A DNA stretch of 64,000 nt, taken from the NCBI RefSeq assembly GCF_000616095.1, contig NZ_BAMS01000001.1, positions 806,001 through 870,000 of the forward strand, written 5' to 3'. A program made the position numbers and the translations under genes. The first letter of the stretch is position 1; the number at the start of each line of letters is the position of its first letter. Origin of the DNA: Sneathiella glossodoripedis JCM 23214 (lineage in GTDB: Bacteria > Pseudomonadota > Alphaproteobacteria > Sneathiellales > Sneathiellaceae). The notes under the pieces are model-generated. The model was given only the letters and a program-made list of their open reading frames with translations, was not told the DNA's origin and did not search any database. Shown one piece after another: positions 1 through 64,000 of this stretch.

Positions 1-20
1 AGCGACCTTTATGCATAAAA

Positions 21-48
21 AAAACCGGCTTCTTGCGAAACCGGTTTT
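21..48 (-). terminator. Rho-independent terminator of the thiolase gene
   Basis: Inverted repeat AAAACCGG...CCGGTTTT with a 12-base loop, flanked by A and T runs, lies 23 bases past the stop of the minus-strand thiolase gene. The A/T runs on both sides mean it could also stop a plus-strand transcript entering from the left. Confidence 0.7.
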
Positions 49-70
49 TATTATCTGGTGTCAGGTTGGG

Positions 71-1255
71 TTATACAACTTCAAATAACGCTGCACCGCC
101 CATACCACCGCCAATACACATGGTGCAAACAACATATTTTGCACCGCGGCGTTTGCCTTCGATAAGCGCATGTCCCGCCATACGGGCACCGGACATACCA
201 TAAGGATGGCCGATTGAAATAGCACCGCCATCCACATTTAGCAGTTCATTTGGAATGCCGAGTTTGTCACGGCAGTAGATAACCTGTACAGCGAAGGCCT
301 CGTTCAGTTCCCAAAGCCCGATATCATCCATTTTCAGGCCGTGCCGTTTCAGCAGTTTAGGAACAGCAAACACGGGTCCAATGCCCATCTCATCGGGTTC
401 ACAACCGGCAACGACCATACCGCGGTAAATTCCCATCGGCTCGATATTGTTTTTCTCAGCGTATTTGGAATCCATGATCACGCTGGCGGAGGCACCATCT
501 GAAAGCTGACTGGCGTTGCCTGCAGTGATAAAGCAGTCTTCACCCAATACTGGTTTCAGTTTTGCAAGATCTTCCAGTGTGGTCTGTGGGCGGTTGCCTT
601 CATCTTTAGTCAGGGTGACTTCCTCTTCGAGGGTTTCTCCTGTCTCCTTGTTGACCAGTATCTTTGTCGTTGTCATCGGAACAATTTCCTGATCAAATCG
701 CCCGGCTTCCTGCGCTGCGGCTGTGCGCTGCTGGCTTTGCAAGGAATATTCATCCTGCTGTTCGCGGCTGATGCCATAACGGGTGGCAACTGTTTCCGCG
801 GTTTTCAGCATAGGGTCATAAATGGCTGGCTTGTTTTGCTCCAGCCATTCGTTGCGACCCCGAAATACGTTCATATGCTCGTTCTGGACAAGGCTGATGC
901 TTTCAAGACCGCCAGCGACCATTACTGGGACCTGGTCTACAACAACGCGTTGTGCAGCCATTGAAATTGTTTGCAATCCGGAAGAGCAGAAGCGGTTTAC
1001 AGTGGCAGCAGATGTTGTAACCGGCAGGCCAGCACGCAGAACCGCCTGACGGGCAATGTTGCCACCTGTAGCGCCTTCTGGGTTTGCAACACCAATGAGT
1101 GCGTCTTCAACCTCAGCGGGATCAATACCAGCCCGTTCAACAGCATGCTTGATTACATGACCACCCATGTCAGCACCGTGGGTGTTGTTAAACGCCCCGC
1201 GATAGGCTTTGCCAATTGGTGTTCTTGCAGTGGATACGATGACGGCTTCAGCCAT
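71..1255 (-). CDS. Acetyl-CoA C-acyltransferase (thiolase)
   Basis: Thiolase of 394 residues, full length for the family. It condenses two acyl-CoA molecules or thiolytically cleaves 3-ketoacyl-CoA, in the cytoplasm. Visible active-site parts are the nucleophile Cys90 in VNRFCSSG, the histidine in the [10 protein letters not shown] loop near residue 350, and the second cysteine in [11 protein letters not shown] near 381. The ATG follows an AGGAG ribosome site about 8 bases upstream. The sequence resembles degradative FadA/FadI-like thiolases more than PhaA-type biosynthetic ones, but this split is inference. No beta-oxidation partner is adjacent; an enoyl-CoA hydratase lies separately at 18.2 kb. 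Confidence 0.93.
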
Positions 1256-1407
1256 TTTTGTTTTCTCCTGTTATTTGTTTTTAATTGTGGGGCAGGGCCC
1301 GCTTATCGGGTTAGCTTATATAGGGATCTGCTATATGAAAAGCGGGAATTGCCCAGTCTCTTTAATTTAGGCCCATTTTGCCGCTTAAAATCTGTCCCGT
1401 TCTGATT

Positions 1408-1755
1408 TTACAGAATTTCCAATACGGACTCCGGTGGGCGCCCAACGCGAGCTTTCCCATTATTTAGAACAATTGGGCGCTCAATCAGTTTTGGGTGTGC
1501 GATCATCGCATCAATGAGCTGATCGTCGCTTAAAGATTCGTCCGCAAGGTTATTTTCTTTATATTCAGCCTCTCCTTTACGCATCAATTCTCTAGGGCTT
1601 TTTCCAAGCTTTGCAAGTATATCAACCAGTTCCTCGCGGCTTGGCGGTGTTTTTAGATATTCGATAATTTGCGGCTTTATTCCTTTGTCTTCGATAAGTG
1701 CCAGTGTCTGGCGGGATTTGCTGCATCTTGGGTTGTGAAAAATCTGTACGCTCAT
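1408..1755 (-). CDS. arsC: ArsC-family arsenate reductase (glutaredoxin-type)
   Basis: Protein of 115 residues with the ArsC thioredoxin-like fold signature: HNPRCSKSR near the N-terminus, where the cysteine (about residue 10) is the arsenate-attacking nucleophile, the RPIV strand near residue 92, and a GRPPE motif near the C-terminus. The family reduces arsenate to arsenite with glutathione and glutaredoxin, although single-copy members outside ars operons may serve other reductase roles. No arsB, acr3 or arsR gene is nearby, so a dedicated arsenic operon is not supported. The ATG is preceded by GGGGAG. Confidence 0.88.
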   Translation of the reverse strand: MSVQIFHNPRCSKSRQTLALIEDKGIKPQIIEYLKTPPSREELVDILAKLGKSPRELMRKGEAEYKENNLADESLSDDQLIDAMIAHPKLIERPIVLNNGKARVGRPPESVLEIL

Positions 1756-1912
1756 GTGTGTCTCCCCGATGATTTTATTCTGTCAGGCATGCGTAATCAC
1801 AATTGTGTGACAACGGTGACTTGCCTGTTGCGGACTAAAGGAATATGTAATGGGCCATGAGCATACAGACAACTGAAAATGATCCATCTACATTAATCTC
1901 ATCCGGCGCGTC

Positions 1913-2692
1913 TTGGGTGAGATTAAGCATATTCCGGGACTTGGTTTTTATACTCTTTTGAAAAAAGAGATTTTACGGTTCCTGAAAGTGCCGCTGCAAA
2001 CGGTATTTGCCCCGATGATGACCACGCTGCTGTTTCTGGCGGTATTCACACTGGCCTTCGGCGGAACCAGCCGGTATGTCGGTGATGTGGCTTTTTCAGC
2101 TTTCTTGGCACCGGGTCTCATCATGATGTCGGTGATTCAAAACGCTTTCGCCAACACATCGTCGTCGCTGGTGATCTCCAAGGTGCAAGGGAACATTGTA
2201 GACGTGTTAATGCCTCCGTTGAGCGCGCTTGAGCTGACACTGGCTTTCGCACTGTCCGGGTTGGCCCGGGGTATCGTAGTTGCCATAGCTGTGGCGACCT
2301 GTATGTATTTCTTTATCGATATTCAGATTCACTCCTGGGCGGCTGTCCTGTTTTTTCTGGTCGGCGCTGGGTTGATGTTAGCGCTGCTCGGTGTCATTGG
2401 TGGTATTATCTCAGACAAGTTTGATCATATTGCCGCGGTGACAAATTTTGTGGTTATGCCATTATCATTTCTGTCGGGGACATTTTACTCTGTCGAACGA
2501 TTAACTGGCATCTGGTACGACATCAGCCACGTAAACCCGTTCTTTTACATGATTGACGGGTTCCGTTATGGCTTTATCGGAACGGCAGACAGCTCGCAAA
2601 TTACAGGGGCTATTGTTGTCGCCAGTCTCAATCTTGTGCTCTTTGGTGTCGTCTGGTTCCTGTTTTCACGCGGGTACAAGTTAAAAGCCTAG
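1913..2692 (+). CDS. ABC-2 type transporter permease
   Basis: About 259 residues with six predicted hydrophobic segments of the ABC-2 membrane family (multidrug, polysaccharide or haem exporters); it should form a homodimer with a separate ATPase subunit. No ATPase gene is adjacent, as the gene upstream runs the other way. The start is doubtful. In this frame only TTG at 1913 is available, without a ribosome site. An ATG at 1857 in another frame gives a plausible N-terminal tail (MSIQTTEND...) that would join this frame if one base were missing near 1918-1927, consistent with the other single-base losses in this window. Substrate unknown. Confidence 0.85.
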   Translation: MGEIKHIPGLGFYTLLKKEILRFLKVPLQTVFAPMMTTLLFLAVFTLAFGGTSRYVGDVAFSAFLAPGLIMMSVIQNAFANTSSSLVISKVQGNIVDVLMPPLSALELTLAFALSGLARGIVVAIAVATCMYFFIDIQIHSWAAVLFFLVGAGLMLALLGVIGGIISDKFDHIAAVTNFVVMPLSFLSGTFYSVERLTGIWYDISHVNPFFYMIDGFRYGFIGTADSSQITGAIVVASLNLVLFGVVWFLFSRGYKLKA

Positions 2693-2719
2693 AAAAAGAG
2701 GGCATATTTGAAGAGTTTG

Positions 2720-2749
2720 ATTGACAGAAAACCTTCTGCTGTCAATACT
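2720..2749 (+). promoter_or_regulatory. Probable argD promoter overlapped by a perfect inverted repeat
   Basis: TTGACA at 2721-2726 and AATACT at 2744-2749 are separated by 17 bases. The perfect 8-base inverted repeat ATTGACAG (2720-2727) / CTGTCAAT (2739-2746), 11-base centre, spans both elements, the arrangement expected of a repressor site. Which regulator binds is unknown. Confidence 0.5.
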
Positions 2750-2763
2750 TCCGCGCTTTCCCG

Positions 2764-2792
2764 GATCGTTCCTCCCTTGATGAGGAGCGATC
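2764..2792 (+). other. Strong hairpin in the argD leader
   Basis: Arms GATCGTTCCTC (2764-2774) and GAGGAGCGATC (2782-2792) pair over 11 positions with one G-T pair and a 7-base loop. It is followed by TTCTT, not a clear T run, so it may be a weak terminator for the permease gene or a leader structure of the arg operon. Confidence 0.45.
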
Positions 2793-2835
2793 TTCTTAGT
2801 TATGGCTTTTATTTTGCAACTTGTGGAGAAGGCAC

Positions 2836-4004
2836 ATGATACCCGCATTGTTATCGAACTATGCCCCTGCTGATCTTTCCTTTGAAAAAGGAGAGGGTGC
2901 GTACCTGTTCGGAAATGACGGGCGACGATATCTTGATTTTTTTGCCGGTATTGCTGTCACTTCTTTGGGCCATAACAACCCGAAAATTGTCGAGGCTGTA
3001 AGTAATCAGGCCTCAAACCTGATGCATATTTCAAACCTGTTCCGTATTCCGGGGCAGGAAGAGCTGGCGAAAAAACTGGTTGATGCCACTTTCGCAGACA
3101 CCGTGTATTTCTGTAATTCAGGCGCGGAAGCCAACGAATGCGGTCTGAAAATGATCCGTAAATACCATAGCGTTAATGGCCAGCCTGAACGCTACCGGGT
3201 TATCGGATTTGAAAATTCCTTTCATGGTCGGACTTTGGCAACCATCGCCGCTGCCGGGCAGGAGAAACTGCTGGAAGGTTTTGGCCCGATGGTCGATGGC
3301 TTTGATCACGTAAGCGTCGGAGATATCGATGCAGTGAAGGCGGCAATTACTCCTGAGACAGGTGGCATTATTATCGAGCCAATCCTCGGTGAGGGCGGTA
3401 TTCAGGTGGTGGACCCCGCATTCCTCAAGCAGTTGCGTGCTCTATGTGATGAACATGGCCTGCTTTTGATGTTTGATGAGATTCAAACGGGCATGGGCCG
3501 TACCGGTAAACTTTTTGCTTATGAGCATTCAGGCGTTATTCCTGACATCATGAGTTCGGCAAAAGCGCTCGGTAACGGGTTTCCTGTTGGGGCCTGTCTG
3601 GCTGTTGAAAAAGTCGCTCAATGCATGAATGTGGGAAGTCACGGGTCGACCTATGGTGGGAACCCGCTTGCTATGGCGGTTGCGACAGTTGTTGTTGATA
3701 CAATGACTGAAGATGGTTTTATGGATCGGGTAAATCAATTGGCCAATCATTTGCAACAGGCACTTCACGGCGTTGTAGATCGGTATCCAACAGTTCTTGA
3801 AGAATTGCGGGGCGTAGGGCTGCATCTTGGATTGAAATGCAAGGTGGAAAACGGGCAATTGATCGATGCTCTGCGTAAACAGGGCGCCTTGACAGCAAAA
3901 GGTGGTGATAATGTGGTCCGTCTCTTGCCGCCATTGATCATCGAAGAAGAGCAGATCAGCGAATTTATTGCAGCGCTGGAAGCGGCGTGTGAGGAGTTGG
4001 CCTG

Positions 4005-4005
<1 letters not shown>
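2836..4005 (+). CDS. argD: Acetylornithine aminotransferase
   Basis: Class III PLP-dependent aminotransferase, 389 residues from ATG 2836, chosen because GGAGAAGG ends a few bases upstream; the in-frame TTG at 2821 has no such site. It converts N-acetylglutamate semialdehyde to N-acetylornithine in arginine biosynthesis and often doubles as succinyl-diaminopimelate aminotransferase. Visible motifs are SGAEANE (cofactor phosphate loop), FDEIQTGMGRTG with the PLP-ring aspartate, and the Schiff-base lysine in SSAKALGNGFP near residue 245-250. The stop overlaps the argF start (TGATG), so the two are translationally coupled. Confidence 0.95.
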
Positions 4006-4939
<934 letters not shown>

Positions 4940-4961
4940 CTGTTAAAGGTAATTCCCCCAA

Positions 4962-5879
4962 ATGACCGAACAGTCAGAACCTAAAGCAATAGCTGATAAT
5001 CTTATCCAGCCATTTCAGATGGCTGAGGCAGGTGTTCGTGGGCGTATTGTCCGCCTTGGGAAGGTGGTCGATGATATACTAAATCGCCACAAATATCCAG
5101 ATAGTGTGGCCAGACTTCTGGGCGAAAGCCTTGTTTTGGCTGCGATGTTGGGTGGTTCTTTGAAATTTGATGGTATTTTCACCGTACAATGCAAAGGTGA
5201 CGGAGCCATCAATCTGTTGGCGGCGGATATGACGACACCGGGAAGCTTGCGCGGATATGCTGGTTTCGATGAAGCAAAGCTGATGGAAGCTGACAAGGCA
5301 TCAGGTGATAATCTGGTGAACCGCTATCTGGGGACCGGATATGTAGCTTTTACCATTGATACCACCGATACCGGAAAACGTTATCAGGGGATTGTCGAGC
5401 TTGAAGGTGACAGTCTGGCGCAATGTATGGAAAATTACTTCGCCCGGTCTGAGCAGATCGAGACACGCCTTAAAGTCGCCGTTGAAAAACAGGATGGAAA
5501 ATGGCGGGCCGGGGGATTGATGATCCAGCGGCTCCCTGAAGATAGCAAGCTGGCCGCTGATCTGGATGCAGCGAAAGAAGCCTGGGCTAATGCTGAAGCT
5601 CTTGTGAACACAGTGATGGAGACAGAGCTAACTCATTCGCGTCTGCGATCATCGGAATTGCTTTACCGCCTTTTTCACGAAGATGGCGTATGGCTATATG
5701 ATACTCTGGAGTTGCTGGATAATTGTAGCTGCAGTTCTGAAAGGGTGCTCAAAACGCTGATCTCCTTCTCAGATGACAATCTCGCAGAAATGGCGGATGA
5801 CGGCGTCATAACCGTTGATTGCCAGTTTTGCAGTGCCCAGTATAAACTAACGGTTCAAGAGATTCAGGAAAACCGCTGA
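4962..5879 (+). CDS. hslO: Hsp33 redox-regulated chaperone
   Basis: Full-length Hsp33, 305 residues. The N-terminal domain holds GESLVLAAMLGGSLKF and the SLRGYAGF segment. The C-terminal redox switch has the four zinc cysteines C255-x-C257 and C287-x2-C290, which release zinc and form disulfides under oxidative stress, turning on holdase activity. It lies 22 bases after argF in the order common in alphaproteobacteria, so it is probably transcribed with the arginine genes. Nothing atypical seen. Confidence 0.95.
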   Translation: MTEQSEPKAIADNLIQPFQMAEAGVRGRIVRLGKVVDDILNRHKYPDSVARLLGESLVLAAMLGGSLKFDGIFTVQCKGDGAINLLAADMTTPGSLRGYAGFDEAKLMEADKASGDNLVNRYLGTGYVAFTIDTTDTGKRYQGIVELEGDSLAQCMENYFARSEQIETRLKVAVEKQDGKWRAGGLMIQRLPEDSKLAADLDAAKEAWANAEALVNTVMETELTHSRLRSSELLYRLFHEDGVWLYDTLELLDNCSCSSERVLKTLISFSDDNLAEMADDGVITVDCQFCSAQYKLTVQEIQENR

Positions 5880-5947
5880 GGCTGGTCACGAACTTGCCAT
5901 AATGGTATGAGAAATCTCGATAAATTTCTGCAGCGGGGTGGCAAGTA

Positions 5948-6544
5948 ATGATGGAAATCAGAAAATTTATAACCGGATTTTCTCTGGCGGCATTGGTTTT
6001 GTTGTTAGCTGCCTGTGCGGAGACCCCGCGTGCTCCTGATTATGCGGAAATTACGTTTAGACATCTGCCGTCCATCAAACTCAATGTCGGTGAAATCAGG
6101 TTTGTCAGGGAATATGTCTCTCCCCTCAAGTCACCAAATGTTGAGCATGAAATGCCTGTCAAAATAGACTCTTCTATCGAGGAGTGGGTTCAGCAAAGGT
6201 TGGTTGCCGCGGGAACGCCTGCTGCATATGCCGTGGTGACTTTGAAAGATGCCAGTGTCATTGAAACTGATCTGGAAAAGTCAACAGGTCTAAGCGCGCT
6301 GTGGAAGACGGATCAATCTGAAAAATATGATTTCCGGGTTGAAGTGGAGGTTCAGGTTGTAACCGTCAACGGCTCAAAAGCTTTTGCAACTGCCAATGCC
6401 GTGCAATCGACAACCATGCCAGAGGATCGGACCCTGCTGGAACGGGATCAGATGTTCTACGATAAAACCGAGCGTTTGTTGTGGGACTTTAATCGCGAAA
6501 TGGAAAAGAATATATACAGTTTTCTAAAACCACACCTCCTATAG
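5948..6544 (+). CDS. Putative lipoprotein of unknown function, downstream of hslO
   Basis: 198 residues with a lipoprotein signal peptide: charged N-terminus, hydrophobic stretch and lipobox LLAAC with the acylated cysteine near residue 23. The mature part is soluble and mixed alpha/beta with no enzyme motif I recognise. It probably sits in the envelope facing the periplasm. Two ATG codons (5948 and 5951) are possible starts. Its place directly after hslO suggests a conserved neighbour, but this gives no function. Confidence 0.8.
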   Translation: MMEIRKFITGFSLAALVLLLAACAETPRAPDYAEITFRHLPSIKLNVGEIRFVREYVSPLKSPNVEHEMPVKIDSSIEEWVQQRLVAAGTPAAYAVVTLKDASVIETDLEKSTGLSALWKTDQSEKYDFRVEVEVQVVTVNGSKAFATANAVQSTTMPEDRTLLERDQMFYDKTERLLWDFNREMEKNIYSFLKPHLL

Positions 6545-6734
6545 GTACTTAGAGTGTTGCGTGGCGTTCAATCAAATAATGAACTGACATTGGGGTCAAA
6601 TTTCTCTATAGTAGTATAAAGTGGTGATGATCCCGATAAGGATTAACTTGCTACTGGCCTTATCAAGTATTTTTCATGATTTAATTTCGGAATTGCTTTC
6701 TTGGTACCATGCTCATCAAGTGTGAGGAGGGGCT

Positions 6735-7961
6735 ATGAGCAATACGATAGTATTCAATAAATTGTGCCTTTTTATTGTATTGGGTTTGTTTGTTGTAACC
6801 ACCTTGGAATCTGCTGGAGCAGCGAAGAAACTAAGTGGCAGTAGATGTGAAGCCGCGAGTGAGTGTTCATCAGGCTATTGCTATCCATATCCAAACAGCT
6901 TGAAATATTGCCTTGATAGAGATTTGAACTGCGCAGCTCCAAACTCTAACGGTTTAACCTTTGGTAGCGTTCGCGAAATAGGAGGTGTGCGCTATCAATG
7001 TAAATCGGGTTCGGGCTGGGTATTACTAGGTAATAAAAATGGCTCGCTGTGCCAGAATGGAACGCAATGCGAGTCCGGATATTGTTACGATTATGTTGAT
7101 GGAAATAGGTATTGTTTGCGCGCTGATCTGAATTGTGCGTTACCCAATGCAGATGGTGTGAGTTTTACCACGCGAATAATGCACAATAACCAAAGGTTCG
7201 AATGTAAATCCGGGAAGGGATGGGTTCAATTGGCCAAGGCAGATGGGCTGTCTTGTGTTAAGGGAACAGACTGTGCATCAGGGTATTGTTACCCGTATCT
7301 AGATGGAAATAGATATTGTTTAAAAGCAGATTTGAACTGTGCTTTCCCTCAATCAACTGGCGTTAAATTTGGGTATAAAATGCTCTTTGGCAATAAGCAT
7401 TATATCTGTAAGGCAGCTAAAGGATGGGCCGAAAATATTGCTTACCTTGCTAAAGATTTTACGCGCTGGGATGTCAAAATAGGAAAATTTAGAGATTGCT
7501 CCGGCTTGAGTTGGTATAAAAAAGCAGATTGTGAACGTTTGAGGGAAACTCAAAAGCTTACAGCAGAACCATATGAAGCCGCAATTCATCGTGCGAATAG
7601 ATCTTCACGAAGTGGCGGAGTTCGCCCTATACCAGAGCACATAAGAGAAAAACTAAAGCGTTTCTTTGAGCCGGAATTGTTGAATTTGGTGAGGTTTAGG
7701 GTGGGTTTCGTTCCTCTTTCATTGATTGGTAGTTGGCAGCTTTTTTCCGAACAGGCTAGCGCAATGACTTTTGGCAATGTAATCGTTTTTAAAGACTCTA
7801 CCGTAGAAAGAGATGTGTGTCTCTGGGCTCATGAAATTGAACATGTGAAACAATATAATAAACTTGGAATTGATGGATTCGCCCAAAGATATCTCTATGA
7901 GGCAGGCACGCTAGAACGCCCTGGAGAAGCGCAGGCTCGATATGTGTGCTCTTTTCATTGA
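6735..7961 (+). CDS. Secreted Cys-rich triple-repeat protein with C-terminal HEIEH (DUF4157-like) domain
   Basis: 408 residues. A signal peptide covers about 1-29. Three tandem modules of 68 residues follow (first cysteines at 38, 106, 174), each with six cysteines spaced C-x5-C-x4-C-x9-C-x6-C-x22-C and sharing SGYCY, RYCL and LNCA blocks, so they are probably disulfide-stabilised. After a basic linker comes a C-terminal domain with H366-E-I-E-H370 in WAHEIEHVKQY, then a GIDGFAQRYL segment and an acidic residue near 398 that could be the third metal ligand. This is like the DUF4157 putative metallopeptidase family (HELTH-type); proteolysis is inferred. A strong GAGGAGGGG site precedes the ATG. 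Surroundings are AT-richer than the housekeeping genes. Confidence 0.8.
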   Translation: MSNTIVFNKLCLFIVLGLFVVTTLESAGAAKKLSGSRCEAASECSSGYCYPYPNSLKYCLDRDLNCAAPNSNGLTFGSVREIGGVRYQCKSGSGWVLLGNKNGSLCQNGTQCESGYCYDYVDGNRYCLRADLNCALPNADGVSFTTRIMHNNQRFECKSGKGWVQLAKADGLSCVKGTDCASGYCYPYLDGNRYCLKADLNCAFPQSTGVKFGYKMLFGNKHYICKAAKGWAENIAYLAKDFTRWDVKIGKFRDCSGLSWYKKADCERLRETQKLTAEPYEAAIHRANRSSRSGGVRPIPEHIREKLKRFFEPELLNLVRFRVGFVPLSLIGSWQLFSEQASAMTFGNVIVFKDSTVERDVCLWAHEIEHVKQYNKLGIDGFAQRYLYEAGTLERPGEAQARYVCSFH

Positions 7962-8136
7962 ATCATCAAGTGGTTTGGGGGGCAGGTTTCTTTAACATGT
8001 TACACGCCTGTTCGTGTTTAACTGAGAGTTATTTCATCAAACTTCGGCAGTTCGGTGCCTTGGGCCGTAACCTTTATTCTGTGACCTGTGTCGCATAATA
8101 GGGGCTTGCTATTGTAGAAGATTCAAATATGCTCGT

Positions 8137-8164
8137 GAATTAGTTCAAACGATTGACCTAATTC
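8137..8164 (+). promoter_or_regulatory. Probable TetR operator abutting the tetR start codon
   Basis: A 28-base palindrome: left arm GAATTAGtTCAA, centre ACGA, right arm TTGAcCTAATTC, with 11 of 12 arm positions complementary. It ends at the base before the ATG of the TetR-family gene, so it is probably the regulator's own operator. It leaves no room for a ribosome site. Confidence 0.6.
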
Positions 8165-8824
8165 ATGACTACTGTAACTCCAACATCGGAAAAAATTCTT
8201 GAAGTCGCGATGCCCTTATTCGCGGAGCGGCCTTTTGATGCGGTATCAACCCGGCAGATTGCAAAGCTTGCCGGAGTTAATTTATCCGCGATTTCCTATC
8301 ATTTCGGTGGCAAGGAAGGGCTTTATCAGGCAATTTTTGAGAAAATCGTCGACGAATTGGAGCCTGTGCGGGTCGGGTTTCAGCTATTCGTGGAAAAATC
8401 GATCCAGTCTTTGGCAAGTGAAGTTGCTAGCCAGCATGCTTTTGCAAAGCATATCGTGAATTTGATTTTGGAAACTGTTCTGACGCACAAGGATTCTCGG
8501 TGGCGGATGCAGTTGATTTTGAGAGAGATACAGACCCACGGCCCGAATTTTGATTTGGTGGTTAAGGGGCATATCCTGAAAATGCAGAACATGATGTGCC
8601 GATGTGTTGGTGCGATAATGGATAAAGAGGCAGCAAGTCCGGAAGTGATCCTGACCAGCCAATCCATATTTAACCTGTGCCTTCAATATAGCATGAACGA
8701 GGAGCTGCTCAGGCTGCAGTTGCAGGTCAGTCATCATGAAGATCCGGCGATCAATCTGATTAAAAGGATTACCGTCTCACAGATTTGCGGAATGCTTAAA
8801 ATTCCAGACATAGTGGATACCTAA
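8165..8824 (+). CDS. TetR-family transcriptional regulator (CerR-like)
   Basis: 219 residues. The N-terminal helix-turn-helix is clear: STRQIAKLAGVNLSAISYHFGGKEGLYQAIF, residues about 28-60, the typical TetR recognition helix ending in YHF. The C-terminal half resembles the CerR/YbiH ligand-binding type (DUF1956). It is followed one base later by the efflux membrane-fusion gene, so it most likely represses the pump operon and itself. A near-perfect palindrome touches its ATG and no Shine-Dalgarno sequence is visible, suggesting a leaderless message or a start further in (next Met at residue 17). Confidence 0.9.
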   Translation: MTTVTPTSEKILEVAMPLFAERPFDAVSTRQIAKLAGVNLSAISYHFGGKEGLYQAIFEKIVDELEPVRVGFQLFVEKSIQSLASEVASQHAFAKHIVNLILETVLTHKDSRWRMQLILREIQTHGPNFDLVVKGHILKMQNMMCRCVGAIMDKEAASPEVILTSQSIFNLCLQYSMNEELLRLQLQVSHHEDPAINLIKRITVSQICGMLKIPDIVDT

Positions 8825-8825
8825 A

Positions 8826-10085
8826 ATGCGTAACCGATTTTTTACTGTGCTGCTCAAAATTCTTTTGCCGGTTCTGTTGATCGCGCTTGGATTGATTGGG
8901 TTTCAGTATTTTGTGGCAACAAAACCGGTCGAAAAACCCAGAGCTGTGGTCGAAAGAAGCTGGAATGTGTCCTCCCTGACAGTTGAGCCTGGGCAAATCA
9001 TCTCCCGGGTTCGGGCCTTTGGTGAACTGGTATCTGCACGAAAAGTTGATTTGAGGTCGCTTGTGGGGGGTGAAGTTGTTTTTGTTTCCCCTGAGTTGAT
9101 GGAGGGGGCAAAAGTCTCCGCTGGAGGGATCTTGCTGGAAGTGGACCCGTTTGATTATGAAGCTGCGGTACGTGAGAGAAAAGCCGCGCTGCTGGAGGCC
9201 AAATCGCGACTGGACGAGCTTCTGGCATCTGAACGTGCGGACCAGGTTTTGCTTGAGCAGGATCTGGAGATACTGGAAGTTGAAAAACGAAGCCTCAAGC
9301 GGGCAGAAACGCTCAAGAAGAGGGGGAATATTTCGGAAAAGGCGCTTGATGATGCTCGCACAGCTTTGAGCCGGCAGCAGCAGCAGGTGGACCAGCGCAA
9401 GGCGCAACTTGATATCGAGCGGGCGCGAATAGGACAGCAGCAGGCAATTGTGGAGCGTCAGAAAATTGCGTTGGAAAGAGCCGAAAGAGATTTGAAAAAT
9501 GTCAGACTGCTTGCCCCTTTTAATGGGTATATTCAGAATGTAGCCGTTGAGCTTGGTAAGAAAATCGATGTTAAGGATCTTGTTGCGACCCTCATAGACG
9601 ACACACGACTTGAAGTAAAATTTCAGCTCTCTACTGAGCAGTATGGACGTTTGATATCCAGCGCTGAAGGACTGAACGGGCGACAGGTCCGGATTTTCTG
9701 GCAGGTTGGCGCGGAAAAAATCGCGTTTCAAGGACAGCTGGAGCGAATTGGCTCTTCCATTCAGGCAGCATCAGGGGGCGTGGAAGTTTTTGCCAGGTTA
9801 CAGACAAATGAGAATCTTTCCCGGGTTCGCATCGGTGCGTTTGTCGAAGTCGATCTGGATGGGGTCACTTACACGAATGCAATTCGCATTCCCAATCACG
9901 CCCTGTTTGAGGGAGATACAGTTTACCTGATAAAGCAGGGACGATTGCAACCGGTTACTGTCCGGGTTCTGGAAGATGAAGGGAGCTCTTTGATCATCGA
10001 TGCCAGTGTCTTGCAAACTGGTGATCAGCTCTTAACCACGCGATTTGCGGAAGTTGGCCCGGGAATTAAGGTGGAGGTGCGCTAA
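8826..10085 (+). CDS. RND efflux periplasmic adaptor (membrane fusion protein)
   Basis: 419 residues. N-terminal membrane anchor (about 8-30), then a lipoyl-like half with LRSLVGGEVVFVSPELMEGAKVSAG, a long alpha-helical hairpin rich in Glu, Arg and Gln (about 115-225), the second lipoyl half (APFNGYIQNVAVELG) and a beta-barrel domain. This is the HlyD/AcrA adaptor order. It links the inner-membrane RND pump encoded next to an outer-membrane channel. The start overlaps nothing but sits one base after the tetR stop, and its stop overlaps the pump gene's start. No outer-membrane factor gene is present, so a TolC from elsewhere is presumably used. Confidence 0.92.
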   Translation: MRNRFFTVLLKILLPVLLIALGLIGFQYFVATKPVEKPRAVVERSWNVSSLTVEPGQIISRVRAFGELVSARKVDLRSLVGGEVVFVSPELMEGAKVSAGGILLEVDPFDYEAAVRERKAALLEAKSRLDELLASERADQVLLEQDLEILEVEKRSLKRAETLKKRGNISEKALDDARTALSRQQQQVDQRKAQLDIERARIGQQQAIVERQKIALERAERDLKNVRLLAPFNGYIQNVAVELGKKIDVKDLVATLIDDTRLEVKFQLSTEQYGRLISSAEGLNGRQVRIFWQVGAEKIAFQGQLERIGSSIQAASGGVEVFARLQTNENLSRVRIGAFVEVDLDGVTYTNAIRIPNHALFEGDTVYLIKQGRLQPVTVRVLEDEGSSLIIDASVLQTGDQLLTTRFAEVGPGIKVEVR

Positions 10086-13000
10086 TGGACCTGCCTCGCT
10101 TGGTCTCGCTGTTCGTTCGGCATAAAAACGCAGCCAACCTGCTGATGCTGATGATGATTGTTGTCGGCGCTTTTTCTCTTGCACGCCTCAATACCCAATT
10201 TTTTCCCAATTTCGGCACGGAAATTGTGAGCGTGAGTATTGTTTGGCCCGGTGCAAGTGCGAATGATGTGGACAGTAATATTACGACGGCTTTGTTGCCT
10301 GAGGTGCGGTTTTTAAACGGGGTTAAAAAAGTTCAGTCTTTTTCTGTCGAGGGGAATAGTGTTGTCGTTGTTGAGTTTGAGGCAGGCACCAACATGCAGG
10401 AAGCACTTTCTGATGTGGAGCAGGCTGTCGCCCAAATCACAACTTTTCCTGATACAATTGAAACGCCAGTTACACGTCGGATTGAAATCTATGACCCAAT
10501 TTCCAGAATTTCGATTTCCGGGCCCTTTTCAGAAATTGCACTGAAGAGTATCGCGAAGACTATCCGCGATGATCTTCTTGAACGTGGCATCGATAAAATC
10601 ACTTTATTTGGTGCCCGCGATGAAGAGCTGTGGGTTGAGGTGCCGGAGCAGGCGCTCCGGCGCTATGAACTGACACTGAATGACATTGCCAGAGTCATTG
10701 GGAATAATTCAAGAGATGTACCTCTTGGCACCATGGGTGGAACTTACGAGCGTCAACTGAGATCGCTGGAGGAAAAGACCGATGCGACTGCAATCGGCCG
10801 ACTTGAAATAAAAGCACTGCCTGACGGGCAGAAGGTGTATTTACGCGATATTGCAACCTGCGGGATAGTTTTGACGAGAATGGCAAAACGGGCCTCATTG
10901 ACGGGGAACAGGCAGTTGAGCTTTTTGTTCAGCGTTCCCGTGCGACGGATGCCTTGGAAGCGTCGGCAATTGTCTCGGATTATCTGCAAACGGAAAAACA
11001 TCGCTGGCCTGAAGGGTTGAAGATTGAGCAGTTTGATGTTCAGGCAGGTCTGATTGAGGATCGTATACGATTACTTTTGAGCAATGGATTGAGCGGGCTG
11101 GCGCTGGTTCTGATCATTCTGTTTATATTCCTGAATATTCGGGTTGCCTTTTGGGTGGCGGTTGGCATACCCGTTGCCATTCTGGCGACTGCTGGTGTCA
11201 TGTTGTTCACTGGACAGTCCATAAACATGATCAGCCTGTTTGCGATCATCATGAGTTTGGGAATTATTGTAGATGATGCGATTGTTGTAGGAGAGCATAG
11301 CAGCCATCTGAAATCCAAAGGGTATCGGCCGGTGGAAGCGGCAGAAAAAGGGGCGTTGCGAATGCTTGCTCCGGTATTTGCCTCAAGTTTAACAACCATT
11401 GCGGCATTCCTGCCAATTTTTATGATCGGTGACATCATTGGTCAGATTATTGTCGCCATACCGTCAGTGGTCGTTGCGGTACTGATCGCCAGTTTGATCG
11501 AATGTTTTCTGGTTCTTCCCGGCCATATGCGTTTTGCCCTGCGCCAGGTGGGAAATAATTCGCGCATGCGTAATTGGTTTGATGAACGGTTTTTCCATTT
11601 TCAAAGCCACAACTTTAGAAAACTGGTTGGTTTGGCTGTCAGCTACCGATACGCAACGCTTGCAATGGCGATTACGTTTTTTCTGCTGGCCATGGGTTTG
11701 ATGGCTGGTGGACGGGTCGGATTTACCTTTTTCCCTTCACCAGAGGCGGATGTGGTCAACGCCAATATTGTCTTCACAGCCGGTTCCGAACGTGAGCAAA
11801 CGCTGGCCATGATGAGGGAGATGCAACGCTCACTGGATCAGGTGGAGGAAGAACTCACCAATGGACAGGGCGGTCTGATCGCAGCGTCTTTCGGACGGGT
11901 TGGGGTGAGTGTCGGCGATCAATTCACATCCATTTCCGGAGATCACCGGGCAGGTATGCAGGTAGAGCTGGTGCCCGCTGATCAGCGCAGCGTCAGAACG
12001 AAGGATTTCATCAAAGCATGGGAGGCTGAAATCAGGCCGTTACCCGGACTTGTTCGCGTTGCCCTGACCGAGCGAATTGGGGGACCACCGGGCAAGGAGT
12101 TGGACATTCGTCTCAAAGGTCCGGATTTAATGGAATTGAAGTTGGCCGCAGAAGATGTGAAAAACCTCCTTCGCCGCTATGACGGGGTTTCTTCGATTGA
12201 GGATGATTTGCCTTTTGGTAAGCAGGAGCTGATTTTGCGCTTAACTCCAAAAGGGCGGGCACTAGGCTTTACAACTGAGGATATTTCAAATCAGGTCAGA
12301 GCCGCATTTGAAGGTGTTATTGCCCGAAAATTTGCCCGTGGCGATGAAGAAGTGATTATTCGCGTACAGTATGAACGCGACAAAGCAGATGCCAATGCCT
12401 TGCATAATTTTTATCTTCGGAGTCAGGATGGCGCGGATATTCCCTTAAGCGAGGTTGTGAGTATCACACAGGAACAGGGCTTTTCGCGTATTAAACGTGA
12501 AGATGGTGTTCGAGAGGTCTCGATTACGGCCGAAATTGATGAGAATGTCACCTCTTCAGATAAAATTTTGGCCGCTCTTCCTCAAAATGGGCTTGCGGAG
12601 ATTGCCAGCTCTTATGGGTTAAAATACAGGTTTGCGGGAAAATCAGAAGAACAGGCAGATACGCTTGCTGATATGCAGCTTGGAGCCATGATCGGGCTTA
12701 CAGCTATTTATCTAATTCTGGCTTGGGTCTTTGCTTCATATACCCGGCCCATTGTCGTAATGTCCATAATCCCTTTCGGTGTTGTTGGAGCCATTGTCGG
12801 TCATTATCTATTGGGATTTAATCTTACCATTTTGTCATTGATCGCTTTGCTGGGGTTGTCGGGAATACTGGTTAACAACTCAATCATTCTCGTGAGCGTC
12901 GTTGATGAAAGAATTGCCAAAGGTGAAGCGTTCCGTGATGCAGTGATAGATGGAACCTGCGATCGGCTGAGAGCAGTTCTTTTGACTTCGCTCACAACAA

Positions 13001-13203
13001 TTGGCGGCTTGTCCCCATTATTGTTTGAGACAAGTCTACAGGCCCAGTTTCTGATCCCGATGGCAATTACGCTGGTATTTGGCTTGATGGTCGCCACATT
13101 TCTGGTGCTTTTTCTGGTCCCGGCGCTTTTGGTTGTGCAACAGGATTTCGCCAAGCTTGGCAGGCGAGGGAGACGTTCAGCAAACGAAGTGCCGTCCAGC
13201 TAG
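10085..13203 (+). CDS. RND-family efflux transporter (AcrB-like; frame broken once)
   Basis: Proton-driven inner-membrane exporter. The N-terminal part reads from ATG 10085 through the porter domain; the frame then changes near 10858, where adding one G (ACCTGCGG to ACCGTGCGG) restores DIATVRDSFDENGK and a continuous protein of about 1039 residues, the usual RND size. The C-terminal part shows the conserved transmembrane block with ISLFAIIMSLGIIVDDAIVV (the DD of the proton relay) and the second repeat ending in LVPALLVV. It shares an operon with tetR and the adaptor. Substrate unknown. The break is probably a sequencing error, since both halves are intact. Confidence 0.92.
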
Positions 13204-13213
13204 AGGAGGCACC

Positions 13214-13792
13214 TCAACGTCCCAGAAACGCCAGCAGTTCCTTGCGGGTGATATCAGATTTGCGAAAGATTCCAAGCATGCTACTTGTAATCATAGTGAC
13301 ACCGTCTTTATGAACCCCGCGTGTGGTCATACATTGGTGAGCACTTTCAATAATGACGGCCACACCCTTGGGTTTCAGGGTCTGATCAATGGTGTCGGCA
13401 ATTTGCTGTGTAAGCTTTTCCTGAATTTGAAGGCGTTTGGAAAATGCTTCTACGACCCGGGCGAGTTTTGAAATACCAACCACACGGTTGTCAGGCATAT
13501 AGGCAACATGGGCCACCCCGATGATCGGCACCATGTGATGTTCACAATAGCTCTCAAGCCGGATGTCCTTGAGAATGATCATCTCATCATATCCTTCCAC
13601 CTCTTCAAAGGTGCGTTCCAGATATTCAGCCGGGTTTTCGTTATAGCCTGCGAAAAATTCCAGATATGACCGGGCGACCCTGTCGGGTGTTCCCTGCAGG
13701 CCTTCACGATCAGGGTCATCCCCTGCCCATTTGATCAGGGTTCTAACTGCTTGTTCGGCTTCTTCTTTTGAAGGCCTGTTGTCATTCGTCAT
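13214..13792 (-). CDS. folE: GTP cyclohydrolase I
   Basis: 192 residues. Makes 7,8-dihydroneopterin triphosphate from GTP, the first step to folate (and queuosine). Zinc ligands are visible: Cys83 and His86 in SYCEHHMVP and Cys154 in [10 protein letters not shown]; the substrate loop [20 protein letters not shown] is complete. The gene converges on the RND gene with an 11-base gap and is followed, in reverse order, by apaG upstream. Start ATG 13792 is preceded by a weak GGA-type site. Confidence 0.96.
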
Positions 13793-13835
13793 CTGGAGTT
13801 CCTGATATTCGCCGGATTTTGGTTATCAATCATGT

Positions 13836-14243
13836 TTAGTTTAATGGCGCACCTTCATGGGGGCTGTCCAGTGAAAAAGCCGGAATCTCGGCAATAATCC
13901 ATCCACCATCCTCCACTTCCATATCATAGGAGCCGACCATTATGCCTGAAGGAGTCGTTAGTGGTGTTCCGCTGGTATATTCAAACACTTCACCGGGTTT
14001 CAGTGTGGGCTGTTCGCCCACCACACCTTCACCGCGTACAGTTTCCGTCATGCCATGAGCGTCGGTAATCTGCCAACTGCGTTGGCGAAGGGTGACAGTA
14101 ATTTCGCTCAAATTGCGAATACGAACACTGTAAGACCAGATAAACAAACTGTTTTCAGGCTCTGAACGGTTCGCCAGATAGGTGGGGATGACAGAAACTT
14201 CTATCCCCTTGGTGATTTTTCTGTAAGCCTTTTCCCAGTCCAT
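13836..14243 (-). CDS. apaG: ApaG domain protein
   Basis: ApaG/CorD is a small immunoglobulin-like beta-sandwich protein; its cellular role is unsettled (linked to Co2+ resistance and metal homeostasis). Diagnostic strings are IRNLSEITVTLRQRSWQITDA, GEGVVGEQPTLKPGEVFEYTSG-type phosphate-binding loop and GSYDME. I start at ATG 14243 (135 residues); the open frame extends to a TTG at 14297, but that would add an atypical N-terminus. Near metZ and folE, as in related alphaproteobacteria. Confidence 0.9.
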   Translation of the reverse strand: MDWEKAYRKITKGIEVSVIPTYLANRSEPENSLFIWSYSVRIRNLSEITVTLRQRSWQITDAHGMTETVRGEGVVGEQPTLKPGEVFEYTSGTPLTTPSGIMVGSYDMEVEDGGWIIAEIPAFSLDSPHEGAPLN

Positions 14244-14356
14244 AGTTACAAGCTGCCCTGAATGCGCGTTTATTGTTGGTATACGTCTTAAGTTCAAAGA
14301 CTAAAGTTTCCCTACCGCTTCGACAACCTGAAAATAGGGAGCTGGGAGCCTGTGGG

Positions 14357-15175
14357 TTACTTGCTGAATTTAAGAATTTCGACGCGCCTGTTGACCTTAT
14401 TCGATGCAAGTAGGTGAGATTGACGTGAGGAGGAACGGGGGCGGCTTTCTCCCCATACTTCGAAACGAATAGCCTGTTTTGGAACACCAAGTTCGGCCAG
14501 TCTTATACCAACTGTTTTCGCCCGTTTATACGAAAGCCTGTAATTATAGTCCGCTGGTCCAAGATTATCTGCATGCCCTTGGATGAGCAAAAACTGACCG
14601 GGATTTCGATGCCAGTCCTGAGCGATCCTTCTGAGCTGCGCATTTGCTTGTGCTTTTAGATTAGAGCTATCAAAAGGAAATTGAACCTGCCACATTTGAG
14701 GCATGTGAGCCTTTAAACCATCGCGGCAGGTTCGGATATCATCAGCCTGCCAATTTTCCTGTTTCTGTTCGACCCAACAATCATAGTTGCGCTGAGCTTT
14801 GGCTGCGCTAAAGGGGGATGTGATTCTGCCATTAGTGTCCAGCCAGTGAATTAGATCAGCGCGCTTTTGATGAAATTCGGGAAGATCCTTGTCTTTAAGG
14901 CGCCAGTCTTCAGGGCGTTCTGGTAGTGAACGCTGGCCTGATGCCACTCGTAACCCTTTGTCGGAAAACAGTTTTTGGTCGGGCCAGTCATATTGTCTAA
15001 TTTCAGATCTGGCGAAATCCCTGTATTCGGTTGCAAGGGCATTGGCAAATTGATCATTTACAGGTGATGCGTTGTTGAGTTCTTCAAATGAAGAGGTGCC
15101 ACAGGCGCCGAGTGCAATTAGCAAAGTGCTTAAAAGTGACAGATTTATTAGTTTTGGATGTTGACGTTTGAACAT
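14357..15175 (-). CDS. OmpA-family lipoprotein
   Basis: 272 residues. Lipobox LGAC with the cysteine near residue 25 predicts an acylated envelope protein. The C-terminal third (about 165-270) is an OmpA/MotB/Pal peptidoglycan-binding domain: FPFDSSNLK, IQGHADNLGPADYNYRLSYKRAKTV and NRRVEI, so it should tether the outer membrane to the cell wall. The middle region (residues 50-150), rich in Trp and charged residues, is of unknown fold. A good AAGGAG site lies 8 bases before the ATG but inside a small hairpin. It sits between apaG and metZ on the same strand. Confidence 0.88.
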   Translation of the reverse strand: MFKRQHPKLINLSLLSTLLIALGACGTSSFEELNNASPVNDQFANALATEYRDFARSEIRQYDWPDQKLFSDKGLRVASGQRSLPERPEDWRLKDKDLPEFHQKRADLIHWLDTNGRITSPFSAAKAQRNYDCWVEQKQENWQADDIRTCRDGLKAHMPQMWQVQFPFDSSNLKAQANAQLRRIAQDWHRNPGQFLLIQGHADNLGPADYNYRLSYKRAKTVGIRLAELGVPKQAIRFEVWGESRPRSSSRQSHLLASNKVNRRVEILKFSK

Positions 15176-15179
15176 GAAA

Positions 15180-15200
15180 ATCTCCTTCGGTTTTGGAGAT
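15180..15200 (-). promoter_or_regulatory. Hairpin covering the ribosome site of the OmpA-like gene
   Basis: On the minus strand ATCTCC and GGAGAT pair over 6 bases around a 9-base loop; the GGAG of the second arm is the ribosome-binding site of the downstream lipoprotein gene. It could mask translation initiation, for example as a simple temperature-sensitive structure. Function is inferred only. Confidence 0.35.
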
Positions 15201-15237
15201 CATGTCAGTCAAATGTGGGAAAGCAGAGGAAAAGGCG

Positions 15238-15276
15238 GGGTGAATCAATGGCAGTATTGTGTCCATTGATCCACCC
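15238..15276 (-). terminator. Likely terminator of metZ
   Basis: Long stem of about 14 pairs with one mismatch (minus strand GGGTGGATCAATGG / CCATTGATTCACCC, 11-base loop) just past the metZ stop, followed by CGCCTTTTCC. The T run is short, so strength is uncertain. Confidence 0.5.
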
Positions 15277-15288
15277 GGTTTTGATTTT

Positions 15289-16487
15289 TCATCGCTCCAG
15301 TGCGGAACCCAGATCGGTCAAGAGATCATCTACTGTTTCCAAGCCAACGGATAAACGAACCAGATTGTCATTGATACCCAACTCAGATTTAAGGGCGGCA
15401 TCTACGCTGGAGTGGGTTGTGGTGGTGGGATGCGTGATCAGGCTTTTGGCATCCCCCAGATTGTTGCTGATGTCAATCAGTTCTAATGCATTGAGAAACT
15501 CAAAGGTATCTTCCTGACTGCCGTTGATTTCAAACGCGATCAGTGTACTTCCACGGCGCATTTGAGCTTTTGCAAGTTGAGCCTGTGGGTGATCGTCCGG
15601 CCGGGATATATGACCCGTTTCACTTTGGAGGAATTAGACAGAAATTCTGCAATGTTTTCCGCGTTATCGGTCTGTTTTTCAATGCGAAGGTCAAGTGTTT
15701 CCAAGCCCTTGAGCAGGTTCCATGCGTTGAATGGGCTTAAGGCTGGGCCTGTATGTTTTGCATATGGGAACAGTGTTTCTTCGATAAACTCTTCTGATCC
15801 CAAGACAATTCCGCCCAGACAACGTCCCTGTCCGTCAATATGTTTGGTCGCTGAATAGACAACAACATCTGCGCCCAATTCCAGTGGTTTTTGGAAAATG
15901 GGGGTTGCGAAGACATTGTCTACGATGACGGTTGCACCCACTTTGTGTGCCATGTCAGAAACAGCAGCGATATCGACAATTTCAAGGGTTGGGTTGGAAG
16001 GTGTTTCCAAAAAGACGGCGCTGGTTGGCTGCGACAGAGCATTTTTCCACTGATCAAGATCTGTGCCGTTGACAAGGGTAACATTCACGCCAAAACGCGG
16101 TAAAACTTCGTCAATGATATATAGGCAGGAACCAAATAGCGCTTTGGGCGCAACGACATGGTCGCCGGCCTTAACAAAGCTCATTAAAGCAGCGTTTACG
16201 GCCGCCATTCCGCTTGCTGTGCCCAGAGCACCGCCGGCTCCTTCCAGAAGGCGCATTCTCTCTTCGAATATGCTTAAAGTGGGGTTGGCATAGCGTGAAT
16301 AAATATAGCCATCATTTTCACCTTTAAAACGACCAGCAGCTTCTTCGGCTGTGTCATAGACAAAACCGGAGTTCATATAGATTGCTTCGGAAGTTTCTTT
16401 AAATCGGGACCGGTTCAGTCCGCCGCGGACAAGTTTGGTTGCGGTGCCGTGGGCATCTGTTGATGCTTTTTTGTCAGAATTTGCCAT
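15289..16487 (-). CDS. metZ: O-succinylhomoserine sulfhydrylase (frame broken once)
   Basis: PLP enzyme of the Cys/Met metabolism family making homocysteine from O-succinylhomoserine and sulfide. The N-terminal frame has the cofactor motifs ENDGYIYSRYANPT, GTASGMAAV and the lysine-bearing SATKHIDGQGR. It leaves frame near 15597; restoring one G gives VIYPGRDDHPQAQLAKAQMRRG and continues to the stop at 15289, total about 399 residues, normal length. The SAM-II riboswitch immediately upstream independently supports metZ rather than metB or metC. The break is a probable sequencing loss. Confidence 0.94.
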
Positions 16488-16539
16488 CTCTAACCTCGAG
16501 GTATATTAGACCCCGACCTTCAGTCAGGGTTCTCTCGAG

Positions 16540-16602
16540 CCCCGACCTTTTAGCGTTTCTTTTACGTGGCCGCAAGCCGGTCGGCACAAATCACCACGTG
16601 GC
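16540..16602 (-). promoter_or_regulatory. SAM-II riboswitch
   Basis: On the minus strand the core reads CGTGGTGATTTG, then a loop with CCGACC, GGCTTGCGGCCACG, AAACGCTAAAAGGTCGGGG. This is the SAM-II pseudoknot: CCACGT pairs with the later strand, and CCGACC pairs with the 3' GGTCGG. It matches the alphaproteobacterial metA/metZ leader pattern, with conserved GCTAAAAGG at the 3' end. S-adenosylmethionine binding should shut off translation of metZ. The start codon lies 53 bases past the aptamer. Confidence 0.92.
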
Positions 16603-16605
16603 GCA

Positions 16606-16633
16606 AATATACGCTGCCGCTAATTCCTGTCAA
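16606..16633 (-). promoter_or_regulatory. metZ promoter
   Basis: Minus strand TTGACA (16633-16628) and TATATT (16611-16606) separated by 16 bases. The predicted transcription start falls at the first base of the SAM-II aptamer, which supports both calls. Confidence 0.75.
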
Positions 16634-16676
16634 GACGTTAGGGTGTGCGGGTCTCTTCAGGCTGATCAGATATGAG

Positions 16677-16832
16677 CTAGAATGCGTAAAAGAGTGTCGC
16701 CTGCAATCCCAGATATATGGCAATTGCGATGAGGCAGAGGTTCAGGGTGCGATCTGCAGCTTTGCCCATTTCCTTTAACTTGCGGGCGAAAAAGATCCGA
16801 CCGATGAACAGCGCTACGAAGCACAAAAGCAT
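16677..16832 (-). CDS. Small membrane protein, 51 residues
   Basis: Open frame from ATG 16832 (or TTG 16847, which has GAGGGA upstream at better spacing) encoding two hydrophobic segments, residues about 2-16 and 32-50, joined by a basic loop (FARKLKEMGKAADR). Such a helix-loop-helix with a charged turn is typical of small inner-membrane proteins. It follows the diguanylate cyclase gene by about 30 bases on the same strand, so it may be co-transcribed. No family recognised; being short, it may be a chance frame, but composition and placement favour a gene. Confidence 0.5.
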   Translation of the reverse strand: MLLCFVALFIGRIFFARKLKEMGKAADRTLNLCLIAIAIYLGLQATLFYAF

Positions 16833-16862
16833 TATTTTTAGCAACAAGGCTTGGTCCCTCGT

Positions 16863-18044
16863 TCAAGCTGTTTTGGAGGTAACAGGTTTAGGCATCTGAT
16901 AAACCCTGAAATCGTTTTTACCAGCGGTTTTCGCTTTGTACATTTCAGCATCGGCAAGGTCCACCAAATCCCGCCAACAAGTGGTTTGTGCACTGGTCAG
17001 TTCGGCGATGCCGATACTGGCGGTAAGCGGAGATCCGTCAGGGCGATTGCCAAGGCCGGATGCCCGAAGACGCCTTACAGCGCGAGTTGCACCGTCAGCA
17101 TCTGTGTGGGGTAAAACCATGACAAATTCTTCGCCTCCCCAGCGGATGGAGATATCGGAATCGCGCAGGTTGTGACGAATACTGCTCGCGGCTGTTGAGA
17201 GCACCCGATCGCCCGTCTCATGTCCATATCGGTCATTGATGATTTTAAAATCGTCAATATCCAGAAAAACGATAGAGAGATAGGCCTGCTGGCGTGTCGC
17301 AATTCGATACTGTACGTCCAGAATTTCCTCACCACTATTGCGACTGTAACAATTGGTCAGGCTGTCAACAGAGGCCTGCTCAACCAGTGAGACCATATAG
17401 CTCATCTGGCTGATCGCTGAATAGGAACATAAGGCGCACGCACTCAGCAGTGAGATCAGGACCCCAAGTCCCGGTTGCGGGTTGAGTTCTGTCGTTGCGA
17501 GCGTAACGATCAAAAGTTCAGCGGTCAGGAATAAGACAACCGCCAGAAAGATTTCTTTGATGCTGAGTGGAAAAATTGCGAGACAGGCTGCAATCAGGAA
17601 GGGGTAGATCGCGTATCCTGCGGTTGGTAAGTCTGTGATTGATTGGAAATAATCAGGGAGTACAAGCGGTTGAAAGAACGCCTGAAATACAATGTTGATC
17701 CCCATGAATATAAAAATGGCGCGGTGCGCGGAATTAAGACTGTCCGCTTTGCGAATTCCAAACATCAACATCAGCATCATCGCCGCTGCCGTGCAGCGAT
17801 AAATGGCAAGTTTGTTGAAAATTTCTTCTTCAAAATTCAGTGCGTCAAGGAATATGCCCAACAGATACAAAATGGCGGCGGCAAATGATAACAGCCGAAT
17901 TCTGGATAGAATGACAAGAGCCCGCCGCCTCGTCAGCAAGGGAGAATGGGAGGACGCGGTTAGCAATCTTCCCATTCTTTCTATGGTCAGGTTATCGCTG
18001 CTCACCCCTGTAACTGTTTTAAGCAGGGAGCGAAGAAACTGCAT
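16863..18044 (-). CDS. Membrane-bound diguanylate cyclase (GGDEF)
   Basis: 393 residues: cytoplasmic N-terminus, about six hydrophobic segments between residues 45 and 215, then a complete GGDEF domain. The domain shows DSLTNCYSRNSGEE, FLDIDDFKIINDRYGHETGDRVL (metal-binding Asp) and the active loop RWGGEEF, so synthesis of cyclic-di-GMP is expected. The I-site RxxD lies four residues before GGEEF in related enzymes; here that position reads RDSDISI and I do not see a clear RxxD. The sensed signal is unknown. Confidence 0.93.
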   Translation of the reverse strand: MQFLRSLLKTVTGVSSDNLTIERMGRLLTASSHSPLLTRRRALVILSRIRLLSFAAAILYLLGIFLDALNFEEEIFNKLAIYRCTAAAMMLMLMFGIRKADSLNSAHRAIFIFMGINIVFQAFFQPLVLPDYFQSITDLPTAGYAIYPFLIAACLAIFPLSIKEIFLAVVLFLTAELLIVTLATTELNPQPGLGVLISLLSACALCSYSAISQMSYMVSLVEQASVDSLTNCYSRNSGEEILDVQYRIATRQQAYLSIVFLDIDDFKIINDRYGHETGDRVLSTAASSIRHNLRDSDISIRWGGEEFVMVLPHTDADGATRAVRRLRASGLGNRPDGSPLTASIGIAELTSAQTTCWRDLVDLADAEMYKAKTAGKNDFRVYQMPKPVTSKTA

Positions 18045-18181
18045 AATGGCTCCTTTGCCAATTGCTGATTTCAGAATTAATGGCTTTTTAACAAATTATT
18101 AACCAATGGGATAAGCACTATTTACGCAAATCAGTCATTGATTGAAGACAGGTGTGCCTTAATTGATTCAGGTCTTTTGGA

Positions 18182-18952
18182 CTAACGCTTTCGATTGACG
18201 AATGCGCCGAGCAATTTTTTCGGCTCTTCAGTCTCGAATGACTTTGCAAATATATCTATTCCCATTTGGATGGAAGTCGACATGTTTTCTTCTTCCCAGG
18301 CATTGCAAAGGAGTTTTTGCAGGCGGATTGCCTCTCGGCCACCTTTGAGGATCTGCTCGATGGCTTCTTCGACACTGTTATCAAGTTGACCAGGTTCTGC
18401 CAGTCGTTGAACGAAGCCTGCTTCTTTTGCTTCTGCTGCAGTTAAGGTGCGCCCGGTCATGACCAGATCACGGGCAAGCCCTACGCCCAAAATACGGGGA
18501 AGGACTGCCGCCTCCACCACTGATGGTATTCCCACATGGACTTCAGGCATTGCAAAAGTGGCGTTTGCATCTGCAATTACCAGATCACACACTGCCGAAA
18601 GCTCCATTCCGGCCCCAAAACAAACACCGTTGATACGCGCAATTACAGGGACATGCAGTTCCCGAATAGCTGTGCACAAATCATGAATGCGGGTGATGAA
18701 CTCCCGGGCGGTGGAAGGTGTTAATTCGGCCATTTCATAGATATTGGCACCTCCTATGAAAGCCTTGGTGCCTGCGCCGGTAAAGATGACAGCTGCGAGC
18801 TCCTTATTGGTTTTCAGATCCCTGAATATGGCGATGAGTTCCTCAAAAGCAGTCGAGTTTAGAGAGTTGTATTTTGCTTCGTTGTTGATTGTAACAGTGC
18901 AGATCGTACCGTTTTCTGTGTGTCTGTTATCGGTGATCACATATTTTGCCAT
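18182..18952 (-). CDS. Enoyl-CoA hydratase/isomerase family protein
   Basis: 256 residues, a single crotonase-fold domain. The oxyanion-hole segments are present: AFIGGANIYEM near residue 65 and GVCFGAGMELSAVCDLVIA near 110, the latter with the catalytic-type glutamate; PEVHVGIPSVVEAAVLPRILG follows. The family hydrates trans-2-enoyl-CoA, but members also catalyse isomerisation or decarboxylation, so the exact substrate is open. It stands alone with no fatty-acid gene beside it. ATG 18952 is preceded by AGGAGTC. Confidence 0.9.
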   Translation of the reverse strand: MAKYVITDNRHTENGTICTVTINNEAKYNSLNSTAFEELIAIFRDLKTNKELAAVIFTGAGTKAFIGGANIYEMAELTPSTAREFITRIHDLCTAIRELHVPVIARINGVCFGAGMELSAVCDLVIADANATFAMPEVHVGIPSVVEAAVLPRILGVGLARDLVMTGRTLTAAEAKEAGFVQRLAEPGQLDNSVEEAIEQILKGGREAIRLQKLLCNAWEEENMSTSIQMGIDIFAKSFETEEPKKLLGAFVNRKR

Positions 18953-19061
18953 TCAAGGACTCCTTTTTTTATTATTTTTCTCATTATATAAAGGGTAGAG
19001 CAATTGCGGTAGAAAATCCGCAGAAATACCGATTTTAGTGTTGGAAAGTTGAGAAGAACAG

Positions 19062-19877
19062 ATGTTCATTCAGACCAAAGCAGGCAAGCTTGATACGTTA
19101 CTGGAGTTTTTTCCGGGCAAAGCCGTTTATGAAGGCGGGCCATTGACAGTTGACAAAGCTGAAGCTGCAGAGCGGTCCAAACTTGCCGAAAAGCTCTATC
19201 AGATTGATGGTATCGAGCAGGTGACACTGAAAGAAGACAGCATTGAACTGGAACGGTCGAGCAATGTGCAATGGGATGACATAAGAGTAGAGGCTCTATC
19301 AACCATTGCTGCTTACTTCCAATCAGGAGAGAAGATAGTGGAAAACGAAACTACGGATCAGGACGATTTCAGTGAAGAAATTATTGAGCAGATCAAAGAT
19401 CTGTTGGAGACCCGTATTGTACCTGCTGTTACCCAGTCGGGCGGCGATGTGGCGTTTCACAGCTTTGAAAATGGAAACCTTTATCTGAAGCTACAGGGTT
19501 CCGCGTTTTCCATGCTGACCGGAATTACGAACATGCTTCGCCATTATGTGCCCGAGGTGAAAGCTGTTCTGGATCACCGCGAAGCCCTGCCCCGCCCGGG
19601 CCTGCAATCAAAAACGGGATTGGCCATTCGCGATTTGCTTCACGAGAGGATTAATCCCTCAATCGCCGCGCATGGCGGTCACATCACGCTGGTTGATGTG
19701 AAAGAAGACAAGGCGTATGTGCGCCTCGAAGGTGGCTGTCAGGGCTGCGGTATGGCTGATGTTACGCTCAAGCAGGGTGTTGCAAAAGAAATCATGTCTT
19801 TGGTGCCCGAGATTACCGAAGTGCTGGACGTGACGGATCATGCGGGAGGGACAAACCCTTATTATCAGCCAGCCTGA
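19062..19877 (+). CDS. NifU-family Fe-S scaffold/carrier with two NifU domains, one degenerate
   Basis: 271 residues. Residues 1-90 form the Nfu N-terminal domain of alphaproteobacterial and mitochondrial NFU1-type proteins (MFIQTKAG, FFPGKAV). A NifU-like domain follows at about 115-190 without cysteines, the usual CxxC loop being replaced by LQGSAFSMLTG. A second NifU domain at about 200-260 keeps C226-x2-C229 in GGCQGCG, which binds a [4Fe-4S] cluster at a dimer interface and hands it to target proteins. The duplicated, cysteine-free middle domain is the odd point. Single gene, divergent from the hydratase gene. Confidence 0.92.
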   Translation: MFIQTKAGKLDTLLEFFPGKAVYEGGPLTVDKAEAAERSKLAEKLYQIDGIEQVTLKEDSIELERSSNVQWDDIRVEALSTIAAYFQSGEKIVENETTDQDDFSEEIIEQIKDLLETRIVPAVTQSGGDVAFHSFENGNLYLKLQGSAFSMLTGITNMLRHYVPEVKAVLDHREALPRPGLQSKTGLAIRDLLHERINPSIAAHGGHITLVDVKEDKAYVRLEGGCQGCGMADVTLKQGVAKEIMSLVPEITEVLDVTDHAGGTNPYYQPA

Positions 19878-19902
19878 TTTTTAGGAATGTCGATGGGGCG
19901 TA

Positions 19903-21708
19903 TCAGTTGAGTTGGTAAATACTGATTTTGCTGTCGCGCCCTTTTACCGCAAACTCGCCGCTATGTGTCAGTTTGAACATATCCTTGACTTCGTCATGAA
20001 CGTTGTCGGAAACCAGTGTCAGGATATCAGTATGGGCGCTGATGTTCAGAGATTTTCCCAATTGTTCAATCCGCTGGGCCACATTCACTGTGTCCCCGAC
20101 CACTGTATAATTCAGTCGGCCAGTTGAGCCGATATTACCCACGACAAGCTGTCCAGTGTGAATGCCGATGCGCATATGGATGGGGGATTTTCCTGCGCTT
20201 TGGCGGATTTCGTTATTCTCTCTGATGCCTTGGGCAATTGAAATGGCCGCTCGGCAAGCTCTGGCAGGGTGGTCGATCTGATGATCGGGCGCTCCCCAAA
20301 ATGCCATGACGGCATCCCCGATATATTTGTCGATTGTCCCGCCTTCCTTTTCGATTGCGCGAGCCAGAATTTCAAAATGCTCGTTAAGCAGGTTGGCAAC
20401 CTCTTCTGAAGGCATGTTTTCCGCCTGCGGTGTAAAGCCAACGATGTCAGTGAACATGACAGTCACATTTCGGGTTTCCGAATGAGCGTCGCCTGATATC
20501 ATCAATTTTTTTACGAGGCTTTTTGGGACATAATTTTCAAACCATCCAAGCCCGCGCAGCATTGTGTTATAGGCGGTGGCCGCGTCATCCAGCTCTTTGA
20601 GCCGACTGCGTTTAAGGGGTTCGACGGATTTAAAATCCAACCGTGAAATTTGCTGCGAAGCATCGGCGAGCGCACGTATGGGCTGCGAGATTTTCCTGCC
20701 AATAAAGAAGGCGAGAAATATGCTGATGACCAGAATTAAGAGCCCCACCAGCCCAGCCGACGCGAGGCGACTGAGTTGCCGGGTGGCATCTTCGAAGGGG
20801 AGCTGGTAGCCGATGATCAGCGGTTTGTCGGTATATCCTTCCAGTGTCGTGTAAATAAACTGGAATTTTTCACCGCCAACTTCCGTGAAATGACCATCGA
20901 AGTTGCGATCTCCCTTGATCATGCGAAAGGGGGTGCGAGGGGCACTCCAGATCGAGGAGAGAACCGGATCCCCGATTTGAGTGAGTTTTGGCGCGACACC
21001 ATCAAGTGTTATGCGCTCGGACGCTATGGTGTAGCCCTGATGAAAGAGGACGTGGTCATCGCCATAAAGAACAAAGCGTCGCTGGTCAGGGTCCAGCCCG
21101 TTGAGCTTTACTGCCTGACTAACTGCAGCCACGGGTATTGCGATAATTACGACACCGATGAAGTGATTATCTTTGAGGACGGGCTGGCGATAATTCATCA
21201 CAGTCTCGCCCGCCTCGGGCACATAAACAAGGGGTCCCCATGAGCCCACCGGTGATACATCCATATCCCGCATTACCCGCTCACTGACCGGATCCCTATC
21301 ATGACTGGAGCGCAGCAGTCGTCCAGTTTTCCGGTCGACCATATTGACTCGAAAATCAGGATAGAGAAAACCCATTGCCTTGATGTTTTTATCTCCAGCC
21401 ATGCTGGCAAACAGCACTTTGCGTAACCCTTCTTCATCAGCCGGGTCTATTTTCCCTTCATATATCTGCTGAGCAACGTCCTGTGCTCTGTTCTCCAGAG
21501 GGTCGAGGGTATGGGCCAGGCTCCTCTGCATTGCAGCCATCTGATTCGTTGCATTGCCAATCAGCAGTTCACGCGTATTTTCAAGCCCGGTATAGAGACT
21601 TATGACCAGCACGACGAGAATAGCAATTGTCACAAGGGAGCCAAAGCTGAGCGCAAGGATGGTTGCAATGGATGCCCTGCGTGTTGTACTGCTGTTTTTC
21701 GCTTCGAT
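19903..21708 (-). CDS. Class III adenylate/guanylate cyclase with Cache-like sensor and HAMP
   Basis: Layout: N-terminal membrane helix, extracytoplasmic Cache-like sensor of about 260 residues, second helix (GLVGLLILVISIFLAFFIG), HAMP, then a class III cyclase domain with VTVMFTDIVGFT (metal Asp), GGTIDKYIGDAVMAFWGAP and NYTVVGDTVNVAQR. It makes cAMP or cGMP from an external signal. The start is unusual: the first standard codon, GTG 21633, lies inside the first membrane helix with no ribosome site. In frame, ATC at 21706-21708 follows GGAG by 8 bases and gives a complete helix (601 residues), so I use it; a base error at this codon is equally possible. Confidence 0.88.
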   Translation of the reverse strand: MEAKNSSTTRRASIATILALSFGSLVTIAILVVLVISLYTGLENTRELLIGNATNQMAAMQRSLAHTLDPLENRAQDVAQQIYEGKIDPADEEGLRKVLFASMAGDKNIKAMGFLYPDFRVNMVDRKTGRLLRSSHDRDPVSERVMRDMDVSPVGSWGPLVYVPEAGETVMNYRQPVLKDNHFIGVVIIAIPVAAVSQAVKLNGLDPDQRRFVLYGDDHVLFHQGYTIASERITLDGVAPKLTQIGDPVLSSIWSAPRTPFRMIKGDRNFDGHFTEVGGEKFQFIYTTLEGYTDKPLIIGYQLPFEDATRQLSRLASAGLVGLLILVISIFLAFFIGRKISQPIRALADASQQISRLDFKSVEPLKRSRLKELDDAATAYNTMLRGLGWFENYVPKSLVKKLMISGDAHSETRNVTVMFTDIVGFTPQAENMPSEEVANLLNEHFEILARAIEKEGGTIDKYIGDAVMAFWGAPDHQIDHPARACRAAISIAQGIRENNEIRQSAGKSPIHMRIGIHTGQLVVGNIGSTGRLNYTVVGDTVNVAQRIEQLGKSLNISAHTDILTLVSDNVHDEVKDMFKLTHSGEFAVKGRDSKISIYQLN

Positions 21709-21856
21709 GGTGTTTCTCCGCCGGTGTCAGGGTAAAGCGTTATTATAAATAACAGTTTTTGTTTTACCAAACCAGAAAGACACGCCTGTGAGCTTCGTCA
21801 AGTTCCGGCGCGTGATGACGTTAGACTTGAGCCAATTTTACGGGTAAGAGAGATTT

Positions 21857-22435
21857 ATGAATATGCTTGTTATTTTTGAATTGGTGCTGGCTGCTAGCTC
21901 CGCTGGAGCGCTTATGTTAATGCGCCGAACATACTTTCCCATGAATCTCGTGTGGGCCTTTGGGGTCACAACCATCGGTGTCGCGGCGGTATTGGGCGCC
22001 TTCGTTTATGGAGGCTTTTCGGGCTTAAAAGGATACCATAACCTGGCCACAGATTTTGCAGGTTCGGTCGGGTTGATCAGTTTTGCATTGGCGGCGGTGG
22101 GAGGCATATTTGCACACCAGTTCCATCAGGCGGGATGGTGGATCACATTGATTGCGGTAGTCGTATTGAGTGTCGCTTTGTTGGGTGACGCCTGGCGGGC
22201 GCCACGTGAAGTTCAATATGCGATGGTCGGAATTCTGGTGCTCTGTGCGCTTGTTCGATTGTTTGGTAATCCGGCATCAGGTCTGTTTCTGATGGGCGGA
22301 GTGATCTTGTTAGTTGCGGCTAGTCTCGCCAGTGAGTGGGTTGCAAGCCAGTTTGGCTGGCCGCGCGTGAATGTGTATCACGCGTTGCTTGCAGCGAGTG
22401 TGATTTCGTTTGGTCTGTTTGCCGCGCGTGAGTAA
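21857..22435 (+). CDS. Multi-pass membrane protein of unknown function
   Basis: 192 residues with about six hydrophobic segments connected by short loops, one holding HQFHQ, and no soluble domain. ATG 21857 follows TAAGAGAG. I recognise no family. It is divergent from the cyclase gene and upstream of the DUF4170 gene by 145 bases, which says little about function. Confidence 0.75.
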   Translation: MNMLVIFELVLAASSAGALMLMRRTYFPMNLVWAFGVTTIGVAAVLGAFVYGGFSGLKGYHNLATDFAGSVGLISFALAAVGGIFAHQFHQAGWWITLIAVVVLSVALLGDAWRAPREVQYAMVGILVLCALVRLFGNPASGLFLMGGVILLVAASLASEWVASQFGWPRVNVYHALLAASVISFGLFAARE

Positions 22436-22579
22436 GAGTGATGAGCCGATGAATTCTCTTGCATATGGATTGCATCACTCCTAAAAGTCTCTGTAACTCA
22501 TAATAATAATTTAAGTTTTTTGTGTTGGACTGACGAAAATTCAGTTTGGACGTTCTGTTATTATGGAAGAGCATTGGAT

Positions 22580-22801
22580 ATGACTGATGTAAATGGGGCG
22601 CAAGCCGCTGAAAAATCACTCTTCGCCGTATTTGGCGGTAAAGTTACCGACACTCGCGGCAAAGATTTTGTAGACCCGGACAAAATCGACATGCGCGGCT
22701 TTTTTACGAGCCACGAGGCTGCGGTTGGGGCCTGGCGGGCGGCTAGTCAGATGAATGTTGATGACGCTTTTACAAAATACGTGATCGTGCGTCTTTGGTA
22801 G
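22580..22801 (+). CDS. DUF4170 domain protein
   Basis: 73 residues from ATG 22580. Matches the DUF4170 pattern by eye: AVFGGKV at the start, a KDFVDPDKIDMRGFF segment, then HEAAVGAWRAASQMNVDDAFTKYVIVRLW. The family is small, soluble and widespread in alphaproteobacteria, with no known function. A longer open frame runs upstream, but it lacks similarity and a ribosome site. Confidence 0.82.
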   Translation: MTDVNGAQAAEKSLFAVFGGKVTDTRGKDFVDPDKIDMRGFFTSHEAAVGAWRAASQMNVDDAFTKYVIVRLW

Positions 22802-22896
22802 AAATTCCCAACATGTGGAAACATGTGAAAAGTTGTTTTACGTAAAGCAACCTGAGGGGTAGACTAAAGGCCTCACATTTAACAGGTAGGTATGTT

Positions 22897-24485
22897 TTGC
22901 GGAATTTCTTTTATCCGGGTCGTTCAGTGACCTACGGGCTTAACGGTGCGATTGCAACGTCAAGCGCCCATGCTTCACAAGTTGGTCTTGGTATTCTGAA
23001 AAGTGGCGGAAACGCAATGGATGCAGCAATTGCAGCCTGCGCGGTGCAATGTGTTGTTGATCCCATGCAGACTGGTATTGGCGGAGATTGTTTCGCGCTT
23101 GTTTCTCCTAAAGGGTCAGCTGAAATCGACGGACTGAACGGATCCGGACGGGCCCCTTCCGGTTTGAGCGCCGATTTGTTGCTGGAGCAGGGCATCGATG
23201 AAATCAGCCTGACCAGCCCTCATGCCATTACCACGCCGGGTGCCATTGATGCCTGGGTTCGGTTGCACGAAAAATATGGTTCCATGGAATTTGCTGACAT
23301 TCTTGCCCCGGCTATTGACGCTGCGGAAAACGGCTTTGTCGTCACTCAAAGAACGTCAGTAGACTGGCAGCTTGCGACTGAAAAACTCCTGCAGAATGAA
23401 GCAGCAAGCGCTCTGTTTTTGAAAAATGGTGAACCTCCCAAAGCAGGGACCAAATGGCAATTGCCCAAGCTGGCCGCAACATTGAAAGCGGTCGCCAAAT
23501 CAGGGCGAGCAGCTTTTTATGAAGCGAGATAGCCGAGAAAATGGTTGCCGCGCTATCAGCCGTAGGAGCGACTCACACAGCGGATGATTTTGCGCAAACA
23601 AATTGTGATTATGTGGATCTGATCAGTACGGATTTCAGAGGGTATGATGTGCATCAAATCCCGCCAAACGGGCAGGGGATTACAGCGCTGATCATGCTAA
23701 ATATTCTAAAAGGATATGATCTTGCAGATCTGGATCCAACGGGTGCCAAACGCTACCACCTGCAGGCTGAGGCCGCACGGCTGGCGTATCTAGCTCGTGA
23801 TAAGTATGTTGCTGACATGTCAAAAGCTGATGTCCCTGTTGATATGCTGCTGTCAGAAGAATTTGCAGCGCATCTTCGGGGCTATATTGAAGTTGGCAAA
23901 GCTGGTGATCCCACAGGTGCTGATGCGTTGGACAAGCATAAAGACACAGTATATGTGAGCGTGGTCGACAAGGATGGCACGGCGGTATCCTTTATCAATT
24001 CGCTGTTTCATCCATTTGGATCGGGTATCGCATGTGCAGAAACCGGGGTTATGTTCCAAAATCGCGGCGCCGGGTTTGTCGTGGAAAAAGGACATCCAAA
24101 TTGCGTGGAACCCAATAAGCGGCCCATGCATACTATTATCCCAGGAATGGTTACTCAGGGTGGCAAGGCAACCCATTGCTATGGTGTTATGGGTGGTGGT
24201 TATCAGCCGGTTGGACATGCGCATGTCCTATCCAATATGTGGGATTATGGCATGGATGTTCAGGAGGCGATTGACTGCCCACGCACCTTTTACAATGCGG
24301 GTGTTCTTGAGCTTGAGGAAACAATCGATCCCGCCGTTCGCCAGGAATTGGTGGATATGGGCTATGAGGTTACAACGCCGGAATTGCCGCATGGGGGTGG
24401 TCAGATCATCCATATTGACCATGAAAATGGTGTCTTGGCGGCTGGTACAGAAAGCCGAAAAGACGGGCACGCGCTGGCCTATTAA
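22897..24485 (+). CDS. ggt: Gamma-glutamyltransferase (frame broken)
   Basis: N-terminal-nucleophile hydrolase of the gamma-glutamyltransferase family, about 530 residues once repaired. The N-terminal half has ATSSAHASQVGLGILKSGGNAMDAAIAA and MQTGIGGDCF; the frame stops at 23532, and adding one G near 23524 (GAAGCGAG to GAAGGCGAG) restores YEGEIAEKMV and the C-terminal half. The probable autocatalytic threonine is in KDTVYVSVVD, as in YwrD-like members. No signal peptide is seen, so it may be cytoplasmic. The start is also unclear: TTG 22897 is in frame, but ATG 22892 after AGGTAGGT would join if one T were missing from the T run. Confidence 0.9.
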
Positions 24486-24507
24486 ATTTTTGAATAATGG
24501 TGATTTA

Positions 24508-24540
24508 AAAAAAAAGCGGTTACAGGGCCGCTTTTTTTTA
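24508..24540 (+). terminator. Terminator of ggt
   Basis: AAAAAGCGG and CCGCTTTTTTT arms with an 8-base loop, flanked by long A and T runs, 22 bases past the ggt stop. It insulates ggt from the ECF41 promoter that follows at once. Confidence 0.85.
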
Positions 24541-24546
24541 TGCCCA

Positions 24547-24573
24547 TGTCACTTTTATAGAAGCTGTCCCGTC
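24547..24573 (+). promoter_or_regulatory. Candidate ECF41-type promoter
   Basis: TGTCAC (24547-24552) and CGTC (24570-24573) with 17 bases between agree with the bipartite TGTCACA / CGTC motif described for ECF41 sigma factors. It stands 26 bases upstream of the start of the carboxymuconolactone-decarboxylase-like gene whose operon encodes an ECF41 factor, so autoregulation is expected. Confidence 0.7.
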
Positions 24574-24598
24574 TCCTTATCGAAAAGGAGATAAAGAC

Positions 24599-25134
24599 AT
24601 GATGAAACATCTATATAAAAAGAAAATGCAGGATTTCGGCGATGAGTATAATTACGACGTGTCTACATGACCGAGCTGGTCGACATTTATTATGAAAAAG
24701 CCACACTGCTGGCAAAAGCGATGGAACTCGGTGGTCATAACGGGCATTTGCCACAAGAGTTGTATCATTCCATTAAATTGCGATCCATGCAGGTTGCCGA
24801 TTGCGGTCCATGTCTGCAGTTGAGTATTACAATGGCAGGACGTGCAGGGCTTTCGAAGGAAATGATCGCTGCCATTTTGAAGGGTGACTTGCAGGATATG
24901 CCACGTTTTGTGCAGTTGGGGTGGAATTATGCGGATGCGATCTTAAACCGTACCGATAAAATTGATGAATATTGCCGAGAAATTGAGATTGAATTTGGCA
25001 AACGCGGTTTGTGGGATGCATCACTTGCGGTCGTTTACGGGCAGTTTTATCCTATCCTGAAGCGGGGACTTGGTATTGCGCAATCCTGTTCACCGGTTTC
25101 AGTGTTGCTGGAGGATTTGGCCGTTGCGGGATGA
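24599..25134 (+). CDS. Carboxymuconolactone decarboxylase/AhpD-like protein (frame broken once)
   Basis: AhpD-like fold with a CxxC redox pair in VADCGPCLQLS and the following amphipathic helices; probably a peroxide-linked thiol reductant. ATG 24599 follows AAGGAG by 8 bases and starts MMKHLYKKKMQDFGDEYNYDV, which stops just after 24663; adding one base there joins it to YMTELVDIYY and the remainder, about 178 residues. If only the later ATG 24667 is used, the N-terminus is lost and there is no ribosome site. Genes of this family are classic partners of ECF41 sigma factors, as seen here. Confidence 0.85.
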
Positions 25135-26011
25135 TATACGAACAGAAGATCGCGTTTATCTGGAAGTGCGGGGCAAGCTGTTGCGGCTTGCCTATCGCAT
25201 GCTGGGCTCGGCGAGTGAGGCTGAGGATGTGGTACAGGAAGCGTGGATCCGGTGGCAGTCAGCGGGTAAACCAGCGCCCGATGCACCGATGGCCTATTTT
25301 TCAAAAATTGTGACGCGTATCTGTCTGGACCATCTTCGAAAGGTATCCACCAAGCGGGAAAAATATGTCGGTACCTGGTTGCCAGAGCCGGTCGTTGCCG
25401 AATGGAGTCTTCAATCGCAAGAGGCGGAGGAATTAGAGGAGTTGGATATTTCCTATGCCCTGATGATGGTTATGGAACGGCTCACACCTTTGGAGAGGGC
25501 TGCTTTTTTGCTGCATGATTTGTTTGAAGTTTCATTTAAAGATATAGCTGAAATATTGGAACGGACCCCTGCGACATGCCGAAAACTGGCAACGCGTGCC
25601 CGTGAAAATGTTGAGCGGGCGGAGAAACGTCATTCTGCTGATGAGGCCGAGCTTGGGAAATTGCTTTCCGTTTTTTTGTCTGCACGTCAATCAGGTGATA
25701 TTACGCCGCTTGCGTCTTTGCTGTCAGAGACAGTAATTTTCTATAGTGATGGTGGCGGCAAAATACCGGCAGCACTTAACCCCATATATGGCCGTGATAA
25801 GGTGATCAGGTTTTTACAAGGAATTGCGCAAAAATTTGACTTTCCCGGCAGAACCGAAATTACATTGTCTCAAATTAACGGGAGCGCTGCACTCATATTC
25901 CACGAAGAAACAGGTGAAGTGCAATCGCTCGTTTTTGATCTGGATGAAAAGGGTAAAATTGCCACTTTTTATACCGTGCGTAATCCGGACAAATTGCAGG
26001 CGTTAATGTGA
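25124..26011 (+). CDS. ECF41-family sigma factor (SigJ-like) with SnoaL-like extension
   Basis: 295 residues from TTG 25124, chosen because GGAGG stands 9 bases upstream; the ATG at 25131 is in another frame. Region 2 (LLRLAYRMLGSASEAEDVVQEAWIRW) and region 4 (LTPLERAAFLLHDLFEVSFKDIAEILERT) are clear. The ECF41 marks are all present: linker WLPEP, DGGGK in the C-terminal domain, and NPDKL near the end. In this group the SnoaL-like extension replaces an anti-sigma factor and controls activity internally. It overlaps the decarboxylase-like gene by 11 bases; its own motif lies in front of that gene. Confidence 0.93.
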   Translation: MRDDIRTEDRVYLEVRGKLLRLAYRMLGSASEAEDVVQEAWIRWQSAGKPAPDAPMAYFSKIVTRICLDHLRKVSTKREKYVGTWLPEPVVAEWSLQSQEAEELEELDISYALMMVMERLTPLERAAFLLHDLFEVSFKDIAEILERTPATCRKLATRARENVERAEKRHSADEAELGKLLSVFLSARQSGDITPLASLLSETVIFYSDGGGKIPAALNPIYGRDKVIRFLQGIAQKFDFPGRTEITLSQINGSAALIFHEETGEVQSLVFDLDEKGKIATFYTVRNPDKLQALM

Positions 26012-26015
26012 TCAC

Positions 26016-27784
26016 TTACATGCGTTCGGGTACATCAATGCCCAGAATGTTGAGCACCGTTTCAATTTGACGCAATGTCACTTCGCACAAAGTCAATCGA
26101 GAGGCGCGAATACTTTCATCTTCTTCACCCAAAACATGACAGTCATGATAGAAGCTATTGAACTCCTGGGTCAGGTGATAAACATGATCACAAAGGATGT
26201 TCGGCGTATTTTTCTCTGCTGCACTGAAGACAGCTTCGGGAAGAGCAGATAGCGCCAAAATAAGATTGCGTTCCGCATCAGCAGTCATTTTCAGGGGACC
26301 TGATTTGAAACCTTGTTCCGCAGCTTTTCTAAGCATGGATTTAATACGGACTGCGGCATACATCTGATACGGGCCTGTGCGTCCCTCGAATTTTGTAAAA
26401 CGCTCAAGATCGAACACATAGTTGGACATGCGCTGATTAGACAGATCTGCATATTTTATCGCAGCGATGCCTACTTTTGTCGCGATATCATCCAGCTCAT
26501 TCGCTTCAAATTTCTTATCAAGTCCAGCTTCAGTAACGACTTTGCGTGCTTCTTCAATCGCGTCATTGATAAGGCTCCGCAGACGCACCACACCGCCGTC
26601 TCTGGTTTTCAGGGGTTTGCCATCCTTCCCATTAACCGTTCCAAAGCCAACATGCTCCAGCTTGACTTCAGGGCGAACGCTTCGCCCTTTCAGAGCCGCT
26701 CGAAATACCTGTTCAAAATGCAGGCTCTGACGGGCATCCACCACATAGAGAATCTGGTCAGGTCTATGTTCTTCTTCACGCTGTTCTATAGTGGCAAGAT
26801 CTGTTGTGCCGTACATGACCGCGCCATCTGATTTTTGCAGAATGAGCGGGGGGACTTCTTTTTTATCATCTTCCTGTGCAACGCGCATGATGACCGCACC
26901 GTCAGATATTTCTGACAGCTTTTCATCCTCGAGCCGTTTCAGCATTTGTGGAATATGGTCGTTGGTGTCGGCCTCACCTTTCCATTCAGTGAAATGGGCC
27001 CCTAACAGATCGAAATCGATTTTGGTTTCCGCAATTGAAATATCAAGCATGTGCTGCCAAAGCGCTTTGTAACCGATGCGTCCCTGCTGCAATTGATAAG
27101 TCGCATTACGAGCCGCTTCCAGAAACTCCGGATCTTCTTTGCTTCGGCTGGAGGCTTGAGGATACAGGACTTGCAGTTCATCCACTGTTACAGGTGATGT
27201 TTGCGGGTAGGGGCCTGAGAAATTCTCATCAAAATAGGGAAGGTCTGGCATTGCCAGTTCGATTTCCTTGATAAGCAATCCCATGGGGAGGCCCCAATCT
27301 CCGAAATGAACGTCACTGATTGTCTCGTCGCCTAAAAAGACATGGAGCGACGCAGGCTTTCACCAATAATAGTGGCGCGCAGATGCCCAACATGCATCGC
27401 TTTTGCGACATTTGGGCCGCCAAAATCGAGAATGACTTTTTGGGGGGTGTGATTGCTGCGGACGCCAAAGCTGTCGTCATCAGCAAGTTCATTAAAATGA
27501 CCAATAAGGAAATCATCGCTGAGTGTCAGGTTGATGAAGCCGGGCCCCGCAAGTGACAGGTCTGCAAAAAGGCCGGTTGCAGTTAGCTCATCAACGATTG
27601 CCTGTGCGATTTCACGAGGGTTGCGTTTCGCCTGTTTGGCTGCAGCCAAGGCTCCATTGCATTGAAACTGGCCCAGTTCCCGACGTTGGGAGATAACGAC
27701 TTTGCCCAAAGTGGGATCAAGTTCCTGTTTTGAAAACGCCTGTCCCACCACGGAGCTGAGCTGGTTCAGTAATGATGTCGTCAC
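26016..27784 (-). CDS. argS: Arginyl-tRNA synthetase (frame broken once)
   Basis: Class I aminoacyl-tRNA synthetase, about 589 residues when repaired. The N-terminal segment has VILDFGGPNVAKAMHVGHLRATIIG, containing the HIGH-type signature HVGH; it goes out of frame at the T run (plus 27334-27338), where one extra base gives SMSFLGDETISDVHFGDWGLPMG. The remainder holds the catalytic core and the anticodon-binding C-terminus ending in GIDVPERM. As argS is essential, a real break is unlikely. It converges with the ECF41 gene, four bases apart. Confidence 0.95.
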
Positions 27785-27952
27785 GAGTAGTCACCTTGAA
27801 TTGAAACATTGCCGTGGTGAGCAAACTTAACTGCAGTCACCGGGCTTATTTAGTTAGGCGATCTTCTACTGGAAAATATACTCTGCGCCAAGGAATTAAG
27901 CCATTTTAGAAGAAATAATCCGGCATTGCTCAAAAAATTTGCCCAGCTCGCC

Positions 27953-27981
27953 TTGACTCTCCGGAACGAAGAGCATACATC
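27953..27981 (+). promoter_or_regulatory. groESL promoter
   Basis: TTGACT (27953-27958) and TACATC (27976-27981), 17 bases apart, directly upstream of the CIRCE element, the usual housekeeping-sigma promoter position for HrcA control. Confidence 0.6.
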
Positions 27982-27994
27982 GGGAAGGCAATTG

Positions 27995-28021
27995 TTAGCA
28001 CTCTCAAGCGTTGAGTGCTAA
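27995..28021 (+). promoter_or_regulatory. CIRCE element (HrcA operator)
   Basis: TTAGCACTC and GAGTGCTAA, perfect 9-base arms with a 9-base spacer, in the 5' leader of groES. It is bound by the heat-shock repressor HrcA, which needs GroEL to be active, giving feedback control. Confidence 0.97.
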
Positions 28022-28066
28022 TGAATATCTAATTTAATCATTAGAACTCATATTTGGGAGAGTTTT

Positions 28067-28354
28067 ATGTCATTTCGTCCATTACACGATCGTGTGCTGG
28101 TAAAGCGCGTTGAAAGCGAAGAAAAAACAGCAGGCGGCATTATTCTTGTCGACAGTGCACAGGAAAAGCCTTCTGAAGGTGAAGTTATCGCAGTTGGTGG
28201 CGGTGCAATTAAAGAAGACGGTTCAGTCCGCGCGCTTGACGTGAAGGTTGGCGATAAAGTTCTGTTCGGCAAATGGTCTGGCACAGAAGTCAAACTCAAT
28301 GGCGAAGAGCTGTTGATCATGAAAGAGTCCGACATCATGGGCATTCTGGGCTAA
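28067..28354 (+). CDS. groES: GroES co-chaperonin
   Basis: 95 residues, standard length. Begins [16 protein letters not shown] and carries the mobile loop ([18 protein letters not shown]) that contacts GroEL, and the [14 protein letters not shown] roof segment. GGGAGAG precedes the ATG. First gene of the CIRCE-controlled operon; forms the heptameric lid of the folding chamber. Confidence 0.98.
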
Positions 28355-28374
28355 TCCACGAAAATCGAAATTAA

Positions 28375-30039
<1,665 letters not shown>

Positions 30040-30065
30040 GCCTGCCATTGCACATCGCAAATCTG

Positions 30066-30096
30066 AAAAGGGCCGCTCTTTTGCGGCCCTTTTTTT
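30066..30096 (+). terminator. Bidirectional terminator after groEL
   Basis: AAAAGGGCCGC and GCGGCCCTTTT arms with loop TCTTTT, followed by a T run. The stop codon of the oppositely oriented DUF938 gene lies in the T run, so the hairpin serves both converging transcripts. Confidence 0.9.
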
Positions 30097-30718
30097 ACGA
30101 CTTTTCGAAGAGCTGAATAAAATTATTGGCGGGCATGGGGATGGATTGTTTATGCACCAGTCCGTTATTTTCGGCCACTGCGGATATGTCGGCCAGATCC
30201 CGAACGCCAAAGCGTTCATCTTTTTCTTTGAGCCAATTATCGAATTCAATATTACTTGGCGCTGTATGTTTGCCGTCAATTTTATAAGGACCGTAAAGAA
30301 TCAGGCGCCCGCCCGATTGCAAGACACGCCCGGCCCCATGCATCAAGCCTTCGGTTACGAACCAAGGGGATATATGGATCATATTCGCGTTGAAAATGGC
30401 ACTAAAAGGTCCGTATTGATAATCAGCCTCTTCAACTGGCCAATGGGTGGATGTGGCATCCAGCCCCAGCACAGGAAGCAGGTTTTCAAGGCCCGCATGC
30501 TTCTGCCAAGCAGATGCACTTCGTAAATGATCAGGCTCCAGATTGGTTGGTTGCCAGATGATTTCAGGCAGGTGCTGGCTAAAATACACGCCGTGTTCGC
30601 CCGTTCCTGAGGCGATTTCCATAACTCTATCACCTGAATGAAGTAGTTTCGTGAGCTGCTGCAGAATGGGCCCCTGGTTGCGAGCGACAGCAGGCGCGAA
30701 TTGTCGATCATCATTCAT
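30095..30718 (-). CDS. DUF938 methyltransferase-like protein
   Basis: 207 residues. A SAM-binding motif I, MEIASGTGEHGVYFS, lies near residue 33, followed by LGLDATSTHWP and the NANMIHISPW signature typical of DUF938 (the METTL26-like group). Substrate unknown. It starts 7 bases inside the end of the preceding periplasmic-sensor gene on the same strand, so it may be read as the last gene of the ECF operon, though no functional link is evident. Confidence 0.88.
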   Translation of the reverse strand: MNDDRQFAPAVARNQGPILQQLTKLLHSGDRVMEIASGTGEHGVYFSQHLPEIIWQPTNLEPDHLRSASAWQKHAGLENLLPVLGLDATSTHWPVEEADYQYGPFSAIFNANMIHISPWFVTEGLMHGAGRVLQSGGRLILYGPYKIDGKHTAPSNIEFDNWLKEKDERFGVRDLADISAVAENNGLVHKQSIPMPANNFIQLFEKS

Positions 30719-31196
30719 TTATGCCCGCTCCTCCTTCTTGTTTACGGTGGGGTCTATTATGGCGCCAATTTTGAAAACCGCGCTTGAAAAATTTTTGTCT
30801 TTCTTCCTCGGTCATGATTTGTGCGGATTGCAGTACAAGTTCAAATAACAACTTTTCAGCGTTGGCCCGGTGGGTAGTCATTTGAGTGTGGGCTATGCGA
30901 ATTTCACTGTCATCCAGTTCGCCCCGAAACAATAACCGTGCAAGCTTGCGATTGTTTTTGCGGTAGGATTTCAGCTCTTCGCGGATTTCGTCGCGTTTGG
31001 ACCTCCAAATTCCTGCGACCTCGCTCCGGCGATCATTTTCCAGTGCGGATAGAGCCGCATGGCGATTAAACAGCATGCCAGAATTTTCACGCACATGGCT
31101 ATGACGCACCCATTGCGTTGTCACAAAAGCAATTGCCGCAATGTTAAGTGCGAGGGAGAGGATAAATATCATTTTCAGAATACGGCGCTTATTCAT
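30711..31196 (-). CDS. Periplasmic heavy-metal-sensor/CpxP-like protein
   Basis: 161 residues: a short cytoplasmic start, one membrane helix (about 8-27), then a basic, mostly helical periplasmic domain with ENDRRSEVAGIWRSKRDEIREELKSYRKNNRKLARLL and a second helical pair, the four-helix hooked shape of the CnrX/CpxP/Spy group. There are few His or Cys residues, so metal binding is not supported by the sequence itself. It is the third gene of an operon with an ECF sigma factor and a membrane anti-sigma factor, and overlaps the latter by 8 bases. Likely role: sensing envelope stress or metal and releasing the sigma factor. Confidence 0.8.
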   Translation of the reverse strand: MNKRRILKMIFILSLALNIAAIAFVTTQWVRHSHVRENSGMLFNRHAALSALENDRRSEVAGIWRSKRDEIREELKSYRKNNRKLARLLFRGELDDSEIRIAHTQMTTHRANAEKLLFELVLQSAQIMTEEERQKFFKRGFQNWRHNRPHRKQEGGAGINE

Positions 31197-31638
31197 TTTC
31201 TAAGCTTCCCTCCCATTCTATGAAAGTCTCTTGCAAAATTAGGTCATCAAATGTATCCGCGGTTTGATCAAGCAGAAATTGGGGCAGATAGGCACCGAGC
31301 AGAATTCCCATAAATGCAGCGGCAACAAATGGGGCGAGTGCCTGGGCGCGCAGACCTTTTTTGTGCTTGATAAAGGTCGTTTGGGCGTTTTCCTGCCGAG
31401 GAGTATCCTGCAGAATTTTTTGCATCAAGCCTTCGGGTGCTTTTATTTGCTCCAACGACTGTGTGAGCAGGAAATCGAGCTCTTTTTCTTCCTCAAGCGC
31501 TTGTTGAATTTCCTCAGTCTGGCGCAGCCACCGGGACGCATCTGCAAGGTCGACATCTGGCCATTTCAATATGTCAGCGCCATAAATGGACAGATATTCC
31601 TGATAGCGCCTGTATCGCTGCATTTTTTCATCTGTCAT
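31189..31638 (-). CDS. Transmembrane anti-sigma factor (no zinc finger)
   Basis: 149 residues with a cytoplasmic helical half (YLSIYGADILKWPDVDLADASRWL, EEEKELDFLLTQSLEQI), one membrane helix near 101-120 and a short acidic periplasmic tail. The pattern YGAD...WP is common in alphaproteobacterial anti-sigma factors encoded directly after an ECF gene. No HxxxCxxC zinc motif is present. Its start overlaps the sigma gene's stop (ATGA-type), and it should hold that sigma factor at the membrane until the periplasmic partner signals. Confidence 0.75.
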   Translation of the reverse strand: MTDEKMQRYRRYQEYLSIYGADILKWPDVDLADASRWLRQTEEIQQALEEEKELDFLLTQSLEQIKAPEGLMQKILQDTPRQENAQTTFIKHKKGLRAQALAPFVAAAFMGILLGAYLPQFLLDQTADTFDDLILQETFIEWEGSLENE

Positions 31639-32204
31639 TTTAAATCTCCACGTAGGTCGGTATTGGGAAGCAATTGCTCTTTGAGTTTGCGTCTGGCTCT
31701 GGCCAGCAGGGATTCAAGTGCTTCAATGGATATGCCCATTCGCCGGGCGGCTTCTTTTTGTCCCGTTTCTTCAAAATGGATCATGACAAGCGCCTGTCGC
31801 TGTCTCACTGGTAATTGTTCAATTGCATTTTGTACCTGAGTGCTTCGATCCCGTTCAATCTGTTTGTCAATGGGGCTTGGGGTTGGGTCAATCTGTTCAG
31901 GAACTTCTTCGTTGCTCAGATGTCTGGACTGACGCAGCCGGTCGATACAAAGATTGTGAATAACCCTGTGAAGCCAAGTGCTAACTTGCGCATTATCTTT
32001 CCATTTGGGGGCCTGTTGCCAAAGTCTGATGAAGGCCTCTTGAGCAATATCCTCGGCAAGAGATTGATCGTGCAAGAGGATAAACGCAGTTTGATAGGCT
32101 CGCTGCATATGCGCCTCGACAAGCTCCTTGTATGCGGTTTCATCCCGCTTGGCCACACGGGTCATGAGCCGTGCGTCTTGCTCTATCCTGTCTATGTTAC
32201 GCAT
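31635..32204 (-). CDS. ECF-type RNA polymerase sigma factor
   Basis: About 189 residues from ATG 32204. Region 2 has DQSLAEDIAQEAFIRLWQQAPKW and STWLHRVIHNLCIDRLR; region 4 has LPVRQRQALVMIHFEETGQKEAARRMGISIEALESLLARARRKL, a DNA-binding helix-turn-helix. It heads the sigma / anti-sigma / CnrX-CpxP-like sensor operon on the minus strand, with stop-start overlaps. A GTG two codons upstream is a less likely start. Confidence 0.93.
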   Translation of the reverse strand: MRNIDRIEQDARLMTRVAKRDETAYKELVEAHMQRAYQTAFILLHDQSLAEDIAQEAFIRLWQQAPKWKDNAQVSTWLHRVIHNLCIDRLRQSRHLSNEEVPEQIDPTPSPIDKQIERDRSTQVQNAIEQLPVRQRQALVMIHFEETGQKEAARRMGISIEALESLLARARRKLKEQLLPNTDLRGDLK

Positions 32205-32246
32205 AAACACTCTATGGGCGCCTGTTGGTTATGTATTCATAGTCTG

Positions 32247-32277
32247 CATTAAACGTAAGCGGCGGGAAAATCCGTCG
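32247..32277 (-). promoter_or_regulatory. Candidate ECF autoregulatory promoter
   Basis: On the minus strand a GGATTTTCCCGCCGC block and CGTTTAAT lie 43-73 bases upstream of the sigma gene, an arrangement like bipartite ECF promoters. I know no consensus for this factor, so this rests only on position and shape. Confidence 0.3.
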
Positions 32278-32355
32278 CTTTTAATTTCAGAAAAAATGTC
32301 ATCTACCTTTTCTTGACAGAGAAAAAAGAGTATTTGAGGGCAAGGAGTTGACGGA

Positions 32356-32565
32356 ATGACCAGTAAAAAAGTTTTGGGCCTGATTTTATTTCTGGGCTTT
32401 ATTGTGATTTATTCTTTCGCCGCAATGTTGCTGGCGGTTCATATTTTGCCTGACAATCGTTGGGTGGATCTTCTGTTTTATCCAGTGGTCGGAATTCTTT
32501 GGATCTTTCCTGCAATGAAAATACTGCGCTTTATGCTTCCCGGTGATCCATCCGATCAGGAGTAG
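32356..32565 (+). CDS. DUF2842 membrane protein
   Basis: 69 residues with two membrane helices (about 5-27 and 38-55) ending in WIFPAMKILRFML, which matches the DUF2842 pattern of alphaproteobacterial proteins with a conserved WIFPAMP-like end. Function unknown. GCAAGGAG precedes the ATG. It is divergent from the ECF sigma operon. Confidence 0.8.
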   Translation: MTSKKVLGLILFLGFIVIYSFAAMLLAVHILPDNRWVDLLFYPVVGILWIFPAMKILRFMLPGDPSDQE

Positions 32566-32569
32566 CAGG

Positions 32570-32655
32570 CAAAAAGAAGCCGGATCGAGAGGGGGGAAGT
32601 CGACCCGGCTGAAGCTATATCAGTGGGAGAGGGGAGTTTCTCACTGATTAGCCAA
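32570..32655 (-). ncRNA. Candidate small RNA with C-rich (anti-Shine-Dalgarno) loops
   Basis: On the minus strand two hairpins follow each other. The first (32648-32619) has a 7-pair stem ATCAGTG/CACTGAT with loop containing CTCCCCTCTCC. The second (32610-32578) has an 11-pair stem AGCCGGGTCGA/TCGATCCGGCT with loop CTTCCCCCCTC, followed at once by TCTTTTTG, a proper rho-independent end. Loops of this type can pair with GGAGGGG ribosome sites, as in the CU-rich-loop sRNAs of alphaproteobacteria. No coding frame occupies this space and there is no T run on the plus side. Promoter not identified; the 5' end is a guess. Confidence 0.55.
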
Positions 32656-32831
32656 GAATTTTATTTCCTTTTGCTTACTCACTCTTTCAACCTGATATAG
32701 GTATTTGCAGGGAAATTTCCAGTCCTTGTCAAGTAAAATATTTTAAAAATCTAATGTTATACCGGATTCTCTCCGGTAAGTAGTTAGAATCGCTGTGAGT
32801 TTGCCCTGTAGTTATACTCTGGAATGGCTTT

Positions 32832-33614
32832 CTAGCCGAGCCGCTGACGCTGAATTCGGCTACAAACACTTTCAACTGCAAGGATCAGTCGATTGATGTC
32901 ATCCGCATCTGAAAGTCGATGATCCCCCTCCTTTACCAAAGTCACAACGACATCTGTACTGGTCAGCTTTTCCTGTATATCCAGCGCGGTTTTCCAGGGA
33001 ACACTGTCATCTTTCATTCCTTGCAGTAGATGAACGGGGCCATCAAAAGGAATGGGTGACTGCATGACGAGATTGCGATCCCCATCATCGAGAAGTTTTT
33101 TGGTAATCGTGTATGGCTCATCCGAATATTCAGTTGGCTCTTTCCAAAATCCCTGACGCTCAATATCGGCAAGAGCGCTTTCACTCATAGTTGCGCGCAT
33201 ACGCAGCGTGAAATCCGGGGCGGCCGCTATTCCAACAAAGCCAGCAATACGGTCCGGTCGCAGCAAAGCCATGCGAAGGCCGATCCATCCGCCCATTGAA
33301 GAGCCAACAATGACTTGTGGTCCTGCCGTGCAGTCATCCAAAATGGCCAGAGCATCGTCGGTCCAGCGACTGATGCAGCCGTCTTCAAAATTTCCTGTCG
33401 ATTGTCCGTGCCCAAGATAGTCAAAACGTGTATAGCTTCGCCCGATGGTTTTCATTGCCTTTTCCAGCGCGAGTGCTTTGGTGCCCTGCATGTCAGACAT
33501 AAAGCCCGAGCAGAAAATAACACCGGGCCCCTCGCCTGCGCTGTGATGATAGGCTATAGATTGTCCATCTGGACGCTGAAGCATTTCGGGTTGAGATAAT
33601 TCAGTTTGAGCCAT
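32832..33614 (-). CDS. Alpha/beta hydrolase
   Basis: 260 residues from ATG 33614. The nucleophile elbow GSSMGG, the oxyanion-type strand GVIFCSGFMSDMQGTKA, a catalytic-type aspartate in QGMKDDSVPW and histidine in EGDHRLSD are all present. The sequence resembles the ABHD10-like carboxylesterase/thioesterase group; the substrate is unknown. The frame continues upstream, overlapping the divergent glycosyltransferase gene, but ATG 33614 is preferred. Confidence 0.87.
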   Translation of the reverse strand: MAQTELSQPEMLQRPDGQSIAYHHSAGEGPGVIFCSGFMSDMQGTKALALEKAMKTIGRSYTRFDYLGHGQSTGNFEDGCISRWTDDALAILDDCTAGPQVIVGSSMGGWIGLRMALLRPDRIAGFVGIAAAPDFTLRMRATMSESALADIERQGFWKEPTEYSDEPYTITKKLLDDGDRNLVMQSPIPFDGPVHLLQGMKDDSVPWKTALDIQEKLTSTDVVVTLVKEGDHRLSDADDINRLILAVESVCSRIQRQRLG

Positions 33615-33647
33615 CGGTTTCACTTTTGCCGTTAGAGATTTAAGAAC

Positions 33648-34820
33648 GTGACTGACCATAGCATTTCTGAGCCTTCAAATGAAAGCCGCTCTCCTGTCAT
33701 TTTGCAGGTTTTACCAAATATGGACGGGGGTGGTGTGGAAAGGGGTACTGTTGAAGTTGCCACAGCCATTGTTGCACAAGGCTGGAGGTCGGTTGTTGTA
33801 TCAGCGGGCGGCAAGATGGTGTATGAGCTTGAGAAGGCTGGTGCCAAACACATTACTTTACCGGTGCATTCTAAAAACCCAATTGTAATGTGGAAGAACA
33901 TCAACCGTTTGCAGCAGGTGATTGCAAACGAGGGCGTTCAGATCGTTCACGCCAGAAGCCGGGCTCCGGCGTGGAGCGCCCTTGCGGCTGCGCGTAGATC
34001 GGGCACCCCGTTTTTGACCACATTCCACGCAGCCTATACCCGCGGCGGGTTCCTTAAAAACAGCTATAATTCTGTGATGGCGAAGGGTGATCGCGTTATC
34101 GCAATTTCGGACTTCATTGCGCAGCATATTCAGGAAAATTATACGGTTGATCCGCAGAAAATAATAAAAATTGCACGAGGTGTTGATTGTCGGCGGTTTA
34201 ATCCGGGCGCTGTTAGTGCTGAGCGGATAATTAAAATGGCGACTGACTGGGCACTACCTGACGGTGTTCCGGTGATTATGATGCCCGGCAGATTGACGCG
34301 CCTGAAAGGGCACGAAGATCTGATTGAAGCCCTTGCTCTTTTACCTGACAAGAATTTTCTGGCGTTGTTCGTCGGCGCTGGTTCGGGACGCGAATCCTAT
34401 CGCGCGGAGCTGAATAAACTGGTTGTAGAGAGAGGACTGCAGGGTAAAGTTCAGATTAAAGACTATTGCAATGACATGTCAGCCGCACTGATGTTGGCAG
34501 ATGTTGTTGTCTCCGCAACAACAGTGCCAGAAGGGTTTGGCAGAGTGGCCGTTGAAGCGCAGGCAATGGGGCGGCCGGTTGTCGCGACAGCGCATGGTGG
34601 ATCTTTGGAGACAGTCAAAGATGGAGAAACGGGGTGGCTGGTACCTGTTGGGGACAGGCAGGCGATGGCACGGGCCATTGATGGTGCGCTCAAATTATCA
34701 CCCGCCGAGCGTGAAGCCATTGCGGAGAAAACAAGGCAGTTTGTGATGCAGAATTTCACGGTAGAGAAAATGTGTAATTCAACACTGGATGTTTATCGGT
34801 CACTATTGGCGGCAGTTTGA
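33648..34820 (+). CDS. Glycosyltransferase family 4
   Basis: 390 residues from GTG 33648. Two Rossmann halves: N-terminal VLPNMDGGGVERGTVEVA with the acceptor-side glycine loop, and C-terminal VIMMPGRLTRLKGHEDLIEAL and the donor-site TVPEGFGRVAVEAQAMGRPVVA (the EGFGRVAVE acidic motif). It transfers a sugar from a nucleotide donor, probably in lipopolysaccharide or capsule core assembly, since the next gene is a family 9 heptosyltransferase-like enzyme that starts directly after its stop. Confidence 0.93.
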   Translation: MTDHSISEPSNESRSPVILQVLPNMDGGGVERGTVEVATAIVAQGWRSVVVSAGGKMVYELEKAGAKHITLPVHSKNPIVMWKNINRLQQVIANEGVQIVHARSRAPAWSALAAARRSGTPFLTTFHAAYTRGGFLKNSYNSVMAKGDRVIAISDFIAQHIQENYTVDPQKIIKIARGVDCRRFNPGAVSAERIIKMATDWALPDGVPVIMMPGRLTRLKGHEDLIEALALLPDKNFLALFVGAGSGRESYRAELNKLVVERGLQGKVQIKDYCNDMSAALMLADVVVSATTVPEGFGRVAVEAQAMGRPVVATAHGGSLETVKDGETGWLVPVGDRQAMARAIDGALKLSPAEREAIAEKTRQFVMQNFTVEKMCNSTLDVYRSLLAAV

Positions 34821-34821
34821 G

Positions 34822-35760
34822 ATGCGTGACCTTCAATCCTATCAGCGTATTCTGGTTATCAAGCATGGAGCGCTGGGTGATGTTGTTCTTGCCCAAGGGC
34901 CATTTCAGGCGATCAGACAGGCCCACCCAAATGCACGTATAACCTTGCTTACCACAGCGGCGTTTGAGGGGTTTTTGCGAAATTCGGGTTTGTTTGATGA
35001 GGTCTGGATTGATGAAAAACCAAAGCTTTGGCAGCTTGGTACCATTTTGAAGTTGAAATCACGCCTGCGAAAAGGTGACTTTGAGCGGGTTTATGATTTG
35101 CAGACGTCATCGCGCACAAATTCCTATTTCAAAGGCTTTGCAAAGCCAAAGCCGGAATGGTCTGGTATCGCACCAGGTTGCAGTCATCCTCATAGCAATC
35201 CGGGGAGAGGTGCGCTGCACACGATTGAAAGGCAAGCAGAACAGTTGCAAATGGCGGGAATTGACAACATTCCTGCACCGGATTTCAGTTGGGCGTACCG
35301 TGATATTACAAAGTATGATCTGGCATCATCTTTCGCTTTGTTGGTTCCAGGCGGTTCCGCACACCGACCTGAAAAGCGCTGGCCAGCCAAGAAATACGCT
35401 GAACTTGCCAATTACTTGGCAGCAAATAAAGTGCAACCAGTTCTTTTGGGCGGTGCGGCTGAAGCGGATGTGATTGGGGAAATCATGTCTTCCTGCGTAC
35501 AGGCAGTGGATCTAAGCGGGAAAACCACTCTTGAGGAGATTGCCAGTCTGGGGCGTTTAGCCCGTTTGAGTGTTGGAAATGATACCGGCCCACTTCATTT
35601 GATAGCCGCCGTAAACTGTCCAGTAACCGTTCTTTTTTCATCGGCGTCGGATCCTGCGAGGGCGCGTCCAAGAGGGAGGGATGTGACGGTGTTGCGGAAA
35701 AGTTCACTGGAGGAATTGCCGCTTGAAGAGGTAATCAAGACGTTGCAGATCGAAAAATAG
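34822..35760 (+). CDS. Glycosyltransferase family 9 (heptosyltransferase-like)
   Basis: 312 residues from ATG 34822, one base after the preceding stop. Typical motifs are ILVIKHGALGDVVLAQGPFQAIR at the start, LLVPGGSAHRPEKRWPAKKYAEL (nucleotide-sugar loop) and NDTGPLHLIAAVNCPVTVLFSSASDPARARPRG near the end. The family adds ADP-heptose to the inner core of lipopolysaccharide. With the family 4 transferase it forms a two-gene surface-glycan unit. Confidence 0.93.
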   Translation: MRDLQSYQRILVIKHGALGDVVLAQGPFQAIRQAHPNARITLLTTAAFEGFLRNSGLFDEVWIDEKPKLWQLGTILKLKSRLRKGDFERVYDLQTSSRTNSYFKGFAKPKPEWSGIAPGCSHPHSNPGRGALHTIERQAEQLQMAGIDNIPAPDFSWAYRDITKYDLASSFALLVPGGSAHRPEKRWPAKKYAELANYLAANKVQPVLLGGAAEADVIGEIMSSCVQAVDLSGKTTLEEIASLGRLARLSVGNDTGPLHLIAAVNCPVTVLFSSASDPARARPRGRDVTVLRKSSLEELPLEEVIKTLQIEK

Positions 35761-35823
35761 CGCTTCTTTAGTAACAAATAGTGTCTTTATGGCAGAATGT
35801 TGGGTTATTGAAGGGGTGGCGGC

Positions 35824-35851
35824 TTGACATCGCAGGTTAAATTTTTACAGT
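35824..35851 (+). promoter_or_regulatory. thrS promoter
   Basis: TTGACA (35824-35829) and TACAGT (35846-35851) with a 16-base spacer, about 50 bases upstream of the likely thrS start. It is bracketed by a short inverted repeat GTGGCG (35816-35821) / CGCCAC (35852-35857). Confidence 0.6.
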
Positions 35852-35903
35852 CGCCACTCTTATAACTTGGTTCAGCTCAGGGTATTGATCGGAACCCAAC
35901 CCA

Positions 35904-37846
35904 TTGGTGACAACAGTGCAAAACGCAAATGTGAATATTACACTTCCAGACGGAAGTGTTCGTGTCTTTGACAAACCCGTATCAGGATTGGAACTCGCAG
36001 CAGACATTGGCCCTGGTTTGGCCAAGGCGGCGCTGGCGCTTCGTATCGACGGAGAGATGCGGGACCTTAAGACGGTTTTAAACGAAGATGTTGCAGTTGA
36101 AATCGTAACGGCGAAGGAAGAGGGCGATGATGTCCTTGAGCTTATTCGTCATGATGCCGCTCATGTGATGGCGGAAGCTGTAAAAGAGCTATATCCAGAG
36201 ACACAAGTGACCATTGGTCCGGCGATTGAGGACGGGTTCTACTATGATTTTGCTCGGGAAAAGCCGTTCACACCAGAAGATCTGGAAAAGATCGAACAGC
36301 GGATGCACGAAATTGTAGACCGTGACGAAAGCATTGATCGCGAAGAGTGGGATCGTGACGAAGCGGTTAAATTTTTTGAAAATCAGGGCGAGAAATATAA
36401 AGCAGAGATAATTGCATCCATACCTGATGATCAGCCAATTGGTATTTACAAGCAGGGTGAATTTCAGGACCTTTGCCGTGGCCCCCATTTGCCATCTACA
36501 AAGAAGCTGGGGCATGCCTTCAAGCTGATGAAGCTGGCTGGTGCCTATTGGCGTGGTGATTCGAAAAATGAAATGCTGCAACGGGTATACGGAACTGCCT
36601 GGCGGACAGAAAAAGAGCTTAAAGCCTATCTGAACCGTCTGGAGGAAGCAGAGCGGCGTGACCATCGTAAGCTTGGCCGTGAAATGGATCTGTTCCATAT
36701 GCAAGAAGAAGCCGTGGGAATGGTTTTCTGGCACAAGCATGGTTGGACATTATACCGGACTTTGGAGAATTATATTCGAAACAAGCTGGAGAAAGCTGAC
36801 TATCAGGAAGTCAAGACGCCTCAGCTCGTGGATCGAAAATTGTGGGAAGCATCCGGTCACTGGGAAAAATTCCGCGAGAATATGTATACGACTGATTCAG
36901 AGGATCGTACATTCGCACTGAAACCTATGAACTGTCCGTGCCATGTCCAGATTTTCAATCAGGGTATTACAAGTTACCGTGATCTGCCTTTGCGTATGGC
37001 GGAATTCGGCTCCTGTCATCGGTATGAGCCTCTGGGGCATTGCATGGTATCATGCGTGTAAGAGGCTTCACGCAGGATGATGCCCATATTTTCTGTACAG
37101 AAGATCAGATCACATCGGAGACAGAAATTTTCTGTGAGCTATTGTTGGATATTTACAAGGATTTTGGCTTTACAGAGGTCCGCGTAAAATTTTCTGATCG
37201 TCCTGAGACTCGTGCCGGTGATGACGCTATTTGGGATAAAGCAGAAGGTTCACTGAAAGATGCCATCGAGGCAACTGGACTGAGCTACAGCATGAATCCG
37301 GGTGAAGGTGCTTTTTATGGCCCCAAGTTGGAATTTGTGCTGACTGATGCGATTGGTCGTGACTGGCAATGTGGTACATTGCAGGTGGACTTTGTTCTGC
37401 CCGAGCGATTGAATGCGTCATACATTGGTGAGGATGGCGCAAAACATCGTCCGGTAATGCTTCATCGCGCCATTTTCGGGTCCATGGAGCGTTTCATTGG
37501 TATATTGATCGAAGAATATGCTGGTCGTTTTCCGCTGTGGCTGGCGCCTCAGCAGATTGTCATTGCAACCATTACAGACGAAGCCGATGAGTATGCCCAT
37601 CGGGTGCTGGCGGAGGCTAATAAACGGGGCTTGAGAGCAAGTCTTGATCTTCGAAACGAGAAGATTAACTATAAGGTCCGTGAACATAGCCTTGCAAAGG
37701 TTCCAGCGCTATTGGTAGCAGGCAAGCGCGAAGCAGAGGAAGATACAATTTCTGTCAGACGTCTTGGTGAAAAGCACCAGAAGGTCATGAGTTTGACAGA
37801 AGCCTTGGACGCACTTGCCGAAGAAGCGCGTGTTCCCGGAACATGA
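35904..37846 (+). CDS. thrS: Threonyl-tRNA synthetase (frame broken once)
   Basis: About 647 residues repaired. An N-terminal TGS domain ([17 protein letters not shown]) is followed by the editing domain ([10 protein letters not shown], with the HxxxH zinc/editing site), the class II catalytic core with zinc-binding cysteine in [11 protein letters not shown], and the anticodon domain. The frame breaks near 37031; one T (CCTCTGG to CCTTCTGG) restores [26 protein letters not shown]. The start is uncertain: TTG 35904, GTG 35907, GTG 35916 or GTG 35931 are in frame; GGTGA before GTG 35916 is the only site resembling a ribosome signal. First gene of the translation cluster. Confidence 0.95.
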
Positions 37847-37957
37847 TTAAAATTGCAATGCGTTGAATCTGTTGGAACAAGTCTTGGAAAGATGTAATAT
37901 AGGCGAGGTTGCTGGTCTGCACTGGCAGCCGCGTCATAACTGCGAAGGAGAAGGTAA

Positions 37958-38500
37958 ATAGCTCGTCCATCAAGAAATACGATGCCGGCCAAGGAAGGCC
38001 CTCGTATGAACGAAGATATCGAAAGTTCCGAAGTCCGTCTGATCACAGAGGATGGAAATAATATTGGTCTGGTTTCTGTAGAGGTGGCCGCAGGTCTGGC
38101 TGATGAAGCTGGTCTGGATCTTGTCGAGGTGTCGCCTGGGCAGATACCGGTTTGCAAGGTCATGGATTACGGCCGCGCCAAATTTGAGGCGCAGAAAAAA
38201 GCTGCCAAGGCCCGCAAAAAACAGAAGACTGTTGATATTAAAGAACTGAAATTGCGCCCTGGTATTGAGGAGCATGATTATCAGGTGAAGATGCGGAATA
38301 TGGTGCGGTTTATTGAAGCGGGTGACAAGGTCAAGCTCACCATTCGATTCCGTGGCCGTGAAATGGCGCATCCTGAAAATGGTATGAAATTGCTGAATCG
38401 GGTTCGTGATGAATATGCAGAGTCTATCAAAGTAGAGCTGAACCCCAAAATGGAAGGGCGCATGATGACCATGATTGTCGCCCCGGCAGGCGCGAAATAA
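37958..38500 (+). CDS. infC: Translation initiation factor IF-3, started by an AUA codon
   Basis: 180 residues, exactly the usual IF-3 size when read from ATA 37958, which follows AAGGAGAAGG with good spacing. The first normal ATG (37982) has no ribosome site and would drop the N-terminal arm. IF-3 binds the 30S subunit, rejects non-initiator tRNA and poor start codons, and limits its own synthesis through a rare start codon, so an AUA start is functionally sensible. Domains: N-terminal (VRLITEDGNNIGLVSVEVA), linker rich in Lys, C-terminal with KVKLTIRFRGREMAHPENG. Confidence 0.94.
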   Translation: MARPSRNTMPAKEGPRMNEDIESSEVRLITEDGNNIGLVSVEVAAGLADEAGLDLVEVSPGQIPVCKVMDYGRAKFEAQKKAAKARKKQKTVDIKELKLRPGIEEHDYQVKMRNMVRFIEAGDKVKLTIRFRGREMAHPENGMKLLNRVRDEYAESIKVELNPKMEGRMMTMIVAPAGAK

Positions 38501-38530
38501 CAGTTTTTTGCATCTGATTTCACAGAATTT

Positions 38531-38570
38531 AAAAAGGGATTCTAAAGCATGATTTCTGGATCCCTTTTTT
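38531..38570 (+). terminator. Terminator of infC
   Basis: AAAAAGGGAT (38531-38540) and ATCCCTTTTTT (38560-38570) form a strong stem ending in a T run, with a 19-base loop. It separates thrS-infC from rpmI-rplT. Confidence 0.8.
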
Positions 38571-38702
38571 AACGCATTGAAAATATTTATTTTTTTCGTT
38601 TTTTGTGCTTTATGCAGAATTGAGTTTATTCTGCTGACTGGTGTGAAGACGGCGATACGTTAATTGTAAATTGAGCTTGGCAAAATCCCTGAAAACAGGG
38701 GC

Positions 38703-38731
38703 TTGCTATCTTTGAGCGTTGCGGATATAAC
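38703..38731 (+). promoter_or_regulatory. rpmI-rplT promoter with an internal inverted repeat
   Basis: TTGCTA (38703-38708) and TATAAC (38726-38731) with a 17-base spacer. A perfect 7-base inverted repeat GAGCGTT / AACGCTC overlaps the -10 element. About 85 bases lie between here and rpmI. Confidence 0.55.
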
Positions 38732-38814
38732 GCTCGCTTCGTCGAACATTCCGGCCAAGAAGGGCTGCCGAGTCTGTTCAGTCGCTTAAACTCTTAAACT
38801 TAAGGGAAGCCAAA

Positions 38815-39012
38815 ATGCCCAAGTTGAAAACAAAGAGCGGTGTGAAGAAACGTTTCTCTCTCACTGCCAAAGGTAAAGTTCGCAGTGCGCAGGCTGGAAA
38901 ACAGCACGGCATGATCAAGCGGACAAACAAGCAGATCCGTAACCAGCGCGGTACAACCATCCTCTCTGAAGCGGATGCCCGGATCGTCAAGAAATTTTTA
39001 CCTTACGGCTAA
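38815..39012 (+). CDS. rpmI: Ribosomal protein bL35
   Basis: 65 residues, basic, [14 protein letters not shown] start and a conserved core ([17 protein letters not shown]-like). Structural protein of the 50S subunit, encoded with bL20 as in most bacteria. GGGAAG precedes the ATG. Confidence 0.98.
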
Positions 39013-39025
39013 AGGAGAGTAGACC

Positions 39026-39388
39026 ATGGCACGTGTAAAACGCGGTGTGACTACTCACGCCCGCCACAGAAAAGTTATCAAGGCTGCAAAAGGGTATTAC
39101 GGTCGCCGTAAGAACACCTTCCGCACAGCAGTACAAGCCGTTGAAAAAGCAGGTCAGTACGCCTATCGCGATCGTCGCGTCAAGAAACGCAATTTCCGTT
39201 CACTTTGGATCCAGCGGATCAATGCTGCATCTCGTGAACTTGGAATGACTTACGGAAACTTTATGCACGGCCTCAAGCTGGCTGGCATAGATCTGGACCG
39301 TAAGGTTCTTGCTGATATTGCCGTTCGCGAGCCTGAGGCCTTCAAGGCATTGGTTGAAGCTGCTGAGAAAGCATCTGCCAAAGCCTGA
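39026..39388 (+). CDS. rplT: Ribosomal protein bL20
   Basis: 120 residues, standard length, with [17 protein letters not shown] and the long basic helix ([29 protein letters not shown]). Needed for early 50S assembly and, in many bacteria, represses its own operon. GGAGAG stands before the ATG, 13 bases past rpmI. Confidence 0.99.
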
Positions 39389-39393
39389 TTTTG

Positions 39394-39487
39394 TCGGGCC
39401 CCTCGAAAACTTCAGTTAAGAACACTAGACTTTTTCGAAGACCACTTTATTAAAAAGGGGGCCCGATGCTTTGGGTCCCCTTTTTTT
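39394..39487 (+). promoter_or_regulatory. Terminator with competing antiterminator ahead of pheST
   Basis: A rho-independent terminator (AAAAAGGGGGCCC at 39452-39464, GGGTCCCC at 39473-39480, then seven T) ends 13 bases before the pheS start. Its 5' arm can instead pair with TCGGGCCCCT (39394-39403), the reverse complement of AGGGGGCCCGA (39456-39466) apart from one bulged G; inside this loop TCGAAAA (39403-39409) pairs with TTTTCGA (39432-39438). The two structures exclude each other, as in attenuators. It may simply be the rplT terminator, but the competing arm argues for regulation. What selects the fold is unknown. Confidence 0.6.
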
Positions 39488-39500
39488 GTTGAAAGAGACG

Positions 39501-40577
39501 ATGCAGGATATAAACAAGCTTGAAAGCGAGTTGCTGGAAGAAATCGGCAACGCACGGGATCTCGACGCGCTGGAAGCCGTCAGAATTTCCGCTATGGGTA
39601 AAAAGGGGCGTGTCAGCCTGATGATGCGTGGCCTCGGTCAAATGGCACCGGAAGAACGTAAAGAAATTGCCCCAAAACTCAACCAGCTCAAGAAAGTGAT
39701 TGGTGATGCAATCGACAATGCCAAGGCAGAGCTGAACCGGGCGGCAATGGAGGCTCGTCTGGCGTCGGAGCGTGTGGATGTCACCTTGCCAGTGCGTCCA
39801 GAAAATAAGGGAAGAATTCATCCGATTAGTCAGGTAACTGACGAAATTATCGAAATTTTCGCTGATATGGGATTTTCGATCGCTGAGGGGCCGGATATTG
39901 AGGATGATTTTCACAACTTCACGGCGTTGAATATCCCGCCTGAACATCCTGCACGGCAAATGCATGACACATTCTATCTTCCGCAAAAAGAGGATGGGAG
40001 TCGTCAACTTCTGCGGACGCATACATCTTCTGTTCAGATACGGACCATGGAAAACAAACAGCCGCCACATCGAATTGTGGTGCCAGGAAGAACATACAGA
40101 AGTGATTCCGATCAGACTCATACGCCGATGTTCAACCAGATCGAAGGACTGGTCATCGACAAGACAAGCCATATGGGTCACCTGAAAGGCGTGCTCAAAG
40201 AATTCTGCCGGGCCTTTTTCGAGGTCGATGATGTCGAAATGCGGTTTCGCCCGTCCTATTTTCCGTTCACTGAACCCTCTGCCGAGATGGATATTCGGTG
40301 CACATTTGCTGGTGATCACATCAAGATTGGTGAAGGTGATGACTGGATGGAGATTCTCGGTTGCGGCATGGTGAACCCGAAGGTACTGGCGCATTGCGGC
40401 ATTGATCCAAATGAATATCAGGGTTTTGCCTGGGGGATGGGAATTGACCGGATTGCGATGCTGAAATATGGCATCCCTGATTTGCGGGCCTTTTTCGATT
40501 GTGACCTACGCTGGCTGAAACATTACGGATTTGTACCTTTGGATGTACCAACGCTTGGGGGAGGGCTGTCTCGATGA
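39501..40577 (+). CDS. pheS: Phenylalanyl-tRNA synthetase alpha subunit
   Basis: 358 residues from ATG 39501 (GAAAGAG upstream). The N-terminal coiled coil (residues 1-85) contacts tRNA; the class II catalytic domain shows [24 protein letters not shown] and the motif 3 [13 protein letters not shown]. Its stop overlaps the pheT start (ATGA at 40574), so the subunits of the tetrameric enzyme are coupled. Length is normal. Confidence 0.98.
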
Positions 40578-42981
40578 AATTTACAGTCTCCTGGTTAAGA
40601 GAATATCTGGAGTTTGACGCTTCATTGGACGAACTGTCTGAGAAGCTGACTTCAATTGGTCTGGAAGTTGAAGAAATCGTTGATCGCGCGAAGGAGTTGG
40701 AGGCTTTCAAGGTCTGTCATGTGATCAAGGCGGAGCAACATCCAAATGCGGATCGCTTGCGTGTCTGTCAGGTAGATACCGGTGAAGGTGTTGTTCAGGT
40801 CGTGTGCGGTGCGCCAAATGCGAAAACCGGTATGAAGGCAGTTTTTGCGCCATCCGGCGTGTATGTTCCAGGTACTGATCTGTTGCTCAAACCATCAAAA
40901 ATCAGAGGGGTTGAGAGCAACGGTATGCTTGTATCAGAACGCGAAATGGGTGTTTCTGATGAACATGATGGCATTATTGAAATGCCTGAAAACACCGAAA
41001 TTGGTCTTCAATACGCCAAGCTGGCGGGCCTTGATGATCCGGTTGTGGAAATTGCGATCACCCCAAATCATCAGGATGCACTTGGGGTGTACGGAATTGC
41101 CCGTGACCTTGCGGCCAGTGGATTTGGTACCTTAAAAGAGCCAGATTTGACACCAGTAAAGGGTCAGTTTGACAGCCCCATTGGTGTGAAACTGTCCTTT
41201 GAAGGCGACGCAGACCCGCTTCCTTGTTCAAAGTTTTTGGGCCGATATGTGCGCGGTGTGAAAAACGGGCCGAGCCCGAAATGGCTACAGGATCGATTGA
41301 TCTCGATTGGACTGCGCCCGATCTCAGCGTTGGTGGATATTACCAATTTTGTTACTTTTGATCTGGGTCGCCCTCTGCACGTATTTGATGCTGACAAGCT
41401 CAAAGGAGATATTCAGCCGCGCTTTGCCCGTGCAGGTGAGAAGTTGCTGGCCTTGGACGGTGAAGAATATGACCTTGTTGAAAGCGATTGCGTAATAGCT
41501 GACGATGTCGCTCCTCAGGGGCTTGGCGGTATTATGGGCGGTGAGCTGAGCGGGTGCACGGAAGAGACAACAAACGTCTTTATTGAAGCCGCGCTTTTTG
41601 ATCCGATCGCCATTGCGACAACAGGTCGCCGTCTGGGTATTGAATCCGACGCCCGCTATCGCTTCGAAAGAGGTGTGGACCCCGCTTTCGTGGAAAATGG
41701 TATGGAGGTCGCGACACGTCTGGTAATGGAGCTTTGCGGCGGAGAGCCCAGCCATGTGGTTGCAGATGGGGAAGGTCCCGATTGGCAGAAAAGTGTCAGT
41801 TTACGCAAAACCCGCGTTAAAGAACTTGGCGGGGTAGATGTTGAGCCGTCTGAAATGATTGAAATTCTGGATCGGCTGGGTTTCAAACCCGTTGATAAGG
41901 GAGATGTCATCGAAACGCAGGTTCCCTCTTGGCGTATGGACATTGATGCAGAGGCTGATCTTGTCGAAGAAGTGATGCGAATGCACGGCTTTGATAAGAT
42001 TGAGGCTGTGGCCCTGCCACGGTTGTCTGTCGTCGCACAGCCATCTGTCAGTCCAAAACAACGCCGGGTTCGAACAGCGAAACGGGCCTTGGCGGGCCGG
42101 GGAATGATTGAAGCGGTAACCTATTCGTTTTTGCCGCGGGCTCATGCGGAACTCTTTGGCGGTGTGAATGAGGATATTGTTCTATCCAATCCTATTAGCT
42201 CCGATCTTGACGTTATGCGCCCCTCGCTTTTGCCAAATCTGGTGGCGGCTGCGGGGCGTAATCAGGCGCGTGGATTTAATGACATAAATCTGTTTGAGGT
42301 GGCTGGCGAATATCACAGTGATCAGCCAGATGGCCAAAGAACGGTTGCAGCGGGTATTCGCACCGGTTTGACTTCCGGGCGCCATTGGGATGGCGCCGGG
42401 CGTGCCTGGGATGTATTCGATGTGAAAGCAGATGTTCTTGATCTGCTTGAAGCCATCGGCGGTCCTGCGGCAACTGCTCAAATCGTTACCGGGGCACCGC
42501 AGTGGTATCATCCGGGAAGATCCGGAGTCATACAGCTCGGTCCAAAAATGCGCCTTGCCGCTTTTGGAGAGCTGCACCCATCAGTTCTTGAAGCCATGAA
42601 GGTTAAAGGGCCGATCATGGGATTTGAGTTGTATCTGGATAATGTTCCCCTGCCCAAAGCAACAGGCAAAACAGCCCGTGATCCGCTAAAAGTTTCAGAT
42701 TATCAGGCGGTGGAGCGTGATTTTGCTTTTGTAGTTGATCAGGACGTGACCGCAGACAAAATTTTACGTGCCGCACGTGGTGCTGATAAAAAACTGATCA
42801 CAGATGCGACAATTTTCGACATCTATGAAGGCGAACGTATTGGAGAGGGTAAAAAATCGATTGCACTTTCCATCCGGCTTGAGCATCTGACAAAACATTG
42901 ACTGATGAAGAAATTGATGCGGTTGCAGCCAAGGTTGTTGCCAATGTGGAGAAATCCACAGGTGGTATATTGCGCCGCTAG
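40574..42981 (+). CDS. pheT: Phenylalanyl-tRNA synthetase beta subunit (frame broken near the 3' end)
   Basis: About 802 residues repaired. Begins with a tRNA-binding (EMAP-like) domain (residues 40-150), then B3/B4 editing domains, B5, the core and the C-terminal FDX-ACB anticodon domain. The frame runs into a stop at 42901 after LEHLTKH; inserting one C near 42884 gives [34 protein letters not shown], the conserved end of the FDX-ACB domain. The final residues bind the tRNA anticodon, so the intact reading is expected in the living strain. Confidence 0.96.
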
Positions 42982-43062
42982 AATTTCTGCTCAGAAATAA
43001 ATCAGTGAGGGCCGGAGAATGCGGATGTATTCTTCGGCCCGAATGTTCAAAAGGACTGCATA

Positions 43063-43515
43063 ATGACAAATAAGATACCGGAAGGGTTTGTCCCATTTCC
43101 GGAATTTCCGGGGTTTCTGGAGACAACAGGTCCGCTTTATGTGAACTATACCGACACAGAGGCGCGCCTTGGAATTCTTGTTGAGAAGAAACATGTTAAT
43201 ATTGCCAATATCTGTCATGGTGGCATGATCATGACATTGGCGGATATGCAATTGGGTATCGGCGCACAAGCCGCGTTGAAAATGCGTAAATTTCTCCCAA
43301 CCATGCATATGAGTGGTGATTTTGTAGCCCCAACACCGCTTGGGGCCTGGTTGGAAGGCCGCACCGAAGTGATTAAGGCAACCCGTAAAAGTATTTTTGC
43401 GACCTGTATTCTGAAAGCTGACGGTGAAACAGTATTCAGTGGCTCGGGAATAATGAAAATACCCGGCGACAATGGTGGTCAGTTTGCCGATATTATGATA
43501 TCGGATCGGGGTTAG
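43063..43515 (+). CDS. PaaI-type hotdog thioesterase
   Basis: 150 residues. The hotdog signature HVNIANICHGGMIMTLADMQLGIGA holds the HGG turn and the catalytic-type aspartate of the PaaI/acyl-CoA thioesterase group; GRTEVIKATRKSIFATCILKADG follows. It hydrolyses acyl-CoA esters, substrate unknown. Placed between pheT and lepA with no apparent functional link. Confidence 0.88.
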   Translation: MTNKIPEGFVPFPEFPGFLETTGPLYVNYTDTEARLGILVEKKHVNIANICHGGMIMTLADMQLGIGAQAALKMRKFLPTMHMSGDFVAPTPLGAWLEGRTEVIKATRKSIFATCILKADGETVFSGSGIMKIPGDNGGQFADIMISDRG

Positions 43516-43571
43516 TATCAAAAGCTGCTGATAAATGCTTCTGCAGAGATAAAGCGTTAGATTGAGTTGAA

Positions 43572-45374
43572 ATGACAGACCTCAGTAAAATCAGGAATTT
43601 CTCGATCATTGCCCATATTGATCATGGGAAATCTACACTGGCCGACCGCCTGATTCAGGATTGCGGTGGGCTGGATACCCGCGAGATGCAGCAGCAGGTT
43701 CTCGACAATATGGATATTGAGCGAGAACGCGGAATTACGATCAAGTCGCAGACCGTCAGGTTGCTCTACAAAGCCAAAGATGGGGAGACTTATACGCTTA
43801 ATCTTATTGATACGCCGGGCCATGTGGACTTTGCCTATGAGGTGAACCGCTCACTCTCCGCTTGTGAAGGCTCTTTATTGGTTGTTGATGCCAGTCAGGG
43901 TGTTGAGGCGCAAACGCTCGCAAATGTGTATCAGGCAATCGAAGTTGACCATGAAATCGTACCTGTTCTGAATAAGGTTGATCTGCCGGCTGCTGATGTG
44001 GACAGGGTTTCCGAGCAGATCGAGGATGTGATCGGAATTGATGCCACGGACGCTATTGCAGTATCTGCTAAAACCGGTCTGGGCATTGAAGAGGTTCTGG
44101 AAGCTGTCGTTGCAAAAATTCCACCGCCTGAAGGAGATCGGAACAAGCCATTGCGGGCGCTTCTGATTGATAGCTGGTATGATGCCTATCTCGGTGTTGT
44201 CGTGCTCTTTCGGGTGCGGGAGGGAAGTATCCGCAAGGGGCAGAAAATCCGCCTTATGGAAACCGGGGCTTCCTATTTGGTGGATCGCGTCGGTGTTTTT
44301 ACCCCAAAGGGCCTTATTGTTGATGAGCTGGGTCCGGGCGAGATCGGATTTATGACGGCCGCCATCAAGGAAGTTGCCGACACTAATGTGGGTGATACCA
44401 TTACCGATGATCGCAATCCGGCAGCAGAACCTTTGCCCGGCTTTAAACCCAATCAGCCGGTTGTATTCTGTGGCCTGTTTCCAGTGGATTCAGCTGATTT
44501 TACGGAACTGAAAGCCAGCCTTGCAAAATTGCGGCTCAATGACGCCAGCTTTTCGTTTGAAGCGGAAACATCCGCGGCGCTCGGATTTGGTTTCAGATGC
44601 GGATTTTTGGGTCTTTTGCATCTGGAGATCATTCAGGAACGTCTGGAGAGGGAATTCGATCTGGATCTGATCACAACGGCACCATCAGTGGTCTATCACA
44701 TCTATAAAACCGACGGGGAAATGGAAATGCTACATAATCCGGCGGATATGCCCGATGTGATGAAAATTGATCATATCGAAGAGCCGTGGATCAAAGCGAC
44801 TATCATGGTTCCCGACGATTATCTGGGGCAGGTTCTGAAATTATGTGAAGACAAGCGCGGTGTACAACTGGACCTGACTTATGCAGGTAACCGGGCCATG
44901 GTTGTCTATAAATTGCCTCTCAATGAGGTGGTGTTTGATTTTTACGATCGCCTTAAATCTGTCAGCCGGGGATATGCCAGCTTTGACTATGAAATGTATG
45001 CCTATGAAGAAAGTGATCTGGTCAAGCTCAGCATTCTGGTGAACGCTGAGCCAGTAGACGCTCTTGCCATGCTGGTTCACCGCTCTCAGGCGGAAGCCCG
45101 CGGTCGTCACTTGTGTGAGCGGCTGAAAGATCTTATTCCGCGCCAGCTATTCAAAATTGCATTGCAGGCCGCAATCGGCGGTAAGGTTATTGCCCGTGAA
45201 ACCATCAGCGCCATGCGCAAAGACGTTACCGCCAAATGTTATGGCGGTGATATCACGCGTAAGAAAAAGCTCTTGGAGAAGCAGAAAAAGGGTAAAAAAC
45301 GCATGCGCAGCGTTGGCAATGTGGAAATTCCGCAAAGCGCCTTTGTCGCTGCCTTGAAAATGAGCGACGACTGA
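43572..45374 (+). CDS. lepA: Elongation factor 4 (LepA)
   Basis: 600 residues, full-length translational GTPase. The G domain shows [13 protein letters not shown] (P loop), [16 protein letters not shown] and NKVDLP; then come domains II, III, V and the LepA-specific C-terminal [15 protein letters not shown] basic tail. It binds the ribosome and is thought to back-translocate or aid 30S maturation. Nothing atypical seen. Confidence 0.98.
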
Positions 45375-45396
45375 TCTGGCTCCTGTTGTTCGCGGG

Positions 45397-45717
45397 TCAG
45401 TTTAGATATTTGCGCGGCGCAAATCGGTTGCGCCGATCGCGAAAGAGGATCAGAAACAATACTCCCGGGACCACGAAGATGATCCATGCGGGCCAAAGCA
45501 GCAATTCGACAATGATCGGATCCCATAGTTGCGCAAACAGATAGCGTTGCACCACCGCCTGCACAAGGTTGAGGCTTTTGGCGTCGAGATCGAACCAGAG
45601 CTGACCAAGGAGCTGCGGTGCCCACTCGCCAGCCTTTAGCGATGCCAGCAGTTCATTGCCCAGCAACATAATGCCGAGCATGAGACATAACCAGCCTAAT
45701 ATGCGTCCGATAATCAC
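45397..45717 (-). CDS. Small conserved membrane protein
   Basis: 106 residues, two hydrophobic segments (about 5-25 and 75-93) flanking a soluble loop with SLNLVQAVVQRYLFAQLWDPIIVELLLWPAW. The pattern resembles conserved hypothetical alphaproteobacterial proteins. It converges with lepA 22 bases away. Function unknown. Confidence 0.7.
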   Translation of the reverse strand: MIIGRILGWLCLMLGIMLLGNELLASLKAGEWAPQLLGQLWFDLDAKSLNLVQAVVQRYLFAQLWDPIIVELLLWPAWIIFVVPGVLFLILFRDRRNRFAPRKYLN

Positions 45718-45840
45718 AATTGCCCCGCCCTTCTGACACGCCCTGATCGTGCCTCATCGTCCTGACAGCTTAAGAGGAACTGAAGGCAAGTGCAATATCC
45801 CGCTTGCTCAGGGAAAATCGCCCGATTTTGTTTTGCAGGC

Positions 45841-45868
45841 TTGCATTCTGTGTCTTGTTGGGTATAGT
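45841..45868 (+). promoter_or_regulatory. Promoter of tRNA-Ser
   Basis: TTGCAT (45841-45846) and TATAGT (45863-45868) with a 16-base spacer, about 27 bases before the mature tRNA end. Confidence 0.65.
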
Positions 45869-45895
45869 CCCCCGGTCCCGTCCGTGGACCTATGT

Positions 45896-45984
45896 GGAGA
45901 GGTGGCCGAGTGGCTTAAGGCGCACGCCTGGAAAGTGTGTATACGGGAGACCGTATCGGGGGTTCGAATCCCCTCTCTCCGCCA
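45896..45984 (+). tRNA. tRNA-Ser (anticodon GGA)
   Basis: 89 bases including an encoded CCA. Acceptor GGAGAGG pairs with CCTCTCC; anticodon loop CTGGAAA gives GGA, reading UCC and UCU; the long variable arm TACGGGAGACCGTA is diagnostic of a class II serine tRNA; T arm GGGGGTTCGAATCCCC is standard. Confidence 0.97.
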
Positions 45985-46386
45985 GAACCCTGTTTTTCAG
46001 CATCCCCTAAAATTCGCTAATGTCCTTCTAATCCCCAGTAATCCTAGGGTGTTTAGTCCGTAATTGTTCATTGATATTTTCTAATGTTTATAGGTGACGT
46101 CTGATTAAGTATGGGTAGGAAGATTGGTAGAGAATGCGTTAAATGTCCTACCAGCCGGGCTGCAAGCCTATATTTATTTAGAATAAAAAGAAAAAATACA
46201 TAAGGCATTCTCTTAACGGATGTGTATTGTGACATGAAATTTTGCTTTGTTTTCGGACGTTTAGTTGTTTGTTTTTTTGCACACTATTTACCCGAATTTC
46301 GAAAATTCAATAGTCCTGATGTTTACTTGAGCAGACCATTGGTGTTTCATATTCGAAAATAAAATCGAATTGGAAGAGCGAGCAAT
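45985..46386 (+). other. AT-rich gap after tRNA-Ser
   Basis: About 400 bases without a credible gene. It holds a 9-base inverted repeat, AGAGAATGC (46129-46137) and GCATTCTCT (46205-46213), 67 bases apart, and several T runs. No copy of the tRNA 3' end was found here, so an integration end is not supported. A promoter for the following lipoprotein gene is presumably in it but not distinct. Confidence 0.4.
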
Positions 46387-46888
46387 ATGCACAAAATGCT
46401 GTTGATATTCGTATTGGCTATTTTTTGTCGTCGGTTGTCAAACGATGACAAAAAAAGAGGCAGCTTTTCAGCAGGCATTAGACGCTAAAAGCCCTAATAC
46501 TCTGAAAGAGTATGTCAACGATAAAACCATACTGAGAAACTTGTATCAGTTCGAAAACGCTGTTCTCTATTTTTCACCTAAAGGTCATGGTTATCTGTGG
46601 GTAGAAGGTACGTATGTTCCGGAGTACTTCACATGGAGGATAGAAAAACTAGAAGCTATGTATGAGCTGTGTTTGTCACATCCTGATTTATTTGCAGCAC
46701 TCCAATCTAGCCGTAGAGTTTATGGTAATAAGGACCAGTACTGTAGGCCTATGAGTGTCTTTCTCTCTAGGGTGAAGGAGTTTCGTGAAACTGACATTTT
46801 TAAACTGTCTTCTGGTCGTATCCCATTTATTAGAAAGACACCCCACCACAATCTGGGTGAGTTATTGGAATTATCATACGGTAAATAG
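46387..46888 (+). CDS. Putative lipoprotein (frame disturbed near the N-terminus)
   Basis: ATG 46387 after GGAAGAG gives MHKMLLIFVLAIF, the start of a signal peptide, and then leaves frame at the six-T run 46421-46426. Dropping one T joins it to a lipobox-like VVGC followed by QTMTKKEAAFQQALDAKS and a mature domain to 46888 (about 166 residues). The mature region contains ENAVLYFSPKGHGYLWVEGTYVPEYFTWRIEKLE and a GRIPFIRK segment; no family recognised. This is the only frameshift in the window requiring a base removal, so a real contingency or pseudogene is possible. The gene is AT-rich and unlike its neighbours. Confidence 0.6.
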
Positions 46889-47201
46889 TCTATGTTCCTG
46901 TAGTAGTGGAGTAAGTCATGCAAGGATTGCGATTCTGTTAGGTATTCCCTGTACGATTTGAACGTGTGACTATCTGATTAGAAAAGTCATTTTTGGATTC
47001 CCTAATTGATAGGGCACCTGTTTTTTATAAGTTAAACTTTCACAAAATCCTAAATTTTCCGTCTGAAATTACTACGATTAAAGGGGGCAATCATATTTTG
47101 GTTGGGAAATTTATTATTTGGTTATTTAAACAATACTGCTTTACCAATGGGGTGCTTCTATCTAATCTGCTGAGGAAAATTGCCCTACTCATAAGAATAT
47201 T
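46889..47201 (+). other. Gap between lipoprotein and acyltransferase genes
   Basis: About 310 AT-rich bases. One frame is open at 46993-47250 but has a TTG start, no ribosome site and no similarity; I do not call it. No terminator hairpin or promoter stands out. Confidence 0.4.
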
Positions 47202-48194
47202 ATGCTTCTTTGCGAATTCTCCAATACGCGTGACAACAATTTCAACTTAATTCGAATACTTGCTGCCTGGCTTGTGTTATTTTCACATTCATATGCCATC
47301 GTTTTTGGGGGGGGGGAATTTGAACCGTTAAGGTGGCTTGGCGTGACCTGGGGTGGCATCGCTGTCGATGTATTTTTTGTTACCAGTGGGTTCCTGATTA
47401 CGCAAAGCCTCACTCGTTCGAGTTTACTTTCCTTCGCGTTAAAACGGGCACTGAGAATATTTCCGGCCCTCATCGTTGCTGTATGCCTCATGGTTGTGCT
47501 GCTGTCGGATGATCTTTTCTCATTCGAAACGCTGAAATTCTTCGTTAAAAATACTACCCTGTTTTTAGGCGTGTCTTATACGCTACCCGGTGCGTTTATT
47601 GACACCCCTTTAGGTCCTGCAGTGAACGGGTCTTTGTGGACACTTCCTTGGGAAGTTCGCTGCTATGCTGCAGTGATATTGGTGACAGCCTTCAGGCCCA
47701 AGTTGATGACGCCTGTTGTCGCTATTGGCCTGATGCTATTTGCCCATCAGAGCGAAGCGGCACGTATTTGTGGGTTTTTCTTTGTTGGTGCCTCAATATT
47801 CCATTTCAGAGATAAAATTGTAATTACCCATTGGCTTGCAGCGGGATTTTTGGTCGCTTTGCTCGTGTCCTTGAGCGATCCAAATATATTCAGGTTCGTT
47901 TATCCTTTTGCGCTCCCATATTTTGTATTTTATCTGGCATATGTTCCGGAAGGTTCGATCAGAAAATTTAATAAGTTCGGTGATTATTCATATGGAATGT
48001 ACATCTATGCATTTCCTATTCAGCAGGCACTCACACATGTAACGCAGGATGTGTATCTGCATATCATTCTCGCAACTGTGATGACATTCGTTCCCGCCTT
48101 CCTGTCATGGCATTTGATTGAAAAACACGCTATCAATCCAGACTTTAGGGCCAGATTAGTATTGCCGCTAAAAGCTATTCGGAAGGGCGGTTGA
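47202..48194 (+). CDS. Acyltransferase 3 family membrane protein (OafA-like)
   Basis: 330 residues, about ten hydrophobic segments. The family motifs are near the N-terminus: NNFNLIRILAAWLVLFSHSYA (with the histidine used for acyl transfer) and GVTWGGIAVDVFFVTSGFLITQSL; later SLWTLPWEVRCY. Such proteins O-acetylate or O-succinylate surface glycans. The codons at 47307-47316 are a run of ten G encoding part of FGGGEF; a slip of one base would end the protein early. It overlaps the 3' end of the convergent binding-protein gene by 20 bases. Confidence 0.9.
   Translation: MLLCEFSNTRDNNFNLIRILAAWLVLFSHSYAIVFGGGEFEPLRWLGVTWGGIAVDVFFVTSGFLITQSLTRSSLLSFALKRALRIFPALIVAVCLMVVLLSDDLFSFETLKFFVKNTTLFLGVSYTLPGAFIDTPLGPAVNGSLWTLPWEVRCYAAVILVTAFRPKLMTPVVAIGLMLFAHQSEAARICGFFFVGASIFHFRDKIVITHWLAAGFLVALLVSLSDPNIFRFVYPFALPYFVFYLAYVPEGSIRKFNKFGDYSYGMYIYAFPIQQALTHVTQDVYLHIILATVMTFVPAFLSWHLIEKHAINPDFRARLVLPLKAIRKGG
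47307..47316 (+). repeat. G10 homopolymer inside the acyltransferase gene
   Basis: Ten consecutive G within codons for residues about 36-39. Runs of this length mutate by slipped-strand mispairing; as written the frame is open, so this is the ON state if phase variation operates. Confidence 0.7.
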
Positions 48195-48978
48195 GGTGAC
48201 GGTCTACGATTGTATCATAAACGCCCGTCTCTTTTAGCGTTTTAAGGCCGGTGTTGACGGTCTGAATGATTGCTTCTGCGTTGGGATGTTGTTTACTGAT
48301 CAGGAAATGCATGGTTGAGGGAGCCCATTCAATGGGTAGCCGTTTGAGCTTTTCCTCGCTCCCTTTTTCTCTTCTGAACATATCCGCGGAAACAATATTA
48401 TTCCAAACCACGAAATCGCATCGCTTTATCAGAAGCATTCTCAGGCTATAAGTATTTTCCAGTGTTCGGATGACGTTAATTTTTCCGCTATTCACCTGAT
48501 CCCTTAATTCTTCGGGGATGGAATATCCCTCCGCCCTGCAAAAGCGCAGCCCATCAAGCTCTGCTTCTGATGAGGGGGTTTGCAGTAAATCCCGAGATAC
48601 GAAAATGCTGGCTTTTGTGGCATATAGCGGGTCGGAAAACAAAAAACTCTTTTTGCGTTTTTCTGTCTCGTAATAAGGAAATATACCATCGTGCACACCG
48701 ACCCGGGCTTCTTGATAGGTTCGTTTCCATGGCAAATGAATAACGGTGTGTGGAATATTGGATAATTTAAAAATTTCGGTGATGATTTCAGTTACCATAC
48801 CACCTGAAGGCAGGTTTTCATCGGCAAATGGGGGGAAATTGTTCCCTGTCGCAAGCGAGAGAGGTTTTTCTGTCGCACTCGCTGTGTTGTAGAAAAGGAA
48901 AATTGTGAGAGATAAAATCAGGCATTTGTAAGTAAGCAGCCGTAACTTGGCAGGGAATGCAACTGAATTTTCTGACAT
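48175..48978 (-). CDS. Periplasmic amino-acid-binding-like protein (SBP family 3)
   Basis: 267 residues from ATG 48978 (GAGAGG upstream); the frame continues upstream but without a start signal. Membrane-type signal sequence near 15-35, then a two-lobe binding fold: LATGNNFPPFADENLPSGGMVTEIITEIFK and the Tyr-Glu pair, hinge near FVVWN. The fold binds amino acids or similar solutes for an ABC transporter, or acts as a stand-alone sensor; no permease or ATPase is adjacent. The motif set is distant from typical HisJ proteins. Confidence 0.85.
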   Translation of the reverse strand: MSENSVAFPAKLRLLTYKCLILSLTIFLFYNTASATEKPLSLATGNNFPPFADENLPSGGMVTEIITEIFKLSNIPHTVIHLPWKRTYQEARVGVHDGIFPYYETEKRKKSFLFSDPLYATKASIFVSRDLLQTPSSEAELDGLRFCRAEGYSIPEELRDQVNSGKINVIRTLENTYSLRMLLIKRCDFVVWNNIVSADMFRREKGSEEKLKRLPIEWAPSTMHFLISKQHPNAEAIIQTVNTGLKTLKETGVYDTIVDRHLNRPSE

Positions 48979-49161
48979 GGTTACCTCTCTTAATAGGATA
49001 CCTGAATGACATCCCGTCTTGATTAGGGGTTTTGGCGGTCCTGTATTTTGAAACTCTGAAAAGTCAGATAGAACGTGTTGGTCAAAAGGCAATTTGTCAA
49101 AATGAACTTTGCGAGCATTTTGTTGGCAGTTCTTTGACCCTCTAGTGTCATTGAAGGTAGC

Positions 49162-49965
49162 TTAATTGGCAACAACAACTCGGTTACGGCCTTGATCTTT
49201 AGCATCGTAGAGTGCTTTGTCGGTTAAGCGTAGGATATCGAGGCTGGACCGGGCCCCGTTCAAGCATTCTGCAACTCCGATACTGGTGGTTATTGAAAAG
49301 GCAGTTCCTTGATCTTCCAGCTTAAGTTGAGCAATTTTTTGTCTTAGCATTTCAGCGAATTCAAGTGCCATCTTCAAAGAGTAGCCGCGCAACAGAATTG
49401 CAAATTCTTCTCCGCCCAGTCTGCCAAAAAATCCGTTTTTAGGGAGAATTTCTTGACAGAGGTTCGCAAATTCGATCAGCGCATTGTCACCGGCTTCATG
49501 CCCGTATGTATCGTTCACTTTTTTAAAATGGTCTATATCCAGCATTAGCATGGCATAGTTCGCGGCCTTTTTATTGTCGAGAAGGGCCAGATTATCCATG
49601 ATAAATCTGCGATTGTAGGCACCGGTCAGGGTGTCGGTAATTGAAAGCTTGTGAAGTTCTTCCTTTTGGCGGGTAAGTGTTTCATTAGCCTTATTCAAGG
49701 CTTCCCTCGTAAAATAAATTTCTTCGGCCAGATCCACATTATCCATAGCAACGCTTTCCAAGCGTTCCTTTTCATCGCGGCAATTGGCGAGATCACCCTT
49801 GAGTATGAGATTTTGTTCCTCATGCTGGGCAATTTCCTGTTTGAGGAAGCAAACTTCTTCGCTGTCGCCATCGGAAATTTCAAGGCTGAATTTTTTGCGC
49901 GTCTGCTTTTCATTATGCGCGGCAAAAATTGCTTTTACTTTTTCGACACTGAGTTCACTACTCAT
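49162..49965 (-). CDS. Cytoplasmic diguanylate cyclase with coiled-coil N-terminus
   Basis: 267 residues. No membrane segment: residues 30-115 form a charged coiled coil (LKQEIAQHEEQNLILKGDLANCRDEKERLESV), then a GGDEF domain with DTLTGAYNRRFI, LDIDHFKKVNDTYGHEAGD and GRLGGEEFAILL. The GGEEF loop and metal Asp indicate active c-di-GMP synthesis; an RxxD inhibitory site is not seen. A perfect 12-base palindrome lies 18 bases before the start. Confidence 0.92.
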   Translation of the reverse strand: MSSELSVEKVKAIFAAHNEKQTRKKFSLEISDGDSEEVCFLKQEIAQHEEQNLILKGDLANCRDEKERLESVAMDNVDLAEEIYFTREALNKANETLTRQKEELHKLSITDTLTGAYNRRFIMDNLALLDNKKAANYAMLMLDIDHFKKVNDTYGHEAGDNALIEFANLCQEILPKNGFFGRLGGEEFAILLRGYSLKMALEFAEMLRQKIAQLKLEDQGTAFSITTSIGVAECLNGARSSLDILRLTDKALYDAKDQGRNRVVVAN

Positions 49966-49982
49966 GAGATAATCCGCCCCCT

Positions 49983-49994
49983 CTTGGCGCCAAG
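49983..49994 (-). promoter_or_regulatory. Perfect palindrome upstream of a diguanylate cyclase gene
   Basis: CTTGGCGCCAAG is a perfect 12-base palindrome between a TATAGT-like element (minus strand) and the gene's ATG. It resembles an operator, but the regulator is unknown. Confidence 0.35.
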
Positions 49995-50038
49995 TGGGGC
50001 GACTATAGGGAGTTTAGGTAAGTGAAAGGTTAATAAAT

Positions 50039-50060
50039 AACATTTTTCAATAAAAATGTT
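50039..50060 (-). terminator. Weak terminator of the PEP carboxylase gene
   Basis: AACATTTTT and AAAAATGTT (minus strand) pair over 9 bases with a 4-base loop, followed by ATTTATT, 16 bases past the stop. The stem is AT-only apart from one pair, so it is weak. Confidence 0.45.
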
Positions 50061-50075
50061 ACAGAAAGAGGACAA

Positions 50076-52883
50076 TCAACCAATCGCTTCTGCCTTGTTG
50101 GCGATACCAACAGTAATTTTTTTGAAGAGTTGATCTGCGCTGTGAAGCATATGGAACGTAGTTGTGTGAAGTTCGTCATAAGAAATATCTTCATCAAGAA
50201 TCCGATTGCCGGCATCTTCACGTGAGTGAGGGAAGGCTTCCTCAAGCGTTTGTAACGCTGGCTGCATGTTAAAATGCAAAAGATCCGAATATACTGCTTC
50301 CATGGAAATATGGGGGCGATTACTGAAACGAGGGATCGTCATGAAGAGTTGCAGGCAATGGTACATCACCCCAATACGGATCGCGTGTAACAACCTAAGG
50401 CAACTGTGATCTTCATCAGTTGAGGAAAGGGGTGTTTTGGAATCATTTTCGCGGATGTTCTGGATGCAGCGTTTGAAATCCAGATTGTCTCTTAGCAACA
50501 GCCGCTCCACGGATCTGAGGGCATCGCATCGGTTTTCATTTTCCAGATGACGAACGATCCGGCGCATTCGGCTGCGGCTGTTCCGGTTTTCTTCCACGAC
50601 AGCTCTTTTCAGCCAGATCATGGGATCAAGAACGCTGATGTAGGCGCCCAGAATGTCAATATCACTATAACTTTCAGCCTTACTTGCAACCTCGATAAGT
50701 GATTGAAGGCGGTGAGAGCGACTGTGCATTTTGACCAACTGGTCCATGTTTTTCTTGAACGAGCATCCGACGCCGCCGACCGAATTTGCCAGATATCCTA
50801 TCTGCTGCAAAATCGCGTTATTGGGGATTGCCCGGATTTGGGACGGGTGATCCAGCTGGCGATCGGCCTGACCTTCATGCTGCCGTTTTACCGCGCGTGA
50901 GCCAGTGGGATATAGAAAATTCTGTGCAAACATACCCAGAAGCTTCGCGTAGTTGGGATTATCCACCAGATCACTATTAAAAGTTTTCAAATTCAGGAAA
51001 AATTCCAGCGTGGCATCTTCTTCCTGATAAAAGACATCATCGCTTGGAAAGTTTTCTTGCCAAAGCGTTTCCAGTATTCGGGTAAATGTGGCGAGGGCGA
51101 AATCCGGATTTTCGAAGAATAGAAAACCGTCCCCGCCTTGAAAACTGGTTTCCTGAAGGAAGGAAATGCCTTTTTCCTGTGCCAGTTTGCGCACTTGCGG
51201 CGGGGTGAAATAATTGATCCGTTCAGCCAATGTCGAATGACCGCCCCCACGGCCTACAGATTCACCATGGGTGTCAAAAAAGACCACTTCGATATGGTTA
51301 AGTCCCTCGTTCGCCATCAAATTAATCAGTTTGATTTTCAGACGCTCAATAGCCATAGAGGCGGAAACCTGACCAACAAAACGCCCGGCATCTGAGTAGC
51401 CAACCTGGACACACAGACGACCTGTTTTTTCAACATAGTCGCGATAGTGTCGGTTTTCGAGAAGTTCGGCGATGACTTTATCAGCCTTCAACAGGGCAAC
51501 ATCCGTCTCAAACAACGGAGAGATGTCGACATTTGCCTCTACATTGAAGAAGCGAGCGAAATACAGCGCACTGAGCTGCGTGAAAGAGCTTTCTGTTTCG
51601 GCAATCAAAAACCGCACACGGTCTTTGGGTGCAATGAATTTCTTCATCAGTGAAATGAGCATGAATAACCGCCGGGCTGTTGTTGGCTCATGCTCAATAT
51701 TGAGGACTGTGACTTCGTGGGGTTTAACGGTGTCGAGTTTTTCAGAAATCCGCTGAAGGTAGTTTCTACGGACCAGGCTTTCATCCGGATCGCGGTCCAT
51801 ATCAATGAGACTGCGAACGGCATTATGTATTTGCGTACTGTTCAGGCGAACATGGATACGGGCATTCCCCTCGTCAAAAATAACCATCATGGATTGCAGG
51901 ATCTGCACGGATCTTAACAAATCGTCTGGCAAGTCCTGTTCGCGCAAACTCGCCAGATATGGGCCAAGATCTTCAAGCACTGAAAGATCAAGTTTTTCCA
52001 GCTCGTCATGAACGTTGTTTATGTCATCGTTGCAGTTAAAAATAGCGATTTGCTGCGCAAATAGATCCCGTTTTCGGCTGATCACTTCAAAAAGATGCGC
52101 GTGGCTTTTGGGGGCAATTATTTTAAGATCTGCAAGGTCAGACTGCAAATAGTCCAAATAATAAATCTGCTGATCTTCAGCCATCTTCAAACGTTTGATA
52201 AAACTGGACTGCCAGGTAATGTCACTACGACCATCCAGATCAAAACCAACCCAGTTTGCAATATTTACCGGTTGGGGAGTGAAGCTATGTGTGGCGTCGG
52301 GCCAGTGCTCTTCTGCTACTTCATAAATAATCTGCAGGATTGTTTTTAGAGCGTCGCGCGCAGAATGAATTGCATGGACGGCAAAATCGAACTCTTCGTC
52401 CAGCGTGACGCCCTCTGGGACTGTCAAATCATCCGGTGCAATGTCACCGTGAATAAGGGCGCAAAGCTGACTGTATCCTTGCTCGGTCAAGGTGAAGGTT
52501 GGGTGGGCCGTAAAGACAACACCGTAAGTCAGCCGTTGCATTTTCTGAGCGAAAGTCTCGTAGTCTGAGTTGGCGGCAATGGCAGTTAATAGGGTGCGAA
52601 GCTGCTTCCTGTTTCTGGCGCTGTCCAGTTCTCCAATTTTGGTTTTGAATTTTTCTGCCCGAACTTTCAGGCTGCGGGCATTCAGAACATTCACTGCGCC
52701 ATGCAATTCGTTCAATGTGATTTCAGAAGTCTGCAGGTCTTTTGCAACGGCAAGACTGAGTGTCAGAATGGGGTTTGTAAAACTGTCAGGCTGTTTTGCT
52801 AGTTCTTCGGCATGAGAAAGCCTCTCATGCAGTTTTTGAAGGTAGGGGTTGCTAAACGGCTGAATGTGTTTTGGTTCTGACAT
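50076..52883 (-). CDS. Phosphoenolpyruvate carboxylase homologue, divergent
   Basis: 935 residues from ATG 52883. Overall shape and length match PEP carboxylase, which makes oxaloacetate from PEP and bicarbonate, and the histidine motif survives as VFTAHPT. Several other core motifs differ: the SDSNKDGG lysine loop reads SDAGRFVG, the FHGRGG arginine loop reads THGESVGRGGG, the TEQGE segment reads LQETSFQGGDGF, and the QNTG C-terminus is absent. It is either a distinct subfamily with altered catalysis or a paralogue with another function. No anaplerotic neighbour. Confidence 0.8.
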   Translation of the reverse strand: MSEPKHIQPFSNPYLQKLHERLSHAEELAKQPDSFTNPILTLSLAVAKDLQTSEITLNELHGAVNVLNARSLKVRAEKFKTKIGELDSARNRKQLRTLLTAIAANSDYETFAQKMQRLTYGVVFTAHPTFTLTEQGYSQLCALIHGDIAPDDLTVPEGVTLDEEFDFAVHAIHSARDALKTILQIIYEVAEEHWPDATHSFTPQPVNIANWVGFDLDGRSDITWQSSFIKRLKMAEDQQIYYLDYLQSDLADLKIIAPKSHAHLFEVISRKRDLFAQQIAIFNCNDDINNVHDELEKLDLSVLEDLGPYLASLREQDLPDDLLRSVQILQSMMVIFDEGNARIHVRLNSTQIHNAVRSLIDMDRDPDESLVRRNYLQRISEKLDTVKPHEVTVLNIEHEPTTARRLFMLISLMKKFIAPKDRVRFLIAETESSFTQLSALYFARFFNVEANVDISPLFETDVALLKADKVIAELLENRHYRDYVEKTGRLCVQVGYSDAGRFVGQVSASMAIERLKIKLINLMANEGLNHIEVVFFDTHGESVGRGGGHSTLAERINYFTPPQVRKLAQEKGISFLQETSFQGGDGFLFFENPDFALATFTRILETLWQENFPSDDVFYQEEDATLEFFLNLKTFNSDLVDNPNYAKLLGMFAQNFLYPTGSRAVKRQHEGQADRQLDHPSQIRAIPNNAILQQIGYLANSVGGVGCSFKKNMDQLVKMHSRSHRLQSLIEVASKAESYSDIDILGAYISVLDPMIWLKRAVVEENRNSRSRMRRIVRHLENENRCDALRSVERLLLRDNLDFKRCIQNIRENDSKTPLSSTDEDHSCLRLLHAIRIGVMYHCLQLFMTIPRFSNRPHISMEAVYSDLLHFNMQPALQTLEEAFPHSREDAGNRILDEDISYDELHTTTFHMLHSADQLFKKITVGIANKAEAIG

Positions 52884-53053
52884 AAAGTTTTCCACTGTTT
52901 GACGCCGGAATACCAACATTTAGGAATTGAACTAAATCAGTACAAGCTGTTGGGGATCCATATGGGGCATTTATGACATGGCTTCGATCTTCTGCCAAGA
53001 AACCATCAGAGAGATTGAAACAAATTAATCCGGTTTATGACGGTAAGTAATAA

Positions 53054-55030
53054 TCATTGGTTCTGCTGGGGATTGGTATATTTGTCGACGACTTGAAGGA
53101 TCTGTTCTTCGGTAAACGGTTTAGTGACCACGTCGTTCATTCCCGCGTCCAGGAATTGCTTTCTACTATGATCAAAGGCGTCTGCGGTGAGTGAAATAAT
53201 GGGGAGTGACTGCAACCCATCCAGATTGCGAATATGGTGCGTCGCTTCCATTCCATCCATTTTTGGCATGTGTATGTCCATCAGGATAATGTCTGCCCAG
53301 TGCTTTTTAGCTTCCTGGAGTGCCAATTCACCATTGGTGACGTGAATTACATGATGACCGGCATTTTCCAAAAAGGCGACGATAATAGCTGCATTTACTG
53401 GATTGTCTTCTGCGACGAGGACTTTTACGCAGGTAGAGGCGGTTTTTTCTGTTGATATCTCTCTGCCACTGAGGCTGCTATGAGTGATGTTTTCCTCGCT
53501 AATTTTGAAGGGGAGGATGACTGAGAACTCAGAGCCGATGTCTAGCGTGCTCCTTACAGCGATCTGCCCGCCCATGAATTCGGTCAATTGTTTGACGATG
53601 GAAAGACCAAGTCCGGTGCCCCCAAATTTTCGAGTGATTGAATTGTCAGCCTGATTAAATGGTTCGAATATGCTATCGATCTTATCTTCAGCTATGCCAA
53701 GGCCTGTATCTGATACAGTAAATTTATAAGCCAATCTGGCTTTCGATACCTCAAAATCTTCGAATTTTTCGATCCTGACGCTCACACTGCCCTTGTCGGT
53801 AAATTTAATCGCGTTCGTTACCAAATTGGTGAGTATTTGCCTGAGTTTTACAGTATCTGCTTTCAGCGGAATGTCATCAAACTTGGGAAATTCAGTTGAG
53901 AAGGTCAGGTGCTTCTCTCTTGCGAGTGTTTGAAAGGGCGTCAGAATGTGATCGAGGAACTCAGTGGGGTCAAAAGTCACTTCTTCCAGTTCCAACCGGC
54001 CGGTTTCAATTTTGCTCATATCCAGAACGTCATTTACGATCGAGAGCAGGGATGACCCGGATTCAAGTATTGTCTTTACGTGTTGCCGCTGGTCTTTATC
54101 AAGTTCAGTTTTTTGCAGGACTTGCGCAATGCCAAGAACACCATTGAGAGGCGTGCGGATTTCGTGGCTCATGGTTGCCAGAAAATCAGATTTTGCGCGG
54201 GTCGCCGCCTCTGCCTGTTCCTTGGCTATGGATAATGCCGCTTCGTTTTTTTTCTGCTCATCAATGTTATAGATCCAGAAGAGATGGCAGGGTTCACCCT
54301 TATATTCAAATGGTTTCCAGCTAATTGAGACCCATATTTCATGTCCTTGCCTATGTTTGCCGACTGCTTCCATCTGCTCGACATAGCCCTGCTGTCGATA
54401 GATTTCCATAAATCTCTCGCGGTCTTTGGGGCGGGCCCACATGTCAGCAGCTTTGTGCCCTAATATTTCTTCATGGGTATAACCGAGCAAATTGGAGTAT
54501 TTGGAATTCGCATATTGAATGGTTGAGTCCGCTTCACGGGTAATGCCGATTGCTACAGGGCTTGCTTCAAAAATTTGTTTGAGGCGTTGTTCGTTTTCAT
54601 GAGTAAGTTTCGCTGCCCGTTTTCTTTCCGTAATATCTGAGAGCCAAAAAAGTTCTGCATCAAGATCATTGAATCTGACAGCTTGAGAATTGATCAGCGC
54701 CCACAGGTGTGAACCATCAAAGCTTTTCAGTTCAACTTCCGCATCAGCAAAGAACTCTCGTTTCCTGAATTTTTCCAGTAGTTGCTGATAATGAGATTTA
54801 TCCAACCAAATATCGGAAAGATTCAGATCACTGCTTCGAAAATTATCGGGAACGGCCAGCATTTTCAGGAGGGATCTGTTGCAGTAAATGACTCTGGCGG
54901 ATTGGTGACTGACAATGAAAGCCCCTAATGGACTATTGTCCAGAACCTCTTGAATACCCGTTACTTTATTTTCTGGAGCCAGCAAAAACTTTAACCTGAT
55001 AGTTCGATATAGTTCCCAAGCAAGAAACAA
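53054..55030 (-). CDS. Hybrid sensor histidine kinase (PAS-PAS-HisKA-HATPase-REC)
   Basis: 658 residues. Two PAS domains (about 25-150, 155-285) precede HisKA with the phospho-histidine in SDFLATMSHEIRTPLNG, an HATPase domain (NAIKFTDKGSV, DTGLGI, GGTGLGLSIV) and a C-terminal receiver with VLVAEDNPVNAAII and phospho-Asp in ILMDIHMPKMDG. No membrane helix is clear. The start is TTG 55030 and looks truncated: an ATG at 55045 in another frame would join if one base were added. No cognate response regulator is adjacent. Confidence 0.9.
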   Translation of the reverse strand: MFLAWELYRTIRLKFLLAPENKVTGIQEVLDNSPLGAFIVSHQSARVIYCNRSLLKMLAVPDNFRSSDLNLSDIWLDKSHYQQLLEKFRKREFFADAEVELKSFDGSHLWALINSQAVRFNDLDAELFWLSDITERKRAAKLTHENEQRLKQIFEASPVAIGITREADSTIQYANSKYSNLLGYTHEEILGHKAADMWARPKDRERFMEIYRQQGYVEQMEAVGKHRQGHEIWVSISWKPFEYKGEPCHLFWIYNIDEQKKNEAALSIAKEQAEAATRAKSDFLATMSHEIRTPLNGVLGIAQVLQKTELDKDQRQHVKTILESGSSLLSIVNDVLDMSKIETGRLELEEVTFDPTEFLDHILTPFQTLAREKHLTFSTEFPKFDDIPLKADTVKLRQILTNLVTNAIKFTDKGSVSVRIEKFEDFEVSKARLAYKFTVSDTGLGIAEDKIDSIFEPFNQADNSITRKFGGTGLGLSIVKQLTEFMGGQIAVRSTLDIGSEFSVILPFKISEENITHSSLSGREISTEKTASTCVKVLVAEDNPVNAAIIVAFLENAGHHVIHVTNGELALQEAKKHWADIILMDIHMPKMDGMEATHHIRNLDGLQSLPIISLTADAFDHSRKQFLDAGMNDVVTKPFTEEQILQVVDKYTNPQQNQ

Positions 55031-55106
55031 TAGTGCACCATCGAAGTTGATAAATATTTAAGAAATTCCTGAATAACTTTGGTCGGTTGCCGGGTTTCAA
55101 TCAGTG

Positions 55107-56302
55107 TTAAGCGGCGTGATTGGAAAGCCCCACTCTTTCGGCTGAAAAAATCAAGCTTGCCATTGTCCCCTGGCCTACGTGGCTTTTAATCTGAAAATCG
55201 CAGTCATGCAGTTTGGCGAGCGCTTTTACAATCGCAAGGCCAAGTCCCGTCCCTTCGGATTTGTTGTGGTGTGCCTGAGCAACTTGCATGAAAGGTTCGG
55301 TGATTTTTTCAATCTGATCTTCGGCGATCCCAATACCCGTATCTTTTACACAAATACAGAGTTTGTGTTTTGCGCATTCCGAAATAATGAGTGTTACCTC
55401 ACCACCAGCCTGAGTGTATTTAATCCCGTTTGATACCAGGTTGAGCATCATTTGCTTCACCGCCCGTTCATCAGCCTTGATCACAGAAGTGTTGGCAGGA
55501 AGTCTCAGCTTGAGTGAGATGTCTTTTTTCATGGCTAGGACCGAGCAAATCTTGATCACGTTTCGAGCCACCGAACCAACGTCAATCAACTGCTCATTAA
55601 GGTTGTAGCGACCAGCTTCAATTTTGCTCATGTCCAGAATATCACTGATCATGGCCAGAAGATGCTTGCCGCTTTCTAGTATGTCTTCAGCATATTGCCG
55701 ATAGCGCGGTGGTTCGACCGGTCCGAAAGCTTCCTGGCTGATAAGCTCTGAAAAACCGATAATTGCGTTTAGCGGCGTGCGCAGCTCGTGGCTCATGCCA
55801 GCCAGAAATTGCGATTTAACCAGATTTGCATGGTTGGCAAGTTCAGTACTTTTGGCAAGTTGGCGGTTTTGCAGGCGAGTTCGTTTGACGCTTTCTTTCA
55901 TCAAGCCAACGCGTTACCCATTCCCACATACTGACCGTTGTCAGTGATGATAAATCCGGCAGTCAGCGCGGTTTCATATCCGGTTGTTATCATATGCTCA
56001 ACCGTATCAATCGTCTCACTTATTTCGACGATCAGAGGTTCTTTGAACATTAATTCTGCTACAGAGCGCTTCCCGTAAACTGCATGTCCAAATTGTGTTG
56101 CAAGTTTGATTGTAAGGTCGTCACGGCCAATCAAACCGATTGGATAACCATCCTGTAACACTGCAAAACCGGTAGCACCCGCCAGTCTCCTAAAAAGCTC
56201 TGCGGTTTCATGGCAGGTCGTTGTGCTTTGCAGAGCCGGAACGTTGTCCAGTATCACGGCCATTGTCGCCGGTTTATTTTTTGACAGTTCTGATACATTC
56301 AA
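55107..56302 (-). CDS. Histidine kinase with N-terminal CBS-like sensor (frame broken once)
   Basis: The N-terminal half has two CBS-like units: HETAELFRRLAGATGFAVLQDGYPIGLIGRDDL and YGKRSVAELMFKEPLIVEISETIDTVEHMI...GFIITDNGQYVGMG, then the frame shifts near 55903 at GCTTGATG; adding one T joins NALALMKESVKR to the kinase half: coiled coil, HisKA (GMSHELRTPLNAIIG), HATPase (NLVSNGIKYT, DTGIGIA, GTGLGLAIV). About 398 residues from TTG 56302, which follows GGAG by 8 bases; a longer frame to 56452 exists. Probably cytoplasmic. Same base pattern as the argF break. Confidence 0.85.
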
Positions 56303-56615
56303 TTCTCTGTCTCCAAAACGTGGTAAGCAAACGCGTTTATTGGCGGTTGTTTCAATTTCAGAAACTACACAGATGAAAGCAAAGGCTGTCAAAGGATGTG
56401 TTGTGAATTTATTGTGACAAATTAAGTCTTTGTTAAATATCGTAAAAATCAAATTTAGATGGCGCGGCTTTATGTGGGGTTTGGCAGCTTATTTTTTTAA
56501 CGTTTAACGCTGATTTTAAGAAATTACATTCGTCCCGGTTGGAAAGTGGGTCAGGTTTACAGCGCCGCAATTAGGTGCAGCGTGACTAAACGAATGGAAT
56601 CGCTATCGCGTCAGA

Positions 56616-57889
56616 TCATAATAGTGTTGCAAGAAATGCGGTAGTTGCGGCAACGATCAGAAGGATTGTAATTCCCCATTTCAAGGCAAAAAGCAAAAAC
56701 AGGCTGAGTATGAAGATTGAAAGCGCATGCAGGTTAAGTGAGGTTGGATCGGGGATCCAGAAGTAAAACAATCCTGCTTTTTCAAGCGTCACCGATGAAA
56801 ACAAGACATGTAGTGAAAACCAGACTGACAGGTTTAATATCACACCGACAACTACTGCGGTTATGGCTTTAAGGGCGCCTGAAAGCCGGGGCATTGTGGT
56901 CAGTTGTTCAATATAGGGGGCGCCAGCAAAGATCCAGATAAAGCAGGGAACAAACGTGACCCATAATGTGACACCTGCCGCAATAATCCCCCCCATTAAG
57001 CCAAATTCTTTGTAACCGGCAATAAAACCAACGAATTCAGTTACAAGGATGAGCGGCCCCGGTGTCGTTTCCGCAAGTCCTAATCCATCAAGCATTTCAG
57101 CAGCGGTTAGCCATCCCAGTTGCGTGACTACTTCCTGGCTCATATAGGCCAGAACGGCATAGGCCCCCCCAAATGTAACCATTGCCAGCTTGGAGAAAAA
57201 TATGCCGATATCTGACAGCAGCGGATAGGGAAAAAATAAATCTATGATAAGAATTGGCGAAAACCAGATTACGGCTCCCACAATGCAGATGGCAATTGTG
57301 CGCACAAAGTTTGCTTGCGGCTCTTCGACTGCCAGGGTTTCAGAGCTTTCCAAATTCCAGAAAAAGAAACCAATGACAGCGGCAGAAGCGATCAGCAAAG
57401 GAAAGGGGATTGCCAGAAAAAATATGGCACAAAATCCAAGGACAGCTATCATCCAGGCGCCAATACCCTGAAGCGCTTTTCGTGAAATGTTCAAGAGGGC
57501 CTGCAGTACAATTGCAAGAACAGCGGCTTTAATCCCAAGGAAGAGAGTTTGCGTGATTTGAAGGTCGCCATAAGAGGTGTAGAGCAGGGCGAGGATAAGC
57601 ATCACCCGGCGCCCGGCAAAACAAACAGAAGGCCAGCGATTATTCCACCTGATATACCGCGTAACCGCCAACCGGCATAGGTTGCAAGCTGCATGGCTTC
57701 AGGTCCTGGCAGTAACATGCAAAAACTCAGAGCTCTGAGAAACTGGGCTTCGGTTAAAAGCTTGCGATCTTCAACCAGCTTTTGATGCATAATAGAAATT
57801 TGCGCCGCGGGTCCGCCAAAAGATTGCAATCCAATTTGAGAAAACAGTTTCCAGAAATTTTTGGCGTCTACGGAGTTGAAGCTATTCAT
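56616..57889 (-). CDS. chrA: Chromate transporter ChrA (frame broken once)
   Basis: About 424 residues repaired. Long-chain CHR family with two homologous halves, about ten membrane segments. N-terminal half begins MNSFNSVDAKNFWKLF and has SFGGPAAQISIMHQ and the LLPGPEAMQLATYAGW motif; restoring one G in the run at plus 57604-57606 continues PGAGVMLILALLY and the second half, which has FGGAYAVLAYMSQEV and LAETTPGPLILVTEFVGF. It exports chromate, probably coupled to the membrane potential. No chrB or chrF nearby. Confidence 0.9.
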
Positions 57890-58199
57890 TCTGTTGTGCC
57901 GGGTAAAACAAGGTTTGTAAATTCGATATAAGTTCAGGGTCGCTTTTAGTGTTCGTGATTACCCTTTTAGGTCAGCTTTGGAAATTTTTTAAAGATTTTT
58001 TGAACTTGCGCGTGCTGATCCACGTCAGACTGACAAGGTTTGTGAGTTCTATGACCCAGATTACCGCGGGTTAGAATTCGACAGAAACTGTGGGTAAAAG
58101 GCAACACCAGTTCAGGGTTGGAGACTAATTGTGCGCATTGTTGAGCTTTCGCTTATTTGTTTTGTGGGTTGAGAGGTAAAACTACTTAAAATTCCGATT
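57890..58199 (+). other. Gap upstream of the barrel-protein gene
   Basis: About 310 bases between two divergent genes. Must contain the promoters of chrA and of the 58.2 kb gene set, but no consensus element stands out. Several G-T rich stretches, no hairpin worth noting. Confidence 0.35.
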
Positions 58200-60278
58200 A
58201 TGACGGGAGGCGGGGACATTTTTCGGAACTTATCGATTTTAGCAATAACCTGCATTTTTTTAATTGTGGGACAAGGTTCAGTAGGTGCTGCCGTACAGGC
58301 AGAATTTGTTGCGCCGTCTGCGGGATCAGATGTTGTCCGGATCAAACTTCCAGAAGATATTGATATTTTAACTCTCACCACGTTGGCGGTGGAACTGGAT
58401 GCGATTGATGTAACCGCAATTTTGTCACTTGATGGAACCGATTTTGTTCTCAAACCATTGAAGCCATTTGCGGCGGGTATTCATCAGGTGCGATTGCTCG
58501 ATATTACGAACGCTGAAAACCCTGTGGAACTTGGTTCGTGGATTTTCGAAATTCATGGCGGCTCATCTTCAAATGCTGGCGCATTGGCGGATTTACCAGA
58601 TGAGACTGAATTGTCGCGTGCAGAAGCCATGCTCACAAGTGGCAGTATTCGTTTTGATAGCCTGACAGAGACGAGCCTCAGGTTGGCTGAACGGAATATT
58701 ACAAATGCCCCGGACAAGGGTATCCTGAGCGGCGCTGGTGATTTCAATGCAAATCTGGAAGTTGGTAAACTGCAACTGCAGTCGCGCGCAAATTACTTCT
58801 TGCAAACGGATAACGACAAATCTCTCACCGGGAATGCGCTGGACTTGGGTGAATATGAGCTGTCTTTGAATTATTCAGGAGAAGATCTCGCATTGGGGGC
58901 GACGCTTGGCCATCATGATATCGGTGTCCAATCTTTAACGATGAGCGGGTTTTACCGTCGGGGCGCTTCCGTGCAGATTGGTGACGCTGCCGGCCATGTC
59001 CGTGCGAAAGCATTTTCGCTTGGCACTGAGTCAATTGCCGGCGGGGAAAACTTTAGCGGATTGAATAACGGTGATGAGCGGATTTCTGGCGGAAGCCTGA
59101 CAGTGCAGCCCTTTTCGCTTGAGCCGGGGGCATTGAAAATTACGGGTATTTTCTATGATGGCAAGGGTGCGGGTATTGGCGATGGCATAATGGTGACAGA
59201 GCCGGTGGCTGAGGGGCGGGGCTGGAGTGCTATTGTTGAAAAATCATTTGCAGATCAACGCATTGTTGCTCGGGGAGAATACGCCCATTCAATCTATGAT
59301 CAGGATGGTGATGCCGGGTCTGCACCAACCAAAGACAGTGATGCGATTTCAATTTCACTGGACCTGAGGCCGTTTGCATCTCCGCCGATCTGGTTGGGAG
59401 ATACGGCCGATATATCTCTAGGTGTTTCTTACAACCGGTTGGGAACCTATTTCCAGTCGTTGGCCAACGCAGGCGTTGCAGCTGATCGCGAAGCATATGC
59501 GCTCTATGGTTCAATGAACTGGGGCAAGTCTTCGAGTAATCTTCAGTATATTTATGAGACCAACAATGTGGATGGTCTGGAAGCTGTTGCAACGGATTAT
59601 CTGCATAACCTGTCCTTTTCGACCAATTATGCGATGGAGCCATTCGAAGGCGCAATGAGCTGGTTAGGTACGCCAAGTGTGTATCTGTCGGGGTTTGTCG
59701 CAGATGCTGGACGGCTGGATACTCCCAGTGGCTATCTTGGGCCAGGTACAAACAATCTCACGAAATCGCTTACGCTTGGCGGAAATACAAGTGTAGGAAA
59801 CTGGTCATGGGGAGTGTCACATACTATTTCATCTTATGAAGACTTTACGAACACAAGTAGTGATACGCTGAATAATGGGACTGCTTTTAATGTAAACTGG
59901 ACAGACTTTGATCGCTTTAACTTTGGAGGCGCAATCCAGTTTAATGTGTTTGAAGATCTGGACGAGAATACAAGTAATTTCGGTACAAATATCGGTGTAG
60001 ATGTTTCCGCAGCAATAATTCGCGATATTCTGGATCTGAACCTGGATTATAATTTGAACCTTTCAGCGGGAAGCGGCGACCAACCAGATACACATTTGGT
60101 AAATGGTGAAATTGAATGGACTTTCCTGCAAGCGGAACCCAATAACCCTGGGATGGCGTTGGCATTGGGCGGTTCGATGGAGAGTAGCAATGGAAATGCT
60201 GACAGCGCCGATGATGAAACAATCTACCAGGTCTTCCTTGTTTTTCGAGTTAAGGCTCCTTTCGCCTATGATTACTAG
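58200..60278 (+). CDS. Putative outer-membrane beta-barrel protein
   Basis: 692 residues. Signal peptide about 1-30; then a beta-rich N-terminal domain (about 32-120) like an immunoglobulin or cadherin unit; then from about 180 on a long alternating hydrophobic/polar pattern with many Gly, Asn and aromatic residues at strand ends, closing with an aromatic-terminated strand (FRVKAPFAYDY). This resembles a barrel, not TonB-dependent (no plug or TonB box). No family recognised. ATG 58200 has no clear ribosome site. First of five co-directional genes leading to sigma, anti-sigma and protease; the next gene starts 11 bases before its end. Confidence 0.7.
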   Translation: MTGGGDIFRNLSILAITCIFLIVGQGSVGAAVQAEFVAPSAGSDVVRIKLPEDIDILTLTTLAVELDAIDVTAILSLDGTDFVLKPLKPFAAGIHQVRLLDITNAENPVELGSWIFEIHGGSSSNAGALADLPDETELSRAEAMLTSGSIRFDSLTETSLRLAERNITNAPDKGILSGAGDFNANLEVGKLQLQSRANYFLQTDNDKSLTGNALDLGEYELSLNYSGEDLALGATLGHHDIGVQSLTMSGFYRRGASVQIGDAAGHVRAKAFSLGTESIAGGENFSGLNNGDERISGGSLTVQPFSLEPGALKITGIFYDGKGAGIGDGIMVTEPVAEGRGWSAIVEKSFADQRIVARGEYAHSIYDQDGDAGSAPTKDSDAISISLDLRPFASPPIWLGDTADISLGVSYNRLGTYFQSLANAGVAADREAYALYGSMNWGKSSSNLQYIYETNNVDGLEAVATDYLHNLSFSTNYAMEPFEGAMSWLGTPSVYLSGFVADAGRLDTPSGYLGPGTNNLTKSLTLGGNTSVGNWSWGVSHTISSYEDFTNTSSDTLNNGTAFNVNWTDFDRFNFGGAIQFNVFEDLDENTSNFGTNIGVDVSAAIIRDILDLNLDYNLNLSAGSGDQPDTHLVNGEIEWTFLQAEPNNPGMALALGGSMESSNGNADSADDETIYQVFLVFRVKAPFAYDY

Positions 60279-61368
60279 ACTTATTGCATTTCTTCTTTTT
60301 ATTTTGGCACCGGCACTTGCTCAGGCAAATGTTAACAGTGTCACGCCCTCACCTTCCTCTGTAGCCGTTGCTGTTGTTGGCGCTCCTCGCGTGACGGTGA
60401 CATGGACGGTGAACCGAACAGCAGCTACCACAGCCACAGTTTCAGTTACATCCGCCAATGCTGATCTTAGAGTGGGCGGCGTTGTGGTCTCTACGCTTGG
60501 AAATATTTTGTCGCAAAGTTCCTCTTTGATTGGCGGGCAATCCGAAACTTTAAGATTTACCGAAACCCTTGTGTTAACTCCTGCGCAAGCAAACACTGTA
60601 GCAACCTCTGATGCGGGTAGTGTTACCATCACCCGAACATTCACCGATACTGAGACTACGCTTGTTGGAACAATGCAAGTCGCGGCAGGGGGCGGCAATA
60701 CAGGTGATTTGCAGCTAAGACGAATTGATCTGTCGTTTGAAAATGATGCAAGAGCAGACGTCATCCGGCAAGGAGATAGGCAGCGCGCAGTTGCTCGGGT
60801 CAGTTATCGCAGTTCGGGTTTGCTCAAAGGAGAGTGGAGAATTGTTGACCCCACGAGCAATTATGGTTCTGCCCGATATCGGATATTGCAGGTGGTCCGT
60901 CAGCAATTGGTCAGCTCGGGTCAGGGTGAGACACGTATCGTCAGTCCACCTTTACCAACTCAAAAAAATGGATTGTATCTGGTTACTTTCGTTGCCGAAG
61001 ATGAGAGCGGAGTTCTTGATTTTCCGGTCTTGCGTTATTTCGTGTTACAAGGATCAACTGAAGCACCGGTTGAAAATCTGGATGTTGTATCGCCTGCTGA
61101 GGGGGCTATCCTTGCAACAGATACAGTTTTTTCGTGGTCATATGTGAAGGGCGCCTACGCCTACCAAATCGAACTGTTCGAGCCTGCCAGTGAAGATATC
61201 GTTACTGGAAAACTAGTTGGAGCCGAAACTCAGAATTTGAACTTTTCTGTATTCTCACTGGATCGATTAAAGCCCGGTCAAGTCTATGATTGGCGTCTTA
61301 GAGCTATTGATCGAGGTGGAAAAATCTTGGGTGTATCAGCGCGCCGTAAAATTATGATGCCCCAATAG
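60268..61368 (+). CDS. Secreted beta-sandwich protein of unknown function
   Basis: 366 residues. Signal peptide 1-20 (AQA cut). N-terminal half is Ser/Thr/Ala/Val-rich (SPSSVAVAVVGAPRVTVTWTVNRT) like an Ig or big-domain repeat; the middle has GEWRIVDPTSNYGSARYRILQVV; the C-terminal 80 residues contain SWSYVKGAYAYQIELF and YDWRLRAIDRGGKILG, resembling the fibronectin-like domain of FecR-linked envelope proteins. Overlaps the barrel gene by 11 bases and ends 11 bases before the sigma gene, so it belongs to the operon. It could be the periplasmic or surface partner of the sigma system. Confidence 0.75.
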   Translation: MITRLIAFLLFILAPALAQANVNSVTPSPSSVAVAVVGAPRVTVTWTVNRTAATTATVSVTSANADLRVGGVVVSTLGNILSQSSSLIGGQSETLRFTETLVLTPAQANTVATSDAGSVTITRTFTDTETTLVGTMQVAAGGGNTGDLQLRRIDLSFENDARADVIRQGDRQRAVARVSYRSSGLLKGEWRIVDPTSNYGSARYRILQVVRQQLVSSGQGETRIVSPPLPTQKNGLYLVTFVAEDESGVLDFPVLRYFVLQGSTEAPVENLDVVSPAEGAILATDTVFSWSYVKGAYAYQIELFEPASEDIVTGKLVGAETQNLNFSVFSLDRLKPGQVYDWRLRAIDRGGKILGVSARRKIMMPQ

Positions 61369-61379
61369 GCAGCTAACAT

Positions 61380-61931
61380 ATGACAGCAACGGACACAGAA
61401 TTGATCAGGAAAATCAGTGAAGGCGATGAGAAGGCTTTCGCTGATTTTTATCGTATGTTTGAAAAACGCCTTTACCATTTTATCAAACAAAAATTGAACG
61501 ATCCGTTTGAAGCAGCCGACATACTAAATGAAACTTTCTTGGAAGTCTGGCGTAAAGCAGCGACATTCGAAGGAAGATCTAAAGTATCAACCTGGCTATT
61601 TGGAATAGCTTATTTCAAAACGGTGGATCGGATGCGTAAAAACGGCAAACTGGTTGTTGGAGATGAGGAAATACCGGAGCAGGTTGATGAAACGGCTGAT
61701 GCAATGGCGTGTCTCCTCGCCAAGGAAAATGGTGCACATATTCAATTTTGTCTCGAGCAACTAAAACTCGCTCATCGTACTGTTATAGAGTTGGCCTTTC
61801 TCAATGACATGGCCTATGGCGAAATAGCAAAAATTGTAAGCTGCCCGGAGAATACGGTGAAAACCCGCATGTTCCATGCAAAGCAGTTGATGAAAAACTG
61901 CTTGTCCAACCGATTGGGAGGCACCGCATGA
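61380..61931 (+). CDS. ECF-type RNA polymerase sigma factor
   Basis: 183 residues. Region 2: DPFEAADILNETFLEVWRKAATF and STWLFGIAYFKTVDRMR; region 4: LKLAHRTVIELAFLNDMAYGEIAKIVSCPENTVKTRMFHAKQLM, with the helix-turn-helix. It is distinct from the two other ECF factors in this window (minus-strand operon at 31.6 kb and ECF41 at 25.1 kb). ATG 61380 is 11 bases after the previous stop; the stop overlaps the anti-sigma ATG (61928), so the pair is coupled. Confidence 0.94.
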   Translation: MTATDTELIRKISEGDEKAFADFYRMFEKRLYHFIKQKLNDPFEAADILNETFLEVWRKAATFEGRSKVSTWLFGIAYFKTVDRMRKNGKLVVGDEEIPEQVDETADAMACLLAKENGAHIQFCLEQLKLAHRTVIELAFLNDMAYGEIAKIVSCPENTVKTRMFHAKQLMKNCLSNRLGGTA

Positions 61932-62535
61932 GCAGAAAAATAGAAGAATTGCTTCCGTTTTATGTGAACAACACCCTTGATGAGACGGAGCGAGCGGAGG
62001 TTGAAAAGGCGCTGGATAACAGTGAGCGTCTTCGCGAAGAGTTGGAGATTTTGCGTAAATTGCGAAGCGAGATGCAGCAGATTGAACTGGAACAGTCACC
62101 AGGCGAATTTGGGCTTAAGCGATTGCAAAATAGTCTGAAGAGTGAAATCGATAAGCCTTCCGCCGAAATAGCAAATGACAACAGGTCAGCTGTATTCTGG
62201 CGAGTTGGAGCTGTGGCGGCTTGTTTGTTGCTTGCAATTCAGACTGTGATGTTTGTACCAGATTGGAGCGGCGAAGACCTGGATGCGGCGAGTGGTGTGA
62301 GCGTTCAGCCTCATGGAGTGCTTTACAGTATTACCTTCGCCCCGGATGCCCGTGAAGAAAATATGCGATCGTTGATGCTTTCGCTAAATGCTCGGTTTGT
62401 TGACGGCCCATCAGTCTTGGTGTTTACAGAGTATCCATTCCAGGAGAGAGGGAAGCTGTGCTCAAGAACTTGAGAGCTCGCATCCACCTGATTGAAAGTG
62501 TTCAGGTTGATCAGCCTGAAAAACTGGAAAAATGA
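61928..62535 (+). CDS. Transmembrane anti-sigma factor with periplasmic domain (frame broken once)
   Basis: About 202 residues repaired. The N-terminal cytoplasmic part (MSRKIEELLPFYVNNTLDETERAEVEKAL) resembles zinc-finger anti-sigma factors but lacks the HxxxCxxC ligands; one membrane helix lies at about 90-110; the periplasmic region 111-202 is a compact alpha/beta unit (GVLYSITFAPDAREENMRSLMLSLNARFVDGPSVL). The frame breaks near 62420; one G gives LGVYRVSIPGEREAVLKNLRARIHLIESVQ to the stop at 62533-62535. The stop overlaps the protease ATG (62532). It should restrain the adjacent sigma factor; the periplasmic domain may be the sensor. Confidence 0.8.
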
Positions 62536-64000
62536 AACGGGTTCTGATCAGTTTATGCTTTGTATTTTCCCTGGCAGGGTTAGCCGTAGCACAAACAGGG
62601 ACCAGTCAGCCTGACCCAGTGACGCGGTCCAATGATTTTCAAGTGGTTGATCCCGATAGGGAACCGAAGAGAAGAATTCCCGCTACAGGCCCGGCCTCAA
62701 CTTTACCAGGAGCTGCTCCTCATCGTCTGAGTACGGATAATGAACCAGCCTTTTTGGCAAGTAGTCCCGGTTGTATCCGACCCAATGAAATTCTGTTGGT
62801 TTCAGGTGAGCGATTATCTGTTTTGCAGATTGAAAACGCTTATTTACAGCAGGGCTCTTTATCCATTCCGCTCAAATTGCTCAATCGGAGTGATCGCCAA
62901 CTGGCGTTTAGATTGCCAGCAGCAATCCCGGATGAAAATAGTGAATATAGCCTAAGTCTCCATGATAAACGCAGAGGGAATATTCTCTCAGGTTTAAAGG
63001 TGAGTGCATGTCCGGTAATCACAGTTGCACAAGTAGAAAGCGGTCAAGAGTTACTGGTATTTGGCGCACTGGAAGTGCAGGACCCTGTGCGGGCAGAGCT
63101 TGAAAATTTGGGAGTGGTGATCGGGCAAAGTTACTCTCTTGTCGGGTTAGGCCAGTTCATGTTTGTCATACGCAGTCAGGAGCTCACAAGTCTGAGAGAT
63201 CAACTGAAGGATAAATTTCCGGATGTATTGATTGATCAAAATCTGGATTTAGAAGCGTCGGCTGCTAAACCGCGTCTATATGCAGCCCGCATGATTGGCT
63301 GGGAAAATAGTCAGCGTTGCGGCGATACTAATGCTTCTTTGAAAATCGGGTTGCTTGATGGAGAAATAGAAATTTCACATCCTGCCTTTAAGGGAGGTGG
63401 AATTGTTACTCATGATTTCATTGTTGGGCGCGAAAAAGACAATTCACATGCAACGGCAATCGCGTCCGCTCTGATTGGTCATGCGCCGGAATTGGGTATA
63501 CAGGGATTATTGCAAAACATAATTTTGCATAATGCGATTGTTCTGCGTCAAAGGCAGGACGGAGTGGCAAAAGCAAGTGTAGAAGCAATAGTGCTCGGGA
63601 TGGACTGGATGATAACCAGTGGCGTTCGCGTTGTAGGGATTTCACTGGCAACTTTACAAGAAAACAGGGTTTTGGAAAAAGTGGTTTCGATAGCGAATTC
63701 CAAAAGCCTGCTGATTTTTGCCGCGGCGGGTAACTTTGGGCCTGAAGCAAGGCCTTCTTACCCGGCAGCCTTGCCGGATGTTTTTGCGATTACGGCAGTG
63801 GATGCTGCGTTTCGTTTGTTTTCAGGAGCTAATACCGGACGATATATCGATTTTGCTGCACCCGGTGTTGATGTTTGGCTCGCGATGGCGGATGGAAAAG
63901 CTGGTTATCAAACAGGTACCAGCTTCGCGGTGCCCTACGCGATGGCAGTTGCTGCCAATTATTTGAAGCGAAATACTGCTCTTTCAAGGCAGGTGCTTGA
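62532..64000 (+). CDS. Subtilisin-family (S8) serine protease, runs off the window
   Basis: 489 codons visible, no stop before the end. Signal peptide 1-20 (LAVAQ). Residues 170-255 look like a propeptide or beta-alpha inhibitor-type domain (LLVFGALEVQDPVRAELENLG...). Catalytic triad by position: Asp276 in GLLDGEIEI, His306 in DNSHATAIASALIG, Ser464 in GTSFAVPYAMAVAA, with oxyanion Asn401 in AAAGNFG. Spacings 30 and 158 match subtilisin. The Asp and His boxes are atypical (DGE for DSG/DTG, HAT for HGT), so specificity may be altered. ATG 62532 overlaps the anti-sigma stop. Predicted periplasmic or secreted. Confidence 0.88.
   Translation, partial: MKRVLISLCFVFSLAGLAVAQTGTSQPDPVTRSNDFQVVDPDREPKRRIPATGPASTLPGAAPHRLSTDNEPAFLASSPGCIRPNEILLVSGERLSVLQIENAYLQQGSLSIPLKLLNRSDRQLAFRLPAAIPDENSEYSLSLHDKRRGNILSGLKVSACPVITVAQVESGQELLVFGALEVQDPVRAELENLGVVIGQSYSLVGLGQFMFVIRSQELTSLRDQLKDKFPDVLIDQNLDLEASAAKPRLYAARMIGWENSQRCGDTNASLKIGLLDGEIEISHPAFKGGGIVTHDFIVGREKDNSHATAIASALIGHAPELGIQGLLQNIILHNAIVLRQRQDGVAKASVEAIVLGMDWMITSGVRVVGISLATLQENRVLEKVVSIANSKSLLIFAAAGNFGPEARPSYPAALPDVFAITAVDAAFRLFSGANTGRYIDFAAPGVDVWLAMADGKAGYQTGTSFAVPYAMAVAANYLKRNTALSRQVL

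What the first reader, a model, noticed from the sequence alone, without database searches (positions are those of the whole stretch)
58200..64000. Five-gene envelope module: barrel protein, beta-sandwich protein, ECF sigma, membrane anti-sigma, subtilisin-like protease
Five co-directional genes are packed with overlaps or tiny gaps (11-base overlap, 11-base gap, ATGA, ATGA), so they form one operon. Four act in the membrane, the periplasm or outside; one redirects RNA polymerase. The family types are known, but I do not know this exact combination as a described pathway. The simplest model is that the surface or periplasmic partners detect a condition, the protease cleaves or is inhibited by the anti-sigma factor, and the sigma factor switches on its genes. 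This is an inference from order and topology.
Basis: partly seen in the sequence, partly recalled or inferred. Interest (0 to 1): 0.7.

Follow-up and report, generated by a model that had tools for sequence, protein, structure and literature searches.

The report
Sigma switch paired with secreted subtilisin
A marine bacterium carries a conserved gene set in which a membrane-held transcription switch has an outside part that resembles the removable cap of a protein-cutting enzyme encoded by the next gene, and the switch appears to turn on a set of exported proteins.

Summary
The five genes are real, co-directional and conserved. Three junctions are as described; the fourth is not: the anti-sigma gene is frameshifted near 62414 and stops at 62473. 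Other genes of this genome are broken alike, so assembly error is likely. The protease ends at 64082, outside the window. Of 59 named loci with this anti-sigma, 54 have the protease and 52 the sigma; 16 have all five genes. The core is sigma, anti-sigma, subtilisin; genes A and B look like outputs. First, the anti-sigma's outer domain resembles a subtilisin prodomain: best profile match to the protease's own prodomain E about 1e-4 (0 of 150 column shuffles as good), and 11 of 25 tails hit Pfam's fervidolysin prodomain. No structure model was possible. Second, TGAAC-N17-CG[TA]C precedes 12 of 17 operons tested (shuffles at most 1) and scattered genes for exported proteins; two of these families occur, within the genus, only in module carriers. 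Best model: the subtilisin docks on its prodomain-like partner, starts anti-sigma destruction and releases sigma for an exported-protein regulon. Module and regulon are well supported; docking and cleavage are inferred. New variant of a known kind.

The parts
58001..58026 (+). ECF-type promoter motif TGAAC-N17-CGTC, 173 bases before the first gene
   Evidence: Motif TGAAC-N17-CG[TA]C upstream of 12 of 17 A-containing operons tested; shuffle mean 0.03, max 1 of 500
58200..60278 (+). Gene A: signal-peptide-like N-terminus (by eye), Ig/CopC-like N-domain (weak), long beta-rich region; barrel unproven
   Evidence: relatives in 16 of 59 named loci and, with the window, 6 of 24 genus genomes
60055..60080 (+). 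Second match to the motif inside the 3' end of A, upstream of B; conserved in relatives but explainable by the coded peptide (LNLxxGSGD)
   Evidence: function undecided
60268..61368 (+). Gene B: secreted (by eye), beta-sandwich protein with C-terminal fn3/Ig-like domain
   Evidence: fn3 hit in 9 of 14, Ig_Rha78A_N in 10 of 14 relatives at E<=0.1; window copy below the cut-off
61380..61931 (+). ECF sigma factor
   Evidence: Sigma70_r2 1.7e-13 and r4_2 7.7e-11, over cut-off
61928..62473 (+). Membrane anti-sigma factor (zf-HC2-like cytoplasmic domain, one membrane span by eye, outer tail); reading frame broken near 62414
   Evidence: zf-HC2 25.3 bits, cut-off 22.2; frames
62321..62535 (+). Prodomain-like outer tail of the anti-sigma (second half only in the shifted frame)
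   Evidence: relatives' tails match the S8 prodomain profile and PF22148
62532..64000 (+). Secreted subtilisin (S8) protease, continues to 64082; own prodomain-like domain at about residues 170-240; catalytic D276, H306, S464, oxyanion N401
   Evidence: Pfam 1.6e-16; PDB subtilisins, best 2e-55; residues conserved

Best explanation
This is an autoregulated ECF sigma / membrane anti-sigma / secreted subtilisin switch that drives a regulon of exported proteins. The anti-sigma holds sigma at the membrane. Its outer tail is a prodomain-like domain built like the propeptide of the subtilisin encoded by the next gene. The mature subtilisin docks on this tail as it would on its own prodomain and cuts it (or its stalk), which starts stepwise destruction of the anti-sigma by the site-2 protease. 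Freed sigma transcribes its own operon from TGAAC-N17-CG[TA]C, plus separate genes for exported beta-sandwich/CARDB proteins. Shown by sequence: module, promoter motif, dispersed motif-bearing genes, intact catalytic residues. Inferred: docking, cleavage and its activating direction; the signal is unknown.
For: Core conserved: of 59 AS loci 52 have ECF and 54 have S8; S8 directly downstream in 53 of 54. Four loci keep AS-S8 with no ECF found, so AS-S8 is the tightest pair. Prodomain profile against AS tail: hhalign E 9.9e-5, 59 columns; 0 of 150 column shuffles as good (best 0.0017), reversed 0.26; five other pairings 0.066-0.28. PF22148 Fervidolysin prodomain hit by 11 of 25 tails, best 4.2e-5. 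Catalytic D, H, S in 37, 36, 36 of 37 proteases. Promoter 12 of 17; at other spacings from 12 to 22 at most 1. Families x and y occur in 6 of 24 genus genomes each, all module carriers; motif upstream of 8 of 9 x and 8 of 8 y genes. Motif hits just ahead of a gene: 24 of 38 in module genomes, 0 of 12 in genomes without; within the genus 14 of 17 against 0 of 12. M50 site-2 protease present.
Against: hhalign probabilities are only 21-62 %; one direction of the extended comparison aligned just 26 columns and a hand-picked subset gave E 0.0011. A ferredoxin-like fold is common; single tails also hit ACT_4 and NIL. PDB profile searches with either domain found no prodomain; only 1 of 21 S8 prodomains hit PF22148. 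In the window the tail is frameshifted. Nothing shows that the protease meets or cuts the anti-sigma. Five of 17 operons lack the motif, and its T/A third base was allowed after seeing (strict CGTC: 6 of 17, four of them close Kiloniella relatives). In G000 alone the motif is not commoner than its reversed control (7 against 16).
Confidence: 0.5

Rival explanations
1. The protease is only an output of the sigma factor, as reported for the S. meliloti RpoE6 target SMa0142; the tail is an independent sensor whose likeness to a prodomain is incidental.
For: PMC6180224 (passages) lists a serine protease as an RpoE6 target and calls the divergent arrangement widely conserved in group ECF26. Here too the protease lies behind the sigma-type promoter.
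Against: In S8 loci with another ECF type (16 read: 11 divergent, 5 co-directional) the anti-sigma tail is of another kind by eye; four loci keep AS-S8 with no ECF found.
Confidence: 0.25
2. The tail is a brake: it caps and inhibits newly exported protease, and anti-sigma occupied by protease stays stable. Falling protease (export block, loss to the outside) frees the tail and turns sigma on, restoring supply.
For: Prodomains are inhibitors as well as substrates (established knowledge of subtilisins, recalled); the protease is in the operon that carries the motif, which would give a homeostatic loop.
Against: No test here separates this sign from the activating one; subtilisins usually cut bound prodomains in time (recalled).
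Confidence: 0.2
3. Regulon real, but the protease processes the exported regulon proteins (maturation or release) and does not touch the anti-sigma.
For: x, y and other motif-bearing genes encode proteins with signal-peptide-like starts; a shared regulon would explain co-inheritance.
Against: Does not explain AS-S8 adjacency in loci that lack A and B, nor the domain likeness.
Confidence: 0.2

Closest known systems
ECF26-type sigma with divergent serine protease (S. meliloti RpoE6 / SMa0142; PMC6180224, passages read)
   Same: ECF sigma, anti-sigma and a serine protease gene together, protease a sigma target
   Different: Protease divergent there, co-directional here. ECFs of the 16 divergent S8 loci match this one weakly (E 3e-4 to 2e-13), those of the 52 AS/ECF loci at 1e-37 or better; anti-sigma tail different. 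That SMa0142 is S8, and that the divergent loci are ECF26, was not tested.
RsiV / sigmaV of Bacillus, anti-sigma as receptor for lysozyme (PMC5014341, PMC4183432; listing and start of abstract seen)
   Same: Outer domain of an anti-sigma would bind a specific enzyme, and binding would lead to stepwise proteolysis
   Different: Enzyme here is a self-encoded subtilisin in the same operon, not lysozyme; the tail is prodomain-like; binding not shown
RseA / DegS / RseP sigmaE cascade (PMC8103513, passages read)
   Same: Membrane anti-sigma, serine protease outside the cytoplasm, site-2 protease
   Different: DegS is an inner-membrane HtrA-family protease with a PDZ domain; here an S8 protease with a signal-peptide-like start (by eye) and no PDZ hit
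ECF54 with subtilase neighbours (PMC8999054, passages read)
   Same: ECF gene conserved near a subtilase
   Different: ECF54 is proposed to be controlled without an anti-sigma; this system has one

Membership tests
ECF sigma with class I membrane anti-sigma | Sigma regions 2 and 4; anti-sigma domain plus membrane span directly downstream | tested here: met
   Pfam r2, r4_2 and zf-HC2 over cut-off; ATGA overlap; membrane span read by eye
Subtilisin (S8) protease | Catalytic Asp, His, Ser and oxyanion Asn | tested here: met
   D276, H306, S464, N401; present in 37, 36, 36 and 37 of 37 aligned proteases
Subtilisin prodomain (PF22148-like) | Anti-sigma tail matches a prodomain family model over its cut-off | tested here: inconclusive
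   11 of 25 tails hit at E<=1, best 4.2e-5; window copy broken; the cut-off was not shown
ECF26 with divergent protease | Protease transcribed divergently from the sigma gene | tested here: not met
   Co-directional here; protease directly downstream of the anti-sigma in 53 of 54 named loci
ECF26 with divergent protease | Sigma belongs to group ECF26 | not testable with these tools
   No ECF group models held; the classification paper is not in the library
Regulated intramembrane proteolysis (RseA/RseP type) | M50 site-2 protease in the genome | tested here: met
   PF02163 hits over cut-off; best copy lies in two frames in this assembly. The family is near-universal: 14 of 14 control genomes
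Regulated intramembrane proteolysis (RseA/RseP type) | Stepwise cleavage of the anti-sigma on signal | not testable with these tools
   needs experiment

The most novel reading that the evidence does not exclude
A class of anti-sigma factors has captured a subtilisin prodomain as its sensor, so a dedicated secreted protease addresses transcription through its own propeptide-binding face: the balance of free protease, own prodomain and membrane tail sets expression of a scattered exported-protein regulon.
Probability: 0.35. Interest if true: 0.78.

Novelty: new variant of a known kind. Interest (0 to 1): 0.62.

Why it matters
The outer domains of many anti-sigma factors have no known ligand (general knowledge). 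Here sequence points to a specific partner, encoded next door, and to a readable set of target genes with a defined promoter, so the whole loop can be tested in cultured marine bacteria. If right, it shows how a protease inhibitor domain can become a receptor, and gives a compact protease-addressed gene switch.

Tried and rejected
Programmed frameshifting of the anti-sigma: rejected, because the 11 relatives aligned read through in one frame, and chrA (two frames), gene y and the best M50 protease copy are also broken in this genome, so assembly error is likelier; a true mutation is not excluded. PDB profile searches with tail and prodomain found no prodomain. AS and S8 fell into one BLAST cluster through a single edge; taken as an ORF-calling artefact and not used. 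A longer motif (TTGAACYT-N15-CGTCAGA, up to 2 mismatches) was about as common as its reversed control in G000 (23 against 19), and the shorter forms were rarer than theirs (3 against 6; 7 against 16); the case rests on position and conservation. The internal motif in A may only reflect the coded peptide. A barrel in A could not be shown. Rows left out: one search used 17 operons; L074/L034, L078/L031, L081, L018 and L022 were left out because their upstream DNA is cut short, L030, L032 and L089 as duplicates. In one search the truncated L031 had no motif and L034 had one 20 bases inside the called start. One search examined 38 of 39 hits of module genomes (G011:C1:1204528 not fetched) and 12 of 14 of module-free ones (two of G010 not fetched); its gene and signal-peptide rules are crude and home-made, missed some obvious signal peptides and counted at least one doubtful gene (L169). 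The spacing count used too loose a rule for ECF (51 of 52); one search corrects it to 50 of 52. In five loci the protease ORF start is over-extended into the anti-sigma.
Full report
What is there. The window is G000:C12:806001-870000. Sneathiella is the likely genus: genome G023, same genus, has a module-bearing contig of the same length and gene layout as JAEPMY010000005.1, titled Sneathiella sp.. Five + strand genes lie at 58200-60278 (A), 60268-61368 (B), 61380-61931 (ECF sigma), 61928-62473 (anti-sigma, AS) and 62532-64082 (subtilisin, S8; its end read from L002). The fourth is not: the AS frame shifts near 62414 and stops at 62473; the C-terminus that relatives have continues in another frame up to the ATGA at 62532. 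The neighbouring chrA gene aligns in two frames to its G005 relative, and gene y and the best M50 site-2 protease copy are also broken, so indel errors in this assembly are likely.

Conservation. Within 24 genomes of the genus, A occurs in 6. The close protease type occurs in those 6 plus G007, whose contig ends at the start of the sigma gene; G020 has only an S8 without AS beside it. A class sample of 387 genomes has the S8 profile at E<=1e-30 in 47, which includes other S8 types. Full A-B-ECF-AS-S8 order is seen in the window and L017, L019, L021, L025 (same genus) and L030, L031, L032, L034 (other genera). A scan of named genomes with an AS alignment, without using the protease, gave 59 loci: 16 with all five genes, 2 with B-ECF-AS-S8, 32 with ECF-AS-S8, 4 with AS-S8, 2 with AS-ECF, 3 with AS only, at E<1e-8. 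Some are cut by contig ends. Record titles include Kiloniella, Curvivirga, Denitrobaculum, Bosea, Frigidibacter, Tepidicaulis and, further out, Methylotetracoccus and a Hydrogenophaga bin. S8 lies directly downstream of AS in 53 of 54 loci (L101 the exception), 15 of them with a 4-base overlap; ECF directly upstream in 50 of 52 (not L101, L106).

The anti-sigma tail. Tail and S8 prodomain share the order strand-helix-strand-strand-helix-strand, judged by eye on the alignments. hhalign gave E 7.8e-4 (probability 25 %, 53 columns) for the first sets, five other pairings giving 0.035 to 0.32. For 72 loci it gave E 9.9e-5 (58 %, 59 columns) in one direction and 4.8e-4 (32 %, only 26 columns) in the other, five other pairings giving 0.066 to 0.28. 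A hand-picked subset gave 0.0011 (21 %). 150 column shuffles reached 0.0017 at best and the reversed profile 0.26. These E-values are for single comparisons. Separately, Pfam's Fervidolysin N-terminal prodomain (PF22148) is hit by 11 of 25 tails at E<=1, best 4.2e-5, while each other family is hit by one tail; with full-length AS it is 11 of 39. Against: PDB profile searches found no prodomain for either domain, and only 1 of 21 S8 prodomains hits PF22148. In 16 S8 loci with another ECF type (of 22 asked; 11 divergent, 5 co-directional) the neighbouring anti-sigma has a different tail by eye.

Promoter and regulon. TGAAC-N17-CG[TA]C lies upstream of the first operon gene in 12 of 17 A-containing loci (misses L019, L080, L083, L100, L107); 500 shuffles gave 0.03 on average and at most 1; other spacings from 12 to 22 gave 0 or 1. 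The T/A choice was made; strict CGTC gives 6 of 17. The loci are not independent: four of the 12 are close Kiloniella relatives. Bosea-type three-gene loci have a like site near the called start of the sigma gene (6 of 14 loci tested). A sixth family, x, stands directly upstream of A in many relatives and belongs to a cluster found in 13 of the 59 loci; in the window's genome its relative is on C7 with the motif just upstream. A motif search also led to gene y on C9; three y relatives carry a CARDB domain over cut-off, and one follows S8 in G007. Across the genus x is found in 6 of 24 genomes (G000, G004, G005, G011, G014, G023) and y in 6 of 24 (G000, G005, G007, G011, G014, G023), all module carriers. 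The motif precedes 8 of 9 x genes (not L152, near a contig end; two of the 8 are operon sites already counted) and 8 of 8 y genes; the broken y of the window's genome gave two places, of which one was read. In 8 module genomes (four of the genus, four of three other genera) against 9 module-free ones of the genus, a motif search gave 39 and 14 hits, reversed controls 20 and 14. Of the hits examined, 24 of 38 lie just ahead of a gene in module genomes (18 with a signal-peptide-like start) and 0 of 12 in module-free ones, Fisher p 1e-4; these 24 include operon, x and y sites. Within the genus alone it is 14 of 17 against 0 of 12, p 1e-5. Other hits lie ahead of further families with signal-peptide-like starts in Kiloniella and relatives.

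Mechanism. Release by stepwise proteolysis, with site-1 and site-2 cuts, is established for RseA (PMC8103513, passages). RsiV shows that an anti-sigma's outer domain can be the receptor of an enzyme (PMC5014341 and PMC4183432, listing and start of abstract). I propose that here the receptor domain is a prodomain look-alike and the enzyme is the subtilisin of the same operon. The sign (activating cut or stabilising cap) is open; I favour the cut because prodomains are natural substrates of their proteases (recalled). The input signal is unknown. A and B, not found beside most core loci, are probably outputs.

Literature. Searches with anti-sigma/ECF/subtilisin-like/S8 peptidase (2 papers), extracytoplasmic function/anti-sigma factor/subtilase/genomic context (20 of 48 listed), anti-sigma/propeptide/subtilisin/sigma factor/S8 family, ECF26/serine protease/anti-sigma (20 of 226 listed), anti-sigma factor/prodomain/subtilisin, fervidolysin/anti-sigma and sigma factor/anti-sigma/S8 family serine peptidase/operon (10 of 1,597 listed) showed, in the titles and abstract starts listed, no paper on this pairing. 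The library lacks most subscription papers and the 2021 ECF reclassification, so the gene arrangement may already have a group number there.

Noticed in passing
56616-57889 (- strand): chrA-like chromate transporter (named by eye) split over two frames; its G005 relative is one open frame. Points to indel errors in this assembly.
   Followed up: partly
16530-16607 (- strand): SAM_alpha riboswitch, 65 bits.
   Followed up: no
L090, L091, L099: Anti-sigma relatives of this family with no hit to the sigma or protease profiles in the locus; the same strains or isolates also hold an AS-S8 pair (L087, L085, L086).
   Followed up: no
L085, L086, L087: AS-S8 pairs with no ECF found in the locus; sigma partner unknown.
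   Followed up: no
L043, L052, L055, L056, L059, L067: A second ECF/S8 arrangement, divergent, whose anti-sigma tail bears a conserved FCR..ACR-like motif of unknown fold (by eye; the motif varies, e.g. YCRHY).
   Followed up: partly
53054-56452 (- strand): Two histidine kinase-like genes (one hybrid) and a CBS-like protein in a row, read by eye.
   Followed up: no
L196:2984-4474, L206:551-2320, L212:1449-2588: Family with signal-peptide-like start and an SGRVxSWKxW motif behind the sigma motif in three genera; function unknown.
   Followed up: no
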